NCBI GenBank assembly: GCA_021108415.1
Contig: JAIOQX010000002.1
Span: 62,001-126,000, forward strand
Reading direction: 5' to 3'
DNA length: 64,000 bases
Origin: Acholeplasmataceae bacterium
GTDB lineage: Bacteria; Bacillota_I; Bacilli_A; Acholeplasmatales; Acholeplasmataceae
Notes under the pieces: model-generated
The model's database searches: none
Told to the model about the DNA's origin: nothing
The model's input: only the letters and a program-made list of their open reading frames with translations
Shown here: in pieces, positions 1 through 64,000 of the stretch
Numbering within the stretch: position 1 is the first letter of the stretch
Layout of the letters: the number at the start of each line of letters is the position of its first letter
Program-made: the position numbers and the translations under genes

Positions 1-36
1 TAATTTTGTATGATCAATGTATTTATTCATTTCCAT
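1..36 (-). CDS. deoC: deoC start (partial), deoxyribose-phosphate aldolase
   Basis: Only 12 codons are inside the window (MEMNKYIDHTKL). The IDHT stretch directly after the start is typical of DeoC, which cleaves 2-deoxyribose-5-phosphate to acetaldehyde and glyceraldehyde-3-phosphate. A good ribosome binding site, AGGAGAG, lies 7 nt before this ATG, which supports independent initiation even though the upstream membrane-protein frame reads into it without a stop. The call rests on the short N-terminus only. Confidence 0.55.
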   Translation of the reverse strand, partial: MEMNKYIDHTKL

Positions 37-681
37 TTTTAATCTCTCCTTTAATAATTTTCTTTTAATAATGTATATATAAACTGAAATTAATGGTCCA
101 ATAGAAAATGTCATAATGACAGTGAACACATTAACTTGCTCAAATAAACTTGATGATAAAACTCCTAGAAGAATGGCGAGTAAAAAGAAACTGCCTTCAA
201 CCATTATTTTTGATAATGCTAAACTTTTTATTTTTGTGTGAACGACCAACATCATTCTCTCATAAGGAGATGCAGGAAGCCCAGTAAGAATGGTTATCGA
301 TACACCAAATGCACACAACAGCATCCCAGAAGTTGCTAATACAATTCTAAAGACTAAGTTAGATACAACACTATCTGGTATATATCCTAAAACAAATAAC
401 CAGAAATCAACAAATACACCTACAACAAATAAAAATACTGCACTAATAATCATATTCTTATCTTTATTAAATATATAAGCTAATAGTGTAACAACTAGAC
501 CAGTGAATATAATGACGGTTCCAATAGTTAATGCTGGTAAAATCTTTGACACAATTTTATGTAAAAAATAATTAAACGCATCGATTGGAGATGCTCCTAA
601 TTGTGAAGTTAAAATACTAGATATGCCTAGAGCGATAATGATAAATCCCAATGCATGTAACATTTTTTTCTTTTTATTCAT
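1..681 (-). CDS. YczE-family integral membrane protein, open into deoC
   Basis: Starts at an ATG preceded by GAGGT. About 215 codons encode a multi-spanning protein with the YczE/YyaS/YitT-like pattern: a short basic N-terminus, then a GxxxxLGASPID stretch near residues 28-33 and a TIGT motif near residue 50. Around five membrane segments are visible. The role of this family is poorly known; transport is often guessed. It sits 10 bp behind the unknown gene at 692-1549 and is probably co-transcribed with it. Oddly, there is no stop codon in this frame before the window edge. The frame continues straight into residues matching the N-terminus of deoxyribose-phosphate aldolase. This may be a true fusion, or a lost base in the sequence. 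The C-terminal end lies outside the window. Confidence 0.7.
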   Translation of the reverse strand, partial: MNKKKKMLHALGFIIIALGISSILTSQLGASPIDAFNYFLHKIVSKILPALTIGTVIIFTGLVVTLLAYIFNKDKNMIISAVFLFVVGVFVDFWLFVLGYIPDSVVSNLVFRIVLATSGMLLCAFGVSITILTGLPASPYERMMLVVHTKIKSLALSKIMVEGSFFLLAILLGVLSSSLFEQVNVFTVIMTFSIGPLISVYIYIIKRKLLKERLKMEMNKYIDHTKL

Positions 682-691
682 GACTACCTCG

Positions 692-1549
692 TTAAATGTC
701 TAATAAATGTTTTAAGACTTCTTTTTCAAATGTGTGTGAAACTAAATCAAACTTTGTCTTCTTCATTAGTTTGTGAACTTTTTTCAAGTTCTTCTTTGGA
801 ATCACTTTTGTTCCTTTAATAAATCCAGGTACATCTTGTACATATGCATCTATAGTTTCTAAAACTTGTGATGCTTGATAAACCTTAATATCATCCTTGC
901 TGCGATAAAATACATAATCTATTTCAGGAGGGAACACGGATAAAGTATGTTCTTTAAACTCTATACCTAAAACTAGTTTTTTACTTTCAGTCTTTAAAAA
1001 ATGATATGAAGGGACATATGTTTCCATCTCTTGATAGTATTTTTGTAGTTCATACATTTCATCTAAATATCTATAAATTGCATTTAGTTTTTCATTTTTT
1101 AAGATAAAGTAATTACTTAAGATTACAGGATTTTTATCAATATATGCTTGTTTAAGCATATGATAGACCTTTTGAACAACTTCTGCTTTATATGGAAGCA
1201 CGTCTTCAAACATTTCATTATATATATGAAAGTTAAAACGATCACATATCTGTTTTACTAAATCAAATAATATATTAGCTATATAATTTGGCGACAACAA
1301 ATCCATCTCTAGATGAAAGTTCAAATCTAGAAATTTAGGTGATAGTCTATATATATCTGGTACTTGTGATTTTGGTGTAATGACAAATCTAGCTTTTTGA
1401 CCTAATCTTGGATGTGTATATAAAAATCGTACACTGTCATTATCCATTTCTACAATAAACCCTTTGATATCTTCAAAGAATGAGATCAATACTTCTAAAT
1501 CTATTTTTCTACTTTTTTCTTTAAAAAAATGTATGTGAAACTCTGCCAT
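692..1549 (-). CDS. unknown cytoplasmic protein, 285 aa
   Basis: I do not recognise this family. The protein has no signal peptide or membrane segment, is rich in aromatic and charged residues, and appears mostly alpha/beta in pattern. It starts with ATG behind AGGTAGGTG, a good ribosome binding site. It is followed after 10 bp by the YczE-like gene and lies about 50 bp downstream of surE on the same strand, so it may belong to the ileS-surE transcription unit. No catalytic motif is obvious. The reading frame is clean and its codon use resembles the neighbours, so it is a real gene. Confidence 0.75.
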   Translation of the reverse strand: MAEFHIHFFKEKSRKIDLEVLISFFEDIKGFIVEMDNDSVRFLYTHPRLGQKARFVITPKSQVPDIYRLSPKFLDLNFHLEMDLLSPNYIANILFDLVKQICDRFNFHIYNEMFEDVLPYKAEVVQKVYHMLKQAYIDKNPVILSNYFILKNEKLNAIYRYLDEMYELQKYYQEMETYVPSYHFLKTESKKLVLGIEFKEHTLSVFPPEIDYVFYRSKDDIKVYQASQVLETIDAYVQDVPGFIKGTKVIPKKNLKKVHKLMKKTKFDLVSHTFEKEVLKHLLDI

Positions 1550-1602
1550 ATCTACACCTACCTTTTCGGTTTTAGTTTATCACAAAGATAACTATTTAAC
1601 AA

Positions 1603-2340
1603 TCAATTGTCTTGGTTCATTATTTCTTTAATACGTTTGTAATCTGTACGATCAACTTTTAGTGGTGTTATAGATATAAATCCATCATCAAAAGCAGTCA
1701 CATCACTTTCAGGATGTTCTTGATAATTAATGATACTTCCTTTAATATGAAAAACATCAGCTTTTTCTGATTTGACATACTCAGCATGTTGTAATCTCAA
1801 TCCTTGAGAAGTGATTTTAACACCTTTAGGACGCAAATATGTCTCTTTAGGGAAATTAATATTTAATATACCATCACTTTTATATATTTCAGTTTCTATA
1901 AGTTCATCAAAGAGCTTAATCGTTTCATCATATAAATATTCTAAACGTGGATTTGGAGCAGAGATTGCGATTGCATCAATACCTAATATTTTAGCTTCTA
2001 ATGCAGCAGCAACTGTTCCTGAATACATAATATCTTTAGCGATATTTGCCCCATAGTTAATCCCTGATACAACAAGATCAAAATCTACATCAAATACTTT
2101 TACACCTAATCTTACTGCATCTGCTGGTGTGCCATCAATAACGAGTGTAGCTCTTGAACCAGATAGTGGTTCAGTTACGAATGTTTCAATTCTTGATCTA
2201 ATCGTTATTGCATGACTCATCGCAGATTGATGATTTTTTGGAGCTGAAACATACACATTTCCAAAAGGTGCAAGTGCTCTTACTAAAATCCCTAATCCCT
2301 CTGCTTGATATCCATCATCATTTACAACTAATATATTCAT
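1603..2340 (-). CDS. surE: 5'/3'-nucleotidase SurE
   Basis: Metal-dependent phosphatase acting on nucleoside 5'- and 3'-monophosphates. The N-terminal metal-binding motif NDDGY is at residues 7-11, followed by the conserved SAMSHAIT region and VSGINYGAN with a downstream SGTVAAA stretch. Length, about 245 residues, is normal. The ATG at 2340 is chosen over a GTG at 2349 because GGGTGA sits the right distance upstream; the GTG would overlap the ileS stop codon. Either way translation is probably coupled to ileS, since the ileS stop lies within a few bases. Confidence 0.93.
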   Translation of the reverse strand: MNILVVNDDGYQAEGLGILVRALAPFGNVYVSAPKNHQSAMSHAITIRSRIETFVTEPLSGSRATLVIDGTPADAVRLGVKVFDVDFDLVVSGINYGANIAKDIMYSGTVAAALEAKILGIDAIAISAPNPRLEYLYDETIKLFDELIETEIYKSDGILNINFPKETYLRPKGVKITSQGLRLQHAEYVKSEKADVFHIKGSIINYQEHPESDVTAFDDGFISITPLKVDRTDYKRIKEIMNQDN

Positions 2341-2345
2341 ACTGA

Positions 2346-5042
2346 TCACCCATTTACAATTTTATCACAACGATCACATAGTCCATTTTCATGAACATGA
2401 TCGACAACATTCCAGCAACGATCACATGTTTTACCATCGGCTAGAGAAACTGCTATTTCAAGTTTTTCACCAACATTTAAATTAACTTTTGAGACAATAA
2501 AAACTTGATGCGTTTTAAAATCTAATAATTCAAGAGCTTTCATTTGTTCTTTGGTTACTGTTAAATCTAGAGTTGCTTGTAGAGATTTACCAATGATCTT
2601 CTTTTCTCTTGCTTCTTCTAATCTCTTTAACGCAAGATTTCTAACATGATCAAGTACATCAAATGCTTTTAATAACTCATCATCTTTAATATCATATACT
2701 TTAGGCATTTCTTCTAAATATATATTTTCTAGTTTCTTGCCCGGAAGATATTGATACGCTTCATATGTTGTATGAGGAATGATTGGTGTTAATAGTTTAA
2801 GCATACCAAGTAATGCATCATATAAAGTTGATTGAACTGATCTTCTAATGATTCCATTTGAAGATTCTATGTATAATATATCTTTTGTGTAATCAAGGTA
2901 GAACGCACTTAACTCATTGGTCATAAATGACACGATTGAGCGATAAACTTTATCAAATTGATAATTATCATATGCATCTAAAACTTGATTAGATAATTGT
3001 TGATATTTTAATGTCATGACTTTATTTAACTGTCCACGGTCATTATATTCGATATAGTCCTTTTGTGGATCAAAGTCACTGATATTACCTAATACAAAAC
3101 GTATTGTATTTCTTATTTTTCTATAGCTTTCTGCGACTTGTGTCATCATATCATTAGAGATTCTTACATCTGATTGATAATCAACAGATGAAACCCATAA
3201 TCTTAGTATATCTGCACCTTGTTGTTTCATCAGTTTATTAGGATCAATTGTATTACCTAAAGACTTACTCATCTTTCTACCTTTAGCATCAAGTACAAAT
3301 CCATGTGATACAACTTGTTTATAAGGTGAAGTGCCATAAGCAGCTACCCCTGTGGTCAATGATGAATTAAACCATCCTCTATATTGGTCAGATCCTTCTA
3401 AATATAGGTCAGCTGGGTATGGAAGATCAAGTGTCTCTAAAAGTGCATGAGATGTTCCTGAATCAAACCAAACATCCATGATATCAGTTTCTTTTCTAAA
3501 TAAGTTATTTGGACTGCCTTTATGTGAATATCCTTTAGGAAGTAAATCTTTAGCTTCTTTTTCAAACCAAACATTTGATCCATGCTCATGAAACTCATTT
3601 GCGATATGATCTAGGACATCTTTATCTAAAATAGGTTCGTCATTTTCAGCATAAAAGATAGGGATTGGAACACCCCAAGCTCTTTGTCTTGAAATACACC
3701 AGTCTTCTCTGTTGGTAATCATATTTGATATTCTTAGTTCACCCCATAAAGGTAACCATTTCGCTTTTTTAACTTCATCAAGAAGTTCAACTTTAATTTT
3801 ATCTATACTTGCAAACCATTGAGGTGTTGCTCTAAAGATAACAGGTTTTCTAGTTCTCCAGTCATGTGGATATGAATGGGTAAATCTAGAAGATTTTAAT
3901 AAAGCATTTGTTAGATCTAAAGCTTTAACAACTTCTTCATTTGCAACTTCATAATACATACCAGAAAATTGACCAGCTTCATCTGTCATCATACCACCAT
4001 CATCAACAGGACATAAGATATCTAGATTATATTGTTTACCGATTCTATAATCATCTTCCCCGTGACCTGGAGCTGTATGTACTAAGCCTGTACCATCAGT
4101 ATCTGTCACATGATCTCCAACAATAATTGGAGAGATGCGGTCATATAATGGATGCTTATATGTGTTTAATTCTAATTCTTGCCCTTTATATCTTTTTAAG
4201 ATCTTAACATCTTCAAATCCTAATTCATTTGATACTTGTTCTAAAAGAGTTTCTGTTACAATATATTTTTTACCTTTAGTTTCAAATAAAACATAGGTAA
4301 ATCTTGGATGTACAGAAATCGCAAGATTTGCAGGAATTGTCCAAGGTGTTGTTGTCCATATGATATATGAAGCATCTTTTAAATCTTTATCATCTGATAC
4401 TGATTTAAACGCAACATATATAGAAATTGAAACTTTATCATGGTATTCAATTTCAGCTTCAGCTAAAGCTGATTCGCTTGATGGAGACCAATAAACAGGT
4501 TTTAACCCTTTATATATCAATCCTTTTTCAACCATTTTAGCAAATACAGTAACTTGTCTTGCTTCAAAATCTTTAGTTAATGTGATATAAGGATGATCCC
4601 AATCACCTAATATACCAAGTCTCATAAACTGTTCTTTTTGTTTTTCTACTTGCTCCATCGCATATTGATAACAAACTTTTCTATAATCCACTAAAGACAT
4701 CTCTTTACGATTAACACCTTTTTTGGTTACAGCAGTTTCAATAGGTAGACCATGTGTATCCCAACCTGGAATATAAGGTACATATTTACCTAACATCGTT
4801 TGATATCTTAAAACAAAGTCCTTTAAGACTTTATTTAAAGCATGGCCAATGTGAATATCCCCATTGGCATATGGTGGCCCATCATGTAAGATAAATGAAG
4901 GGTTGTTTTTGTTTTTTTCTAAGACCTTTTTATATAGATCCATTTCTTTCCATTCTTTTTGAAACTCTAATTCTCTGCTGCCTAGATTTCCACGCATAGG
5001 AAAATCTGTTTTTGGCATACTTAATGTTGATTTGTAATCCAT
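2346..5042 (-). CDS. ileS: isoleucyl-tRNA synthetase
   Basis: Class I aminoacyl-tRNA synthetase charging tRNA-Ile, about 898 residues. The HIGH signature (GDIHIGHA) is near residue 60, the KMSKS loop (KMSKSLGN) lies near residue 590, and a C-terminal zinc ribbon has two CxxC pairs (CDRCW and CDRCD). The editing (CP1) domain is present, with a WTTTPWT motif. The start at 5042 follows AAGGAGTG; a longer frame upstream runs into the T-box terminator and is not the protein start. Expression is controlled by the T-box leader directly upstream. Downstream is surE. The position after yggS-sepF matches the Firmicutes ylm-ileS order. Confidence 0.98.
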   Translation of the reverse strand: MDYKSTLSMPKTDFPMRGNLGSRELEFQKEWKEMDLYKKVLEKNKNNPSFILHDGPPYANGDIHIGHALNKVLKDFVLRYQTMLGKYVPYIPGWDTHGLPIETAVTKKGVNRKEMSLVDYRKVCYQYAMEQVEKQKEQFMRLGILGDWDHPYITLTKDFEARQVTVFAKMVEKGLIYKGLKPVYWSPSSESALAEAEIEYHDKVSISIYVAFKSVSDDKDLKDASYIIWTTTPWTIPANLAISVHPRFTYVLFETKGKKYIVTETLLEQVSNELGFEDVKILKRYKGQELELNTYKHPLYDRISPIIVGDHVTDTDGTGLVHTAPGHGEDDYRIGKQYNLDILCPVDDGGMMTDEAGQFSGMYYEVANEEVVKALDLTNALLKSSRFTHSYPHDWRTRKPVIFRATPQWFASIDKIKVELLDEVKKAKWLPLWGELRISNMITNREDWCISRQRAWGVPIPIFYAENDEPILDKDVLDHIANEFHEHGSNVWFEKEAKDLLPKGYSHKGSPNNLFRKETDIMDVWFDSGTSHALLETLDLPYPADLYLEGSDQYRGWFNSSLTTGVAAYGTSPYKQVVSHGFVLDAKGRKMSKSLGNTIDPNKLMKQQGADILRLWVSSVDYQSDVRISNDMMTQVAESYRKIRNTIRFVLGNISDFDPQKDYIEYNDRGQLNKVMTLKYQQLSNQVLDAYDNYQFDKVYRSIVSFMTNELSAFYLDYTKDILYIESSNGIIRRSVQSTLYDALLGMLKLLTPIIPHTTYEAYQYLPGKKLENIYLEEMPKVYDIKDDELLKAFDVLDHVRNLALKRLEEAREKKIIGKSLQATLDLTVTKEQMKALELLDFKTHQVFIVSKVNLNVGEKLEIAVSLADGKTCDRCWNVVDHVHENGLCDRCDKIVNG

Positions 5043-5062
5043 GTTTATACACTCCTTATATA

Positions 5063-5262
5063 TAAATAAAATCGTCCTTATCTCTAAGGACGAAATAGAA
5101 TTCCGCGGTACCACCTTAGTTCTAGATAAGATTACCTAGCACTTCGTTTATGATTGTTTGCTCAAAAGTGATATAGGATATGTGTTTGTTACTAGGCTTA
5201 CACCACCCCTAGTTCGCTTAAAACCTTAACATATCTTATGTGTTTTTCTCAACGCAAGTATT
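5063..5262 (-). promoter_or_regulatory. T-box leader of ileS
   Basis: On the minus strand the conserved T-box sequence AAGGTGGTACCGCGGAA is at 5101-5117. It precedes an intrinsic terminator (stem CGTCCTTA/TAAGGACG, 5073-5092) with a U-rich tail, so uncharged tRNA should favour the antiterminator. Upstream, a long Stem I is visible: GATATGT pairs with ACATATC, and a distal CTAGG/CCTAG stem encloses a GGTG loop. An ATC triplet at about 5172-5170 is a plausible isoleucine specifier codon (inferred). The leader begins almost at the sepF stop codon. Confidence 0.93.
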
Positions 5263-5266
5263 TAAA

Positions 5267-5608
5267 TTATTCTACGATATCTTTAATAAATTCATCCATC
5301 GATCCATCAAGGTAAACATCTTTGTTAGCAAACATGAAGACTTTTTCTTGAATGAGTACAATTTCACCTTTTACAGCGTAAACAATACCTGAAAAGAATG
5401 CGATGACTTTATTTGCTTGATCAATATCAAGCGGTTCAAAATTTAAGATTAGCGGATGTCCTTCAAATAGTTGATCTGCTAAATGAGTAAGATATTTATC
5501 TTCATCAGATTCTAGTTTTTCAAAAATGATTTGATCATATGTTGTTTCCATAGATTCTTGATTTAAATGTTTTTGATTTTTTTTATTCTTTTTACCAAAA
5601 AGTCCCAT
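5267..5608 (-). CDS. sepF: cell-division protein SepF
   Basis: A 113-residue SepF (YlmF) protein. The N-terminus MGLFGKK followed by a basic linker could form the membrane-binding helix, and the core domain (residues about 55-110) carries the hydrophobic pattern of SepF, including FFSGIVYAVKG. In Firmicutes SepF binds the FtsZ tail and tethers it to the membrane, overlapping with FtsA. No ftsA is visible in this window. The ATG follows AGGAGGATGT. It is 8 bp behind yggS and immediately before the T-box of ileS. Confidence 0.9.
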   Translation of the reverse strand: MGLFGKKNKKNQKHLNQESMETTYDQIIFEKLESDEDKYLTHLADQLFEGHPLILNFEPLDIDQANKVIAFFSGIVYAVKGEIVLIQEKVFMFANKDVYLDGSMDEFIKDIVE

Positions 5609-5616
5609 ACATCCTC

Positions 5617-6207
5617 CTATGTTAGCAGTTCATAAAATTTTCTACCTATTCTAATATGAGTTGCATGATGTTTGATTGCAAGATTGTAATCATGAGTCAT
5701 ACCCATAGATAATAATGGTAGATTATATTCAATAGATAATTGGTAGAGTTGCTTAAAAACTGATTCAGTTTTTATCATGTCATCATCCATACCTATTGTC
5801 ATAAATCCGACTAACTCTATTTTATCATATTTTTTAATTTCTAGTAGAAATTGAGGCAATTTATCGAGATAAACGCCACTTTTTTGTGGTTCTTCAGTTA
5901 AGTTCATTTGGATAAAGCATTTTATTTTATGATTTGCATGCTTTGAAATTGCTTTTGCTACTGATAATCTATCTAATGTATGTAAATATTCTATATCATT
6001 AATGATATCTGCTACCTTATTTGATTGAAGATGTCCGATGAAATGCCAATGGATATCTAAATCTTTTAAAGTATCCATTTTTTCTTTCATAAGTTGCACA
6101 CGATTTTCACCAAAATCTCGATATCCTTGTTGATATATAGTTCTAATTTCTTGTGGACTAAAGTATTTAGATGCACAAACAATCACACCATCATAGTCTT
6201 TGATCAT
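5617..6207 (-). CDS. yggS: YggS/YlmE family PLP-binding protein
   Basis: PLP homeostasis protein with a single alanine-racemase-like barrel. The PLP lysine lies in VCASKYFS near residue 14, followed by FGENRVQ and WHFIGHLQSNK, which are family signatures; SMGMTHDY and RIGRKF stretches are near the end. At 196 residues it is short at the N-terminus: most members carry about 20 more residues before the lysine strand. The ATG overlaps the ychF stop by 4 bp (ATGA), so coupling is likely. The pairing with sepF downstream is conserved in Firmicutes. Confidence 0.92.
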   Translation of the reverse strand: MIKDYDGVIVCASKYFSPQEIRTIYQQGYRDFGENRVQLMKEKMDTLKDLDIHWHFIGHLQSNKVADIINDIEYLHTLDRLSVAKAISKHANHKIKCFIQMNLTEEPQKSGVYLDKLPQFLLEIKKYDKIELVGFMTIGMDDDMIKTESVFKQLYQLSIEYNLPLLSMGMTHDYNLAIKHHATHIRIGRKFYELLT

Positions 6208-7301
6208 ACGTTGAATCTAAAAAGCATGATATCTCCATCTTTGACGACATACTCTTTACCCTCTAAGCGGACTTTACCCGCTTCTTTTGCTTTTTGAGGC
6301 GTTAAATAAGTTAATAGGTCTGTATAAGATAGTGTTTCTGCTTTTATAAAACCTCTTTCAAAATCAGAATGAATAATTCCAGCACATTCTGGTGCTTTCA
6401 TACCATTTCTAAATGTCCACGCTCTTACCTCAGGTTCACCTGCTGTAAAATATGTTTTTAATCCAAGTAATTCATAGCTTTTATCAATCACTTCATTTAA
6501 ACCTGAACGTTCTAATCCATAGCCTTCTAAAAATTCTTTTTGCTCTTCTGGATTAAGTGATGCAATTTCCATTTCTACTTGTGCAGAAATTAAAACCACA
6601 TCTGTTAATTCTTGATCTGCAAATTGCAAAATATTTTGATAATGTATATTTTGTGATGGATCAGATAGGTCATCTTCAGCAACATTAGCAATAAATATCA
6701 TAGGTTTTAATGATAATAAATTAAAACTTCTAATGACTTTTAGCTCTTCATCTGAAAACTCTATAGTTTTTGGCGAAATACTCTCATCAAGTGCAGCTTT
6801 AATTTTTACTAGTGCTTGATGTTCAATGATCGCATCAGCAACTTTTGCTTTTGCTTTTTTTTCTAATCTTGATATTCTTTTATCTACAACTTCTAAATCA
6901 GCCATAAACAATTCTAATTTAATGGTTTCGATATCTCTAATTGGATCAACATTACCTTCAACATGCGTGATATTCTCATCTTCAAAACAACGAACAACTT
7001 GGCATATCGCATCTACTTCTCTAATGTGAGATAAAAATTGATTCCCGAGTCCTTCTCCTTTTGATGCACCTTTAACTAAACCTGCGATATCAATAAATTC
7101 ATAAGCGGTAGGTATAATTTTTTTAGGTTTATAAATAGATGCTAAAACATCTAGTCTTTCATCTTGTACATATACAACACCAACATTAGGATCAATAGTT
7201 GCAAACGGATAGTTTGCAGCTAATGCTTCAGCTTTTGTAATGGCGTTAAATAAAGTTGATTTGCCTACATTGGGTAGACCAACAATTCCTGCTTTTAACA
7301 T
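6204..7301 (-). CDS. ychF: ribosome-binding ATPase YchF
   Basis: TRAFAC-class P-loop protein related to Obg that hydrolyses ATP and binds ribosomes. The Walker A motif GLPNVGKST is at residues 8-16, switch region NYPFATIDPN follows, and DIAGLVKGA forms the G3 region. A TGS domain occupies the C-terminal end (EVRAWTFRNG onward). Length, 365 residues, is standard. The ATG follows GAGG. It lies between ftsZ and yggS, where Firmicutes do not normally have it, and is separated from ftsZ by a terminator, so it probably has its own promoter. Confidence 0.96.
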   Translation of the reverse strand: MLKAGIVGLPNVGKSTLFNAITKAEALAANYPFATIDPNVGVVYVQDERLDVLASIYKPKKIIPTAYEFIDIAGLVKGASKGEGLGNQFLSHIREVDAICQVVRCFEDENITHVEGNVDPIRDIETIKLELFMADLEVVDKRISRLEKKAKAKVADAIIEHQALVKIKAALDESISPKTIEFSDEELKVIRSFNLLSLKPMIFIANVAEDDLSDPSQNIHYQNILQFADQELTDVVLISAQVEMEIASLNPEEQKEFLEGYGLERSGLNEVIDKSYELLGLKTYFTAGEPEVRAWTFRNGMKAPECAGIIHSDFERGFIKAETLSYTDLLTYLTPQKAKEAGKVRLEGKEYVVKDGDIMLFRFNV

Positions 7302-7321
7302 ACTAATTCCTCTTTTTCAGT

Positions 7322-7344
7322 AAAAAAGGCCTTAAGCCTTTTTA
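7322..7344 (-). terminator. terminator after ftsZ
   Basis: AAAAAGGC/GCCTTTTTT hairpin overlapping the ftsZ stop codon on the minus strand, followed by T residues. It separates ftsZ from ychF. Confidence 0.7.
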
Positions 7345-8478
7345 AAATTTTGACTTTTTGACGAGCCAAGATGGTAGATTACGTTTTTGTCCTTCTTTAA
7401 CACCTTGTGGTTCATCTTCTTCATTCTTTTTAATTAATCCTTCATCAGTGATTTGCATTTGAGCTTCTGAAGTTTTATTAAATATTTCTAATGCGAGATT
7501 TTCAATAGTTGATCCTTTTGCTTTTAATTCATAACCAGTTGCAATCACGGTCACGATCATTTCATCATCAAGATCTTCATTTACAGTTGTACCATAAATA
7601 ATATTTAAATCTCTATCAGTTGTATTTCTTATTTCTGATAAAGCTTGTTCAGTTTCTATTAAAGTGATGTTTGTTCCAGAAGTAATATTAACAATTGCAT
7701 CTGTTGCACCATCAATTGAGACTTCTAATAGTTTTGAATGTATTGCTTTTCTTGCTGCTTCAATTGCACGATCTTCACCAGAAGATATACCAATACCCAT
7801 TAATGCAGTCCCTTTGTTTTCCATAACAGTTTTAACATCTGCAAAGTCTACATTAATTAATCCAGGAATTGCAATAATCTCAGCGATACCTTGAACACCT
7901 TGTCTTAAAACATTATCTGATTCTCTAAATGCATCAAGCAATTGTGTTGTAGGTCCTGATACGGCAAGTAATCTTTCATTTGGAACAACAATTAATGTAT
8001 CGACATGAGGTTTTAACTCTTCAAGTCCATAAATTGCTGCTTGCATTCTTGCAGGTCCTTCAAAAGCAAATGGTTTTGTAACAATACCTATTGTTAAGCA
8101 ACCCATTTCTTTAGCTTTTTTAGCAATGACTGGTGCTGCTCCGGTTCCGGTGCCTCCACCCATACCTGCAGTGATGAAAACCATATCTGCATCTTTTAAG
8201 ACATCTTCTATTTCATCGATTGATTCAAGTGCTGCTTCTTTTCCGACTTCTGATTTAGCACCAGCACCTAATCCTCTAGTTAAGTATTTACCCAGTTGAA
8301 CACGTGTTTCAGCTTTTGATACTTTTAAAACTTGTGCGTCAGTGTTCATCGCAACAAAAACGACGCCTTTGACATCATTCTCAATCATACGATTGATTGC
8401 GTTGCCGCCGCCTCCACCAACACCTATAACTTTAATAATTGGTTTTTGATTGAAATTATCTGTTTCTCCGAATACCAT
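7342..8478 (-). CDS. ftsZ: cell-division GTPase FtsZ
   Basis: Tubulin-like GTPase forming the division ring. The N-terminal nucleotide loop [13 protein letters not shown] (residues 18-30) and the tubulin signature GGGTGTG (near residue 107) are intact, and the T7-loop region NVDFADV is present. The C-terminal peptide NLPSWLVKK resembles the conserved tail that binds SepF or FtsA. Length, 378 residues, is typical. The ATG follows AGGAGGGAT. Its presence in a wall-less lineage with sepF nearby suggests SepF is its membrane anchor (inference). tgt lies directly upstream. Confidence 0.98.
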
Positions 8479-8541
8479 AGGTAAATCCCTCCTAGTGTCT
8501 ATATTCTATTTTACATTATTTAGCGTTATAAATAAAGGCAT

Positions 8542-9657
8542 TTATGTTGTTTTAAAATAATTTGTATTTTTCTTCATTTCTTCTTTAAAATCAAGTAGAC
8601 GATCTTCTTTAATTGCTATTCTTATTTCGGCCATTAAATGCTTTAGATAAGCCAAGTTTTGATATGTAACTAATCTCATCCCTAAGATTTCATTACCTTT
8701 AAACAAGTGTCTAATATAACTTTTGGTATATTTAGAGACATGCGTTTGTAGGTTTGGATCTAATGTTTCATAATCTTTTTCATAGTTAGCATTTTTGATG
8801 ACTACTTTACCTTTGGTTGTTAAAGCCGTCCCATGTCGTGCAATTCTAGTTGGTAAGACACAGTCAAACATGTCCATACCATTAATTACATTTTCAACTA
8901 AATCATCAGGTGCACCTACACCCATTAAATATCTTGGTTTATCAAATGGCAAAATAGGATTTAAATATTTTGTCATCTCATACATCTCTGATTTTGTCTC
9001 ACCTACTGATAAGCCACCAATAGAATATCCAGGAAAATCCATATCAATTAAAGCTTTAGCACAATAAGAACGCAGTTCTTTATTTAAGCCACCTTGAACG
9101 ATACCAAATAAAGCTTGATCTGTTGTGAGTGCATCTTTTCCTCTTTGTGCCCATCTTAGCGTTCTATCAACAGAATCCTTCATATATTCATAGGTTTCAT
9201 ATGGAGGTGGACATTCATCAAAACTCATAATAATATCAGCACCTAAATCTTCTTGAACTTTAATAGAATCTTCTGGAGACATAAATAGATTTGATCCATT
9301 TTTATGATGTTTAAAATGAACTCCTTCTTCAGTTATCTTTCTTGTCTTACTTAAAGAAAACACTTGAAATCCACCACTATCAGTTAGTAGTGCTCCATCC
9401 CAATTCATAAATCCTCTAATGCCACCGTGTGCTTTAACAATATCTGCGCCTGGCTGAAGCCATAGATGATAAGTATTACCTAATATGAGACCTTCAGAAA
9501 CTTCTTTTATTTCTTCAGGAGTTAGTGTTTTTACAGTTGCCTGTGTACCAACAGGCATAAAAAAAGGCGTTTCAAATACACCATGAGGTGTGGTCAGTCT
9601 ACCTAGTCTTGCACCGCTTTGTTTACATGTGTGTAGAACTTCAAATTTAATACTCAT
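8542..9657 (-). CDS. tgt: tRNA-guanine transglycosylase without zinc ligands
   Basis: Exchanges G34 of GUN-anticodon tRNAs for preQ1 in queuosine synthesis. The catalytic residues are in place: D93 in TDSGGFQVF and the nucleophile D265 in [15 protein letters not shown] (214-220) forms part of the substrate pocket. Length, 371 residues, is normal. Unusually, the structural zinc site CxCxxC...H of bacterial Tgt is absent: the aligned positions are L303, T305, S308 and Q333. The surrounding sequence (LDP, SYIRHL, GNEILG) still aligns well, so this is replacement and not truncation. It is divergent from the preQ1-switched queT. Confidence 0.96.
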
Positions 9658-9722
9658 TTTATCATTTCCTTTGCTCTTGTAATTATATCATAGTTTTGAT
9701 ACAATTGTATAGTATTAAAACT

Positions 9723-9760
9723 AGCTGTACCCTAGGAAACCAGCTAAAAAAAACAGGGAG
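9723..9760 (+). promoter_or_regulatory. preQ1-type riboswitch of queT
   Basis: A compact H-type pseudoknot can be drawn. The stem TAGCTG (9722-9727) pairs with CAGCTA (9741-9746). An A-rich tail follows, and AGGG (9755-9758) can pair with CCCT in the loop (9730-9733). AGGG is part of the ribosome binding site AGGGAG of queT, so ligand-stabilised folding would block translation. The A-tail layout and the queT context match class I preQ1 switches. Exact ligand contacts were not verified. Confidence 0.75.
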
Positions 9761-9767
9761 ATAAACC

Positions 9768-10253
9768 ATGAAAAATTTTGCTTTAAAAGATTTTATTATG
9801 CAATCAATGATTGCAGCCATTTATGTTGTTTTAGTTTTTATATTTCAATTCTTAAGTTTTGAGACCATTCAATTTAGAATTGCTGAATTTCTGCTGATCT
9901 TAGTCTTTTTTGATAAAAAGAGTATTGTCGGATTATTGATCGGAACATTTCTTGCAAATTACTTAATGAGCCCTTATGGCTTAATTGATGCGCTCTTTGG
10001 AAGTCTCGCTAGCTTGTTGGCATTATCATTTATGATGATTTTTAATAGATATAAACTGATATCTCTATTATTTCCAGCTTTAGCTAATGCGATTGTTATT
10101 GGACTAATGATCTCAATCATGAATCAAATACCATTTGTTCCAATAGCTTTATGGGTATTTCTTGGTGAAGCAGTTGTGATGTATGTTGTTGGCTATCCAG
10201 TATACCTATATTTAAATAAAAACAAGCATTTTAAAGAAATGATGGGAAGCTAG
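9768..10253 (+). CDS. queT: queuosine precursor transporter QueT
   Basis: A 161-residue membrane protein with about five hydrophobic segments. It matches the QueT (COG4708) family of ECF-type substrate-binding subunits: an N-terminal AAIYVVLVF helix, RIAEFLL near residue 40, and a GTFLANYLMSPYG stretch. It would import preQ1 or a related base, working with a shared ECF energising module that is not in this window. The upstream preQ1-type switch and the divergent tgt support the assignment. The ATG follows AGGGAG. Its stop codon lies inside the terminator hairpin shared with galM. Confidence 0.9.
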   Translation: MKNFALKDFIMQSMIAAIYVVLVFIFQFLSFETIQFRIAEFLLILVFFDKKSIVGLLIGTFLANYLMSPYGLIDALFGSLASLLALSFMMIFNRYKLISLLFPALANAIVIGLMISIMNQIPFVPIALWVFLGEAVVMYVVGYPVYLYLNKNKHFKEMMGS

Positions 10254-10268
10254 GCTTCCCATCTTTTT
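10241..10268. terminator. bidirectional terminator queT/galM
   Basis: Stem GATGGGAAGC with GCTTCCCATC, followed by TTTTTATTT on the plus strand. It lies between the converging queT and galM ends. Confidence 0.8.
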
Positions 10269-11304
10269 ATTTGATGAACGGTTCAAATGTTATGGTGTGA
10301 TGATATTTTTCATCTTTTCTTAGAATCGCTTGATTTAAGTCTTTATGATGGATACCACCTGGTTCAAATTGACATTCTAATGTAAATGATGAGTGCTTAG
10401 CATTTGAGTCAAATGGACCTTTTAAATCAATACCTGAAGGCACATTATGAGTATAGATAACAACTGCAGGATAGCTTGTATATAGGTTTAATCCTATTTT
10501 TGTTTTAGGATCAAAGACTGTTGCTTTTAAATCATTTGAGTTTGAATCAAATAGCCATGTATGATCAAAACCTTCAAATGAAGTGTCTTTCATTTTATAG
10601 ATTGCATCTTTAAATAGCGTTGTTTCTCTAAAATCAAATGCGCTATCTTTAACACTACATTTCTTTTTTATGATATTATTTTCATCAATATCTAAGTAGT
10701 TTGAAGCTTTAAGCGTGATTTCATATTCATTAATCGTTGGATTTTCTTGATTAAAATTAAAATATGCATGATTCGTAATGTTGCATAATGTATCTTTTGA
10801 ACTTATTGCTTCATGTTCTATAAGTAATGATCCATCTATGTTAAGTTGATAAGATACATCTAAAATTAACTCTCCAGGAAAACCTTCTTCTAAATCTTTA
10901 GAGATATATCTTAGTGTTATCTTAGAAAAATGTTCTTGTTTATCTAGGTGAATCAGTGAAAAATTTCTTTTAGAAAAACCTGTAGCCCCACCATGAAGTT
11001 GTGTTAATTTAGAATTATATGCTTTAATCGGATAATTTTGATCATCAATTTTAAAACTAGGCATAACTAAACGTCCACTAGTTCTACCAATTGTTTTACC
11101 ATAGTATGCAGTATCTTTACTATAATCTTCAATAGATTTAGGAACAATGACTATATCGTGTGTTTTATATTGATATGAATATATACCTGCTCCAAGCGAT
11201 ACGATTACTACTTCAGCATTCTCATTTTTTAGCGACACAACATCAAGTAATCCTTTATGCGTGTTTATTTTTTCAACAGTGATTTCATTTAACATATAAA
11301 TCAT
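10267..11304 (-). CDS. galM: aldose 1-epimerase
   Basis: Mutarotase converting alpha and beta anomers of hexoses. Family motifs appear in order: GRTSGRL (near residue 75), LHGG (about 103) with one active-site His, NHAYFNF (about 185) with the second His, and LECQFEPGGIHH near residue 310 with the catalytic Glu. Length, 345 residues, is typical. The first ATG is kept, although a second ATG three codons in is equally possible. It lies 6 bp behind mutY on the same strand and may be read with it. Confidence 0.94.
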   Translation of the reverse strand: MIYMLNEITVEKINTHKGLLDVVSLKNENAEVVIVSLGAGIYSYQYKTHDIVIVPKSIEDYSKDTAYYGKTIGRTSGRLVMPSFKIDDQNYPIKAYNSKLTQLHGGATGFSKRNFSLIHLDKQEHFSKITLRYISKDLEEGFPGELILDVSYQLNIDGSLLIEHEAISSKDTLCNITNHAYFNFNQENPTINEYEITLKASNYLDIDENNIIKKKCSVKDSAFDFRETTLFKDAIYKMKDTSFEGFDHTWLFDSNSNDLKATVFDPKTKIGLNLYTSYPAVVIYTHNVPSGIDLKGPFDSNAKHSSFTLECQFEPGGIHHKDLNQAILRKDEKYHHTITFEPFIK

Positions 11305-11310
11305 CTACTT

Positions 11311-12312
11311 TCATTTAATTTTACGATGTGCAATAGCCATCGGAAGTTTTTTTATTTGATTTTTATCGACAAAAATCCATGAAGCATCTTGATTTTTTAA
11401 AAGTCTTGCTTCGTAAACATCCATATACCATACTTGATGCGTAAAGACGTGTTTGACTTGCTGTTTTTTATCTATAATATCAATAAAAATATCTTTTGAT
11501 TCAAGCTTTGAAATGACATCCATAATCGATTCACTTTCAAATTGTGGATATTCATACATCCCTTCAAGAAGAGATTCTGTTCTTTTTCTTAAGACTATCT
11601 GATTATTTTTATCATATAATTTTAAAGTGATATAGCTAAACTCTTTTTTATCTTTCAATTTTGACATGACAGGTAATTGTTCTTGAATGCTTAATTCAAA
11701 TGCTTGACAATGTTCTTTTAAAGGACATATATCACATTTTGGGTTTTTAGGTCTACAGATTAATGCCCCTAACTCCATTAAGCTTTGTGTATATATTCTA
11801 GGATTGGCTTTTTTGATATACGTTTGATTGATTTGATCTAATTGCTTTCTATTTTTTTCTATTCTAAAATCATCATCTATATTTAAATATCTTGATAGTA
11901 CACGAATCACATTGCCATCTAGTGCACTATATGGTTTATCATAAGCAATTGACATGATAGCTCCTGCTGTGTAGCTACCTACACCTGGAAGTGCTAGTAC
12001 TTCTTCATATGTTTTAGGAAATCCGTGATTATTATTAGTGATTTGTTGAGCTGCAAGCAACATATATTTAAATCTTCTGTAATATCCAAGACCTTCAACA
12101 TCTTTTTTTAAAGTTTCTTGATCGCTTTGTGCAAGCATTTCAACGGTAGGATATTTTTTAATAAATTTTTCAAAAAATGGTAGAACAGTTTCAACTTGAG
12201 TTTGTTGAAGCATAATTTCAGATATCCAAATTTTATAAGGATCCGTCGTTTCTCTAAACAAAAGCTTGCGATGATTTAACTCATACCAAGCTTCTAGTTT
12301 TTTTATATCCAT
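11311..12312 (-). CDS. mutY: A/G-specific adenine glycosylase
   Basis: Removes adenine mispaired with 8-oxoguanine. The HhH-GPD domain shows SEIMLQQTQV with the catalytic Glu (near residue 32), the hairpin LPGVGSYTAGAI (about 108-119) and ALDGNVIRVL with the catalytic Asp. The [4Fe-4S] cluster loop CRPKNPKCDICPLKEHC has C-x6-C-x2-C-x5-C spacing. A NUDIX-like C-terminal domain follows (from about residue 225). The ATG overlaps the preceding stop (TAATG), showing coupling with the histidine phosphatase gene. Confidence 0.96.
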   Translation of the reverse strand: MDIKKLEAWYELNHRKLLFRETTDPYKIWISEIMLQQTQVETVLPFFEKFIKKYPTVEMLAQSDQETLKKDVEGLGYYRRFKYMLLAAQQITNNNHGFPKTYEEVLALPGVGSYTAGAIMSIAYDKPYSALDGNVIRVLSRYLNIDDDFRIEKNRKQLDQINQTYIKKANPRIYTQSLMELGALICRPKNPKCDICPLKEHCQAFELSIQEQLPVMSKLKDKKEFSYITLKLYDKNNQIVLRKRTESLLEGMYEYPQFESESIMDVISKLESKDIFIDIIDKKQQVKHVFTHQVWYMDVYEARLLKNQDASWIFVDKNQIKKLPMAIAHRKIK

Positions 12313-12836
12313 TATAGATCAACTTCCCGAACACCACAATGTTCAATCACATCATCAAATCTAGTCAATGATGAAATGACAATGCCATGACATACAACTA
12401 TGACACGTTTATAATTTGTATATTTCAAAAGCGTTAAATGAACTCTTTTTTTTAAGTCTTCATAAGCTTCCCAACGATATTTGTGCCCAACATTTCTAAC
12501 ACCTTCTGCTTCAAAATACTCTTGGAATGCTCCGCTAACCTCATAATCGTATATAAACTTAGTATCTGGCATCCACTCATGCAAATCATTTTCAACGACT
12601 AATTTGATCCCGGTTTGTCTTGAAATGATTGCAGCAGTTTGAAGTGCACGTGTATATGGTGAAGAGATAATAATATCTGCATCTTGTAAAATAGGATCTT
12701 TAGCTCTGCTTTCGGCTTGAGCAATTCCGTTTTCTGTAAGTTTTCCAAATTCATAACCCATACCTACATAACCTCTATCAATAACTTCATCATATCGAGG
12801 TTCGCCATGTCGGATTAAAATAAAATGTGTTGTCAT
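12312..12836 (-). CDS. histidine phosphatase family protein
   Basis: Phosphoglycerate mutase-like fold. The catalytic RHGE motif is near residue 10, and a second His lies in VVCHGIV near residue 146; SSPYTRALQTA is the usual third signature. Substrate is unknown; members include phosphoglycerate mutases, sugar phosphatases and alpha-ribazole phosphatases. The ATG at 12836 is preferred over an upstream GTG because AAAGGGTGA precedes it at the correct spacing. It is the first gene of the phosphatase-mutY-galM run. Confidence 0.88.
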   Translation of the reverse strand: MTTHFILIRHGEPRYDEVIDRGYVGMGYEFGKLTENGIAQAESRAKDPILQDADIIISSPYTRALQTAAIISRQTGIKLVVENDLHEWMPDTKFIYDYEVSGAFQEYFEAEGVRNVGHKYRWEAYEDLKKRVHLTLLKYTNYKRVIVVCHGIVISSLTRFDDVIEHCGVREVDL

Positions 12837-13020
12837 CTGAATCACCCTTTCAAAATCATTATATCACAAAGAAATCTTATAATTTGCTTTCACATAATTT
12901 TATAAAAAAATCTTTCGTTATATCCCTTAATTTAACTTTTAATATAAGCAAATAACTCTATGAAAATAAACTATAATGTTATAATCAACATGTTGAAAAA
13001 AATAAAGAAAGGTAGTTTAT

Positions 13021-13629
13021 ATGAAAGAATTACTAGAGCGAAGATCTATTAGAAAATATGATCCCTCAGTTAAAATATCAAAAGAAGAAATGACGCAAAT
13101 GTTAGCTAAGGCTACACGAGCTCCTTCTTCTATGAATATGCAGTCTTGGAGATTTTTTATTGTCCAATCAGAAGAAGCAAAAGAAAAATTACGACCAGTT
13201 TTATATGGTAATCAACTTCAGCTAGATACATCTAGTGCCATGATTTGTATATTTACAGATTTAGAGAAGTTCCAAAATGCAGAAAAAATCTTTGAACAAG
13301 CAATCAAAGAAAATATCATGCCCGTTGATGTTAAAGAAAGACAACTAAGATCAATTGCTAATATGGTGGATAATTTAACAGAAATATCAATCGAGAAAAC
13401 TGGTTGGCTAGATGCAGGATTGGTAGCAATGCAATTGATGCATGTCGCAAGATCTCACGGATATGATACTTGTTCGATAGGTGGATTTAAACATGATTTA
13501 ATTGCAGAGGCACTTTCAATTGATAAAAAAAGATACAAACCAGTCATGATATTATCCATAGGTAAAAAAGATGAAGATGGTCATAAGTCAGTTAGATTAG
13601 ATCCAAAAGATATCACAACATGGTTATAG
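13021..13629 (+). CDS. nitroreductase-family oxidoreductase
   Basis: FMN-dependent reductase fold, 202 residues. The N-terminal RRSIRKYD motif and RAPSSMNMQSWRF (about 34-46) bind the flavin phosphate, and GWLDAGLVAMQLMH plus CSIGGF match the core. Substrate cannot be told. The ATG follows AAAGAAAGGTAG. It is transcribed alone, ending in a strong terminator, and diverges from the phosphatase-mutY-galM genes. Confidence 0.9.
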   Translation: MKELLERRSIRKYDPSVKISKEEMTQMLAKATRAPSSMNMQSWRFFIVQSEEAKEKLRPVLYGNQLQLDTSSAMICIFTDLEKFQNAEKIFEQAIKENIMPVDVKERQLRSIANMVDNLTEISIEKTGWLDAGLVAMQLMHVARSHGYDTCSIGGFKHDLIAEALSIDKKRYKPVMILSIGKKDEDGHKSVRLDPKDITTWL

Positions 13630-13653
13630 AAAAAGGCCCAATAGGGCCTTTTT
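13630..13653. terminator. bidirectional terminator
   Basis: Stem AAAAAGGCCC/GGGCCTTTTT with a 4-nt loop, between the nitroreductase and the small membrane protein on the other strand. Confidence 0.85.
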
Positions 13654-13665
13654 ATATGAATTGAA

Positions 13666-13875
13666 TTAAATTTGAGTTTTACTTGATAACAAGGTGATTG
13701 ACAAATTAATGATCCATGTAATCACATATAATGCGATTAATAAAACCTTATCATCAAACATATCAAATATGGAGATAAATATAAGTGCCGTAAAGATAGT
13801 CCATATGATGATATAAATTATTTTTTGTTTTTTCGTGTTCTTAAAAGCAACCATATTCTTTAATCTTTCAAACAT
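13666..13875 (-). CDS. small membrane protein, 69 aa, behind ABC genes
   Basis: Two hydrophobic helices (about residues 22-40 and 47-65) after a basic N-terminus. The ATG at 13875 is chosen because AAGGGTG precedes it; an upstream GTG is possible. It follows the second NBD-FtsX ABC gene after about 17 bp and is probably co-transcribed, so it may be an accessory subunit of that transporter. I do not recognise a family. Confidence 0.65.
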   Translation of the reverse strand: MFERLKNMVAFKNTKKQKIIYIIIWTIFTALIFISIFDMFDDKVLLIALYVITWIINLSITLLSSKTQI

Positions 13876-13892
13876 TAATATCACACCCTTAT

Positions 13893-16316
13893 TTAAATAT
13901 CATATTGAGCTAAAATTTGTGCTGGTGTCTTTCTTAAGAGTAAGAATACTGGCAGGATTCCTGCTAACATATTAATGATATATGCAACAATAAGTCCTAA
14001 GATAAACGTCAGTGGATTAACTAAGAAGAAATTAAATTCTCCAATTAGTCCATTAGATAATTTAGTTAATGCAAAAGATGCAATAATATATCCTAACAAT
14101 GTAGAGATACTAGTTAAAACAAATATTTCAACAATAAATGATACAAATATATCGTTCTTTTTAACACCTAATGCACGATAAACTGAGACTTCATAAATTC
14201 TTGAAATCAAACTAGATCTGATTACAAAATAGAAACCAACCATCGCAAATCCAATTAAGATACCTGAAGTTGAAAGTGTAGGAACAATAACATCTGCTCT
14301 CATTTCTTTTGCATCTGTTAATGCTTCTTGATATATATCTGCTACATTGTATTGAGTCTCTTCATCAATTTCAAGTGCAACTGCCACGCGATTATCTGTG
14401 TATATGTATAAATTGAATGTTTGATCACTTTGAATTCTATACTGATTAAATAAGCTGTTTTTCATGACGATACCATATCCAACTTGATTACCATAAACAC
14501 CAGCTATTTCTAATCCAGGTATTGTTTTAGGAAATCCTGCTGTATAATCATTATTCCCAAATAATCCATTGTAATATGATTCAGATACCAATATTTGATC
14601 ATCTTCAGGTTGCGCACCTGAAACTAGGGCATCATCAAAATATGAGAATGGTAGAATGTTCAATGAATTTTTTGAACTGTAATAAAGATTTGCTAGATTC
14701 TCAGACATATAGATCAAAGATAAATCACTTTCTACAATCCCAACAATTTTAATAGGTTTGTCGTCAACTAAAACAATTTCTTTAGTCAAATGATCATATG
14801 ACCATATCCCAATTTCTTGTCCTTGTGCACCACCAAATATACTACCTTCAACAATGCCATCTGCAATCGCTTTTGACACTAAGATTTCGTCATCTGCTAC
14901 TGGTAATCTTCCAAACTCAAGATCACGTTTTACCACATGTTCAGATAATTCTATTTGTCCACTAAAGTTCACAGATGATAAAGAGCCATTAGGTTGTACA
15001 AACTGAAATTGTGCTTGACCTAATGTATTGATATAAAAACTATCATCATCAGCTTCTTTAAAAGTTAGTATTTCAGATTGAACAAATTCAGTTGAAGTAC
15101 TACTTCTTTGTACAGATACATAACCTTCTGGCATACTCATATATTGCTCAGGCTGTAGGACAGCTACTGATGCTAGCATGGATACCGTAACGGCAATCAC
15201 CATACCCGCAACAAGGAATGAAAATAACATCAACTTTCCTTTTTTACTTGTTTTTAATACTTTTTGAAATGCAAGCCACAACGATTGTTTAACTGAGACC
15301 ATAAGACTTGATTGTCTATCTACATATTTATTATCAAGCATATCTGAATCAAAAGTTGTTTCAATCAACTCTTCTTTAGTCTTTTTAACATAATGTTCAT
15401 CTTTTATCACTACACCTGCATGTTCGTCAACAAACTTCATTTTCTTAAATGGTGATTTAACATCAAGATATAATGTCTTATTTTTTACAATTAATTTAAT
15501 ATCAACATCTTTTAAATCGTCTTCATGATCTGCATAAAGACCTAAATTGATGCCGTGTTGACTTTCATCTGCGATATGCTTATAATCTTTTAGATATATC
15601 GTATCATCTTTTGCGATATGATGATCATCTGATGATGTATTAAGTTCATCAGAGATAATTTGTCCATCTTTAACTTCAATGATGCGATCTCCATAAAATT
15701 CTGCGATATGTCTTTCATGCGTAACTAGGACAACTAATTTTTCACTAGATATTTGTTTAATAACGTTCATGATGTCCATTGTATTTTTACTATCAAGGTT
15801 TCCTGTAGGCTCATCTGCAATAATAACTTTAGGATTTTTAACTAAAGCTCTAGCAATCGCAACTCTTTGTTGCTGTCCTCCTGATAATTGTAATGCTTTT
15901 TTCTTTCTAAATGGATACATATGAACTGCATTTAAAATGTAGAGTACTCTTTTATCAATAATTTCAGGATCTTTGATACCCATCATCTTTAAAACAAATG
16001 CGATATTATCATAAACTGAAAGTTCTGGTAATAAATTATAATTTTGGAAAATATATCCGACATATTCATTTCTAATCTTATCCCAAGTACCTACATCATA
16101 ACCCATAATGTTATTACCATCAAAGTCTATAGATCCACTTTGAACTTTATCAAGTCCACCTAAGACATTTAATAATGTAGTTTTCCCAGATCCAGATGGC
16201 CCAAGTAGAACAACTAATCCTTTTTCAGGGAACTCAACTGAAACATTGTTTAGTACGTGAATTTCATTTTTCTTTCTTCTATTAAAGTATTTATTTAACT
16301 GGTTTACTTTAATCAT
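13893..16316 (-). CDS. ABC transporter, fused ATPase and FtsX-type permease (807 aa)
   Basis: MacB-like architecture. The N-terminal ATPase (1-230) has Walker A GPSGSGKTT, signature LSGGQQQR and Walker B VIIADEPTGNLD. A linker of about 120 residues follows, then one membrane helix (near 365-385), a large outer domain (about 390-690) and three C-terminal helices of the FtsX domain, with the YRALGVKK coupling motif. Such proteins work as dimers that expel peptides, antibiotics or lipoproteins using mechanical movement. It lies 2 bp behind a second protein of the same build, so a heterodimer is likely. Substrate is unknown. Confidence 0.9.
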   Translation of the reverse strand: MIKVNQLNKYFNRRKKNEIHVLNNVSVEFPEKGLVVLLGPSGSGKTTLLNVLGGLDKVQSGSIDFDGNNIMGYDVGTWDKIRNEYVGYIFQNYNLLPELSVYDNIAFVLKMMGIKDPEIIDKRVLYILNAVHMYPFRKKKALQLSGGQQQRVAIARALVKNPKVIIADEPTGNLDSKNTMDIMNVIKQISSEKLVVLVTHERHIAEFYGDRIIEVKDGQIISDELNTSSDDHHIAKDDTIYLKDYKHIADESQHGINLGLYADHEDDLKDVDIKLIVKNKTLYLDVKSPFKKMKFVDEHAGVVIKDEHYVKKTKEELIETTFDSDMLDNKYVDRQSSLMVSVKQSLWLAFQKVLKTSKKGKLMLFSFLVAGMVIAVTVSMLASVAVLQPEQYMSMPEGYVSVQRSSTSTEFVQSEILTFKEADDDSFYINTLGQAQFQFVQPNGSLSSVNFSGQIELSEHVVKRDLEFGRLPVADDEILVSKAIADGIVEGSIFGGAQGQEIGIWSYDHLTKEIVLVDDKPIKIVGIVESDLSLIYMSENLANLYYSSKNSLNILPFSYFDDALVSGAQPEDDQILVSESYYNGLFGNNDYTAGFPKTIPGLEIAGVYGNQVGYGIVMKNSLFNQYRIQSDQTFNLYIYTDNRVAVALEIDEETQYNVADIYQEALTDAKEMRADVIVPTLSTSGILIGFAMVGFYFVIRSSLISRIYEVSVYRALGVKKNDIFVSFIVEIFVLTSISTLLGYIIASFALTKLSNGLIGEFNFFLVNPLTFILGLIVAYIINMLAGILPVFLLLRKTPAQILAQYDI

Positions 16317-16318
16317 TA

Positions 16319-18544
16319 TTATTCACCCCTACTTTGCGATAGTGTCTCAATAACTGATTGATTAAACACTTTTTTATTAAATCTTAAGCCTAACCATGCA
16401 CCAAAGAACATAAATGCACCTAATAGGATGAAATAATCTTTTACTTCCATATATTTAATGGTTGCGGTTAATACATAGATATTTGAACTTAATATATTGA
16501 TTAATAAAATCGTTATGATAAATCCAACCGTTGACATCATGACTTGCTCGATGACGACTAATTGAGCTAGAGTTGCTTTATTTGCCCCTATTGACCTGTA
16601 AATTGCAAAATCTTTTTTGCGTGCATTCATTACATTTTTAGTCACTGCGTGAACAATAGAATATAAGAACATACCAAATAATGTCAATAAGATAACCGCA
16701 AGAAAACTTGCGAAAAAGACTTGTATTTCTCTCATAGCTCCTGAAATGTTAGCTGGATAATATATTTTATAGATATCAGAATCAAGTGTATTTAATAGTT
16801 TATTTCCTGCATAAAAGCCACTGACACTCAATGATACATAAGCTTTAGGTTCTATCGTATATGTAGATTCTAATAAAGATAAAAAGCTATCTTTTATCTC
16901 TTCATGTAGGACAGGATTAATGGTTGCCCCTCCATATATCACTTCTGGAACAGAAATTGAAACACCCGTAAATGTTAAAGGAACTCTTTGATAATTTGTA
17001 TCGAATGTTGAAAACACAATGGTTTGATCATTTAATACATTTCGATTCCCTTCTCCATCTAAATATACATCTACTGTATAATTATAATTATTTTCTTTAT
17101 AACCCCATACTTCTTGATTATCAAATGTAAGTAATAAATCATAATTGAGTCTATCAGTTAGTTCTGACAACTTTTGATAATCAATGAGTGCTTCACTAGA
17201 TGAGGGTTGCTCTAAATACTTTTCAGAAAAATAAATGATATCTCGATCTTGTTTATCAATACCACTTACAACAAATGTACCAATAGATTGATCTGGATTT
17301 TCTCCAGAACTCCAACTCCAAGCATTACCGACATTTATATCAACAATATCTCCAACAGCAAAATCATAATTAGCGCTCATCACAATTTCATTAATCAAGA
17401 CAGGAAGTTCACCCTCAACATCTCTTTTAGATAAAGCAATCGCACTATCAGTGCCTTTAATATTATCTCTTCCATATTCAAACTCACTTGATTTTGTAAC
17501 ATATAATTGAGTTTCATTATAGAAATTCATCGCATTTGTATAAACAGCCTCAACTCTTCTATTACTTTCTAAATCTTCTATTTCACTTATCGTAAAAGCT
17601 GTTCCATCTCTTTTTTCTACTAAAACTCTGGTTTCTGGAACTGAGGGATAAACTGATGATTGTTCTAAGCCAATTTCTCTTATATTACTAATCTGGTTGG
17701 TATAGACAATCGTAAAAACAGCAACCACTAAGATTTGCATAATCATTAAAAATAGTAATTTTTTAGGTGTAGCTAATAGATTTCTTACTGAAAATCTTAA
17801 TAACGATAAAAACGACATGCGCTTAGGTTTTATAACTTCACCAATTTTAACAACATCTGCCTTTTTAATCGGTTTATCTTCTAAAACTTCACCATCATGC
17901 ATCTTTATTTTTCTAGTCGCATAAGGCTGAACTTGAGAATAATCATGTGTAACTACGATCACGAGTTTATTTTTAGATATACCTGCAAGTAGTGTCATTA
18001 TTTGTTCTGCAGATTTTGAGTCAAGATTTCCTGTCGGTTCATCAGCAACAATAACTGGACAATCTTTAGCAAGTGCTCTTGCGATGACTGCTCTTTGTTT
18101 TTGTCCACCTGATAATTTAGATGCTTTATGATTTTTATGTGATGTGAGTCCCACTTGTTCGATTAAGTCAAGTGCTCTTTGTTTTCTTTCATGTTTGTCA
18201 TAGCCTTGAATCTCTAAAGCTAGCATGACATTTTGATAAACTGTATAAGAGTCAATAATGTTATAGCTTTGGAATACAAAGCCGATATATGTGCCTCTAT
18301 AACGTTCCCAATCTGCAATCGTATAATGAGATGTTTCTTCACCAAATAAAAATAGTTCTCCATCTTCATAACCATCTAGTCCACTAATGACGTTAAGTAG
18401 TGTAGATTTCCCACTTCCTGACTCACCAGTGACAGCGACAAATTCACCTAGTTCAAACTCTAGGCTAATGTTTTTCATCCCAACAGATACAGTTTCTTCT
18501 GATCTGTAATATTTTGATACTTGATCTAGTTTAATCATTGCCAT
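16319..18544 (-). CDS. ABC transporter, fused ATPase and FtsX-type permease (741 aa)
   Basis: Same layout as its downstream partner: ATPase with GESGSGKST, LSGGQKQR and VIVADEPTGNLD, a shorter linker, one membrane helix near residues 262-285, an outer domain of about 300 residues, and three C-terminal helices with the YRSIGANK coupling motif. The outer domains of the two proteins differ clearly, which fits a heterodimer. The ATG overlaps the end of the HAD phosphatase gene by 14 bp and follows AGAGGT, so translation is coupled. Substrate is unknown; no peptide precursor gene is seen nearby. Confidence 0.9.
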   Translation of the reverse strand: MAMIKLDQVSKYYRSEETVSVGMKNISLEFELGEFVAVTGESGSGKSTLLNVISGLDGYEDGELFLFGEETSHYTIADWERYRGTYIGFVFQSYNIIDSYTVYQNVMLALEIQGYDKHERKQRALDLIEQVGLTSHKNHKASKLSGGQKQRAVIARALAKDCPVIVADEPTGNLDSKSAEQIMTLLAGISKNKLVIVVTHDYSQVQPYATRKIKMHDGEVLEDKPIKKADVVKIGEVIKPKRMSFLSLLRFSVRNLLATPKKLLFLMIMQILVVAVFTIVYTNQISNIREIGLEQSSVYPSVPETRVLVEKRDGTAFTISEIEDLESNRRVEAVYTNAMNFYNETQLYVTKSSEFEYGRDNIKGTDSAIALSKRDVEGELPVLINEIVMSANYDFAVGDIVDINVGNAWSWSSGENPDQSIGTFVVSGIDKQDRDIIYFSEKYLEQPSSSEALIDYQKLSELTDRLNYDLLLTFDNQEVWGYKENNYNYTVDVYLDGEGNRNVLNDQTIVFSTFDTNYQRVPLTFTGVSISVPEVIYGGATINPVLHEEIKDSFLSLLESTYTIEPKAYVSLSVSGFYAGNKLLNTLDSDIYKIYYPANISGAMREIQVFFASFLAVILLTLFGMFLYSIVHAVTKNVMNARKKDFAIYRSIGANKATLAQLVVIEQVMMSTVGFIITILLINILSSNIYVLTATIKYMEVKDYFILLGAFMFFGAWLGLRFNKKVFNQSVIETLSQSRGE

Positions 18545-19199
18545 TGTTATTTACCTCTTTAAGTATATCTATTAATTGATATGGTTCATCTATTATATAT
18601 GATGCTTTATGTTTAATTAAAACTTCTTTTGATCTAAATCCCCATGTAACTCCTACACTTGTGATGTCAGCATTATTTGCAGTGATCATATCGACATCAG
18701 AATCACCAATGAATAAGACTTCAGACTTTTCAAGCTTTAGATAATCTAGAGCCATATAAAGCATATCTGGCTCTGGTTTAATTGGAATGCCTTTAACTTC
18801 ACCCATTGAAAAGTCAAAATAATCTTTAAATATATCATGATTAAGTGCTTCAACTAAATATCTATGTTTATTTGAAACAACTGCTAATTTATAGTTCATC
18901 TCTTTTAATCGTTTTAATAAAGATAAAATATCTGGATAGGGTCCTGTTTTATTATTTGAATTTTTGTCATAATAATCCTGATATATTTTATAAACTTTTA
19001 ATATGTCTTCTTGAGATGTATTTTTTGGTATAACATCTTCTATTAAATTAATTGCACCTCTACCCACACCATCTTTAACTTCTTGAAGTGTTTTTAAAGG
19101 TAGATTGCATGATTTCATCGCATAATTCACACTATCTTTTATATCTTCTATTGTGTTTAATATGGTTCCATCCATATCAAATATAATTCCTTTGATCAT
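18531..19199 (-). CDS. HAD-superfamily phosphatase, phosphoglycolate-phosphatase-like
   Basis: HAD subfamily IA enzyme of 222 residues. Motif I FDMDGTILNT (7-16) carries the nucleophilic Asp, motif II is VVSNK near residue 110, motif III KPEP near 141, and motif IV GDSDVD near 168. A helical cap lies between motifs I and II. The family dephosphorylates phosphoglycolate, beta-phosphoglucose or pyrophosphate, and the exact substrate is not readable here. A promoter is visible upstream (TTGATT, 16 bp, TATAAT). It leads the two-ABC operon. Confidence 0.88.
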   Translation of the reverse strand: MIKGIIFDMDGTILNTIEDIKDSVNYAMKSCNLPLKTLQEVKDGVGRGAINLIEDVIPKNTSQEDILKVYKIYQDYYDKNSNNKTGPYPDILSLLKRLKEMNYKLAVVSNKHRYLVEALNHDIFKDYFDFSMGEVKGIPIKPEPDMLYMALDYLKLEKSEVLFIGDSDVDMITANNADITSVGVTWGFRSKEVLIKHKASYIIDEPYQLIDILKEVNNNGND

Positions 19200-19288
19200 C
19201 TTGTTCTCCCATCTATTGTTTTATATATTATATCATAGATATATATTGCTTATCTTCTATATGATTGTATCGTCTATCTACAATAAAT

Positions 19289-19316
19289 ATTATACAGTAA
19301 ACCTATCTTTAATCAA
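19289..19316 (-). promoter_or_regulatory. promoter of HAD-ABC operon
   Basis: TTGATT (19311-19316) and TATAAT (19289-19294) separated by 16 bp on the minus strand. It begins within the T-tract of the small-RNA terminator. Confidence 0.6.
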
Positions 19317-19369
19317 ATAAAAAGGGCAAACAATTGATAAATTGTAAATTGCCCTATTGGCTTTAGCAT
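19313..19369 (-). CDS. possible 18-aa hydrophobic peptide inside the small RNA
   Basis: GGAGGGGG precedes ATG by about 8 nt. The frame reads MLKPIGQFTIYQLFALFI and ends at TGA. It runs through the terminator hairpin, which argues against a conserved protein. The ATG would be paired in the main stem, so translation would need the stem to open. Offered as a candidate only; coincidence is quite possible. Confidence 0.2.
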   Translation of the reverse strand: MLKPIGQFTIYQLFALFI

Positions 19370-19447
19370 GGAAATCCCCCTCCACTAGTTTTCAGTAGCA
19401 CAGATACCATACTAACACACCATGATCAACGGTTAATTAATCATTAT
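19323..19447 (-). ncRNA. small structured RNA of unknown function
   Basis: A perfect TATAAT lies at 19442-19447 (minus). About 115 nt later is an intrinsic terminator (19323-19355) with stem AGGGCAA/TTGCCCT, inner ACAATT/AATTGT and a T-tail. Between them TTAGTATGG pairs with CCATGCTAA, with GGT/GCC extending the base, enclosing an apical CTACT/AGTGG hairpin. It resembles none of SRP RNA, 6S RNA, 5S rRNA or the riboswitch classes I know. Inside is GGAGGGGG followed by an ATG and an 18-codon hydrophobic frame (19313-19369). HAD has its own promoter, so this is probably a free-standing RNA or mini-mRNA. Confidence 0.5.
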
Positions 19448-19522
19448 ATCTATACTATATAACTAATTAAATGATTTGAGTAGGGCGTATATGGCCGATT
19501 TGATCATTTTGTGTACTTTTTC

Positions 19523-19551
19523 TTTACATTTCCTCACTTTTATTGTAATAT
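19523..19551 (+). promoter_or_regulatory. ssrA promoter
   Basis: TTTACA (19523-19528), 17-bp spacer and TAATAT (19546-19551), ending 9 bp before the mature tmRNA 5' end. Confidence 0.65.
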
Positions 19552-19560
19552 ATATCCGCT

Positions 19561-19902
19561 GGGGATGTTCTGGATTCGTCACGGCATGGATTAACATATA
19601 AGCATGTCATGGTTGCTCATGTAAAAAAGCCGAGGTTATCTAATAACCGGAAACCAAAATTTTTCTTACGCTGCCTAAGAATAGGTGCGAACCAACTATG
19701 AATTTACTTACGGTTCATACGCGGTACAATTCAGTAAGTTATACTTATCAGATTTCCTAGTCTGTTAAAAGAACCCCTTTAGGATATGATGGCTGACTTT
19801 TGTTTGTTTAGTTAGTCATAAGAAAACATAAATAAAATAAACATGTAGAAAGTATGTTGAAAAGTGTTTTGCACAGGGGTTCAATTCCCCTCATCTCCAC
19901 CA
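19561..19902 (+). ncRNA. ssrA: transfer-messenger RNA
   Basis: The 5' end GGGGATG (19561-19567) pairs with CATCTCC (19892-19898), followed by A and CCA, forming the tRNA-like acceptor stem. The T-arm GGGGTTCAATTCCCC is at 19876-19890. The tmRNA hallmark CTGGATTCG follows the 5' end. The tag frame reads GNQNFSYAA then TAA (codons 19649-19675, stop 19676-19678) if GGA is the resume codon. tmRNA with SmpB frees stalled ribosomes and tags the unfinished protein for proteolysis. The last 12 bases are repeated at 23929-23940. Confidence 0.95.
19891..19902 (+). repeat. attachment-site-like repeat at the ssrA 3' end
   Basis: TCATCTCCACCA, the 3' end of tmRNA, identical to 23929-23940. CCCC precedes both copies, with one inserted T in the distal copy. 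It marks the left border of the proposed island. Confidence 0.7.
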
Positions 19903-19916
19903 TCTGCGAAGATGAC

Positions 19917-19961
19917 GCAATATGAACCCCTTGTCTTGGACAGTTCATATTGCTTTTTTTT
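19917..19961 (+). terminator. terminator after ssrA
   Basis: Perfect 11-bp stem GCAATATGAAC (19917-19927) with GTTCATATTGC (19943-19953), then eight T. The right arm overlaps the presumed left end of the IS3-type element. Confidence 0.85.
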
Positions 19962-21137
19962 ATTTTTTTATAAAATCCAACTATACTTTAATCTTTTCAT
20001 ATTCATTTGGTGTCAGATAGCCTAGTGATTTATGAACACGCTTGTTATTATAATAATCCATATACTTATCAATCGATGCTTTTAATTCATCTAGAGTTAA
20101 ATAATCATATCTATTGATTTCTTCCTTTTTCATATGCGAAAAAAAAGATTCCACTACAGCGTTATCATATGGATTGCCTGTATTGGAATAAGATGGTTTT
20201 ATTTTAAGCGATCTCATCAATGAGATATATTCATATGATGTATACTGAGTACCACGGTCACTATGAAATAATAGACCAATTGGTTCTCCTCTTGATTCAA
20301 ATGCATCCTTAAGTGTATTCATTACAAGATTTGTGTTATTTTTGTAGCTTAGTCTATACGCAACCACTTTTCTAGAGAATAAATCGATGATTACACATAA
20401 ATAATAAAAAACACTGTCCACTCTTATTGAAGTAATATCTCCTACCCACTTTTGGTTAGGAAAATCTGCTTTAAAATTTTTCTTTAAATGGTTAAATAGA
20501 AATAGATCTGTGTTAGGTTTTCGGATAAATGTTTTTTTCTTTGGCAAAATAGGACTTAGCTTCATTTCCTTCATTAAATCAGAAACTTTTCTAAGAGATA
20601 CTACAACACCACTATTTTTAAGGATTCCGCAAATGATGTTAATCCCATATCGAAAATCACTGTCAATAAATAATTCTTTTATTTTTTTCTTTAAAATGTC
20701 ATCATTTAGTTTGTCTTGTGTTGTTTTAACTCTTCTAAAATGATAATTATAAAATGTCGAATGATTAACATCCATAAGCCTACACATTGTTTTTACAGGA
20801 AATACACCATATAGATTAGATATTATTGTCATTTTTTTATCTGTATCAAGATTTGAGTGCGCGTTAATGACTTTTAGTATTTCTAATTCTGTAATGACTT
20901 TTTTATAATCATTTTTAAGTTTGAAATATGCATCAAAAGTAAATGTGTCTTCTTCTGTTCTTATTCTTTCTTTAAATAATCGTACCCACCCATAAAGGGT
21001 CGACCTTGAAATATCATACTTAATATATGTCTCTTTTGCTTTACCTGATCCCATATACTCAGTGACTACATGGATCTTGAAATTTATATCATGATTATTG
21101 TTTTTCATTAAAAATAATGCTTTTTCATAACTGTCCA
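19937..21137 (-). mobile_element. IS3-family insertion sequence, about 1.2 kb
   Basis: Ends TGGACAGTT (19937-19945) and its complement AACTGTCCA (21129-21137) form a 9-bp terminal inverted repeat, with patchy similarity continuing inward. They bracket a single transposase gene, 44 bp inside the left end. No clear target duplication is seen (TCT on the left, CGC on the right). The length fits the IS3 family. The borders are inferred from the repeat alone. Confidence 0.65.
19981..21108 (-). CDS. IS3-family transposase, single reading frame
   Basis: A 375-residue transposase with an N-terminal helix-turn-helix (FKIHVVTEY onward) and a C-terminal integrase core. The DDE residues lie in WVGDITS, LFHSDRGTQY and VVESFFSHMKKEE; the HKSLGYLTPNEYE tail is typical of IS3-group OrfB. 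Most IS3 elements split this into two overlapping frames joined by frameshifting, but here it is one uninterrupted frame. An upstream GTG at 21138 lies just outside the inverted repeat, so the ATG at 21108 is taken as start; its ribosome binding site is weak. It looks intact. Confidence 0.9.
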   Translation of the reverse strand: MKNNNHDINFKIHVVTEYMGSGKAKETYIKYDISRSTLYGWVRLFKERIRTEEDTFTFDAYFKLKNDYKKVITELEILKVINAHSNLDTDKKMTIISNLYGVFPVKTMCRLMDVNHSTFYNYHFRRVKTTQDKLNDDILKKKIKELFIDSDFRYGINIICGILKNSGVVVSLRKVSDLMKEMKLSPILPKKKTFIRKPNTDLFLFNHLKKNFKADFPNQKWVGDITSIRVDSVFYYLCVIIDLFSRKVVAYRLSYKNNTNLVMNTLKDAFESRGEPIGLLFHSDRGTQYTSYEYISLMRSLKIKPSYSNTGNPYDNAVVESFFSHMKKEEINRYDYLTLDELKASIDKYMDYYNNKRVHKSLGYLTPNEYEKIKV

Positions 21138-21425
21138 CGCTTAATCATCTCTAATTTATATATGAATTTATAATATGTCTTATTTAATCTAATCTTCTAT
21201 AGTCATCAATAAGTGCATTGAGTGCTGCTTGATCAAATCCGTAATCTATATTATGATTATCATATTTATATTATAAATCATTATCTATAAAGGGGGGAGC
21301 GTGTGTCTCACTTTTTCATAGCAGAGCGCAATTTTAGTACCCCTGTTTTTGCGCTTAACAAAAGGTCAACTTTCGAAAATGATTCTTGTGTTTACCCTAA
21401 GCGTTCCAAATTCACATACACCATA
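21138..21425. other. intergenic debris between IS and secreted-protein gene
   Basis: On the minus strand a stretch at about 21180-21270 reads YKYDNHNIDYGFDQAALNAL then IDDYRRLD and a stop, preceded by another stop in frame. It looks like the worn C-terminus of a lost gene. I cannot name the parent. Nothing else coding is seen here. Confidence 0.3.
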
Positions 21426-21454
21426 TTGATTCTTATTAGCAATAATGCTATAAT
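21426..21454 (+). promoter_or_regulatory. promoter of secreted-protein gene
   Basis: TTGATT (21426-21431), 17-bp spacer, TATAAT (21449-21454), about 30 bp before the ATG. Confidence 0.75.
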
Positions 21455-21485
21455 AATTTTAAATATAATTATCCTTGGAGGGAAA

Positions 21486-22400
21486 ATGAAAAAAATTATT
21501 GTTTTTAATCTTTTTTTGTGTGTTATTTTTGTTCTATTCGGTATAAATATCAATGCATCTCAAAATTACACTGATAACGAGCAGTTTTTTGATATAACTG
21601 AGCAGGTTATTAATAAGATAAAAATCACTAGGATCAATAGTGCTAAAGAATCAAAAGGTAAAACAAAATCTTATGAATTGGAATATCTCGAAATTGCAAA
21701 TAGATATGAATTAAATACTTGGCAAATCAAAGATCGAGATGAAATAACTATATACGAAGAATTGCTTGACGGTGAATATAGCCCCGAACAATCTGATGAA
21801 ATGATGATTAAATCAGTTGCAAATCCCGGTGAATATGATGATCCAGAAGGATATTTAACTATTAGAACAGTTATTTCTAGTGATGGATATAATTCTTTTG
21901 GTGATAAAAGTTACATCGTTACTGTAACCGTAAAGTATGCAGGTAACTATGACGATAGTTCTCAAACTCCAACTTTTGGCATAAGAGGTGAGGACAGGCT
22001 AGTAATTGGTCACGGATCAGGAGCATACTATAATTCTGAAAGGTCAAGCATTGTGGATGGGCATTATCAATTTTATAGTAAGAAACCAGCTGATTTGAGA
22101 GCTTACGTAACCACCTGGAGTGTTACACAAGGATTCTTGAGATATACAGATTTCTTAGACACAAAAGTAAATCTTGCAAATAAATTAAATGTTAATAATC
22201 ATTTTCATGGTGATAAAGAATGTATGGCAATTTATCCGATTTCTTTAACTTCAAATACTAGTTTAAATGCTGTTTACATCCATAATGAAAGACTATTTGG
22301 AGGTAAGTTATCAATTTCAGCTGGAGCATATGGATTTTCATTGAGTATTAGTGGTGCTCATACTGATTATTCAATGACACCGATTTCGTTATCAGCATAG
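21486..22400 (+). CDS. secreted protein of unknown function, 304 aa
   Basis: The ATG at 21486 follows TTGGAGGG and a clear promoter; the longer open frame upstream is not used. Residues 1-25 form a signal peptide (MKK, hydrophobic core, NAS-Q cleavage region). The mature protein has an acidic helical first part (about 30-125) and a second part rich in beta pattern, Ser, Gly and Tyr. No Cys pair, lipobox or anchor is visible, so it should be released from the cell. I do not recognise the family. It lies within the ssrA island, followed after 10 bp by a small membrane protein, and could be a partner in immunity or export (speculation). Confidence 0.75.
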   Translation: MKKIIVFNLFLCVIFVLFGININASQNYTDNEQFFDITEQVINKIKITRINSAKESKGKTKSYELEYLEIANRYELNTWQIKDRDEITIYEELLDGEYSPEQSDEMMIKSVANPGEYDDPEGYLTIRTVISSDGYNSFGDKSYIVTVTVKYAGNYDDSSQTPTFGIRGEDRLVIGHGSGAYYNSERSSIVDGHYQFYSKKPADLRAYVTTWSVTQGFLRYTDFLDTKVNLANKLNVNNHFHGDKECMAIYPISLTSNTSLNAVYIHNERLFGGKLSISAGAYGFSLSISGAHTDYSMTPISLSA

Positions 22401-22410
22401 TGAATTGTTT

Positions 22411-22593
22411 ATGAGCAAACTTTTAATTCTATTTAGAGTTTTTACTGTGCTAACTTCAATTGTTTTTATTGGATATTTTATAGGTTCTTTTAGTAATCCC
22501 ACTCATCTAGAAGAAGGATTAAATTATTTATATGCAAGTATAGCTATACATTTAATTACAACGGCAATCGATAAATTGTTTAATAAAAAATAA
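22411..22593 (+). CDS. small membrane protein, 60 aa
   Basis: Two hydrophobic helices (about residues 3-25 and 36-52) and a Lys-rich tail. It starts 10 bp after the secreted-protein gene. No good ribosome binding site is seen before the ATG, so translation may depend on coupling. Its position suggests a functional link with the secreted protein. No family recognised. Confidence 0.5.
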   Translation: MSKLLILFRVFTVLTSIVFIGYFIGSFSNPTHLEEGLNYLYASIAIHLITTAIDKLFNKK

Positions 22594-22644
22594 TCTTTAA
22601 TATACAATTTCCTTAAGCATCAAATATTACCACTATATAAATGG

Positions 22645-22682
22645 AACACCACTTAGAGAATAACTCTAGGTGGTGTTTTTTT
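22645..22682 (+). terminator. terminator after the small membrane protein
   Basis: 14-bp stem AACACCACTTAGAG with CTCTAGGTGGTGTT, then a T-run. Confidence 0.85.
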
Positions 22683-23250
22683 ATGAGGTGTTGAATTGCT
22701 CTGCTATGAAAAACACGACACCTATCCCTCTTCAATGGTTTAAAAAAGAGAATTTAAAATTAAAGCTGTGTCCGAAATGTGCTATTCTAATAGTAACTTT
22801 GTTAAAGAACGTAAAAACTGCTACGAAAACATTGAAAACATTTAGCACACCTACGTGCGAAGGTGATACAATATAAACTCTTGTACAAATATACATCAAA
22901 ATTAAATACATGAATTGATATTTATCCCTATACTTATATTTTAAAAAATCTTTAATTTTTTTTGTTAAATCTCACTTCTCCTCAACATAAACTCATTATT
23001 TCCACTTCCACCCAATATCACTATTTAGAATATATGATTATTAGGATAAGAAAAAGTTTAGATTCAATTTCAATAGAGATATTCTTATATTTTAAACAAT
23101 TAAAAACAATAAAAAGTTACTATTTAGGCATATATTTTATATATTTCTGCTATATAGACACAGCAACTTGGGTATGACAAGACAGATTTGTTTTTTAGAG
23201 CATTTATTCCTTTAATAAAAGAATTTAAGTGTTTATTTTTTTGTACCGCA
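22683..23250. other. gene-poor stretch with decayed fragments
   Basis: No convincing gene. Near 22720-22850 short pieces in two frames read KLCPKC and YSNSNFVKERKNCYENIENI, recalling the zinc-ribbon start of a transposase broken by a frameshift. Near 23170-23235 a piece reads YDKTDLFFRAFIPLIKEF. Both are short and degenerate, and parentage is unproven. The rest is very AT-rich. Confidence 0.25.
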
Positions 23251-23304
23251 CAAAATATATGTTATTATTAAATTAACAATAGATAAGCAAATGAAAGGTA
23301 AATT

Positions 23305-23868
23305 ATGTTCCTAAAATCAGGCGATGGTAAAATCATTTTAAGAGATATATCAAAAAAAGATGTTAATGATTATATAATTTGGAATACTGAAATTGTAGAA
23401 TGGCAAAATTGGGATGCACCATGGGAAGAAGATACGTTAACCAAAGTGCACATTGAGGAAAAGTACTTAAAAATTCTTAGTAAATCTACTACATTAGATC
23501 CAAAAATGATTAGAAAAAGATTTGAAATCTGTATAAACGATAATGACAACACACATATTGGTTGGATCATATTTTATTATATTGATGAAAATTTCAAATA
23601 TATAAAACAAAAAGGATTTTGCACCATAGGTTTAGATATCCCAGATCCTTCACATAGAAAAAAAGGTTATGGTACTTCTGCTATAATAACTTATATTAAT
23701 TATTTGAAATCTCATAATATAGAAGAATTTTATATCCAAACATGGAGCGGAAACCTTGCGATGGTAAGCCTTGCTAATAAATTAGGATTCGTAGAATGCA
23801 ATAGATATTCTAATTTTAAAGTTGTCAATAACAAAAAATACGATTCAATTACTTTGAAACTAGTTTAG
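23305..23868 (+). CDS. GNAT-family acetyltransferase
   Basis: A 187-residue N-acetyltransferase of the RimJ/RimL-like type. The acetyl-CoA loop is HRKKGYGTSA (near residue 113), preceded by the strand TIGLDIPD and followed by SGNLAMVSLANKLGF, the usual motif B. The substrate could be a protein N-terminus, an antibiotic or a small amine. The ATG follows AAAGGT, and TTGTAC-16 bp-TATTAT upstream is a plausible promoter. It is the last gene of the ssrA island, a common place for carried resistance-type genes. Confidence 0.85.
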   Translation: MFLKSGDGKIILRDISKKDVNDYIIWNTEIVEWQNWDAPWEEDTLTKVHIEEKYLKILSKSTTLDPKMIRKRFEICINDNDNTHIGWIIFYYIDENFKYIKQKGFCTIGLDIPDPSHRKKGYGTSAIITYINYLKSHNIEEFYIQTWSGNLAMVSLANKLGFVECNRYSNFKVVNNKKYDSITLKLV

Positions 23869-23928
23869 AGATAATATCTTTCTGAAAATTTAATTGTTAT
23901 TTTTGTGCCCCACGTGGTACATACCCCT

Positions 23929-23940
23929 TCATCTCCACCA
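23929..23940 (+). repeat. distal copy of the ssrA 3' end
   Basis: TCATCTCCACCA, identical to 19891-19902, with CCCCT before it. It marks the right border of the proposed island and is followed directly by a strong terminator that may have been the original ssrA terminator. Confidence 0.7.
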
Positions 23941-23953
23941 AACCAGAACATAA

Positions 23954-23985
23954 AAAAGAGCCTAAATTAGGCTCTTTTATTTTTT
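23954..23985. terminator. bidirectional terminator at the island edge
   Basis: GAGCCTAA/TTAGGCTC stem flanked by A-run and T-run. It serves psuG on the minus strand and possibly ancestral ssrA on the plus strand. Confidence 0.8.
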
Positions 23986-24016
23986 TATCAGAAAACTAAT
24001 CTAATTATTTAAATCT

Positions 24017-24943
24017 CTATTTCATTAAATCTTGATAAGCTTTTGCAAGTTGTCCACCAACTTTAGCATTATTATATACTAACGCTAAGTTTGCTTGTAG
24101 ACTTTTTCCTTTAGTTTCTTCTACGATTTTCTTAAGAAGATATGGTGTGACATCTTTTCCTTCAACTTGATCAACAACGCTTTGTTTAACAGCTCTAGCA
24201 ATAATATCGTTCATATAATCACTATCAAGTGAATCCGATTCAGGAATAGGATTTGCAACTAATATGCCACCTTTTAAATTAAGCTTTTCTTTTGTGTAAA
24301 TAATCTTAGCTAAATCTTCAACTTGATCAACAAAAAGTCTTAATTTAATGTCTGAAGTTCTTGAAAAGAAAGCTGGTAGAACTTTTGTTTGATATCCAAC
24401 AACAGAAACACCTTTTGTCTCTAAATATTCCATCGTTCTTGGTAAGTCGAGAATTGCTTTAGCACCAGCACAAATGACAGCTACATTAGTCTGTGATAAT
24501 TCTTCTAAGTCAGCTGATACATCAAGTGTGTTTTCATAGCCTTTATGAACACCACCAATACCACCTGTTACAAAGAACTTAATGTTAGCCATTTCTGCAC
24601 AAATCATCGTAGATGCAACTGTAGTTGCTCCTAATTGTTTCATCGCAATCACAGATGCCATATCACGTCTAGAAACTTTAACTGCATCTTTTGATTTTGC
24701 AAGTGTTTCTAAATCTTCATCGGTTAATCCGATTTTAATTTTACCATCCATAATAGCGATTGTAGCAGGTACTGCACCTTGTTCTCTAATAATTTGTTCA
24801 ACCTTTTTTGCCATAACAACATTATCTGGATAAGGCATCCCATGAGAAATAATTGTTGATTCTAGTGCAACCACCGGTAAATTATTTTTAAGTGCTTCTT
24901 TTACTTCTGCTTTAATGTCTAAAAATTGTTCATACGTTTTCAT
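24017..24943 (-). CDS. psuG: pseudouridine-5'-phosphate glycosidase
   Basis: Splits pseudouridine 5'-phosphate into uracil and ribose-5-phosphate. Family motifs are ALESTIISHGMPYP (near residue 22), KVSRRDM, GATTVASTM, FVTGGIGGVH (near 130) and the C-terminal NIALVYNNA-like stretch. Length, 308 residues, is standard. The gene overlaps the end of the kinase gene by 14 bp, so the two are translated together. A paired psuK-psuG forms the complete cytoplasmic pathway. Confidence 0.97.
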   Translation of the reverse strand: MKTYEQFLDIKAEVKEALKNNLPVVALESTIISHGMPYPDNVVMAKKVEQIIREQGAVPATIAIMDGKIKIGLTDEDLETLAKSKDAVKVSRRDMASVIAMKQLGATTVASTMICAEMANIKFFVTGGIGGVHKGYENTLDVSADLEELSQTNVAVICAGAKAILDLPRTMEYLETKGVSVVGYQTKVLPAFFSRTSDIKLRLFVDQVEDLAKIIYTKEKLNLKGGILVANPIPESDSLDSDYMNDIIARAVKQSVVDQVEGKDVTPYLLKKIVEETKGKSLQANLALVYNNAKVGGQLAKAYQDLMK

Positions 24944-26033
24944 ATTTTTTAATCTCCTTTTTTAATTGATTTATTGATAATTTTGGATTAACTGCGTGAT
25001 TTGATTGAATCGTTAAACTTGAGCTTACTGCGCCATAACTAATGCTAGTATCTAATGGTTCTTCGTTAATTAGGCCATGTAATACTGCACTACTAAATGC
25101 ATCGCCTGCGCCTGTGACATCTATAACTTTATCTTCATTAACTAAATAAGCTTTTTGATGTTTTATGCCTTTGCCGTCATAATAGATAGATCCTTTTTTA
25201 CCTTGGGTAATAATGACTTTTTTAAGTCCTTTATTTATCCAAAGGTTAACAAGAGTCTCTAAGTCTTCTTCATCAGTTTTAAAGTAGCTTTGACTTTCAT
25301 CTAGATTACAAATTAAGATCTCTACTCCATTTAAGTCATCTGGAACATGCTTCATCTTAGGTCCAGATACTCCAATAATTGCTAGTTTTTTGTTCTCTGC
25401 TTGTGCATATTCGATTAAAGCTTCAAGTGCATCTTTTGTGATATTCGTATCAGCAATGATCCATTTGCTTAAATTTAGATGTCTTTTGTGTTCTAATATC
25501 CAATTTCGATTCATATGACGATTGATTGACATATCTGCAAATCCAACATCCATATTTCCTTCTTTATTTATAACAGAATAATATCCACCTGTGTTTTCAT
25601 GTTTTATCCTATCACATGCAAACACTTCCATAGTTTTCTTAGCATATGATAATAAATCTTCACCAGCAAGATCATCTCCCAAGACAGTCATTAGAGAAAC
25701 TAAGTGATTTAATCTTGTTAGATTATCAGCGACATTTCTAATAACACCACCATAAGATATTGATGAGTTAACAGGATTAGATGTCGATAATATCATTTTA
25801 TCTTCTAATCTAAACGTATAATCTATGTTAGCTCCACCAATACATGTGATATACTCTTCTGTTTTTAAAACATATGGTTTACCAAGTATATATCCTTTTT
25901 CTTGCAAGCCAGAAATTAAGTTTGCGATTGCTGGTCTAGATAATTTCATTTGATCTGCTATAAACTGCTGACTTACATATGGATCTTCTTTCAAGATTGC
26001 AAGTACCTTTTTTTCTTTTTCGTTTAATTTCAT
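24930..26033 (-). CDS. psuK: pseudouridine kinase with N-terminal helix-turn-helix
   Basis: PfkB-family sugar kinase, 367 residues. The N-terminal 55 residues form a winged helix-turn-helix (EKEKKVLAILKEDPYVS, then SRPAIANLISGLQEKGYI). The kinase part shows GGANIDYT, the second signature DVTGAGDAFSSA with the catalytic Asp near residue 310, and NDLNGVE-type loops. Context with psuG makes pseudouridine the probable substrate. The DNA-binding domain suggests it also controls its own operon, as in some E. coli YeiI-like kinases. The ATG at 26033 follows AGGAT; the longer frame is less likely. Confidence 0.93.
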   Translation of the reverse strand: MKLNEKEKKVLAILKEDPYVSQQFIADQMKLSRPAIANLISGLQEKGYILGKPYVLKTEEYITCIGGANIDYTFRLEDKMILSTSNPVNSSISYGGVIRNVADNLTRLNHLVSLMTVLGDDLAGEDLLSYAKKTMEVFACDRIKHENTGGYYSVINKEGNMDVGFADMSINRHMNRNWILEHKRHLNLSKWIIADTNITKDALEALIEYAQAENKKLAIIGVSGPKMKHVPDDLNGVEILICNLDESQSYFKTDEEDLETLVNLWINKGLKKVIITQGKKGSIYYDGKGIKHQKAYLVNEDKVIDVTGAGDAFSSAVLHGLINEEPLDTSISYGAVSSSLTIQSNHAVNPKLSINQLKKEIKKYENV

Positions 26034-26061
26034 AAAACACATCCTATTTATGTTTATTTTC

Positions 26062-26110
26062 AAACATTTGTTTATATAATCATTATATATTAAAAAATCT
26101 CATTTGTAAA
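26062..26110 (-). promoter_or_regulatory. psuKG promoter with inverted repeat
   Basis: TTTACA (26105-26110), 17-bp spacer, TATAAT (26082-26087) on the minus strand. Just downstream is AAACAAATGTTT (26062-26073), whose AAACA/TGTTT arms could bind the helix-turn-helix of PsuK (inference). Confidence 0.7.
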
Positions 26111-26155
26111 GTGAATCATTAAAAAAATTAAAGTAGAAAGGAAATTTGCAACAAA

Positions 26156-26184
26156 AAAGGCTTCATGAAGAGCATGAAGCCTTT
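26156..26184. terminator. terminator after the M13 peptidase gene
   Basis: Stem AAAGGCTTCATG/CATGAAGCCTTT with a 5-nt loop and a T-run on the minus strand. It faces away from the 26200-28101 gene. Confidence 0.8.
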
Positions 26185-26199
26185 GTATAAATTATTTTA

Positions 26200-28101
26200 T
26201 TACCAGATACTAACCATCTTATTTTTAGCTAAATACATTTTATCTTCTTCTTTAATTTGATAGAATTCTTGGAATTCAGGCAAATTACTTAATTGCATAT
26301 TTGCTCTTAAGATAGTTGGTCCATGGACATCAACTCTCAATAATAACTGACTATATTCTTCTGATGCTTTTTGACGCCAAACACTTGCCCAATTTTTAAA
26401 GAATCCTTCTAGATCATGGCCTTCTCTTTTTTTACTTGCTTCTAGCGCACATCTTAATCCACCACTATCAGCTATATTCTCTGATACGGTTAACTCTCCA
26501 TTACAAGCTCCATAACCTGTTTCAACACCATCAAATAAATCAATCATATCTTTTGATTTTTTCTTAAATGATGCTAAATCTTCATCAGTCCACCAATTTG
26601 ACAGTGATCCAAATTCATCAAATTTTGCACCATTATTATCAAAAGCATGAGAAATTTCATGAGCCATAACTGCACCAATACCACCATAGTTTTCAGAAGG
26701 TGTTTGTTCTAGGCTGTAATATGGTTTTTGCAATATAGCTGCTGGAAATACGATTTGATTATTTGTAGGGCTATAATAAGCATTGACCATACTTGCTGGC
26801 ATACCCCAAATATTTCGATTTGGTTCTTTATTATACTTTTCATAGTTCAATTGAGTTATAATCTTTGTCATTTTTAATTTTTCTTCTAATAAATTAGATC
26901 CTTCATCATAACTTAAGATTTCAAACATATCATAATAAGGAGGTAATTCATCAGGATAGCCGACATGTACAGCAAGTGTAGACAATTTTTTAATTGCTTT
27001 TGCTTTTGTTTTTTCATTTAACCACGTGTTATCTGTAATACGTTCATTATATACACCAATGATTTCATGAACCATTTTCTTAACATCTTCTTTTGCAACT
27101 GGTCCAAAATAATTAATACCATAATAAAGTCCTACGACTTGACTAAAACTATTGTAAGCTTGATAAAATGCAAATTTTTCTTTGCTTTGTGCTTCTTTAG
27201 TGCCTGATAAGGCTCTACCAAATGCACCAGCAGCAATTCTAATTTCATCTGTTAAATATGATGCAAAGCCTTTTGCATTATTTACAATCATCCATGATTT
27301 AATCATTTCAAAGTTTTCATCTTTAATAATGCTATCAAAAGCATTTAAGAAATCAGGATTCATCACGATTAATTCTTTGACATCTTCTTTAACAAGCGCT
27401 TTAGCTTGTGCCATCACATTAAAGTTTTGAGTTAATTGATCGACATCTGCTTTTTTATAAGGATTATACATCTTCACATAATCAGCTCTCTCTACACTTG
27501 ATTTAGTTACAGGAACCAATAACTCATCAAAAGCGAGCGCTTCTCTAATAAGTTTTTCTGTTTCTTCTTGAGAAAAACCATATAGATTTAATAACTGTGT
27601 TGTCGTTTGTGTAAACAGACCAATTAATTTAGCTTTAGTTGCTTCATCTTTATAATAGCTTGTATCTGGTAAAAACAAGCTAGAAGCTCCAAAATATAAC
27701 ACTTGATTATTGCTATTCATGAAATCTTGTATCACTGCAAACCCAAATGGTGTTTCAATAGATTCTAGTGTAAACTCTTCAAAAGATTTTTCTAAATCTT
27801 TAAGATTTTTTAATCCTTTGATTTTGTTTAATATCAGTTCAAATGGTTTAGTACCAAGTTCACTTCGTTTATCAAAGTCTTTTGTCATCTGATATAGTTT
27901 GATAAATTTTTTCATGTTGTCATCTAACTCTGTTTGATCCTTTTCCCATTTAGAAGTTAGATCTAGAAGAGTTTCTTCAATGCCTAAATGAAGTTCTAAA
28001 AATGCTGAAATAGATGGCTTATCACCAGGGATCTCTGCCTTTTCTAACCAATCACCATTGACCGCTTTATAAAAATCTGTTTTTATTAATTCTTTTCTCA
28101 T
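26200..28101 (-). CDS. pepO: M13-family metallopeptidase (PepO-like)
   Basis: Neprilysin-type zinc endopeptidase, 633 residues. The zinc motif HEISH lies in VMAHEISHAFD (near residue 477), the third ligand in ENIADSGG (near 537), and NAYYSPTNN plus the C-terminal VSIW are family marks. There is no signal peptide or membrane anchor, so it is probably cytoplasmic, as lactic PepO, and degrades oligopeptides. It is a single-gene unit with its own terminator. Confidence 0.96.
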   Translation of the reverse strand: MRKELIKTDFYKAVNGDWLEKAEIPGDKPSISAFLELHLGIEETLLDLTSKWEKDQTELDDNMKKFIKLYQMTKDFDKRSELGTKPFELILNKIKGLKNLKDLEKSFEEFTLESIETPFGFAVIQDFMNSNNQVLYFGASSLFLPDTSYYKDEATKAKLIGLFTQTTTQLLNLYGFSQEETEKLIREALAFDELLVPVTKSSVERADYVKMYNPYKKADVDQLTQNFNVMAQAKALVKEDVKELIVMNPDFLNAFDSIIKDENFEMIKSWMIVNNAKGFASYLTDEIRIAAGAFGRALSGTKEAQSKEKFAFYQAYNSFSQVVGLYYGINYFGPVAKEDVKKMVHEIIGVYNERITDNTWLNEKTKAKAIKKLSTLAVHVGYPDELPPYYDMFEILSYDEGSNLLEEKLKMTKIITQLNYEKYNKEPNRNIWGMPASMVNAYYSPTNNQIVFPAAILQKPYYSLEQTPSENYGGIGAVMAHEISHAFDNNGAKFDEFGSLSNWWTDEDLASFKKKSKDMIDLFDGVETGYGACNGELTVSENIADSGGLRCALEASKKREGHDLEGFFKNWASVWRQKASEEYSQLLLRVDVHGPTILRANMQLSNLPEFQEFYQIKEEDKMYLAKNKMVSIW

Positions 28102-28316
28102 ATGTTCACCTCTTTACCATATTGTAACATTTATACATATATTTTTCATTATTGAAAATTTAATATCAATATTTCACATTTTTTAAATGACTTAATATGA
28201 TTTTATCCTTTTAAAGAAAACACAGAAAATCTCTTATAAAAATATAAATAACCATATTTTAATGATATGATAAGAATAGATTATCTATACATAGAAAAAT
28301 TTATTTGGAGGAAAAA

Positions 28317-28994
28317 ATGAAAAAAGAAGATATCCTGTGGCTATTAATTATTGTTGGTCTTTCTTTAATTGTGATTATTACTCAATCAAGAATTGTTTTT
28401 GAAAAATATACAGTATTATATCCATATTTAATGGGATTTTTAAAGACTTCAATATTAGCTACTCTTGGTGAGAGATTAGTCAAAAGAATAAAAACTGGAT
28501 CTTATTTGGGAGATAAAGGTATATTCCTTAAATTTATTGTTTGGGGTGCTTTAGGTATTGTATTTGTTCTAATTTTTAAATTATTTTCAAGTGGTGTCTT
28601 AAACGCCCAAGAAGCAAACTTACTCCCTAGCATTAATAACACTTCATTTATTGCATCCCTTTTAACTGCTTTTATGATTAGTTTTTTGATGAATATATGC
28701 TTTGCACCAACATTTATGTTGTTTCATAAAGTCACAGATACATATATCGAACTTGGCAAAGGAAATATAAAACAAATCGTTCGTATACCCTTTAAAGATG
28801 TAGTCGATCAAATTGATTTTCATTATTATTTAGACTTTATTGTTTTAAAAACAATTCCACTATTTTGGATTCCAGCACATACTATAACTTTTCTATTACC
28901 AGAAAACTACAGAGTATTAATGGCTGCATATCTTTCCATTGTTTTAGGTTTTATGTTATCCTTAAAATCATACAAGAAAAAAACAAATCAATAA
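28317..28994 (+). CDS. conserved membrane protein, unknown function
   Basis: 226 residues with about five hydrophobic segments (near 7-24, 68-90, 108-130, 175-190 and 195-215) and charged loops such as GERLVKRIKTGSYLGDKG. The layout recalls the Mpv17-like group but I cannot confirm this. The ATG at 28317 follows GGAGGAA; the longer frame begins at TTG inside that site and is rejected. It lies alone between divergent and downstream genes. Confidence 0.7.
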   Translation: MKKEDILWLLIIVGLSLIVIITQSRIVFEKYTVLYPYLMGFLKTSILATLGERLVKRIKTGSYLGDKGIFLKFIVWGALGIVFVLIFKLFSSGVLNAQEANLLPSINNTSFIASLLTAFMISFLMNICFAPTFMLFHKVTDTYIELGKGNIKQIVRIPFKDVVDQIDFHYYLDFIVLKTIPLFWIPAHTITFLLPENYRVLMAAYLSIVLGFMLSLKSYKKKTNQ

Positions 28995-29152
28995 TATCAA
29001 TAGTTAAATATATCCTTCAAATATTTAATAAGTTTCTTGATTTGTTATCTATATTTGATTAAGGTATATACATTTGCTTTTCATAAGTGTATTTGGTATG
29101 ATATATCCTGTATTTATTGATTTAAATTATATTTGAAAAGGTGATATAACCT

Positions 29153-30202
29153 ATGGAAAAAACTGAAAAAAAACATCAAAGACGTGTTCGATATAAAGGA
29201 ACACATCCAAAATCATTTGATGCAAAATATAAAGAACACCAACCAGATAAATATATTGATACAATAGAAAAAATTATTCAAAAAGGTGATACACCAGCTG
29301 GTATGCACCGTCCTATTTGTGTTGATGAAATTTTGGATATACTTGATATTAAATCTACTGATGTTGGCTTAGATGCAACTTTAGGTTATGGTGGTCATAC
29401 AACTGAAATCCTTAAAAAATTAGATAATAAAGGACATCTTTATGCAATTGATCAAGATCCAATTGAGATCAAAAAGACTAAAAAGAGATTATCTGATCTT
29501 GGATATGGACCCGAGATACTAACAACTAAAAATATTAATTTTTCTGATATAGACTATTTAGTTTTAGATTCTGGATTATTTGATTTTGCACTAGCAGATT
29601 TAGGAGTATCATCAATGCAAATAGATAATCCTGAGCGCGGATTTTCATTTAAACACGATGGACCATTAGATCTCAGAATGAATCCTCAAAAAGGTATCCC
29701 TGCTAGTGAGCGTTTAAGAGAATTATCAAAAGATGAAATTATTGGTATGTTAATCGAAAATGCTGATGAACCTCATGCCATCAAGATTGCTGAAGCTATT
29801 ATCTCTTCTTATACAAGAGGTGAAATGATCAATACTACCAAAGCGTTTCATCAAGTGATTGAACAAGCTTTATCTTTCTTGCCTAAAGATCAAAAAGATG
29901 AAGCAATCAAAAAAGCATCTCAACGATCATTTCAAGCATTAAGAATTGATGTGAATCATGAATTTGAAGCTTTATATGAATTCTTAGAAAAACTACCAAT
30001 TGTATTAAAACCAAATGCAAGAGTCGCTATATTATCATTTCACTCAGGTGAAGATAGAATGGTAAAAAAATCATTTCAATACTTTTATAGACAAGGCGTC
30101 TATAAAGATATATCAGATAAACCCATCAGACCTTCTATGGCTGAGCAAAGCTCTAATGGTAGATCAAGATCTGCTAAACTTAGATGGGCAATCAAGTCAT
30201 AA
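29153..30202 (+). CDS. rsmH: 16S rRNA C1402 N4-methyltransferase, extended N-terminus
   Basis: SAM-dependent enzyme methylating the N4 of C1402 in the ribosomal P site. MHRPICVDEIL, GLDATLGYGGHT (SAM site, near residue 78), FALADLGVSSMQ, GPLDLRMN and RSFQALRIDVN with SFHSGEDR follow the family order. Compared with the usual 310 residues it has about 50 extra at the N-terminus, rich in basic residues. In walled bacteria rsmH heads the dcw cluster; here it is 21 kb away from ftsZ and next to rluF, forming a small rRNA-modification pair. Confidence 0.95.
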   Translation: MEKTEKKHQRRVRYKGTHPKSFDAKYKEHQPDKYIDTIEKIIQKGDTPAGMHRPICVDEILDILDIKSTDVGLDATLGYGGHTTEILKKLDNKGHLYAIDQDPIEIKKTKKRLSDLGYGPEILTTKNINFSDIDYLVLDSGLFDFALADLGVSSMQIDNPERGFSFKHDGPLDLRMNPQKGIPASERLRELSKDEIIGMLIENADEPHAIKIAEAIISSYTRGEMINTTKAFHQVIEQALSFLPKDQKDEAIKKASQRSFQALRIDVNHEFEALYEFLEKLPIVLKPNARVAILSFHSGEDRMVKKSFQYFYRQGVYKDISDKPIRPSMAEQSSNGRSRSAKLRWAIKS

Positions 30203-30231
30203 AGCAAAATGAGAAAGGAAGAGCTGATAGA

Positions 30232-30927
30232 ATGGCAACTCGTATTAATAAATACTTAAGTGAAGTCGGATATTGTTCACGTCGAGCAGCTGATCGTTTA
30301 ATCGAACAATCAAAAGTCAAAATCAATGGTCAAATAGCATCCCTAGGTGATCAAGTATCTGATGGTGACAAAGTTAGTGTCAATGGACAACAAATTAATC
30401 CACATAACGATTTTGTCTATATTGCTTTAAATAAACCCATTGGAATCACATCTACTACTGATCGTAATATAAAGGGTAATATCGTTGATTTTATGAATTA
30501 CCCAAGACGAATCTTTCATATCGGTAGATTAGACAAAGATTCTGAAGGATTAATCCTAATGACAAATGATGGAAATATCGTCAATGAAATACTAAGAGCT
30601 GAAAACGCACATGAAAAAGAATATATTGTTGATGTTGATCACACACTTACATCTGATTTCATATCTAAGATGAGCAAAGGTGTACCCATCTTAGATAGCT
30701 ATACTAAACCTTGTGTTGTAGAAAAGGTAAGTCCAACGAGATTTAAAATCATATTAACAGAAGGCATGAATCGTCAAATCAGAAGAATGTGTGAATATTT
30801 TGGATATAGTGTTACTTCTTTAAAAAGGGTACGTATTATGAATATTAAACTAGATTTACCCTCAGGTAAATACAGAGAACTTACAAAACATGAATTAAGT
30901 ACATTAATGAATCTATTAAAAAAATAA
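30232..30927 (+). CDS. rluF: 23S rRNA pseudouridine synthase, RluF type
   Basis: RsuA/RluB/RluF family. An S4 RNA-binding domain covers residues 1-60 (RINKYLSEVGYCSRRAADR). The catalytic Asp is in GRLDKDSEGLIL (near residue 102). NRQIRRMCEYFGY is the C-terminal signature, and the whole chain aligns best in memory with E. coli RluF, which modifies U2604. The ATG at 30232 follows AAAGGAAGAG; an earlier in-frame start overlaps rsmH and is unlikely. Confidence 0.9.
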   Translation: MATRINKYLSEVGYCSRRAADRLIEQSKVKINGQIASLGDQVSDGDKVSVNGQQINPHNDFVYIALNKPIGITSTTDRNIKGNIVDFMNYPRRIFHIGRLDKDSEGLILMTNDGNIVNEILRAENAHEKEYIVDVDHTLTSDFISKMSKGVPILDSYTKPCVVEKVSPTRFKIILTEGMNRQIRRMCEYFGYSVTSLKRVRIMNIKLDLPSGKYRELTKHELSTLMNLLKK

Positions 30928-30953
30928 GTCCAGATAATTCTGGGCTTATTTTT
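30926..30953 (+). terminator. terminator after rluF
   Basis: AAGTCCAGA/TCTGGGCTT stem followed by ATTTTTAT. Confidence 0.75.
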
Positions 30954-31111
30954 ATGATGTATTTAGAATTTAAAACAATTAAGAAAAGTTAATAATTGAG
31001 CATACTCTTATTTGTGAACATAGACATGCAAATGACAAGTTTTATTAATACTAGATAATATAATAGAATATCATATTTCTTATCATTTCATATATATTTT
31101 TAGATAAAAAA

Positions 31112-31175
31112 AGATGAAGGTCTTATTTTTGACGATCATCTGTATAATAATTTACTTATTCAATATACCTTCATC
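31112..31175 (-). terminator. terminator-like long hairpin after the 40-aa gene
   Basis: GATGAAGGT (31112-31120) and ACCTTCATC (31167-31175) pair around a 46-nt loop. On the minus strand the second arm is followed by TTTTTTTAT. It could end the small-protein transcript. Confidence 0.5.
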
Positions 31176-31201
31176 TCATAATTTATAATAAGAAGATGGT
31201 C

Positions 31202-31324
31202 CTATTTTTTAATTGTTTTAGAACTAATGTTTTTTGAAGCAACTACTTGTTTGTTGTTTTTTTTAACTGCAGTATTAGCATTTTTCTTACCAAAATCTTT
31301 TTTTTGTTCAGGTTTAAATCCCAT
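31202..31324 (-). CDS. small basic protein, 40 aa
   Basis: A short gene with a strong ribosome binding site (AGAGAGGAG, 7 nt before ATG). The product starts MGFKPEQKKDFGKKN, is rich in Lys, Asn and Gln, has no hydrophobic stretch and ends SSKTIKK. The charge suggests RNA or DNA binding (inference). A promoter and a leader hairpin lie upstream and a hairpin lies downstream, so it forms a complete unit. Not recognised as a known family. Confidence 0.65.
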   Translation of the reverse strand: MGFKPEQKKDFGKKNANTAVKKNNKQVVASKNISSKTIKK

Positions 31325-31437
31325 GGTTAATCTCCTCTCTGTTTATATAATGATTTGAACAGAATATAATTGTTTAACGTTGAAGTGGAGATACCACTTT
31401 TCTTTTTAAAGGAATACTATTATTGATGTTCATCATT

Positions 31438-31465
31438 ATTATATACTTTTTTTATAGGTTTGCAA
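31438..31465 (-). promoter_or_regulatory. promoter of the small basic protein gene
   Basis: TTGCAA (31460-31465), 16-bp spacer, TATAAT (31438-31443) on the minus strand. The roughly 110-nt leader holds a hairpin AAGTGG/CCACTT (31383-31399). Confidence 0.6.
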
Positions 31466-31566
31466 TACATATTTTAATTAATTTTTATTTATAATTAATT
31501 AATGATGAAAAAGCCGTTTAAGTGATTATAGTTTTACTTTTTCGCTAACAATTTTAGACTATAAAA

Positions 31567-31593
31567 ATTGCTTTCTTTGTCAAAAAAAGCAAT
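31567..31593 (-). terminator. terminator after the GGDEF/HD-GYP gene
   Basis: ATTGCTT/AAGCAAT stem with TTTTTAT following on the minus strand. Confidence 0.65.
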
Positions 31594-31623
31594 CTATTTG
31601 ATAAAATAAATTGCTTGTTAGAA

Positions 31624-33804
31624 CTATGATTTAGATGGTTTTGCAATTTTAATAAATACCTTTGCGATTTCTGGATCAAATTGTGTTCCTGAACATCTAA
31701 CAATCTCTTTGATTGCATCGTCATGTGACATCTTCTCTTTATAAGGTCTTTTTGCAGTCATCGCTTCATAAGAATCCGCAATACAAATAATTCTTGAAAA
31801 CAATGGAATATCTTTTCCCTTTTTTCCACTTGGATATCCCTTACCATCCCATCGTTCATGATGATATAATGAATGAATTGCAAGATCAGAATATTCATCA
31901 GCTGCTCTTAAGATTTGGTATGAGATTTCAGGATGTGTTTTTATGATTTCAAACTCCTCGTGAGTTAGTTTACCTGGTTTATTTAAAATTTCATCAGGAA
32001 TTGATATTTTACCAATATCATGATACATACCTGCAAGTTCCAATTCTTTCAAATCTTCACTTTTTATTCCAAGCGCTACACCAATTTTTTTACATAATTT
32101 GCTAACTCTTTCACTATGTATTCTCTCTGTATCATATTTACTTGTTAATGTTTTTAAAATAGCGTTAATTGTTTGGCTTCTAACGCTTGTTCCTTCTGCA
32201 ATTTTATGTCTATACATATGATTTTCTGCAAGTTTCAATAATTCATCTAAATTCTCTTCTGAATATTTGTTTTTAATTTCAAAACCTGTAGCCACTGATA
32301 ATATAATATTTTGAGTCGGATTCTTTTTCAAATTTAGTTTAATGACTTCTTTAATTTCTTGAAGTTCATCAAATGTTATATTCGGAATAATAACTCCAAA
32401 CTCATCTCCACCAAATCTTGCGATTATATCTTGAGGTCTAAAAGACTTTGTTAGTATACTTGCAATTTTTTGCAAAGCTAAATCTCCGATGGCATGTCCA
32501 TACGCGTCATTGATAATCTTTAATCCATTGACATCAATCATCATCACACCTAATGGATAATTTGCTTTATGATCAAGTTTATTAAATTCTTCAATAAATG
32601 ATCTTCTATTATGTAATCCTGTTAAATAGTCGTGATTTCCTTGATAAATTAATAAATTTTCATATTCTTGCAATTCAGTAATATCCTTAATGACACCTAA
32701 CACTTTATGAGGTTGTCCTTTTTCGTTATAAGATAACTGTGCTTTAGAATGGATGCGTTTCTTCTTACTTGGTGTATTGAGTGTAAAAGTTACATCATAT
32801 TTTTCATTTTTTTGAATGAGATTAATTAAAGCTTCATTCATCATTTCTTCATCTTCATCTGCAACCATTTTGTGGACTTCTTTATAGTCGATATAGTTAG
32901 AAGTCTGTTTTAATTCATAGATTTTAAATGCTTCTGTTGAAGCCCAAATCTTTTTGGTTTGAATATCAAGCTCCCACGATCCAGATTGTGCAATCGCTTG
33001 AGAACGATTTAAACGATCCTCGCTATCTACAATTGCTTTTTGAAGATTTGCATCTTCAATGAGCATATCGATCGGTTCCACAACGCTCATTAAGCGTGTG
33101 ATTGCAATAATTTCAATAAACGCAAACAATCTAAACATATGACCAAAGAAATTTAGTAGACCAAAAAAGTCTTCATAGCCTATAAATAATGATTGCCCGA
33201 TAATTAAAAGTATAAATGCTGCAATCCATCTATGATATATAGATTTTTCAAAATTATCTTTTTTCAAATATAATAAATAAATTGATACCAAATAGAGCAA
33301 AACAGTTATGATTTCTGAAGCTATTTTAAAGGCTGTATGTCCTTGTCCAATGATGTATGCATCAGGAAACACTCTTAAATAAATTAATACGATGGAAAAT
33401 GTAGCAAGTCCTATAATTATAAATAACGACTTATATATAGTCGTTTCTTTATCAAAAATTTGTAGTCCGACGATAAATCCAATTGCCAATACAAAATTTG
33501 CAACTATCCATAATTGCAGTGATAAATTTGGTCCATATCCCGTCATTAAATCTAATCCTTCATAAGCTAGCGAATGCAGAAATATGACAACTGCAGAAAA
33601 CAATACAAACACACTGAACACTTTTACTAATTTATTACGATTAAGTCTTTGTGCAACATGACTTGTAAAATAAATTAAAACCCCTATTAATAACATAGAT
33701 ACTTCAACCAATAAGTGAAATAAATTATAGTTTAATAAGGTTAATAAGTATGACAAGATAGTCAATACAACGGCTATGCTTATAATTAAAATGGGTTTTT
33801 TCAT
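31624..33804 (-). CDS. membrane sensor with PAS, GGDEF and HD-GYP domains
   Basis: 726 residues. The N-terminal part (1-250) has about eight membrane helices with the MASE3-like marks FLHSLAYEG and NLSLQLWIVA. A PAS domain follows (about 265-385, SGSWELDIQTKKIW). The GGDEF domain (395-545) keeps RFGGDEFG and an RxxD inhibition site (RPQD) five residues before it. The HD-GYP domain (555-720) has YHDIGK and HHERWDGKGYP. All motifs for making and breaking cyclic di-GMP are intact, so one protein could do both under sensor control. Such genes are absent from most mycoplasmas. Confidence 0.93.
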   Translation of the reverse strand: MKKPILIISIAVVLTILSYLLTLLNYNLFHLLVEVSMLLIGVLIYFTSHVAQRLNRNKLVKVFSVFVLFSAVVIFLHSLAYEGLDLMTGYGPNLSLQLWIVANFVLAIGFIVGLQIFDKETTIYKSLFIIIGLATFSIVLIYLRVFPDAYIIGQGHTAFKIASEIITVLLYLVSIYLLYLKKDNFEKSIYHRWIAAFILLIIGQSLFIGYEDFFGLLNFFGHMFRLFAFIEIIAITRLMSVVEPIDMLIEDANLQKAIVDSEDRLNRSQAIAQSGSWELDIQTKKIWASTEAFKIYELKQTSNYIDYKEVHKMVADEDEEMMNEALINLIQKNEKYDVTFTLNTPSKKKRIHSKAQLSYNEKGQPHKVLGVIKDITELQEYENLLIYQGNHDYLTGLHNRRSFIEEFNKLDHKANYPLGVMMIDVNGLKIINDAYGHAIGDLALQKIASILTKSFRPQDIIARFGGDEFGVIIPNITFDELQEIKEVIKLNLKKNPTQNIILSVATGFEIKNKYSEENLDELLKLAENHMYRHKIAEGTSVRSQTINAILKTLTSKYDTERIHSERVSKLCKKIGVALGIKSEDLKELELAGMYHDIGKISIPDEILNKPGKLTHEEFEIIKTHPEISYQILRAADEYSDLAIHSLYHHERWDGKGYPSGKKGKDIPLFSRIICIADSYEAMTAKRPYKEKMSHDDAIKEIVRCSGTQFDPEIAKVFIKIAKPSKS

Positions 33805-33907
33805 CTTAAACTCCTCGCAATTATGTATATATATACATTTAGTATACCTTATTATTTTTTGAGTGTAAACAGTTAAAAACTTAAGATTTTCTTACTTTTG
33901 CGCAAAA

Positions 33908-33937
33908 AAAAGATATCAATCAAATTGATATCTTTTT
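33908..33937. terminator. terminator
   Basis: AAAAGATATCAAT/ATTGATATCTTTT stem with a 3-nt loop, downstream of the 33952-35046 gene on the minus strand. Confidence 0.75.
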
Positions 33938-33951
33938 AAGTCTATGTTTTG

Positions 33952-35046
33952 TTAATCAATTAATTTAAATTTCATAATAACTGGATTATGATCACTATAT
34001 AAAAACTCATGATTAATCGTCATTACACCTTGCATAACTTCAGTAGATATTTCTGATAATTCTATATTATCTGAAACTATAAATCCATCAATTAGATAAT
34101 ATTGTGTAAGTTCTGAATCCTTCTCATATGGTTGATTTAATAATCTACATGTGGGTTCGCTCAAATCTACTTCAAATCGATATCCACTAGGTATAAAACT
34201 ATCTTCAATCGTGTAAGCTTCATAAAAATCAGAATTGACTGGATATAACCCATCGGCTTGTGGAAATGTTTGATTAAAGTCTCCTCCAACAACGACATAA
34301 TTGCCTAATACTTCTTGTTCCTCTAAGAATGTTTTTAAGTAATTCATCTCTTGATCCCTTAATGATCCATCACTATCATATGCGGACATATGAAGATTTA
34401 CAATGATAAGTTGTTTGTCACTACCACTGATATCAAACGTAGAAACCATCATAGCTCTTTTTAGATTAGCTACTCTAAGTGGCCAACTAAATGCACCAGG
34501 AAATTGATGCCGTTCACTTGTAACACCTTCAAACTTAGTTAATGTTTGGATACCACTTTCAACTGAGCCTATATAATCAGTTAATGAAAGAGGAAAAGGT
34601 ACAAAAATTGATTTAAAGTTCAATGCATATTGACTTGAATAATCATCTCCTAATGTTTGGCTAATTCCATCAACTTGATTTAAATTATAACTTCGTCTTG
34701 CTTTTTGATCAACTTCTTGTAAAAGATAAAAATCTGATGGGTTATTTGTTAAGATACTTTGTATACCATCAAAGTAGTCTTGAACAACACTAAGAGAATC
34801 AGGTCTTCCTTTTTGTCCACCATCCATCACAAAATCTTCATCTTCACCTAAACCAGCATATCCTATATTAAATGTCATAATTTGATAGACTTCATTCATG
34901 TTTATCGTTAGATCTTGATTATTTGTTATCTCGATATTTTCCAAATCATCAGGTCTATACTCAAATAATGTTAGTGTTCCAACAAACAGACCTGCAATAA
35001 CAATTAAAACAATAATAATTTTAGATAATACTTTTAAAATTTTCAT
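33952..35046 (-). CDS. membrane-anchored endonuclease/exonuclease/phosphatase-family protein
   Basis: One N-terminal membrane helix (residues 8-28) followed by an EEP-fold domain facing outward. Motifs are IMTFNIGY (near 56), LLQEVDQKARRS (near 108), VNLHMSAYD, VVGGDFNQT (near 255) and SDHNPV at the end, giving the Asn, Glu, Asp and His residues that bind magnesium and catalyse. Substrates in this fold include DNA, inositol phosphates and sphingomyelin. An exported wall-less-cell nuclease is attractive but unproven. A single-gene unit. Confidence 0.88.
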   Translation of the reverse strand: MKILKVLSKIIIVLIVIAGLFVGTLTLFEYRPDDLENIEITNNQDLTINMNEVYQIMTFNIGYAGLGEDEDFVMDGGQKGRPDSLSVVQDYFDGIQSILTNNPSDFYLLQEVDQKARRSYNLNQVDGISQTLGDDYSSQYALNFKSIFVPFPLSLTDYIGSVESGIQTLTKFEGVTSERHQFPGAFSWPLRVANLKRAMMVSTFDISGSDKQLIIVNLHMSAYDSDGSLRDQEMNYLKTFLEEQEVLGNYVVVGGDFNQTFPQADGLYPVNSDFYEAYTIEDSFIPSGYRFEVDLSEPTCRLLNQPYEKDSELTQYYLIDGFIVSDNIELSEISTEVMQGVMTINHEFLYSDHNPVIMKFKLID

Positions 35047-35192
35047 ATAGCCTCCGTTTTACTAAAAAGATATAACTTATTAAACATAGTATATCAAAAT
35101 AAATGAAAAATACATACAGATAACGAATATATTATGCTTTGGTCTTTTTCATTTGCTATAATAGAATTAAGTATTAAAATGGAGAAAACAAT

Positions 35193-36167
35193 ATGTCAAT
35201 TATACATTTAGATCAAAATCACGTTTTAAAAGCTATGCATTTTTTTAATCAAAACATTAACTCTTACAACCTAGATTATAAAGTTTTAGACATAAATGTT
35301 TTTAATGAAGCTTTTTTTACATTAAATAGTGTATATAAGACAATCACATTTTTATATATGCTTGATGATCAAGTTGTGGGATTTATAAGTGGAACGTTTA
35401 TGCTTAATCAAAATGTCTCATATCTAACATTTATCCTTGTTGACAAAGATCATCAACATAAGAGATATGCTCAAAAACTATTGTTGGAACTAGAATCACA
35501 TTTCATTAAACTTAATAAAGATTTAGAACGTATCGATTTAGTTTTCTTTAATCCAGTTCATCTCAAATGGCAAATCCCAAACAAAGAGCATGTAGAACAT
35601 CCTAATGCTCCTGGTGTTGATATCAATAGTTCTTCTTACGAATTTTTTAAAAAGCATGGCTACATAGATTATGCACTTCAGAATGTCTATTATAGATCAC
35701 TAGATTCTTATAGACACACTTCTAAAACGCTAAATACCCTAATATCCTTGGGTTCACAAGATATCACAATTACTTTCTATGATAAAAATAAACATGTTGG
35801 ATTTGAAGCGTTATTTAGTAATTTGAAATCTAATTCGTGGGAACAAGAAATAAATAAAGCTATAAAAAATGATCTACCTATTTTGATAGCTGCAAAACAA
35901 AACTTGATCATCGGTTTTGCTGGTCCATTATATGTTGAAAAAAATATGCGAGGTTATTTTGCTGGCATTGGTATTGAGAGTTCTTATAGAGGGTTGGGCT
36001 TAGGTACTGTTTTATTTTCAAGTTTATGTGAAAACTTAAAATTACTTGGGGCTAACTATATGACTCTATTTACAGGTGATCAGAATCCTGCAAGAAAGAT
36101 ATATGAATCACATGGCTTTGTGATTGTAAAAAGTTGGATGAATTTAAGAAAACTTATTAAAGAATAA
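35193..36167 (+). CDS. tandem GNAT-domain acetyltransferase
   Basis: Two GNAT domains in one chain. The first (1-165) has the strand VGFISGTFM and a CoA loop DHQHKRYAQKLL. The second (175-324) shows IGIESSYRGLGLGTVLFSS, a textbook acetyl-CoA loop, and NPARKIYESHGF. The second domain looks catalytic; the first has a less standard loop. The substrate is unknown. The ATG follows AATGGAG, and TATAAT lies upstream. Confidence 0.88.
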   Translation: MSIIHLDQNHVLKAMHFFNQNINSYNLDYKVLDINVFNEAFFTLNSVYKTITFLYMLDDQVVGFISGTFMLNQNVSYLTFILVDKDHQHKRYAQKLLLELESHFIKLNKDLERIDLVFFNPVHLKWQIPNKEHVEHPNAPGVDINSSSYEFFKKHGYIDYALQNVYYRSLDSYRHTSKTLNTLISLGSQDITITFYDKNKHVGFEALFSNLKSNSWEQEINKAIKNDLPILIAAKQNLIIGFAGPLYVEKNMRGYFAGIGIESSYRGLGLGTVLFSSLCENLKLLGANYMTLFTGDQNPARKIYESHGFVIVKSWMNLRKLIKE

Positions 36168-36199
36168 GGATGCGATTAAATTTCGCATCCTTACTTTTT
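36166..36199. terminator. bidirectional terminator
   Basis: AAGGATGCGA/TCGCATCCTT stem between the converging GNAT and DUF4097 genes. Confidence 0.8.
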
Positions 36200-37154
36200 A
36201 TATATTAATATTTATATCTCCAGATAAACTAGATTTTTTTATGATTTCAATAGCTGTTTGATTTTGATTGTCTATATTTATATCACCACTTACAGATGTA
36301 AGCTTAATTTTTTTAGGATATACTTCTTTACCATCAATATCACCACTGACTGTGTGTAATTCTAAATGTTCGCAAGTTGCATCGTGTATATCAAAATCTC
36401 CACTGACTGTATTTAACATCATTTCGTCACTAACTTTCACATGATCCATTTCCATATCTCCACTAACTAATGAGGAGAAAAAAGTATCTGCTTCTATATT
36501 TGCTAGTTCTATATCTCCACTTACAGTATTGATTTTTACGTGATGTGCATGGATCTCTTCTATCTCTTGATCTCCACTAATATTATTTGTAGTTAAACTT
36601 TTAGCATTTAATTTATGATACTTTAAATCTCCGCTGATTAATTTTACAGAAACTAAATTGATTTCACCATCAAGGGGTAAATAAATTTTAAATTCATTTG
36701 AGTTATTTTTATGTTCACTATAATAGTTTTTATTTTCTTTTGGTTTTAAATACAACTTTAATTTGTTATTTTTAAATTTAATGATATATTTATCATCATC
36801 CATCTTTTCTTCACTAATCACATGTATATCATTATCTTTTGATGGCTCAATTAAGATATCTTCATCGATCAAATTTATATCAACATCATATGTTTTATGT
36901 TCTAATTTGAAAATCATATGTTGTTCTAAAGGCATCTCATCATTTTCGACTTCTTCGTCATTTTGATCATTTGATAGCTCATTTGCGATATCCTTTGGAA
37001 ATCCAAATCGGGATGTGATATCCTCGTCGCTTAACCCTTGTTCAAAAGCTTGTTCAATCATTTCTCTATGATCAGAGATGATGTCAGCAATATCACTTTC
37101 ACTTATTCCTTTCTTTTCAAGTTCTATCTTTAAATCTTCTAAAAATTTCTTCAT
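36198..37154 (-). CDS. HAAS-DUF4097 protein with eight SGD repeats
   Basis: Residues 1-60 form a small helical HAAS/DUF1700-like domain (FLEDLKIELEKKGISE, then FGFPKDIANELS). An acidic linker follows, then a beta-rich DUF4097 domain built from eight repeats of about 19 residues, each with SGD (for example NTVSGDIE, SLVSGDME, HTVSGDID). There is no signal peptide or membrane helix, so the protein should be cytoplasmic, unlike many exported DUF4097 proteins. It overlaps the PadR gene by 38 bp and is translated with it. Function is unknown. Confidence 0.85.
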   Translation of the reverse strand: MKKFLEDLKIELEKKGISESDIADIISDHREMIEQAFEQGLSDEDITSRFGFPKDIANELSNDQNDEEVENDEMPLEQHMIFKLEHKTYDVDINLIDEDILIEPSKDNDIHVISEEKMDDDKYIIKFKNNKLKLYLKPKENKNYYSEHKNNSNEFKIYLPLDGEINLVSVKLISGDLKYHKLNAKSLTTNNISGDQEIEEIHAHHVKINTVSGDIELANIEADTFFSSLVSGDMEMDHVKVSDEMMLNTVSGDFDIHDATCEHLELHTVSGDIDGKEVYPKKIKLTSVSGDINIDNQNQTAIEIIKKSSLSGDININI

Positions 37155-37473
37155 ATTTTTTTCCTCCTTTGTTTATGATGTGGTAAACACCACCAATAAA
37201 TTGATCCCATTGTTCTCTTAACTTCATATAATAGGTAAATCCTTTTTCTGTCATCTTGTAGTATTTACGAGGTGCACCTTCATTTGATTCTTTTAAATAT
37301 GTTTCAAAGTATGCTTCTTTTGTAAGTCTTCTTAAGATAGGATAAATCGCATTCTCTGAAACATCAATATGTCCAGATAGTTCATTGATGATATCATATC
37401 CATAATTATCTTTTTCAACTAAAATTGATAATACACATAATTCTACTATACCTCTTTTAAATTGAGCATTCAT
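37117..37473 (-). CDS. PadR-family transcriptional regulator (first of two)
   Basis: 118 residues with the PadR winged helix-turn-helix: LCVLSILVEKDNYGYDIINELS, then ENAIYPILRRLTKEAYF, and APRKYYKMTEKG in the wing. The ATG follows AAGGAGGTC. The upstream promoter (TTGCAT, 17 bp, TATGAT) contains GTATT/AATAC arms that could be an operator. PadR genes paired with HAAS-type genes usually regulate their own operon in response to envelope stress or drugs. A second such pair lies at 50846-52191. Confidence 0.92.
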   Translation of the reverse strand: MNAQFKRGIVELCVLSILVEKDNYGYDIINELSGHIDVSENAIYPILRRLTKEAYFETYLKESNEGAPRKYYKMTEKGFTYYMKLREQWDQFIGGVYHIINKGGKKYEEIFRRFKDRT

Positions 37474-37553
37474 AATGACCTCCTTATGTTCTAATCATAA
37501 CACAGTAGTATTCGTAATGCAATACCTAAATATAACTTTATATTAAATAAAAA

Positions 37554-37583
37554 AAATGCATGATATAATCATGCATCTTTAAA
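37554..37583 (-). terminator. terminator after ldh
   Basis: ATGCATGAT/ATCATGCAT stem with eight T on the minus strand. Confidence 0.8.
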
Positions 37584-37584
37584 T

Positions 37585-38529
37585 TTAGAATTCCATTTGA
37601 TTTAAAATATCTTTTAATATCTTAGCAGAGTCCTTTAATTGCTTTTCTTCTTTATCATTTAATTTCAATTTAACGATATGATGGACGCCCTCACTATTTA
37701 AAACTGCAGGTAAGCCAATATATAAATCTGAATCAACATCATAAACACCATCATTGTAAACAGATATAGGTATAATTCTATTTTCATTATTGATAATAGC
37801 ACTTGTAATACTTTCTAAAGTCATGCCAATTCCATAATAGGTTGCTTTTTTTCTTTTAATAATCTCATATGCCGAGTGTTTTACATTATTGTGTATAGAT
37901 TCTAGGTCTTCTAATGTGATTTCATGCATGGAATCAATGACATCAAGCATAGGTTTTACCCCAATATATGCATTAGACCAACATGCAAATTCACTATCTC
38001 CATGTTCACCTAAGATGTATGCGTGTATATTTGAAACTGATATATTTATTTTTTTTGATATCTCATATCTTAATCTTGCTGTATCTAATGATGTACCACT
38101 ACCAATGACTTTACTTGATGGCAGTCCAGAGGCTTTTTTTGCAACATATGCAAGTATATCTACAGGATTAGATGCAACCATAATAATGCCATCAAATCCA
38201 CTTTTCATGATTTGTTCGACAACAATCTCCATGATCTTTGCGTTTCTATTTAATAAGTCAATTCGAGTTTCCCCCTCTTTTTGACTCACACCTGCTGTAA
38301 TAACTACTAAATCTGCATCGCTACAGTCAGCATATTCTCCAGCATATATTTTCATTTTTCTAGGTGCAAAAGCCATGCCATGATTTAAATCCATTGCTTC
38401 GCCTTCTGCTCTATTTTTATCAATATCAATTAAAACTAACTCTTCTACTGTGCCTTGATTTAAAACAGAGTATGCATAGCTCATCCCTACCATACCTGTT
38501 CCAACTATGACCACTTTACTTTTTGGCAT
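37585..38529 (-). CDS. ldh: L-lactate dehydrogenase
   Basis: Reduces pyruvate to L-lactate with NADH, closing fermentative glycolysis. The Rossmann loop GTGMVGMSYA is near residue 10, SNPVDILAYV near 118, DTARLRY near 148 and GEHGDSE with the catalytic His near 173. The coenzyme and substrate loops are complete. The ATG at 38529 is preferred because AAGGAAGTG precedes it. Length, 314 residues, is standard. Confidence 0.96.
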   Translation of the reverse strand: MPKSKVVIVGTGMVGMSYAYSVLNQGTVEELVLIDIDKNRAEGEAMDLNHGMAFAPRKMKIYAGEYADCSDADLVVITAGVSQKEGETRIDLLNRNAKIMEIVVEQIMKSGFDGIIMVASNPVDILAYVAKKASGLPSSKVIGSGTSLDTARLRYEISKKINISVSNIHAYILGEHGDSEFACWSNAYIGVKPMLDVIDSMHEITLEDLESIHNNVKHSAYEIIKRKKATYYGIGMTLESITSAIINNENRIIPISVYNDGVYDVDSDLYIGLPAVLNSEGVHHIVKLKLNDKEEKQLKDSAKILKDILNQMEF

Positions 38530-38638
38530 TTGACTCACTTCCTTCATATCTATTATAACATTTATGATTTATTTACATCATTTAACGCTAATTGATTTTA
38601 ATGTGATACAATTAAAAAAACAATTAAAGGAGTTTTTT

Positions 38639-39595
38639 ATGAAGATCATTAAAAAATTTGCACTCGTTATACTCATTTTATCAATGATTATTACATTTAT
38701 GATTTTTGTCCCTAAACAAAAATTTGATAAGACAAATCCTTTTATATCTGATCATCTTCCTTTAGTCATGGCTCACGCTGGTGGAAAAGGTGTATATCCT
38801 GATAATACGATGCTTGCGTATCAATATGCATTTGATCTTGGTGTTGATGTTTTAGAAATGGATGTTCAACTCACATCAGATGATATTTTAGTTCTACTAC
38901 ATGGTCAAAATGAAACTGGAAATACCATATCACATAGTAATTGTGACATGAGTGTTTGGAATGAAACCTATGATACACTATATCAAGATTGCAATTTTGG
39001 CTATCATTATCAAGAAGACGATGGTACTTATCTTTATAGAGATATGACATCAGAACAATGGCATCAAGCAAAGGTTTATCTACCGACTTTAGAAGAAGTT
39101 TTTCAAACATTTGGTAAAAACATCTTATATAACATAGAAATTAAAGCGGATGCAGATGCACCCAGAGAAGAAACTGCAGATGCATTATATGATTTAATTA
39201 CAGCATATGATTTAACAGACTATGTATTAGTTGCGGTAGCATTTGATGATATAGGTACATATTTAATAGAAACTTATCCCGATTTGTATGTTTCAACCAG
39301 TTATGGTAGTGCTCAATCTTTAGTTATATCAATTTACACCTTAACTTCAATCTTTAAAAAAGAGATTCCCTATGCTGCTGTACAAGTTCCAACTTCTTAT
39401 GGACTGCCTATAATCCAAACTATAAACCTTGATACTAGATTACTTATTCATACACTTCATCAACACAATATGGCAATGCATTATTGGACTATTAATGATC
39501 CTGATATGATGAGACATCTCATAGAAATTGGTGCGGATGGCATTATAACTGATTATCCTGAATTGCTTATGGATATTTTAGCTGAATATGATTAA
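38639..39595 (+). CDS. membrane-anchored glycerophosphodiester phosphodiesterase
   Basis: GDPD-family barrel that hydrolyses glycerophosphodiesters to glycerol-3-phosphate and an alcohol. An N-terminal helix (residues 5-25) anchors it outside. MAHAGGKGVYPDNT holds the first catalytic His and the Asn, followed by DVLEMDVQLTSD with the metal-binding Glu and Asp, and LLHGQ with the second His; the usual HRG is HAG here, as in some Firmicutes. NIEIKA and DGIITDYPE complete it. Its product would feed the Glp enzymes at the end of the window. The ATG at 38639 follows AAAGGAG. Confidence 0.9.
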   Translation: MKIIKKFALVILILSMIITFMIFVPKQKFDKTNPFISDHLPLVMAHAGGKGVYPDNTMLAYQYAFDLGVDVLEMDVQLTSDDILVLLHGQNETGNTISHSNCDMSVWNETYDTLYQDCNFGYHYQEDDGTYLYRDMTSEQWHQAKVYLPTLEEVFQTFGKNILYNIEIKADADAPREETADALYDLITAYDLTDYVLVAVAFDDIGTYLIETYPDLYVSTSYGSAQSLVISIYTLTSIFKKEIPYAAVQVPTSYGLPIIQTINLDTRLLIHTLHQHNMAMHYWTINDPDMMRHLIEIGADGIITDYPELLMDILAEYD

Positions 39596-39598
39596 AAA

Positions 39599-39631
39599 TA
39601 AAGCCACAATTGTGGCTTTATATTTTTTTTA
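39599..39631. terminator. bidirectional terminator
   Basis: AAAGCCACAA/TTGTGGCTTT stem followed by a T-run, between converging genes. Confidence 0.8.
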
Positions 39632-40547
39632 ATTGATCCAATATGTAATGTGCTGTATCTTGATACCAAGGTGCAGTTTTTTTATTTATTGACCTTTCTA
39701 TCAAATCGACATAATCAGTATTTTTTTGTTTAAGCATAACAGTTAGTGCATTTCTCATTAATATAGTCTTGCCTTTCCAAAGGTATGCCATATCGTGATA
39801 TTTATCATCAAAGGCTTTATTAGAAAGTGAAAATAAATCATCTATGTTTACATTTTCTTTTCCTGATAGTTGAAATTCTTTATGTGTGATTTGACCTTTA
39901 TCTATATTTTTAGGACACACAACTTGACAGATATCGCAGCCAAACAATGAATGATTTTTTTGTATTTGTTGATCTGTAAAAGCTACTTTTTCTTGATTAA
40001 AATAACTGATGCATTTGTCCATATGATATTTCCCGTTTTCCAATGCTTGAGTCGGACACGCTTGAGTACAAATAGTACAATCTCCACAATCATCTGATAC
40101 ATTTAAAATATATTGACTATCTAATTTAAGATCAATTAAGACAATACCTAAAAACATATAAGTTCCTAAATCTTTATGAATAATGAGTTGATTTTTTCCA
40201 AAAAAACCAATTCCGGATAATGTCGCAGCTAAGCGTTCATCAAGTGGATGATTATCAACACCAAGTTTATAATTATAATCAAGTTGATTCATGACTCGTT
40301 TAATTCTTTCTTTTAAGACATTATGATAATCTGTGCCAAATGTATAAAAAGATGGAATGAGGTGTGTATGTGTAGATTTAATTATTCTTTTCGGATAGGC
40401 CAGTGAAACGACGACCATGGTTTCATAGTCTACATCGATTAAGTTTTTATTCATTTTCAAAGCTGCTTCTTGATAAGTGTTTTTATCTATAATCGCAACT
40501 TCATCAAATTGAGTTAAAAACAAGTTTCTTAGTTCATCTGATTTCAT
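39618..40547 (-). CDS. queG: epoxyqueuosine reductase
   Basis: Last step of queuosine synthesis, a cobalamin and two-[4Fe-4S] enzyme in the cytoplasm. VDNHPLDERLAATLSGIGFFG (near residue 88-108) holds the catalytic Asp region, and the clusters are bound by CGDCTICTQACPTQAL and CDICQVVCP. At 309 residues it is at the short end of the family and lacks the C-terminal HEAT-like extension. The ATG at 40547 follows GGAGG. With tgt and queT it shows that this organism uses queuosine. Confidence 0.94.
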   Translation of the reverse strand: MKSDELRNLFLTQFDEVAIIDKNTYQEAALKMNKNLIDVDYETMVVVSLAYPKRIIKSTHTHLIPSFYTFGTDYHNVLKERIKRVMNQLDYNYKLGVDNHPLDERLAATLSGIGFFGKNQLIIHKDLGTYMFLGIVLIDLKLDSQYILNVSDDCGDCTICTQACPTQALENGKYHMDKCISYFNQEKVAFTDQQIQKNHSLFGCDICQVVCPKNIDKGQITHKEFQLSGKENVNIDDLFSLSNKAFDDKYHDMAYLWKGKTILMRNALTVMLKQKNTDYVDLIERSINKKTAPWYQDTAHYILDQLKKI

Positions 40548-40761
40548 ATCATATACCTCCATCTATACATTCTATCAATATTGTTTTAAAATTCTTTTAT
40601 ATATCTAGTATACTATATATATCACTAGATATTCATCACAAACACGAAATCTTTCATAGATATTACGCCATAAAGTATAAATCTTTTGCTAAATATTTAG
40701 TTTAAGTATATAATACTTTCAAACTAGATTTTATAGTTTTTAATAAGATTTGGAGGACTTG

Positions 40762-41586
40762 ATGAAACCTTTAGAGAAAAGAATTGAATCAAATTCATAT
40801 AAAAATCACATTAAAAAACTATTATTGATGTTAACTTTATTAAGTTTATCGATACTTCTTTTTAGCTGTCAAGGTGAACAAAGTATAAGACCAACCCATC
40901 AGTATTACATTAATGATTTTGCAGGAGTTCTTACAGATGCAACCGTTATTAACATTACTGCTGAAGGCACACGACTCTTTAATGATACTGATACTTTTAT
41001 TAATTCAGGCACTCAACTTGTTGTCTCTACATTTTTAGTTGATAATCAAGAACAAGTTGATGCATATGATGTAACTCAATTATTTAATCGATGGTCTGTT
41101 GGAGAAAAAGAAATGGGTTTATTAGTTTTAATATTTTTTCAAAAAACCAATAATACAATCGAACTAATTGATACAAAGATTGAATTGGGTACTCAATTAG
41201 TCAAATACGTCACAAAAGCTCAATTAGAGCTTATCATTGATCAAAGTTTATATCATGCAACTTGGGATGATGATGATTTTATTGATCTTCCTATTATGCT
41301 TATGTATTATGAAATATTAGAATCTATTTATATGAACGCTTATGATTATGTAAGTTTCACATATAACATGGAAGTATATGAACAATATATCCAAACATAT
41401 CGAAGTGATATTAAACCTTCAAGAACATCTATGAGCTATATAGAATATGCACTGTTTCAAATAGGCATTGATAATGAATTTTTCTTAATATCTTTATCTA
41501 TGTTTGCTGTTTTATTAATATCCATATCCTATTATGTTATTCGAAAAGATAGAAATCTTACGATACTAAAAAGAAAAAGATCTTAA
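40762..41586 (+). CDS. TPM-domain lipoprotein
   Basis: A signal sequence ends in the lipobox LLFSCQG (Cys near residue 36), so the protein is lipid-anchored. A TPM (Psb32/YgcG-type) domain follows, starting YYINDFAGVLTDATV, with VVSTFLV and WSVGEKEMGLLVLI. A C-terminal membrane helix (about 235-255) with a basic tail ends the chain. The function of such domains is unclear; phosphatase activity is reported for plant members. The ATG at 40762 follows TTTGGAGG. Confidence 0.8.
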   Translation: MKPLEKRIESNSYKNHIKKLLLMLTLLSLSILLFSCQGEQSIRPTHQYYINDFAGVLTDATVINITAEGTRLFNDTDTFINSGTQLVVSTFLVDNQEQVDAYDVTQLFNRWSVGEKEMGLLVLIFFQKTNNTIELIDTKIELGTQLVKYVTKAQLELIIDQSLYHATWDDDDFIDLPIMLMYYEILESIYMNAYDYVSFTYNMEVYEQYIQTYRSDIKPSRTSMSYIEYALFQIGIDNEFFLISLSMFAVLLISISYYVIRKDRNLTILKRKRS

Positions 41587-41600
41587 AAAGATCTTTTTTT
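41574..41600 (+). terminator. terminator after the TPM lipoprotein
   Basis: AAAAAGATC/GATCTTTTT hairpin overlapping the stop codon, followed by T. Confidence 0.65.
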
Positions 41601-42432
41601 ATACGCTTTGGTTAGTATCTATCTCAAAGGCTAATCTACTTCTTGGATGGATAAATTTAATATGTTTAAAATGAAGTTTAAGTCCTTGTGATTCAATCTT
41701 TTTTACACCATATAGTCCATCTCCTATAACTGGATGATTTATGTATGCTAAATGAACTCTAATTTGATGTTTTCTTCCCCCTATGATATTGACTTCTAAA
41801 AGACTTTGATTTTTAAATCTTTTAATCACTTTATAATAGGTTTGTGCATCTTGACCATCTTTTGTAACTCTTTGTCTATTTTGATGTCTATCTTTTCCTA
41901 TAGCTTCTTTTATCCAAGCTTCGTCATTTTCAACAACTCCATTTACATAAGCTAAATAAGTCTTTTCAACCTCTCTTTGTTCAAAGAGTTGTGATAAATA
42001 CGCATGAGCTAATGGATGCTTTGCAAATACTAATAATCCACTTGTTTCAAAATCAATTCGGTGAACCGGTAGAATTGGATAGTCTGTTTCATAGTGAAAT
42101 GCAATTCTATTGGTTAATGTATCGTTAGTGTTACCATCAGTATGCACCAGTACAAATGCTTGTTTATTTAAAATCATCATATCATCATCTTCAAATATAA
42201 CGTTGATGTCCCCATCAAATGGTATGACTGGATTTGTATGAAAACCAATAAAATCTAGTGAAAGCCTATCATTGGTTTTTAAAACTGCATCTAGTCCTTT
42301 ATATGTTTTATTTAAATATGCACTTTTATGCAACTCAAAATTATATATTTTTGACTTTGACAAATTAAATGTCGCTAGAAAAGCTCTTATTTTTAATCCT
42401 TCAAATTGTTTATCAATTTTAAACTCTACCAT
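41599..42432 (-). CDS. RluA-family pseudouridine synthase
   Basis: 277 residues. An S4-like N-terminal part (1-70) precedes the synthase domain. The catalytic Asp lies in VHRIDFETSGLLVFA (near residue 130), in the RluA form HRID, with GGRKHQIRVHLA near 222 and HPVIGDGLYG. The target (23S rRNA or tRNA) cannot be told. The ATG at 42432 follows AGGGAGTG; the longer open frame overlaps the neighbour and is rejected. Confidence 0.92.
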   Translation of the reverse strand: MVEFKIDKQFEGLKIRAFLATFNLSKSKIYNFELHKSAYLNKTYKGLDAVLKTNDRLSLDFIGFHTNPVIPFDGDINVIFEDDDMMILNKQAFVLVHTDGNTNDTLTNRIAFHYETDYPILPVHRIDFETSGLLVFAKHPLAHAYLSQLFEQREVEKTYLAYVNGVVENDEAWIKEAIGKDRHQNRQRVTKDGQDAQTYYKVIKRFKNQSLLEVNIIGGRKHQIRVHLAYINHPVIGDGLYGVKKIESQGLKLHFKHIKFIHPRSRLAFEIDTNQSV

Positions 42433-42482
42433 AATTGCACTCCCTTTTTGTTTCTTTAAGTATAGCATGTTTTTAATAAAAA

Positions 42483-42507
42483 AAGTCATATCAAATTGAT
42501 ATGACTT
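42483..42507 (-). terminator. terminator after the GH18 gene
   Basis: AAGTCATATCAA/TTGATATGACTT stem followed by T-run on the minus strand. Confidence 0.8.
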
Positions 42508-42512
42508 CATCA

Positions 42513-44687
42513 TTATTTTTGTAATCCTGTTCTTAAAGCTTGCAATAGAATACCTGATGTATCTGTTCCATATTCCCAAAACATCATTCCACCAAGACCT
42601 TGGTCAATAATATAGGTACCTTTTTCTATGATTGACCTTGGATTATCATATGAGATAAATTCTGTTCCATCATTTTTTAATAAATACGGAACACCTGCTC
42701 CACGATCATAGTATTCTGTATAAGTGGATAAATTTAGATAGGTATTATAGATCTCATGATAATAAACTGATTCTGCTCTAACCCATGTATCCCCTGATCT
42801 AACCTGTTTCATGCCATAAAATGCGACACCAATAATCAATTTGTCATAACTAATACCATATGTATCTCTAAACATTTTTACACTTTCATCTATTGATGTC
42901 GAGGAAAGTGTTCTGCCTACTTGATATGTCGTATTATGAAATACACTTTGTTTATACAATGGATTTTGATATTGACCAGATCCACTTGTCATGCCATATG
43001 TCATGACATTGATATAATCAAGATATTGAGCTGAGTAAATTAAATCATATTTTGGAGGTTGCCACATGCCACCACCGATCGCTGTCGTTACCAAATGATT
43101 AGGATTGTTTAATTTAACTTGTCGATAAACTTCCTTCATTAGATTCGTATAGCGTTTTGTTTCTGCAGTAGATGGGGTTTCCCAATCAATATCGACACCA
43201 TCAAATCCATAATCATTGATAAATAACACGATTTGACTTGCAAAATTTGCGATGGTAGATGAATTACTTGCAATCGTTGACCATGAAGAACTTGGTCCAA
43301 TAGACATAATTACCCAATTGCCATATGCTTTAGCCTGTGGCATAATATGTGTGCTGACTTGATTTAAATAATTTGTACCCGATAAATTACCTTGATCATC
43401 CGCAATAATAAATGCTGTATTAATCACATCTAATGTATCGAAAAAGTTATCATCAACTGCTTGGTACTCTCTATATATATAGCTTGATGCGATTGGTTTA
43501 TCCAAAGATTTATAACCTATCGCAATCACATCATAAGTCAAAACTTCTTCGACTTCAGATGAAATAACTGTTGCACTTAGGGTAATGGTTTGTTGTTGAT
43601 AAGGTCTTACAAAATGCCCATCTTCTGAAATCACTTGTGGATCACTTGATGTCCAAGTTATACTAAACCCACTATATTGTGTGATTAATTCTATGTCAGT
43701 GCTTGTTTCATCAGGGATAATTAAATCAAGATGATCTTCTAAATCAACCATGTCATATGCCTCCCATCTTGCTTCATAAGTGATACTTGTGATTTGTTCT
43801 TTTTGTTGATATCTTGGATATGTTGTAACCAAATCATCACCATTAAACCAGCCAACAAAATGATATTCATCTCTAATTGGTATAGGGAGCACTTCTTCAT
43901 CAATTAGTACTTTTGTGAATGTTTGTCCAATGATATCAGATGTATAAAAAGACACTTGCATATCGCCTGATTCATAATTTAAGATATTTTGATCAAATAT
44001 TACAAATCTAGCTTCCTTTTCTTGTGAAACATAGGATTCGATTGCATCCAATGTATTTTGATCACTAAAATAATTATCTAAAGCGATAATATACTCATAT
44101 TCTGGAAGATCAAGATTTTCGACACTATTTGTCGCTTGATCGACATAAACTACTTCATAAGCTTCATATAATTCATTATATTTGATAAATAATTTATAAA
44201 ACCATCTTAGAGAATATCTACTATCATCTACTAATGTAAATGAATCTCCAGATCCATCATTTAGAGTTTGAATGGTTAAGATAGCGTCTGGTTCTACGTT
44301 TATAAAATCAGCCTTTGTTAGCTCACCACCATTTAAGTTGAATATGGTTTCTACTTCTACATAAAGATCTGGATTCACTTCATCAATATGACTAAAACTA
44401 TATACTATTTTAGTATCATCTTTTATATAAGAACTTTGATCAATAAGCATATCATTAATGTATAATTTAAAATCATTAGAAAACAAGACATTTATCTTTA
44501 ATTCTAAAACAACTTCAAATGCATTATTATTAGTTAAACTAGCATCAAAATCTGATGAATCATATGTCAAAGATTGTGTGTCTATATCTATATAGAGTTT
44601 GGCTTCACTTAAAGTTGTACTTGATGTACAGCCTATGAGATTTAATATCGTAATGATTAATGTTAAATGTAATAATTTTTTTATCAT
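42513..44687 (-). CDS. GH18-family lipoprotein (chitinase-like)
   Basis: 724 residues. The signal sequence ends with lipobox NLIGCTSS (Cys near 20). A beta-rich N-terminal region is followed by an InlB-type repeat (YHFVGWFNGDDL, near 275-310), an Ig-like module (SGFSITWTSSDPQV), then a GH18 barrel from about 400. The catalytic motif FDGVDIDWE (Glu near 499) is intact, with VMTYGM and MMFWEYGTD at the usual places. It should cleave beta-1,4-GlcNAc glycans outside the cell: chitin, or host N-glycans as with endoglycosidases. The substrate is not resolvable from sequence. Confidence 0.92.
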   Translation of the reverse strand: MIKKLLHLTLIITILNLIGCTSSTTLSEAKLYIDIDTQSLTYDSSDFDASLTNNNAFEVVLELKINVLFSNDFKLYINDMLIDQSSYIKDDTKIVYSFSHIDEVNPDLYVEVETIFNLNGGELTKADFINVEPDAILTIQTLNDGSGDSFTLVDDSRYSLRWFYKLFIKYNELYEAYEVVYVDQATNSVENLDLPEYEYIIALDNYFSDQNTLDAIESYVSQEKEARFVIFDQNILNYESGDMQVSFYTSDIIGQTFTKVLIDEEVLPIPIRDEYHFVGWFNGDDLVTTYPRYQQKEQITSITYEARWEAYDMVDLEDHLDLIIPDETSTDIELITQYSGFSITWTSSDPQVISEDGHFVRPYQQQTITLSATVISSEVEEVLTYDVIAIGYKSLDKPIASSYIYREYQAVDDNFFDTLDVINTAFIIADDQGNLSGTNYLNQVSTHIMPQAKAYGNWVIMSIGPSSSWSTIASNSSTIANFASQIVLFINDYGFDGVDIDWETPSTAETKRYTNLMKEVYRQVKLNNPNHLVTTAIGGGMWQPPKYDLIYSAQYLDYINVMTYGMTSGSGQYQNPLYKQSVFHNTTYQVGRTLSSTSIDESVKMFRDTYGISYDKLIIGVAFYGMKQVRSGDTWVRAESVYYHEIYNTYLNLSTYTEYYDRGAGVPYLLKNDGTEFISYDNPRSIIEKGTYIIDQGLGGMMFWEYGTDTSGILLQALRTGLQK

Positions 44688-44782
44688 AAGATCACCTTTT
44701 TCAGAAAGTATACTTACAGTATAACTGAAATTAATTACTTAATGTAGCTATTTTTATTTTTTGATAAAATATTTCGAAAATA

Positions 44783-44807
44783 AAAGGCACATGGTTCATA
44801 TGCCTTT
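44783..44807 (-). terminator. terminator
   Basis: AAAGGCA/TGCCTTT stem with inner ATG/CAT and a T-rich tail on the minus strand, after the 44830-45699 gene. Confidence 0.7.
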
Positions 44808-44829
44808 GAGTTAATATACGAATTTTTAA

Positions 44830-45699
44830 TCACAATAAGTTTTTAATCGATTCAATAAGATCTAAATTCTCATTAACGACATTGTTGATATCTTTTATTT
44901 CATCATCATTATATTTCTTAACATACGGTAATCGCATATGATCTTGTGTAATTGCAATATGGAGTTCATTATTTTTCATTCCAATTCTAAATGACTTTAT
45001 AAAATCAATTTGTTGTAATAAACTTATCATATCATCTAATTTGTTAGGATGTTCTTTAGTATTGTTATATAACATACCCTCTTTATACTCTTTATCATAT
45101 TTATAGTTTGAGATATCAAATAGATCATCTTTATAAAAGTGTTTAAATGATTCGATAAGTTTCCCAGAAATAGATTCAGGCATTCTAAATTGGGCATCAC
45201 CTTTGATGCCATTTATGATCATATATAGTCCTTTAAAATAATATGTTCTTCTTTGTTCTGCACCTATCTTATTAAACACTTCACAGTGATATAATTTGAT
45301 ATCTTGATTCTTAATTAAATAATTTACTGATTTATTTGAAAAGCTTGGCACTAGATAAAATGCATCATCTGCTTTTACATCTGATTTTATAGTATAATCA
45401 GTGTCGTTACTTAAATTATATCTTTGAATAAATGTTGAATATCCAATATCAACACTATTTGCGATTTTTATCTCTATTTTTTTTGATAAGTTTAAAAATG
45501 CTAAAAACAATGAAATAATACCCATAATCAATGAAAAGAAAATGAGCAATACTGAGATGGTCATGAAGGTCTCAAGATCAATGACTAAAAGAATAATAGC
45601 TACTGAAATAAAAAGTATTTCGACATAGATCAACATTTTACCTGACTTTTTATAGGATGCGTTGTTTTTTATTTTTATTTTGTTTATAATATCATTCAT
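44830..45699 (-). CDS. membrane protein, DUF3137-like
   Basis: 289 residues with two adjacent membrane helices near 25-43 and 47-70, then a cytoplasmic domain with AFYLVPSFSNKS, YHCEVFNK, YYFKGLYMIIN and a long acidic helix at the end. The layout resembles DUF3137 proteins, whose function is unknown. The family link is from memory and tentative. It is a single-gene unit with its own terminator. Confidence 0.6.
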   Translation of the reverse strand: MNDIINKIKIKNNASYKKSGKMLIYVEILFISVAIILLVIDLETFMTISVLLIFFSLIMGIISLFLAFLNLSKKIEIKIANSVDIGYSTFIQRYNLSNDTDYTIKSDVKADDAFYLVPSFSNKSVNYLIKNQDIKLYHCEVFNKIGAEQRRTYYFKGLYMIINGIKGDAQFRMPESISGKLIESFKHFYKDDLFDISNYKYDKEYKEGMLYNNTKEHPNKLDDMISLLQQIDFIKSFRIGMKNNELHIAITQDHMRLPYVKKYNDDEIKDINNVVNENLDLIESIKNLL

Positions 45700-45780
45700 A
45701 CTTATCTCCTCATTAATTTGTGTTGATTATATCATGTTTAATAAAATACTTTTGTTTTTATGCATACTGCTCTATAAAAT

Positions 45781-45807
45781 AAAAAAAGGGAATAAAATTC
45801 CCTTTTT
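45781..45807. terminator. terminator after gdhA
   Basis: AAAAAAGGGAAT/ATTCCCTTTTTT with a 3-nt loop. Confidence 0.85.
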
Positions 45808-47096
45808 TAAATCCAACCTCTTAATTTAACAGCATCTGCAACCTTAGTTATCGCAATCCCATAAGCAGCATCTCTCATGTATAAATCTTTTTTCATTGCT
45901 AATTTGTAGACTGCATGAAATGCATCAGTCATTTTAATATCTAGTTTAGTCAAAACTTCATCTATGCCCCAATAATAGTTCATATTACATTGTACTTGTT
46001 CAAAATAACTACATGTAACCCCACCAGCATTACATAAGAAGTCTGGAATCATAAAGATGCCTTTATTCTTTATCACTTGGTCTGCTTCTGGAGTGGTCGG
46101 TCCATTTGCGCCTTCTGCAATCATTTTCACTTTTTTAGATATAGATTTAACATTATCCATAGTGATTTGATTTTCTAGCGCACATGGCAGTAAGATATCT
46201 ACATCTTGTTTAAGCCACTCTTCACCATCTAGACATTCGCATCCTAATTTTTCAATAGCTGCTTGTCTATTAATTGTTCCATATCCGTTAGCTATTTTTT
46301 CGATTTCATCTATAGGTATGCCATCTAAATTTCTATATGTATATGCTTTTTTATCATGTATATCCCAACTGCTTATTGCAATAATTTTACCACCAAGTTT
46401 AGTATATAATTTAGCTGCATATTTACCAACTTTACCAAAACCTTGTAGGGATGCAGTTGTATTTTTTATATCCATACCTAAAACTTTTAATGCTTCTCTT
46501 ATTGTATAGACAACGCCATAACCGGTTGCTTCATTACGCCCTAATGATCCACCCATACCAACAGGTTTACCTGTAATTGCACCTGGATAATGACCACCAT
46601 AAATGGTTTCTAATTCATCTAGCATCCAAAGCATATGTTGTGAATTTGTCATCACATCTGGAGCTGCAACATCAATAAATGGACCTACGTTTTTAGATAG
46701 TTCTCTAACGTATCCACGGCACAATCTTTCTTGTTCACCTAAAGACATTTCTCTTGGATCACAAATAACGCCACCTTTACCTCCACCAAGAGGTATATCG
46801 ACTACTGCACACTTCCATGTCATCCACATAGATAATGCTCTAACTGTATCAACTGTTTCTTCTGGATGAAATCTAATCCCACCTTTTGCAGGACCTCTAG
46901 CGTCATTATGACTTATTCTAAAGCCTTTAAATATTTGAGTTGTTCCATTATCCATTTTTACTGGTATGGTAATGTGAATTTCTCTTTTAGGCTGTCTTAA
47001 AATATCTCTTGCAGCTTGTTCTAATTCGATGTTTTTGGCAACATCATCAAATTGTTTTTGTGCGATCAAATATGCATTATAATTTTTTTCTTTCAC
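45807..47096 (-). CDS. gdhA: glutamate dehydrogenase
   Basis: Oxidative deamination or synthesis of glutamate, 429 residues. The catalytic Lys region is PLGGGKGGV (near 106), the conserved DVAAPDV is near 147, and the dinucleotide loop is GFGKVG (near 220). NGPTTPEAD near 330 completes the fold. The start is GTG, 8 nt after AGGGAG; an ATG just upstream gives only ATG-CTG-TGA. A cre-like site overlaps the likely -35 region. Confidence 0.96.
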   Translation of the reverse strand: MKEKNYNAYLIAQKQFDDVAKNIELEQAARDILRQPKREIHITIPVKMDNGTTQIFKGFRISHNDARGPAKGGIRFHPEETVDTVRALSMWMTWKCAVVDIPLGGGKGGVICDPREMSLGEQERLCRGYVRELSKNVGPFIDVAAPDVMTNSQHMLWMLDELETIYGGHYPGAITGKPVGMGGSLGRNEATGYGVVYTIREALKVLGMDIKNTTASLQGFGKVGKYAAKLYTKLGGKIIAISSWDIHDKKAYTYRNLDGIPIDEIEKIANGYGTINRQAAIEKLGCECLDGEEWLKQDVDILLPCALENQITMDNVKSISKKVKMIAEGANGPTTPEADQVIKNKGIFMIPDFLCNAGGVTCSYFEQVQCNMNYYWGIDEVLTKLDIKMTDAFHAVYKLAMKKDLYMRDAAYGIAITKVADAVKLRGWI

Positions 47097-47255
47097 AGCA
47101 TTTTCTCCCTTATATATTTTAGAGAACTTGTCTTTTTAAACATTTTAATACTTAGTATATTCGTGTTTAAAAAGAGACCATTAATCTCTATATATCCTTA
47201 ATTTTTTTAACTCTTTTATTCTTTCATAATTATTGTAACATATGAATTAACAAAA

Positions 47256-47269
47256 TGAAAGCGCTTTTA
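47256..47269. promoter_or_regulatory. cre-like (CcpA) site upstream of gdhA
   Basis: TGAAAGCGCTTTTA matches the catabolite-responsive element with a palindromic AAAGCGCTTT core. A TACAAT -10 lies about 20 bp further toward gdhA, so the site sits at the -35 region, where binding would repress. Confidence 0.55.
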
Positions 47270-47293
47270 TATATTTCTTTTTATAATATAAAA

Positions 47294-47337
47294 AAGTGCT
47301 TGAAAAGGTTATCTCAAGAGACAGCCAACAAGCACTT
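47294..47337 (-). terminator. terminator after guaC
   Basis: AAGTGCTTG/CAAGCACTT with an inner GG-TCTC/GAGA-CC arm and TTTTTTAT on the minus strand. Confidence 0.75.
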
Positions 47338-47343
47338 ATAATG

Positions 47344-48441
47344 TTATTTATTTGGTTCTCTTCCATCACCAAATATTTGATTAAATTGTCGATGAACTCT
47401 AACAAAAGTTGTCGATCTAGCAAGATTTTTTAAAGTAGGTGCACCAACATAAGTACAAGTAGATCTCAAGCCACCTAAAATATCTCTAACTGTATCGTTT
47501 AAATCTCCACGATAAGGTATTCTAACTGTTTTACCTTCACTAGATCTATATTCTGCAACTTGCCCATAATTCTTCTTCATTGCAGTTTCTGAACTCATAC
47601 CATAAAATCTAATATATTTTTTCTCATCAATAAATGGTTTTTGAGTATCTAAATCAATTTTGCCATTTAAAACATATTCGGTAATGACTTCGCCTCCACC
47701 TTGATTGTGGCCTGCAAGCATACCACCTAACATGACAAAATCAGCACCTGCACCAAAAGCTTTTGCTACATCACCTGGACATGTACATCCTCCATCACTG
47801 ATGATGTGAGCACCTAAGCCATGTGCCGCGTCAGCGCACTCAATGATAGCAGAAAGTTGAGGATATCCAACACCTGTTTGAATTCTTGTTGTACAAACAC
47901 TACCTGGACCAATACCTACTTTTACAATATCTGCCCCTCTTAAGATCAGTTCTTGTGTCATATCTGCAGTTACAACATTACCTGCGATAATTGTGTGGTT
48001 TGGATATGCTTTTCTAACTTTTTGAACAAAGTCTCCAAAAAATTCAGAGTATCCATTTGCAACATCAATACAAATATATTCAATATTAGGATGTGCTTTT
48101 AATATTGAAACTAAGTTTTGATAATCTTTTTGATTTGTTCCTGTACTTACAGCATAAAATTTGGGATTAATTTTATGTTGCACTTTATCGATATCTTCTT
48201 TTGTGTATGTTTTTACTAAACAAGTAAATAAATCATGGTCTTGAAGTGTTAACGCAACATCTAACATACCAACTCCATCCATGTTTGAAGCCATAACTGG
48301 TATACCTTTATACGTTTTATTGCTGTGTTTAAATTGATAAACACGATTGAGATCAACATCTTTTCTACTTCTTAATGTTGAACGTTTTGGTCTAATTAAT
48401 ACATCACTAAAATCTAATTTTTGATCATCTTCTATACGCAT
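47344..48441 (-). CDS. guaC: GMP reductase
   Basis: Converts GMP to IMP with NADPH, 365 residues. [13 protein letters not shown] (catalytic Cys near 180), [33 protein letters not shown] and YRSSEGKTV follow the E. coli GuaC sequence closely. There is no CBS domain, which separates it from IMP dehydrogenase. A TATAAT box is visible upstream. I saw no purine riboswitch in the short leader. Confidence 0.95.
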
Positions 48442-48573
48442 ATCACTTATACCTCTTTTTCTTTTTGTTCCCCTTTTTATTATACATAAATATCGCTTAA
48501 ACTTAAAGGTAAAAATTAAGAAAAATAAAAATATGAATGCATCTTAAAATATCTACACATTATATATTAATTT

Positions 48574-49092
48574 TTAGTCTCTATCTTTCTCTTCTTCAAC
48601 GACAAATTTATCGTTAAAAAATTTATCAAGATCTTTTTTCCATGTACCTCTATGACTTGCTATTTTTTTAATATCATACGGAAAGAAAATCGTATTAATA
48701 ATCGGAATCAATAACAACATAACCCATTCAGGATGCCAAGATTTAGTTGATACACCAACAGCGACATAAAGTGTAACTATCACTATCGTAACAAACTTTC
48801 TAGGTCTAATTCTCTTTTCTGTAATCATGTTGACCAGTGGGACAATTAAAAAGACAACCCATGCTGGATGCCACAAACCAAACCCGAATCCTAACCAAAA
48901 AAAGACGATGAGAGAAATCATTGGCATTAAATCATTTAATCTTCTAAATGGTCGTGAAGACAATAAGATCCAACTGAACGGAATTAATAGGAAAAAAGAC
49001 CATCCAATCTTCCAGTTTTCATAAAATAATCCAGAAATTAAAAAAAGCATAAGGGAAATCATTGGTATTGCAGCTAAAATTCTTCTTTTCAT
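48574..49092 (-). CDS. membrane protein with a three-fold Trp-rich repeat
   Basis: 172 residues with six short hydrophobic segments arranged as three helical pairs. Each pair has the pattern W-x-x-x-W-x-x-F/L-L-L-I-P: WKIGWSFFLLIP, WHPAWVVFLIVP and WHPEWVMLLLIP. The N-terminus is basic, and the C-terminal 30 residues are charged and cytoplasmic. The ATG follows AGAGGTG. Internal triplication is clear from the sequence; the function is unknown. Confidence 0.75.
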   Translation of the reverse strand: MKRRILAAIPMISLMLFLISGLFYENWKIGWSFFLLIPFSWILLSSRPFRRLNDLMPMISLIVFFWLGFGFGLWHPAWVVFLIVPLVNMITEKRIRPRKFVTIVIVTLYVAVGVSTKSWHPEWVMLLLIPIINTIFFPYDIKKIASHRGTWKKDLDKFFNDKFVVEEEKDRD

Positions 49093-49208
49093 ATAAACAC
49101 CTCTTTTTTATATTATAACATATTATAAAAATAAGAAATTAATACAATTAGATTGAATTATAAATGCATTTAATATATAATTCAAGTATTAGAATGGAGG
49201 TAAATTTT

Positions 49209-49868
49209 ATGAATAAAGCTAAATATGGTTATGGGTGGGTTTTAAAGTTTGTTTTAGCAGCTATTTTATTAGGTGTTGGAATCTATATGGTGTTTGCTGA
49301 TCAAGTCGTATATGCAATCACTGGAATCACAATCGTTATATTTTCATTATTTAGAGTCTATCCTTTAATTAAATCTTTAAATAAAGAAGTTTTAAGAACT
49401 ATAAATTTAATTGAAATTATATTTGATACCTTAATCGGTGTACTTATTATTTACATTGCATTCGCTTATAAAGATTCATTAAGTGATGGAAATCTATGGA
49501 GCCAAGTTTATAGATTCTCTCTTGCGTTCTTCTTCTACGCAAGAGGATTAGTCTTCTTTAATTCTGTTGTCTTTTTAGGAGAAAAAACAGAAGTTCCCAA
49601 ATTTTGGATTCATATCGTAGTCCTATCTTTAGGTGCAATTATTGCTGTCTATCCAAATTTCGATTACAACGTTGTTGGTATCTTTTTCCTAATAATCTCA
49701 TTATTTGGAGCAGGATATCTTGGTTATGATGGTTATGGTGGATATAAGAAATATAGAGAATATTCTAAACAACTAAATGATGGAGATACTGTTTCTAAGA
49801 AAAAACAAAAACAAGCACCTCAACCAATCATTGAAGAACCAGAAGAAAAAAGACCTTACGTAAACTAA
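49209..49868 (+). CDS. integral membrane protein, unknown function
   Basis: 219 residues with about six membrane helices and a charged C-terminal tail (DTVSKKKQKQAPQP, then EEPEEKRPYVN). A Gly/Tyr-rich stretch DGYGGYKKYREY follows the last helix. The ATG at 49209 follows AATGGAGG. Not recognised. Divergent from the Trp-repeat protein. Confidence 0.7.
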   Translation: MNKAKYGYGWVLKFVLAAILLGVGIYMVFADQVVYAITGITIVIFSLFRVYPLIKSLNKEVLRTINLIEIIFDTLIGVLIIYIAFAYKDSLSDGNLWSQVYRFSLAFFFYARGLVFFNSVVFLGEKTEVPKFWIHIVVLSLGAIIAVYPNFDYNVVGIFFLIISLFGAGYLGYDGYGGYKKYREYSKQLNDGDTVSKKKQKQAPQPIIEEPEEKRPYVN

Positions 49869-49876
49869 TAAAAATA

Positions 49877-49904
49877 AAAACACTGATCAATTCAGTGTTT
49901 TTTT
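49877..49904 (+). terminator. terminator
   Basis: AAAAACACTGA/TCAGTGTTTTTTT stem, between the membrane protein and the EamA gene. Confidence 0.8.
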
Positions 49905-49925
49905 AAGCACAACAAGGAGCTACTT

Positions 49926-50849
49926 ATGACAAAACGTATTCACATAGCAGGTATTCTATTTGCCTCTATATTTGGATTTTCATTTTTATTTTCAAAAATC
50001 GCATTAAACTATGTAACACCCATTGGTCTAATCGCCTATCGCTTCTTAATTGCATTTATTGTATTCGAAGTCTTGCGATTAACTAAAGTTATCAAAATAA
50101 GTATTAAACGACCACAAATTAAATATCTGGTTTTAGTTGCGGTTTTTCAACCTATCTTATATTTTTTGTTTGAGACATATGGTTTAAGACTAGTTTCAAG
50201 TGGTGAAGCGGGGATGATGATTGCTTTAATTCCAATATTTGTTGCCATTTTAAGTGCGATTATCATTAAAGAAAAACCAAAAGGTATTCAAGTTTTATTT
50301 ATTTTGCTAAGTTTTATTGGTGTTCTTGTCATTCAATTAAGTAAAAGTGGAACTTCAGGTAATTCAGAATTTTTAGGTTTCATTTTGTTACTTTTAGCAG
50401 TTATTTCTGCAGCATTATTTAATATCGCATCTAGAACTGCATCAACTAAATCATTAAGACCTATGGAAGTTACATATTTTATGATGTTGTTTGGAGCTTT
50501 AATATTTAATACGATTTATGTGGTTCAATTAATTATTGAAAACCGATTATCAGATTTTATAACCAATTTATATCAATTTGAAATTATCGGACCTATCTTA
50601 TATCTTGGAATTGTTGCATCAATTGGAGGATTTTTCTTAGTCAATTTAGTATTGAGTAAAGTCCCTGCACATGTCTCATCCATTTATGCTAACTTATCAA
50701 CTATTGTTGCCATCATTGCTGGAGCATTATTCTTAAACGAATCCATAATGATCTATCATATCATCGGTAGTATTCTAATTGTAACTGGTGTCTATGGAAC
50801 AGTTAGATTTAATAGACGTGCAAAGAATATGGTTAAAGCGCCTAATTAG
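49926..50849 (+). CDS. DMT-superfamily (EamA) transporter
   Basis: 307 residues with ten membrane helices in two EamA repeats. YRFLIAF and GEAGMMIALIPIFVAILS in the first half, and AHVSSIYANLSTIVAIIAGALFLNE in the second, are typical. The family exports or imports small metabolites, including amino acids. Substrate unknown. The ATG follows AAGGAGC. The stop overlaps the terminator. Confidence 0.92.
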   Translation: MTKRIHIAGILFASIFGFSFLFSKIALNYVTPIGLIAYRFLIAFIVFEVLRLTKVIKISIKRPQIKYLVLVAVFQPILYFLFETYGLRLVSSGEAGMMIALIPIFVAILSAIIIKEKPKGIQVLFILLSFIGVLVIQLSKSGTSGNSEFLGFILLLLAVISAALFNIASRTASTKSLRPMEVTYFMMLFGALIFNTIYVVQLIIENRLSDFITNLYQFEIIGPILYLGIVASIGGFFLVNLVLSKVPAHVSSIYANLSTIVAIIAGALFLNESIMIYHIIGSILIVTGVYGTVRFNRRAKNMVKAPN

Positions 50850-50860
50850 GCGCTTTTTTT
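50835..50860. terminator. bidirectional terminator
   Basis: AAAGCGCCTAA/TTAGGCGCTTT stem with a T-run on the plus strand, between the converging EamA and HAAS genes. Confidence 0.8.
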
Positions 50861-51853
50861 ATGTTCTGACTTAGGTCTTAATGTTTTTAACCATATAGAA
50901 ATTAAATCGACAATGGTTAATGCACTTACTATAACTGTTATCCATATTAAAATGTTTTTTAAACCATTTTGAAGATAAACAACAGTTGAGACCATCGTTA
51001 AAGATAATTGAGCTAAATAAGCCGTTGTAACTAAATCAGATTGGTTGATAAATAATAACATTAATGTCACTGATAAGATTTGATAGACTGTATATGATAT
51101 CGCAAGTTCTTTATTCCATTTTTTGTAATATATTTTTAACATCTGCACTATAAATCCTATCACAGCTGATATGATAAAGAAGATGATAAATGGATTTACT
51201 GCATAATCATTAAAAAGTCTTGCAACTAAAACATCATTTGTATACCATCCTATAATATCAACATATCTTAATGCGATAACGATAAATATTGTTGAAAATA
51301 TTGTATGAAATATAAGGCCTATAATACTTTGAGTTCTTGAAATTTTTGATGATTTAATATCAGGAAGATCTGGTAGGTCTTTTATTTTCCAATCATTTGG
51401 GTTTACTTTATATTGAAAACGATCGATAAGCCAAAATATTATGGTTACGAAAAAGAAAGTTGTAACAATTGCATTGCTAACATCTTCTATTATCTTCTCA
51501 GCAATAGCAACTATAGTTTTAAAGACTGTTATTTCATTAATATGTATTGCTGCTTCTATTGCAGATATCACCAAAGCAATTGATACAATAATGATGAATG
51601 CAAGTTTTAAGACTCGAATATAATCTTCATAAAACAAAGGTGATATCACATATCTTTTATTTTCTTTATAATTGTTTGCGATTTTTCTTGGACTTCCAAG
51701 TTCATGTAACACATGATCGATATCTTCATCTGTTGGGTTTTCATCTAACATATCATAAATATGTGCATTTAATTCTTCTTTAACATCATCTTGCATCTCT
51801 TTAGGTAATCTTCTAACTACATCATAGATATATCTTTCTACATATTTTTTCAT
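50846..51853 (-). CDS. HAAS-domain integral membrane protein
   Basis: 335 residues. The first 65 form a HAAS domain (VVRRLPKEMQDDVKEEL, LHELGSPRKIANNY). Then about seven membrane helices follow with the basic loop SSKISRTQS. It overlaps the upstream PadR gene by 4 bp and is translated with it. HAAS proteins linked with PadR are thought to sense and signal at the membrane; the exact role is unknown. It forms the second PadR/HAAS module of the window. Confidence 0.85.
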   Translation of the reverse strand: MKKYVERYIYDVVRRLPKEMQDDVKEELNAHIYDMLDENPTDEDIDHVLHELGSPRKIANNYKENKRYVISPLFYEDYIRVLKLAFIIIVSIALVISAIEAAIHINEITVFKTIVAIAEKIIEDVSNAIVTTFFFVTIIFWLIDRFQYKVNPNDWKIKDLPDLPDIKSSKISRTQSIIGLIFHTIFSTIFIVIALRYVDIIGWYTNDVLVARLFNDYAVNPFIIFFIISAVIGFIVQMLKIYYKKWNKELAISYTVYQILSVTLMLLFINQSDLVTTAYLAQLSLTMVSTVVYLQNGLKNILIWITVIVSALTIVDLISIWLKTLRPKSEHKKSA

Positions 51854-52191
51854 ATTTTTTCCTCCATAATTATTTGATTAACCTCGTTAATCATCTCTAC
51901 CCATGCATTTTTTAATGCCTCTAATATTTCAATACCAAATGCACTTAATTGATAGTATTTTCTTGGTCTTGATTCAGTTGTATCCCATTGGCTATCCAAT
52001 AAACCTTGTTTATCTAGCCTTCTTAAAAGCGGATATAAAGTACCTGCTTCTATATGTGTTTGTTTTTCATTGAGTACCTGTAAAAGACTATAACCATATT
52101 GCGTTTTGCGTAATGCATCTAATACAATCATAATTTGAGTTCCTCTTTTTAATTCCATGACCATGTTATCTAGTATCTCATTTTTTTCCAT
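51850..52191 (-). CDS. PadR-family transcriptional regulator (second of two)
   Basis: 113 residues with the PadR fold: IMIVLDALRKTQYGYSLLQVL, EAGTLYPLLRRLDKQGLL and RPRKYYQLSAFG. The ATG lies behind AGGTGATG. Its promoter holds a perfect palindrome in the spacer, so it probably represses itself. Compared with the first PadR it has a different DNA-recognition helix and a different operator. Confidence 0.93.
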   Translation of the reverse strand: MEKNEILDNMVMELKRGTQIMIVLDALRKTQYGYSLLQVLNEKQTHIEAGTLYPLLRRLDKQGLLDSQWDTTESRPRKYYQLSAFGIEILEALKNAWVEMINEVNQIIMEEKI

Positions 52192-52210
52192 GTCATCACC
52201 TCACATTTAC

Positions 52211-52240
52211 ATTATACTGTATGCCATACACTATTGTCAA
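52211..52240 (-). promoter_or_regulatory. padR promoter with a palindromic operator
   Basis: TTGACA (52235-52240), 18-bp spacer and TATAAT (52211-52216) on the minus strand. The spacer contains TGTATG-C-CATACA (52218-52230), a perfect 6-bp inverted repeat around one base. Confidence 0.75.
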
Positions 52241-52436
52241 CTAAATAATAATACTTTTTATTTATTGATAATTTTAATTATTTTTATCCTTACTTTTTAA
52301 AGTTTCTTACGCATATATTTATATTTTTAATATAATAATTCTCAACTAAAGCCTTTTCATTGTAATTTAAGCCTATAAAACATATAATAAACATATGAAA
52401 TATCATATTGATTTTAAAATTTATTAGGAGGATCTT

Positions 52437-53261
52437 ATGTTAAATTTAATTAAAGAAAGAAAATCAGTTCGAACGTATCTTGATAAAGATTTAACTGCAA
52501 AAGATTTAAAAGCAGTGAAACAAATTATTGAAACTTATAACAACAAACAAGGTTTTTTTAAAAACAGAATTGAACTACAGTTTTTTGAAAAGCCATTTCT
52601 AAATGATGAAAAGCATACGAAAATTGGAACTTATGGATTTATAACTAATCCAAGATGCTTTATTGCTGGCTGTGTAGAAAATTCATTTTATGGTATGGTA
52701 GATTACGGTTTTATATTTGAAAATATGATACTTGACTTAACTGAAAAGAAATTATCAACAGTTTGGTTAGGTGGAACTTTCGATCGTAAGACTTTTGATT
52801 TTATGCAAAAAGGAAACCAAATTGTACCAACCATCACACCTGTTGGTTATGAAGATACACATCAATCACAAAAGGAACAAAATGTAAGAGAACATGTACA
52901 TGCTAATCAAAGAGAGCCTTTTGAAACACTATTCTTTAACGAATCTCTTGATCAACCATTATCAGAATCTCATGCATTAGCACCTTTATTTGAACTTGTT
53001 AGATTTGCACCTTCTGCTGATAACAAACAACCTTGGCGATTATTAGTTAAAAAAGATATGGTTCACTTTTACTTGCACCGTACACCAACTTATCAAGAAC
53101 AACTTTCATTTGATGTACAAGCAATCGATATGGGAATCGCATTAAGTCATTTTGTTAAAGGTTTAAAAGATCAAAAAATCAAATTTGAAGTATCAAACAA
53201 CTTCGTTAACATTGATTTACCTGAATTAGAATACGCATTTTCAGTAAAACTTGAAAAATAA
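52437..53261 (+). CDS. nitroreductase-like protein (TM-nitroreductase type)
   Basis: 274 residues. The N-terminal RKSVRTYLD matches the flavin-binding start, FKNRIELQFFEKPF follows, and VRFAPSADNKQPWRLL (near 188) is a second flavin-phosphate motif; IDMGIALSHF is the usual helix. The length and the two halves match the putative TM-nitroreductase family and not the classical one at 13021. Substrate unknown. The ATG follows TTAGGAGGA. Confidence 0.85.
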   Translation: MLNLIKERKSVRTYLDKDLTAKDLKAVKQIIETYNNKQGFFKNRIELQFFEKPFLNDEKHTKIGTYGFITNPRCFIAGCVENSFYGMVDYGFIFENMILDLTEKKLSTVWLGGTFDRKTFDFMQKGNQIVPTITPVGYEDTHQSQKEQNVREHVHANQREPFETLFFNESLDQPLSESHALAPLFELVRFAPSADNKQPWRLLVKKDMVHFYLHRTPTYQEQLSFDVQAIDMGIALSHFVKGLKDQKIKFEVSNNFVNIDLPELEYAFSVKLEK

Positions 53262-53340
53262 CAAACATATTTATAATAATCTATTGCTAAACGTGATAAA
53301 ATAACTTGTAAGATAAAAGTTTACGATATGCACATAAAAT

Positions 53341-53370
53341 CAGCTACATGATATCGTGTAGCTGTTTTTT
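53341..53370 (+). terminator. terminator before the methyltransferase gene
   Basis: CAGCTACA/TGTAGCTG stem and six T. It lies inside the open frame upstream of 53384, which supports the later start. Confidence 0.8.
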
Positions 53371-53383
53371 AAAAGGTGATTTT

Positions 53384-54076
53384 ATGTATGATTTATTAAG
53401 TGAGTATTATGATAATTTATTTACATTTAACCCAAAATTAAAAGATTTTGTTTTTCCTTTTGTTACAAAAGGACAACAAGCACTTGAGTTAGGCTCGGGT
53501 ACAGGTAGACTTACACATTTGATAGGTCAATTAGGTATGGATTCAATTGGAATTGATTTAGATCAAAAAATGACCTCAATTGCAAGCACTAAATATCCCA
53601 ATCAATCGTTTATAACAGATGATATATTGGATTATTTAGATCAAACGAATCAAAAATTTGATTTAATGACTTGTTTTGGTAATACGATTGCACATCTTGA
53701 TTCTCAATCTATTGATCACCTATTTAGGCAAATCAAACTGCATCTAAATAAAAATAAGTACTTTATCATACAGTTGTTAAACTATACAAAAATCCTTTCC
53801 CAAAAGCCAGATAGTCTTCCTGATTTAGTTTTTAATAATTTAGTGTTAAAAAGAAATTATACATACTTAAAAGATGAAATTCTATTTGAAACTATTTTAT
53901 TTAAAGACGATGATATATTTGAATTAGGCAAACAAAGATTATATCCATATACACACATGGCTTTAATCGATAAAGCTTTACAACACGGATTTGAATCTAG
54001 TTTTTACGGCAAACCTGATTTTTCACCTTATCAACTTAATGATTCTCACGTTTATATTGTATTAAAAAATATTTAA
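53384..54076 (+). CDS. SAM-dependent methyltransferase
   Basis: 230 residues of class I methyltransferase. The SAM loop is LELGSGTGRLT (near 32), motif II GIDLDQKM, and DLMTCFGNTIAHL is the post-I region. The N-terminus YDLLSEYYDNLF is typical of small-molecule or unassigned methyltransferases. Target unknown. The ATG at 53384 follows AAAAGGTGA. It precedes ppiB by 20 bp and is probably transcribed with it. Confidence 0.88.
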   Translation: MYDLLSEYYDNLFTFNPKLKDFVFPFVTKGQQALELGSGTGRLTHLIGQLGMDSIGIDLDQKMTSIASTKYPNQSFITDDILDYLDQTNQKFDLMTCFGNTIAHLDSQSIDHLFRQIKLHLNKNKYFIIQLLNYTKILSQKPDSLPDLVFNNLVLKRNYTYLKDEILFETILFKDDDIFELGKQRLYPYTHMALIDKALQHGFESSFYGKPDFSPYQLNDSHVYIVLKNI

Positions 54077-54096
54077 ATAAGAAAGAAGGAACTCAT

Positions 54097-54624
54097 ATGA
54101 ATTATAGAAATTATTTACACAAAGACAACCCAGTTGTAACCATTACTGTCAAGAAATTTGGAAAGATTACTTTAGAACTATTTTACCAAGTTGCCCCAAA
54201 CACAGTTAGCAATTTTGTTTCACTGATCCAGAAAGACTATTTTAAAGATCTTATCTTCCATAGAGTTATTCCTGGATTTATGATCCAAGGTGGACAAGGT
54301 GAACGCGTTAAATCAATTGTCGGAGAATTCGCACAAAACGGGCATGAAAATCCTCTTTTTCATTCAAGAGGTGTCATTTCTATGGCTAGAACCAATGATC
54401 CAAACTCCGCATCTTCTCAGTTCTTTATCATGCATCAAGATTCATCACATCTAAATGGTGCTTATGCTGCCTTTGGTGGTGTGACTTCGGGCATTGAAGT
54501 TGTTGATCAAATTGCTAATCAAGCAAGAGACGTAAGAGATAGACCTTATGAAGATATCGTTATTGAAAGTATTACAGTCGATACGAAAGGTAAAGTTTAT
54601 CCTAAACCAGAATTATACTTATAA
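54097..54624 (+). CDS. ppiB: cyclophilin-type peptidyl-prolyl isomerase
   Basis: Cytoplasmic prolyl isomerase, 175 residues. FHRVIPGFMIQGG carries the catalytic Arg and Phe, and SMARTNDPNSASSQFFIMH and HLNGAYAAFG complete the active site. No signal peptide is seen. The ATG follows AAGAAGGAA. Confidence 0.95.
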   Translation: MNYRNYLHKDNPVVTITVKKFGKITLELFYQVAPNTVSNFVSLIQKDYFKDLIFHRVIPGFMIQGGQGERVKSIVGEFAQNGHENPLFHSRGVISMARTNDPNSASSQFFIMHQDSSHLNGAYAAFGGVTSGIEVVDQIANQARDVRDRPYEDIVIESITVDTKGKVYPKPELYL

Positions 54625-54650
54625 ACACAAGTAAACCTTGTGTTTTTTTT
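54623..54650 (+). terminator. terminator after ppiB
   Basis: AAACACAAG/CTTGTGTTT stem with a T-run. Confidence 0.8.
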
Positions 54651-54784
54651 TGCATTTTTATACTTGTTTATAATGTAAGCAAATGTAAATATTTACTGAG
54701 AACACTTTCATCTACAAACCACAATTTTATCCTTTTATTTCAAAAAATAATTGATATAATAAGTGCACAAGGTAGGTGAATCAT

Positions 54785-56050
54785 ATGGATGCATACAAAC
54801 TACATCGTCATATTTTATGTATAGATCTTAAAAGTTTCTATGCATCTGTAGAATGTGCTGTACGAAAACTTGATCCCTTTAAGACGCCATTAGTTGTTGC
54901 AGATGCTGGTAGAGGCGGCGGCTCAATTGTTCTTGCTGTATCACCTTATCTTAAGACACTTGGAATTCCAAGTCGTTTACGTTTTTATGAACTCCCCGAA
55001 GATATAGACATGATTGTTGCAAAGCCTCGCATAGGCTTATATTTAGAGTATTCTGCAAAGATTATAGAAATTTATTTAAAGTTTATTTCCGAAGATGACT
55101 TGTACGTCTATTCAGTTGATGAAGCTTTCTTAGATGTCACAGAATATCTAACTTATTACAAAATGACTGATGTCCAACTTGCAAAAAAAATACTTGATAC
55201 AATCTATGAAGAAACTAAATTATTCGCAACCGTTGGTATTGGACCTAATATGTTAATATCTAAATTAGCTTTAGATATTGAATCAAAAAAAGCACCAGAT
55301 TTTATTGCCAAATGGACATATGATGATATTAAAGATAAACTATGGCCAGTTGAACCTTTAAGTGAAATGTGGGGCATTGGTTATCGTATGGAAAAAAGAC
55401 TCAATCGCCTGGGCTTAATTAAAATTGGAGATATTGCGGCATATCCTGTGCAAGAACTAAAACGACAATTTGGTATTCTTGGTCAAGAATTATATTATCA
55501 TACACACGGTATTGACATGAGTGTCATCCAACATAAACACAATATACGTTCTAAACACAAGAGTTATGGTATTGGTCAAACACTTTTTTCTGATTATTAC
55601 GTTCCAGACATTTTTCAAATCATTTTAGAAATGGTTGATGATGTCTCAAGACGACTCAGATTATCAAAAAAAGTAGCAAAAACAATTCATTTGGGTATCG
55701 CCTATAGTAAAGATATTGGTGGTGGTTTTTCTAGACAGATGTCAATTGAACAACCAACTTCTTCTGCACATGAGATCTATAGTATTTGCCTATCCATCTT
55801 TAATAAATACTACCAAGATGAACCCATCAGACGTGTCCATGTGAGCGCAACTAATTTATCAGAATCTCATGTCTACCAATTTTCTCTATTTGAAGATCCT
55901 GAGCATATCATCAAAGAACAAAACTTATTACATGCAATGGATGAGATGAAATATAAATATGGTAAAAATACACTCAATCGTGCATCTAGTGAATTAAAAT
56001 CATCCACAACAAAAGCTAGAAACAAGATGATTGGAGGCCATCATGCATAA
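54785..56050 (+). CDS. Y-family DNA polymerase, UvrX/DinB type
   Basis: Translesion polymerase of 421 residues. IDLKSFYASVE (near 13-23) and YSVDEAFLD (near 113) hold the metal-binding acidic residues, and GIGPNMLISKLALD follows. MWGIGYRMEKRLNRLGL is the helix-hairpin. QFSLFED near the end matches the sliding-clamp binding peptide. It resembles plasmid/phage-borne UvrX of Bacillus more than DinB. The following YolD-like gene supports this. The ATG at 54785 follows AAGGTAGGTG. I saw no LexA box. Confidence 0.93.
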   Translation: MDAYKLHRHILCIDLKSFYASVECAVRKLDPFKTPLVVADAGRGGGSIVLAVSPYLKTLGIPSRLRFYELPEDIDMIVAKPRIGLYLEYSAKIIEIYLKFISEDDLYVYSVDEAFLDVTEYLTYYKMTDVQLAKKILDTIYEETKLFATVGIGPNMLISKLALDIESKKAPDFIAKWTYDDIKDKLWPVEPLSEMWGIGYRMEKRLNRLGLIKIGDIAAYPVQELKRQFGILGQELYYHTHGIDMSVIQHKHNIRSKHKSYGIGQTLFSDYYVPDIFQIILEMVDDVSRRLRLSKKVAKTIHLGIAYSKDIGGGFSRQMSIEQPTSSAHEIYSICLSIFNKYYQDEPIRRVHVSATNLSESHVYQFSLFEDPEHIIKEQNLLHAMDEMKYKYGKNTLNRASSELKSSTTKARNKMIGGHHA

Positions 56051-56366
56051 TTATGTTGATCGTGGGATCATCAAATGGGCTCCATTTGACGCATTGGTTG
56101 GCTATCAAAGCATTTTAAGTGAGCTACGCCATAAGCTTGGTAAAAAAGATAAACCTCTCTTAAGTGTCGACCAACATGAAGAATTAAATCAAAAGTTAAA
56201 TTTTGTTTATCATCATCAAATAGAAATTGAGGTTTTATACTATCATGACGGATATACTAAAACCAGTTATGGGAAAATTAAAGCTCTAGATTTCATTAAC
56301 AAACAAATCATTTTATCAACTTATGAGAAAATTAGCAGTACTCTAATTCTAGATTTAACTTATTAA
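56043..56366 (+). CDS. YolD-like protein
   Basis: 107 residues matching the YolD-like family: the start YVDRGIIKWAPFDAL is the signature. The rest is alpha/beta with HHQIEIEVLYYHDGY. YolD proteins are found next to UvrX-type polymerases, and the pair is thought to form a mutagenesis unit like UmuD-UmuC, though the mechanism is unclear. The ATG overlaps the polymerase gene by 8 bp and follows GGAGG. Confidence 0.9.
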   Translation: MHNYVDRGIIKWAPFDALVGYQSILSELRHKLGKKDKPLLSVDQHEELNQKLNFVYHHQIEIEVLYYHDGYTKTSYGKIKALDFINKQIILSTYEKISSTLILDLTY

Positions 56367-56367
56367 A

Positions 56368-56397
56368 AAAGCGCACATTTTATAAAATGTGCGCTTT
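56368..56397. terminator. terminator after yolD-like and marR genes
   Basis: AAAGCGCACATTT/AAATGTGCGCTTT stem. The T-run is best on the minus strand, serving the MarR operon. Confidence 0.75.
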
Positions 56398-56420
56398 GAT
56401 ATTTATACATCCTGTTTAGC

Positions 56421-56855
56421 TTAATCTTTATTTTCCATAATATGATCAGTCAGTTTTTTTATAATTAAATCCAATTGACTTTTCTCTTCATCACTTAAAA
56501 TCGAAAAAACTGATTCATGTGTCTTGCTATTTGATTTTTTCATATGATCTGTAATAATCAAACCTTTATCAGATAGAAAGTATTTATTCTTATATGTCTT
56601 TTTATCTTCTTTGATTAAAATTCCTTTTTCAATTAATTCTTTAAGTGCTCTTGAAGCATGTGCTTTATCAAGTTGAATTTTTTCAATCATATCTTTTTGC
56701 GATAATCCTTCACGATGATGACATAGCACCATTAAATATGGAATATGCATTTGAGTTAGACTATATGATTCCAATAGTTTGTTAATATCTTCATTCATTT
56801 TTCTTCTTAATGTATGCAAAAATGTTGGAAATAGCGCATCTGATTGTTTCATCAA
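56421..56855 (-). CDS. MarR-family transcriptional regulator
   Basis: 144 residues. The winged helix-turn-helix is EGLSQKDMIEKIQLDKAHASR, then ALKELIEKGILIKE with the wing KNKYFLSDKG, flanked by dimerising helices. It is the last gene of the ABC exporter operon (5 bp behind), so it most likely regulates that operon in response to drugs. Palindromes at the operon promoter could be its operator. Confidence 0.92.
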   Translation of the reverse strand: MMKQSDALFPTFLHTLRRKMNEDINKLLESYSLTQMHIPYLMVLCHHREGLSQKDMIEKIQLDKAHASRALKELIEKGILIKEDKKTYKNKYFLSDKGLIITDHMKKSNSKTHESVFSILSDEEKSQLDLIIKKLTDHIMENKD

Positions 56856-56860
56856 ATCAC

Positions 56861-58678
56861 CTATAATTCAAACTGACTATTATATAAATCAGCATAGAAT
56901 CCTTTTTGATCTAATAGTTCTTGATGCGTTCCAGTTTCAACTACATTACCTTCATTTAAAACTAAAATAACATCTGCATTCTTAATAGTTGATAGTCTAT
57001 GAGCAATTACAAAAGTTGTTCTATCTTTCATCAAAGCATCCATCGCTTCTTGGATTAGCATTTCTGTTCTAACATCAACACTGGAAGTTGCTTCATCTAA
57101 AATAAGCATCGGTGCATTTGTTACCATAGCTCTAGCAATCGTAAGTAATTGTTGTTGTCCTTGTGAAACTGAACTGTTTTCACCAAGTTCATGATCATAC
57201 CCATGTGATAATGATTTAATAAAGTGGTGGACATTAGCAGTTTTTGCTGCATTAATAATTTCTTCATCCGTTGCTGTTAAATGACCATATCTCAAGTTTT
57301 CTTTAATCGTCCCATGAAATAACCATGTGTCTTGAAGTACCATACCAAATAGTTTATGTACTTCATTTCTAGACATTCTTTTTGTAGAAATACCATCGAC
57401 TAAGATTTCACCTGAGTTAACTTCATAAAATCTCATCAATAAATTGACTAAAGTCGTTTTACCAGCTCCAGTAGGACCAACGATTGCAACTTTTTGACCT
57501 GGTTTAACGCTTAAACTAAAATCATGAATAATTTCTTTATCAGGATCATATCCAAATTTTACATGTTTAAATTCTACTGAGCCTTTAACTTTACTAATAA
57601 ATTGAGTTTCTTCTTCAATTTCCATTTCTTCTTCATTTAAAAATTCAAATACGCGTTCAGTTGCAGCTAATGCTGATTGTACTTGTGTTAAACTTTGTGC
57701 AATCGTACCAAGAGGTTGATTAAACTGTCTAACATATTGAAGCATACTTTGAATATCACCGATTAATAAACCACCACCAATCGCAATAATACCACCAAGT
57801 ACTGCAACAAATAAATAACTAAGATTACCAACAAAGTTCATGATTGGAAACATTAAGCCTGAAATAAATTGACTCTTCCAAGATGACTCATATAAATCAT
57901 CATTATGTTGTTCAAATACATTTAAAAATTTTGCTTCTGCTTGGAATGTTTTTAAAATTTGTTGTCCTGTATAAGCCTCTTCTATATGGCCATTTAATGC
58001 ACCTAATGTCTTTTGTTGTTTGACAAAGAATTTTTGAGATTTTTTCATTATAAATCTTAAAATTACAGAAGATAACGGTAGTGATGCAAGTGCAACTAAA
58101 GCTAATTGCCAACTAATGGTAAACATCATGATTAAAATACCGATTAAAAGTGTGATTGATGTGAAAAACTGAGTCACTGATGAGTTAAGTGCTTGACCAA
58201 TTAAATCAATATCATTTGTCATTCTACTTAATGTATCACCATGTGCATTTTTATCAAAGTATTGTAATGGAATTCTTTCCATTTTTCTAAATAGATCTGT
58301 TCTCATTTGTTTAGTTAATTTTTGAGTTAATCTTGTAATAATAATCCCTTGTAAGATGTTAAACACATATGCAGCTGCAAAAAGTCCAATAAGTGTCCAC
58401 ATAATCATATAAATTCGATCAAAATTAATGCCTAATCCACTTATAATACCTAATTGCACTTCATTTGTTATTTCACCTAATAATTTAGGTCCTAAAATAT
58501 TAAATACTGCAGACAATGATGCAAAAACGATTACAACTATGAAAATAAATTTATAAGGACTTAAATATCTCAATAAAGTCTTAAATGCTTTTTTCATGGA
58601 TTTAGGTTTTTGCGCAATTCTTTGTGATCCAGGACCATGCATTGGTCTTTGTGGTCTGTTTTCTTTAGCCATTTGCAA
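56861..58678 (-). CDS. ABC exporter subunit, canonical Walker B (605 aa)
   Basis: Type IV exporter: six membrane helices (about 45-340) and an ATPase with Walker A GPTGAGKTT, Walker B MLILDEATSSVD with the catalytic Glu, and a variant signature VSQGQ instead of LSGGQ. In heterodimeric exporters of the TM287/288, BmrCD or LmrCD kind, one subunit keeps the Glu and the other the signature. It overlaps the partner gene by 14 bp. Substrates are probably hydrophobic drugs or lipids (inferred). Confidence 0.93.
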   Translation of the reverse strand: MQMAKENRPQRPMHGPGSQRIAQKPKSMKKAFKTLLRYLSPYKFIFIVVIVFASLSAVFNILGPKLLGEITNEVQLGIISGLGINFDRIYMIMWTLIGLFAAAYVFNILQGIIITRLTQKLTKQMRTDLFRKMERIPLQYFDKNAHGDTLSRMTNDIDLIGQALNSSVTQFFTSITLLIGILIMMFTISWQLALVALASLPLSSVILRFIMKKSQKFFVKQQKTLGALNGHIEEAYTGQQILKTFQAEAKFLNVFEQHNDDLYESSWKSQFISGLMFPIMNFVGNLSYLFVAVLGGIIAIGGGLLIGDIQSMLQYVRQFNQPLGTIAQSLTQVQSALAATERVFEFLNEEEMEIEEETQFISKVKGSVEFKHVKFGYDPDKEIIHDFSLSVKPGQKVAIVGPTGAGKTTLVNLLMRFYEVNSGEILVDGISTKRMSRNEVHKLFGMVLQDTWLFHGTIKENLRYGHLTATDEEIINAAKTANVHHFIKSLSHGYDHELGENSSVSQGQQQLLTIARAMVTNAPMLILDEATSSVDVRTEMLIQEAMDALMKDRTTFVIAHRLSTIKNADVILVLNEGNVVETGTHQELLDQKGFYADLYNSQFEL

Positions 58679-60431
58679 GTTCCTCCTTAGATAATTGTGC
58701 GTATGCAGTTTCTTGATATGCTGGACATGTTTCTAACAATTCTTTATGCGTGCCTTTACAAACCATATCACCTTTATCAAGAACAATGATTTGATCAGCA
58801 TCCATAATCGTACCTATCCGTTGACCGACGATAATATTGAGTGCATCTTTGACTTCTTTCTTTAAAGCAGCACGTAATGTTTTATCCGTTCTATAGTCAA
58901 GTGCGCTAAAAGAATCATCAAATATATAGATTGGTGGATTTTTTACCAATGCTCTTGCGATAGACAGTCTTTGTTTTTGACCACCAGAAACATTTTTACC
59001 GCCTTGATCAATATCTTTAGATAGTCCTTCATCTGAAGATAAAGCAAAATCTTTGATTTGAGCTATGCTTAATGCTTTTAAGATTTCTTCTTCAGTTGCT
59101 TCTGGATTTGCAATTTTCATATTAGATAGGATATCTCCACTAAACAAAACACCTTTTTGTGGAACATAACCCATCAGTTTATATAGTTCTGATAATGGGT
59201 ATTGTTGAATATTTTTAGAGTTAATTAATATTTCACCTTCTGTAACATCATAAAAGCGTAAAAGCAATTGAATGATGGTTGATTTTCCAGAACCAGTCGA
59301 ACCTATAAATGCCAGTGTTTGACCTTTAGTTCCCTTAAAATTAATATTTTTAATCACACATTCATCAGCATCCGGATATTTAAAACAAACATTTTTAAAT
59401 TCTACAGATATACCTTGTGGTTCAATTAAGTTTGCTTTTTCATCATTTATTTTAAACGGTGTATCGATGACTTCCATAATACGATTTGCAGATACCCATG
59501 CTCTAGGTAAGAAGATAAACATCATAATTAACATCATGAAGCTCATCATAATCATCATGCCATATGAAATAAACTGAACTTGAATAGCAAGTCCTTCAAT
59601 TGGTGTTGAACCTAGGCTGTTTGTACTAATTAATACTGCACCAACGACAATGAGTCCTAAATTAAGTCCATTAAAAACAAGTGTCATACCTGGATTTAAG
59701 AAACTCATTGCGGTGTTAACAAAAATATTAGTTTTTGTAACCTTTTCATTTACGCCTTCAAATTTTTCTTCTTGAATAGATTCTGCATGATGAGATCTAA
59801 TAACTCTTATCCCTGTTAATGTTTCTCTTGTAACTTCATTTAAATCATCTGTACGCTTTTGTAAAAGACTGAATTTAGGCCCTACAAAATAGAATATTGT
59901 ACCAATCATCAAAATGATTGCAACTATACCACCAACGACAACTAATGACATCGTGATATTTAAGTCAGTAACTTTTAAGATAGCTGCAACAGCCATAATA
60001 GGTGCTCTAACTAACATTCTTAACATAATAATTAATGCCATTTGAACTTGAGTTACATCATTTGTTGTTCTTGTGATTAATGAAGGAGTTGAAAACTTAT
60101 TAACTTCTTCTAATGAGAACCCTTGAATGTGAGAAAACAAATTTTTTCTCATAATGTTTGCAACTCTTGTGCCTACTCTTGCTGCAAAGAAACTTGCGAA
60201 AATAGTCATTGTAATACTTCCAAACGTAACTAATAACATCAATAATCCTTCATCAATGATTTCAGATGTCTGATTCGTTCCAGTTGAACTGGCTGTACCA
60301 ATAATCTTGATGATATTTCCCATATAGTCAACGAGTTTTAAGTCAAACTGTACTTGTATATATATAAATACAAAAATAAGTAGTGTAAAAACCCAATGGT
60401 ACCATCTAAAAAATCTAAATATTTTTAACAT
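58665..60431 (-). CDS. ABC exporter subunit, degenerate Walker B (588 aa)
   Basis: Six membrane helices (about 15-315) and an ATPase with Walker A GSTGSGKST, a good signature VSGGQKQR, and Walker B IYIFDDSFSALD, where the catalytic Glu is Asp. This is the noncanonical partner of the 605-residue subunit and together they leave one full ATP site. It is the first gene of the MarR operon. Expression is controlled at the palindromic promoter upstream. Confidence 0.93.
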   Translation of the reverse strand: MLKIFRFFRWYHWVFTLLIFVFIYIQVQFDLKLVDYMGNIIKIIGTASSTGTNQTSEIIDEGLLMLLVTFGSITMTIFASFFAARVGTRVANIMRKNLFSHIQGFSLEEVNKFSTPSLITRTTNDVTQVQMALIIMLRMLVRAPIMAVAAILKVTDLNITMSLVVVGGIVAIILMIGTIFYFVGPKFSLLQKRTDDLNEVTRETLTGIRVIRSHHAESIQEEKFEGVNEKVTKTNIFVNTAMSFLNPGMTLVFNGLNLGLIVVGAVLISTNSLGSTPIEGLAIQVQFISYGMMIMMSFMMLIMMFIFLPRAWVSANRIMEVIDTPFKINDEKANLIEPQGISVEFKNVCFKYPDADECVIKNINFKGTKGQTLAFIGSTGSGKSTIIQLLLRFYDVTEGEILINSKNIQQYPLSELYKLMGYVPQKGVLFSGDILSNMKIANPEATEEEILKALSIAQIKDFALSSDEGLSKDIDQGGKNVSGGQKQRLSIARALVKNPPIYIFDDSFSALDYRTDKTLRAALKKEVKDALNIIVGQRIGTIMDADQIIVLDKGDMVCKGTHKELLETCPAYQETAYAQLSKEELANG

Positions 60432-60455
60432 AATTCACCTCATAAATGTTGTTCT

Positions 60456-60493
60456 ACTTTCTATTATCAACATTTTTGTTGATTTGTCAACAA
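60456..60493 (-). promoter_or_regulatory. promoter and palindromic operator of the ABC-marR operon
   Basis: On the minus strand TTGACA is followed by a 16-bp spacer and GATAAT. Two overlapping palindromes cover this promoter: ATCAACA/TGTTGAT (60466-60483) and TTGTTGA/TCAACAA (60476-60493). They are suitable MarR-dimer sites. Confidence 0.7.
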
Positions 60494-60522
60494 AAAAGTT
60501 TTTTTTAATTTAATTGCTCAAC

Positions 60523-60551
60523 TTGACTATTCTATCAAATGCGTTTATAAT
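60523..60551 (+). promoter_or_regulatory. glpP promoter
   Basis: TTGACT (60523-60528), 17-bp spacer, TATAAT (60546-60551). Confidence 0.8.
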
Positions 60552-60573
60552 AAGAATACAAGTTAAGAAAAAA

Positions 60574-60632
60574 AAGAGATGAGAGCAAAGTTATAAATAG
60601 ATATCTATTTTTTTGACTTTGCGTTATTTTTT
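60574..60632 (+). promoter_or_regulatory. glpP leader with terminator, GlpP-controlled (inferred)
   Basis: AAGAGATGAGAG (60574-60585) is followed by the hairpin GCAAAGT/ACTTTGC (60585-60622), with inner AAATAGAT/ATCTATTT and a T-rich tail. The same AAGAGAT element precedes a terminator before the glycerol-phosphate dehydrogenase operon, suggesting GlpP antitermination of its own gene. Confidence 0.6.
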
Positions 60633-60647
60633 TAGAAAGTGGCTTTT

Positions 60648-61190
60648 ATGAGTTTAAATCAAAGCATTTTACCAGCAATAAGCAGCCATCAAGCGCTGAA
60701 AAAATTTGTAACCCTAAATTATGAATATGGTATTTTAATGAACTTTCAATTGGCTCAACTACCTGAACTTATTCAAATTATGAAAGACAATCATAAAAAA
60801 GTCTTGATTCATTCTGAATTAATCAAAGGATTAAGTAGTGATGAATATGGTGCGATCTATTTAATACAAAATCTTAAAGTAGATGGTATCATTTCAAGTA
60901 AACCTAAAGTCATTGATGTTTGTAAAAAAAGAAAAGTTTTAGGTATTTTTAGATTCTTTATTAAAGATTCAACAGCTCTTGCACAATCTATATCTTTAGC
61001 TAGAAAAGTTAATCCAGAATATATCGAAATTCTTCCTTCTTCTTGTGTTAACATTATAGATTATGTAAAAAAAGAAACTGAAGCACAAGTATTAATGGGT
61101 GGATTAATCAGTTCAAATCAAGAGATAAGACATTGTATAAAATCAGGAGCTATATCGGTAACAACCTCAAATTCTGAATTATGGGGATAA
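60648..61190 (+). CDS. glpP: glycerol uptake operon antiterminator GlpP
   Basis: RNA-binding antiterminator of 180 residues with a TIM-barrel fold. The core has LIHSELIKGLSSDEYGA, DGIISSKPKVI and PEYIEILPSS. The C-terminal VLMGGLISSNQE and SGAISVTTSN bind glycerol-3-phosphate. In B. subtilis GlpP with glycerol-3-P lets RNA polymerase pass leader terminators of glp genes. The ATG at 60648 is chosen over a GTG three codons upstream. It is followed by another leader and glpA-like. Confidence 0.92.
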   Translation: MSLNQSILPAISSHQALKKFVTLNYEYGILMNFQLAQLPELIQIMKDNHKKVLIHSELIKGLSSDEYGAIYLIQNLKVDGIISSKPKVIDVCKKRKVLGIFRFFIKDSTALAQSISLARKVNPEYIEILPSSCVNIIDYVKKETEAQVLMGGLISSNQEIRHCIKSGAISVTTSNSELWG

Positions 61191-61206
61191 CAAGTTAATA
61201 AAAAAC

Positions 61207-61258
61207 AAGAGATAAAGAGAGAGTAAAAAAGATTTTAAATCGTTTTTTGCTCTTTTTT
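61207..61258 (+). promoter_or_regulatory. leader terminator before the glycerol-phosphate dehydrogenase operon
   Basis: AAGAGATAAAGAG (61207-61219) precedes a long hairpin 61220-61253 (AGAGTAAAAAA with TTTTTTGCTCT, plus inner GATTT/AAATC) and a T-run. This is a probable GlpP target. Confidence 0.65.
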
Positions 61259-61280
61259 GATTTATAAGGAGGCATTACAT

Positions 61281-62720
61281 ATGTATGATTACACAATAAT
61301 AGGTGCAGGTATCATTGGTTCATTAATTGCTAGAGAATTAAGCAAGTATGAATTAAAGATTCTTGTGCTAGAAAAAGAAAATGATGTTGCAAATGTTCAA
61401 ACTAGAGCAAACTCTGCAATAGTTCACTCAGGTCATGACCCAAAACATGGAACGCTAAAAGCTAAATTATCGGTTGAAGGTAACAAGCTTTATGACCAGT
61501 TAGAAAAAGATCTTAACATATCATTACTTAGAACTGGTGCTTTTGTCTGTGCTCATGATAAAGATGAAGAAAAATTGTTAGATGATTTATATCATAACGG
61601 AAAATTAAATCAAGTTAAAGATATGCAATTTTTCAACTTACAACAAGCCCAATTAAGTGAACCCAATCTTAGTGATGATATCACTAAAGTTTTGTCACTT
61701 CCAACGACTAAAGTATGTTTTCCTTGGGAAGTTGCTTTTCATGCTTTAGAAAATGCGATTCACAATGGAGTTCAGATCAGACGAAACAGTGAAATTATAT
61801 CTATTCAACATGAAAATGATATCTATATACTTAAAGATCAAAAAGGTAAAACTTATGAAACCAAGTCAGTTATTAATGCTGCTGGTGTTTATTCTGATGA
61901 TATAAAAGATATGCTATCAGATGATGCACCTTTTAAAATCACACCAAGAAAAGGTGAATATTTTGTATTAGATAAAAGTGTTAAAGGTTTTATCAATCAT
62001 GTTTTATATCCTCTACCTTCTAAAAAAGGTAAAGGGGTTTTAATCACACCCCAAGTACACGGAAATATTCTTTTAGGACCAAATAGTGTGTTTGTAGATG
62101 ATAAAGGATCTATTTCAACTTCTAAAGAAGGCTTATCATATATTAGAGAACATGTTACATCACTTGCAAAAAACATTCCATTTGGTTTGATTATTAGATC
62201 ATTCTCTGGTGTAAGAGCTACATCTACTTATAAAGATTTTTACATCAAGGAATCAACTACTCATCCAAACTTCTTTCATGTAGCTGGTATCGATTCACCC
62301 GGAATAACTGCAGCTCCAGCAATAGCTAAATATTTAGTAGATGAAATCATTAACATATCATTACCAATTAAATCTACTTATGATCCTTTATTAAAGAAAA
62401 AAATAGTATTTAATGAATTATCAAAACAGGAAAAACAAGAAAAACAAAAAGAACAGCCTTTATATGGAAGAATCATTTGTAAATGTGAGCATATAACAGA
62501 ACAAGAAATCATTGACGCAATTCATGGCCCACTTGGAAGTGATACGATCAAAGGCATTAAGAAAAGAGCAAGAGCAGGTAGTGGTATATGTCAAGGTGGT
62601 TACTGTGAGTCCTTGATTGTAAAAATTATTGCAAGAGAAACCCAAAAACCAATAGATAAGGTCAATTACGATCAAGAAAATACTCCGATTTTGTACAAAG
62701 AAACGAAGGTGACATCATGA
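61281..62720 (+). CDS. glpA: glycerol-3-phosphate dehydrogenase, GlpA-like, with [2Fe-2S] domain
   Basis: FAD-dependent oxidoreductase of 479 residues. The N-terminal FAD loop GAGIIGSLIARELS is near residue 8, NSAIVHSGHD and PRKGEYFVLD follow, and GIDSPGITAAPAIAKYL is near the end of the FAD domain. A C-terminal BFD-like domain binds a [2Fe-2S] cluster with CKCEH and CQGGYC. It would oxidise glycerol-3-phosphate to dihydroxyacetone phosphate, passing electrons to its partners. The ATG at 61281 follows AAGGAGG. It overlaps the next gene by 4 bp (ATGA). Confidence 0.88.
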   Translation: MYDYTIIGAGIIGSLIARELSKYELKILVLEKENDVANVQTRANSAIVHSGHDPKHGTLKAKLSVEGNKLYDQLEKDLNISLLRTGAFVCAHDKDEEKLLDDLYHNGKLNQVKDMQFFNLQQAQLSEPNLSDDITKVLSLPTTKVCFPWEVAFHALENAIHNGVQIRRNSEIISIQHENDIYILKDQKGKTYETKSVINAAGVYSDDIKDMLSDDAPFKITPRKGEYFVLDKSVKGFINHVLYPLPSKKGKGVLITPQVHGNILLGPNSVFVDDKGSISTSKEGLSYIREHVTSLAKNIPFGLIIRSFSGVRATSTYKDFYIKESTTHPNFFHVAGIDSPGITAAPAIAKYLVDEIINISLPIKSTYDPLLKKKIVFNELSKQEKQEKQKEQPLYGRIICKCEHITEQEIIDAIHGPLGSDTIKGIKKRARAGSGICQGGYCESLIVKIIARETQKPIDKVNYDQENTPILYKETKVTS

Positions 62721-63979
62721 AAAATATTTATGACATAACTATTATTGGTGGTGGTGCAGCAGGATTATCAGCAGCACTTGAAGCATATGATCCAAGTTTA
62801 AAAACACTTATTATTGAGCGCGAACAAATATTTGGAGGTATTCTAAATCAATGTATACATAATGGTTTTGGTCTTCATGTCTTTAAAGAAGAATTAACTG
62901 GACCAGAATATGCTCAAAAGCTCATCGATCAAGTTATCGATAAAAAGATAGATTATATATTAGATACAACCGTTGTTGATATTAAAAAAGACAAAGATTT
63001 TATCATTACAGTAACAAATGTAGTTCATGGTGAATATGAGATAAAATCGAAAGCTGTAATCTTGACCAGTGGCTGTTATGAGAGATCAAGAGGGCAAATT
63101 TCCATACCTGGAGATAGACCAAAAGGTGTCATGACAGCTGGTTCTGCTCAAAGATATTTAAATATGGATGGATACTTAGTTGGAAAAGATGTATTTATTT
63201 TAGGCAGTGGAGATATCGGCTTAATTATGGCTAGACGGATGACTTTAGAAGGTGCCAATGTTTTAGGTGTTGCAGAACTTATGCCCTTTTCTAATGGTTT
63301 AACAAGAAATGTAGTCCAATGTTTAAATGATTTTGATATACCTTTATATCTATCCCATACGGTTATTGATGTGATTGGCAAAGAATCTTTAGAAGAAATT
63401 GTAATTCAAGAAGTTGATAAAGACTTTAACTTTATTGATGGTACACAAAAACATTTTAAAGTTGATACGCTACTGCTTTCAGTAGGGCTCATTCCAGATG
63501 TTAAACTTTTTGACTCACTATCAATTGACATTGATTTTCTTACAAAAAGTGCATATGTCAATCAAGCATTAGAAACATCAGTAAACGGACTCTTTGTTTG
63601 TGGGAATGCACTTCATGTTCATGATTTAGTAGATGATGTCACAATTGAAAGTCAGAAAGCAGGTCGCTCGGCTAAAAATTACATATTGAACGCTAATCAT
63701 AAGGACTCATTAAAAAAACGAATAAATTATGATTCACTTATTCGCTATATAGTTCCACAAAGTATTGATTTTAATCAATTAGATCAAGATGTAGATTTGG
63801 CTTTTAGAACTACTAAAAAAATAGCTAAAGCAGTTTATGTAGTCGAACAAAACAATAAAATCATTAAAGAAGTTAAAGCAAAATTTATTGTTCCTGCTGA
63901 GATGCAAAAAATAAAACTAAAAATATCAGATTTTATATCTAAAGATGAAATATTTATAACCGTTAAGGAGGTAGACTAA
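62717..63979 (+). CDS. FAD/NAD-binding oxidoreductase partner (GlpB-like)
   Basis: 420 residues in the pyridine-nucleotide disulphide oxidoreductase fold. The FAD loop is GGGAAGLSAALEA near residue 10, GGILNQCIHNGFG follows, SGCYERSRGQ lies near 120, a second dinucleotide loop GSGDIGLIMARR is near 160, and VNGLFVCGNALHV marks the C-terminal FAD region. The IHNGFG stretch is typical of proteins between a GlpA-like and a DUF1667 gene. The electron acceptor is unknown. Its stop overlaps the next start (TAATG). Confidence 0.9.
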   Translation: MKNIYDITIIGGGAAGLSAALEAYDPSLKTLIIEREQIFGGILNQCIHNGFGLHVFKEELTGPEYAQKLIDQVIDKKIDYILDTTVVDIKKDKDFIITVTNVVHGEYEIKSKAVILTSGCYERSRGQISIPGDRPKGVMTAGSAQRYLNMDGYLVGKDVFILGSGDIGLIMARRMTLEGANVLGVAELMPFSNGLTRNVVQCLNDFDIPLYLSHTVIDVIGKESLEEIVIQEVDKDFNFIDGTQKHFKVDTLLLSVGLIPDVKLFDSLSIDIDFLTKSAYVNQALETSVNGLFVCGNALHVHDLVDDVTIESQKAGRSAKNYILNANHKDSLKKRINYDSLIRYIVPQSIDFNQLDQDVDLAFRTTKKIAKAVYVVEQNNKIIKEVKAKFIVPAEMQKIKLKISDFISKDEIFITVKEVD

Positions 63980-64000
63980 TGGAGAAAAAAGAATTAATTT
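63979..64000 (+). CDS. start of a DUF1667-like gene (partial)
   Basis: ATG overlaps the previous stop (TAATG) and follows AAGGAGG. Only MEKKELI is visible before the window ends. DUF1667 proteins, small Cys-rich partners of these oxidoreductases, start in this way and are usually third in the operon. The call is inferred from position. Confidence 0.5.

Follow-up and report, generated by a model that had tools for sequence, protein, structure and literature searches.

How did the tail of a tmRNA gene come to be repeated some 4 kb downstream of itself, and what brought in the DNA that lies between the two copies? The window that we analysed, a stretch of 64,000 nucleotides, comes from the 1.78-Mb genome (99.85% complete) of an Acholeplasmataceae-like bacterium and carries an intact ssrA whose last 12 bases, TCATCTCCACCA, occur at the end of the gene (19891-19902) and again, exactly, at 23929-23940. 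An initial annotation, based on the letters alone, had pointed out this recurrence and the strong terminator that follows it, both of which we confirm, and took the intervening segment for a decayed island that had displaced the old terminator of ssrA. We consider it highly probable that the segment 19903-23940 was inserted at the 3' end of ssrA by site-specific recombination and that it belongs to a family of integrase-less islands with shared ends. What decides for insertion is the comparative evidence, from relatives and from a shared end, and not the 12-mer alone. The features concerned are as follows.

19561-19902, + strand: ssrA (tmRNA), intact (ARAGORN; Rfam RF00023, 137.5 bits); its 3' end is the target and the attB half of the proximal junction
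19878-19902, + strand: proximal copy of the 25-nt repeat, of which 12 nt are exact (repeat comparison)
19903-19962, + strand: island-side (P') arm, with AACCCC inverted to GGGGTT of the T arm, carrying a strong terminator (repeat and terminator analysis)
19981-21138, - strand: IS3-family transposase, 385 aa, single open frame, sole genomic copy (NF033516; Pfam)
21257-21327, + strand: right-end remnant of a second IS3-family element, 71 bp, 94% (DNA similarity)
21435-22688, + strand: cargo block; contig G008:C42, from another genus, matches it at 88.5% DNA identity (DNA search)
21486-22400, + strand: orphan protein with N-terminal signal-like segment, 304 aa (ORF; family searches empty)
22411-22593, + strand: small hydrophobic (membrane) protein, 60 aa (ORF)
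22696-22757, + strand: left-end remnant of the second IS3-family element, 62 bp, 86%, same orientation as the right-end remnant
22848-22893, + strand: tentatively, a decayed att/P' copy inside the island, similar to 19898-19950 (its score is reached in 14/500 and 1/1000 shuffles)
23305-23868, + strand: GNAT acetyltransferase, 187 aa, open frame (PF13302, 3.5e-13)
23853-23943, + strand: distal (P) arm plus core (DNA search)
23929-23940, + strand: distal copy of the exact 12-mer, the displaced ssrA 3' end (exact match)
23941-23986, + strand: former downstream flank of ssrA (B') with terminator, which may also serve psuG on the other strand (terminator stem 13 nt past the repeat)

Compared without gaps, the repeat reaches 25 nt at 80% identity (19878-19902 against 23916-23940). 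A shuffle test made the 12-mer seem impossible by chance, which is misleading given that a whole-genome count finds 11 copies, and because of these copies the 12-mer by itself is weak evidence. Eight of the 11, all outside the window, fall in long open frames, on the strand opposite Gly-Gly-Asp codons, and a third in-window copy at 32402, missed by the initial annotation, likewise lies opposite the GGDEF motif encoded by the gene 31624-33804; as a farther island border this copy was ruled out on account of its GGDEF codons. It might be held that nothing was inserted at all, i.e. that the 12-mer at 23929 is a chance copy, that the terminator beyond it belongs to psuG, and that the genes came piecemeal by IS activity. 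The abundance of the 12-mer in the genome speaks for this account, as does the native composition of 19903-23940 (GC 0.286 vs 0.302 ± 0.012; codon-usage z -1.5 to +0.5), which had been proposed as a check and lends the insertion no support, although foreign composition is common in such islands rather than strictly defining. Gly-Gly-Asp codons, however, account for nine of the 11 copies, and the only non-coding ones genome-wide are those at ssrA and at 23929.

The terminators can be read in more than one way. The distal one (23954-23978; -14 kcal/mol, z -5.6, followed by a T run) lies convergent to psuG (24017-24943) and so could be that gene's own. A second strong terminator (19917-19961; -17.1 kcal/mol, z -3.7), also missed initially, lies on the island side of the proximal junction. 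It is on inserted DNA and now serves ssrA; the insertion did not leave the gene without a terminator, since the inserted DNA supplies one.

To place the locus among its relatives, we compared the surroundings of ssrA in 16 of them (one genome per species). A HAD gene upstream of ssrA is kept in 13 of the 16, while the genes 3' of it form a different set in every one, and the island genes follow ssrA in none (0/16), so that the genes between ssrA and psuG are not part of a core genome shared with these relatives. Downstream of ssrA lie a type IIG restriction enzyme and an HKD/Snf2 helicase in G002, a transposase in G003, small unknowns in G001 (same genus as the window's genome), and an acyltransferase and regulators in G004, the closest relative (ssrA 95%); a restriction enzyme, AbiH and candidate defence genes are all found at ssrA among relatives. 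The initial annotation expected relatives to join ssrA directly to its terminator. This holds for the spacing, as a terminator stem begins 10-15 nt after ssrA in nine of the 16 (13 nt in G004), and the stem beyond the window's distal repeat begins 13 nt later, the same distance as in G004, which fits a displaced ssrA flank (ssrA formerly joined to 23941). It does not hold for psuGK, which is absent from the window's position in the relatives fetched, and for this reason the outer border of the island rests on att homology. As to psuG/psuK themselves (24017-26063), PsuG is nearest to that of G046, a member of another family (90% protein, 78% DNA), compared with 78-83% for same-genus copies and 55% for G004; the pair is not at the window's place in G004 or G021, and by these sequence comparisons it was probably acquired too.

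The distal end is shared with another genus. A DNA search with 22690-23990, whose remaining matches were GNAT genes, aligned the distal arm and core with the second ssrA-linked att site of G021, which lies 1.1 kb beyond that genome's ssrA, at 90% identity across 92 columns (E 2e-28); with the core excluded, the P arms of the two score 111 vs 20.1 ± 3.6 in shuffles. A block of this length shared with an ssrA-linked repeat of another genus contradicts the account in which nothing was inserted, to which we give very little credence. Insertion at the ssrA end with displacement of the old terminator is thus upheld by the HAD-ssrA synteny, the differing downstream genes, the terminator spacing and the end shared with G021.

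In G021, three direct copies of the tmRNA end CCCCTCATCTCCACCA, at ssrA (0), +1113 and +3521, delimit a tandem array. Its first unit (0 to +1113) carries an APH-like kinase and ends in the same P arm as the window island (the P-arm sequence of the family is GTGCCCCACGTGGTRCATACCCCYTCATCTCCACCA), while the second (+1113 to +3521), probably a defence or toxin module, carries DUF6932, PDC-M63B and PBECR4 genes. In G001 the repeat recurs with one mismatch ~1.34 kb past ssrA, and the arm next to it is similar, though not significantly so on its own. At the other end, the P'-arm sequence AAACTAACCCYTATGTA is significantly common to two G021 sites, G003 and G001 (51 vs 16.9 ± 2.9 in shuffles for G021/G003; 40 vs 18.9 ± 3.4 for G001), and the window's own P' arm keeps only AACCCC and is not significantly similar to the others in pairwise comparison. 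A sequence model of core and P' arm, applied to 395 genomes of the class, found one clear site beyond those of G003 and G000, in G006; those of its lower matches that were inspected are ssrA ends, and the rest are near chance. The G006 site (G006:C33:131687; L322 ~9690-9810), where the tmRNA-end core is followed by a P' arm and terminator that closely resemble the ones past ssrA in G002, lies 104 kb from ssrA and adjoins RHS-type genes and rsmD. Elsewhere, G159 has the tmRNA-end core plus ~18 further identical bases twice on the same strand, at ssrA and 139 kb away (G159:C3:24744, L288; 164080, L289).

Under insertion, a circular element that also contained the final 12-16 nt of ssrA would have recombined with the chromosomal ssrA end, restoring the gene and giving it a new terminator, while the old end and terminator would have been pushed to 23929-23986; the site before insertion would read ssrA-TCATCTCCACCA-AACCAGAACATAAAAAAGAGCC. 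The family would consist of small integrase-less islands with interchangeable cargo, placed singly or in tandem at ssrA in Acholeplasmataceae and perhaps still mobile at present. The enzyme that moves them would most likely act in trans, as a tyrosine integrase encoded by a phage, a satellite or a conjugative element, and IS elements would also have entered the window's copy.

As the initial annotation stated, no integrase is recognised among the island ORFs, and the search that it proposed for an integrase pseudogene (tblastn with three integrases) yielded none within the island (best E 0.049, inside the transposase). The lack of an integrase could also be explained by an autonomous island at ssrA, a phage satellite or an integrative mobilizable element, having lost its integrase and most of its genes through IS activity. 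Such a history accords with the two IS3-family elements, one of them reduced to its ends with cargo between, and with a 6.3-kb element in G043 (L283 6804-13132) that lies between the same repeats at ssrA and bears a tyrosine integrase, a repressor-like gene and AbiH. This G043 element is likely a satellite or small integrative element and indicates that, within the order, tyrosine integrases do use this site; its core is the same but its arms differ from those of window-type units, and its enzyme therefore need not act on them. The loss of an integrase is nevertheless rather doubtful in our view: no remnant of one is left in the island, and the integrase-less units with similar arms in G021 and G001, at 1.1-1.3 kb, are too small to have room for an integrase in addition to their cargo, a point in favour of non-autonomous units that are mobilised in trans. 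Given such cassettes in other genomes, the island may always have been non-autonomous. The description of it as decayed is apt in part, for the two IS remnants, but the transposase and GNAT frames are open, and that the island is locked in place, as the initial annotation held probable, is no more than a possibility.

No recombinase with window-type arms was found in the genomes compared, nor any parent ICE or IME with the same att sites. Among viral contigs, the ssrA tail gave 56 matches, with no similar arms and no integrase flagged by a simple motif screen, an uninformative result, and the P-arm and P'-arm patterns gave no match. The host genome has seven tyrosine-recombinase matches; the three examined, which lie in inovirus-like regions (two of these being identical tandem copies), have no such att sites nearby. 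One inovirus-like region (G000:C1:424000-443500; L325) is present in two identical tandem copies, each with a tyrosine recombinase.

The contents are otherwise as first listed (an IS3 element, an orphan secreted protein, a small membrane protein, gene fragments and a GNAT gene), with the addition that both ends of a second IS3-family element are among the fragments. The transposase is a full-length IS3 transposase (NF033516, 320.8 bits against a cut-off of 160, positions 2-369 of 369). A copy of the second element with both ends is found at G000:C2:39753-41162, and its two remnants in the window enclose the block of secreted and membrane proteins, the limits of which (21435-22688) nearly coincide with them. 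Neither protein has a match in Pfam, NCBIfam or PHROG, and a single-sequence fold of the secreted protein (pLDDT 31) was discarded. Relatives of the latter occur only in G008, where the gene is broken by stops on contig C42, and, weakly, in G019 among 160 genomes of the order (the window's own aside), and it is absent from the four other same-genus genomes. A short stretch 92 nt past ssrA in G019 (L039 ~4140-4175) resembles the terminator end of the secreted-protein block (0/500 shuffles) and, on this resemblance, may be what is left of that cargo beside ssrA in a different genus.

A division of the island into two tandem units, compatible with insertion by site-specific recombination, is quite possible, though we do not favour it: one unit (19903-~22850) would hold the IS3 element and the secreted-protein cargo, and the other (~22850-23940) would be a 1.1-kb GNAT cassette, with a decayed att site between them. 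The P'-like copy at 22848-22893 is in register with the proximal junction, and the resulting GNAT unit would have the length and the terminal sequence of G021's 1.1-kb kinase unit; the shuffle statistics of that copy are weak, however, and no tmRNA core is recognisable at 22850.

Taken as an integrase-less island at ssrA, the locus makes ssrA, in the wall-less Acholeplasma-like bacteria, a probable hot spot of acquired genes and of defence genes. Small units of this kind would escape standard island finders, which need an integrase gene or odd composition, and the arms that they share offer a way to trace the recombinase responsible for their movement.

How does the island compare with known systems? 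By type it is an ssrA-targeted CIME, probably non-autonomous. CIMEs lack integration and transfer genes, keep their att sites, build up in tandem series at a gene's 3' end, and are defined as derivatives of ICEs or IMEs (PMC5704250); the window island likewise keeps both att sites and has no integration or transfer genes, but no ICE or IME parent was found for it. As an integration target, the tmRNA gene shows stronger enrichment than tRNA genes of any type, and in Islander tDNA islands the restored tmRNA gene and a displaced 3' fragment mark both ends, with an integrase gene demanded inside (PMC4383910). The window has the intact ssrA and the displaced fragment in direct orientation, around a segment absent there in relatives, but for want of an internal integrase it would be filtered out, and it differs from many tDNA islands in its native composition.

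Integron cassettes are small, hold one or few genes such as those for acetyltransferases or phosphotransferases, and have shared ends. The units described here resemble them in size, shared ends and acetyltransferase- or phosphotransferase-type cargo, a resemblance only; their core is the tmRNA 3' end, with no GTTRRRY / RYYYAAC attC by eye and no IntI beside it. It is unlikely, though conceivable, that Acholeplasmataceae possess an integron-like ssrA cassette system, in which an unlinked recombinase would carry ~1-kb units from genus to genus; these would always lack an integrase, stand in tandem, have bipartite ends that are conserved, and hold single genes or defence modules that can take each other's place.

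The nearest precedent is the tandem ssrA islands of Dehalococcoides, which follow ssrA with direct repeats of its 3' end and, next to the repeat, a conserved motif; 15 of these islands have no integration module and were proposed to be possibly cis-mobilizable, and the integrase, a CcrB-type serine recombinase, resides in an integration module of 9-11 kb (McMurdie et al., 2011; PMC3146451). Repeats of the ssrA end, a motif beside the repeat and the lack of an integration module in some islands are common to both systems, whereas the units here are of ~1-4 kb and have no linked recombinase. The element thus looks like a kind already known but new to this bacterial group, and cassette ends shared across genera would strike a specialist as interesting rather than very surprising.
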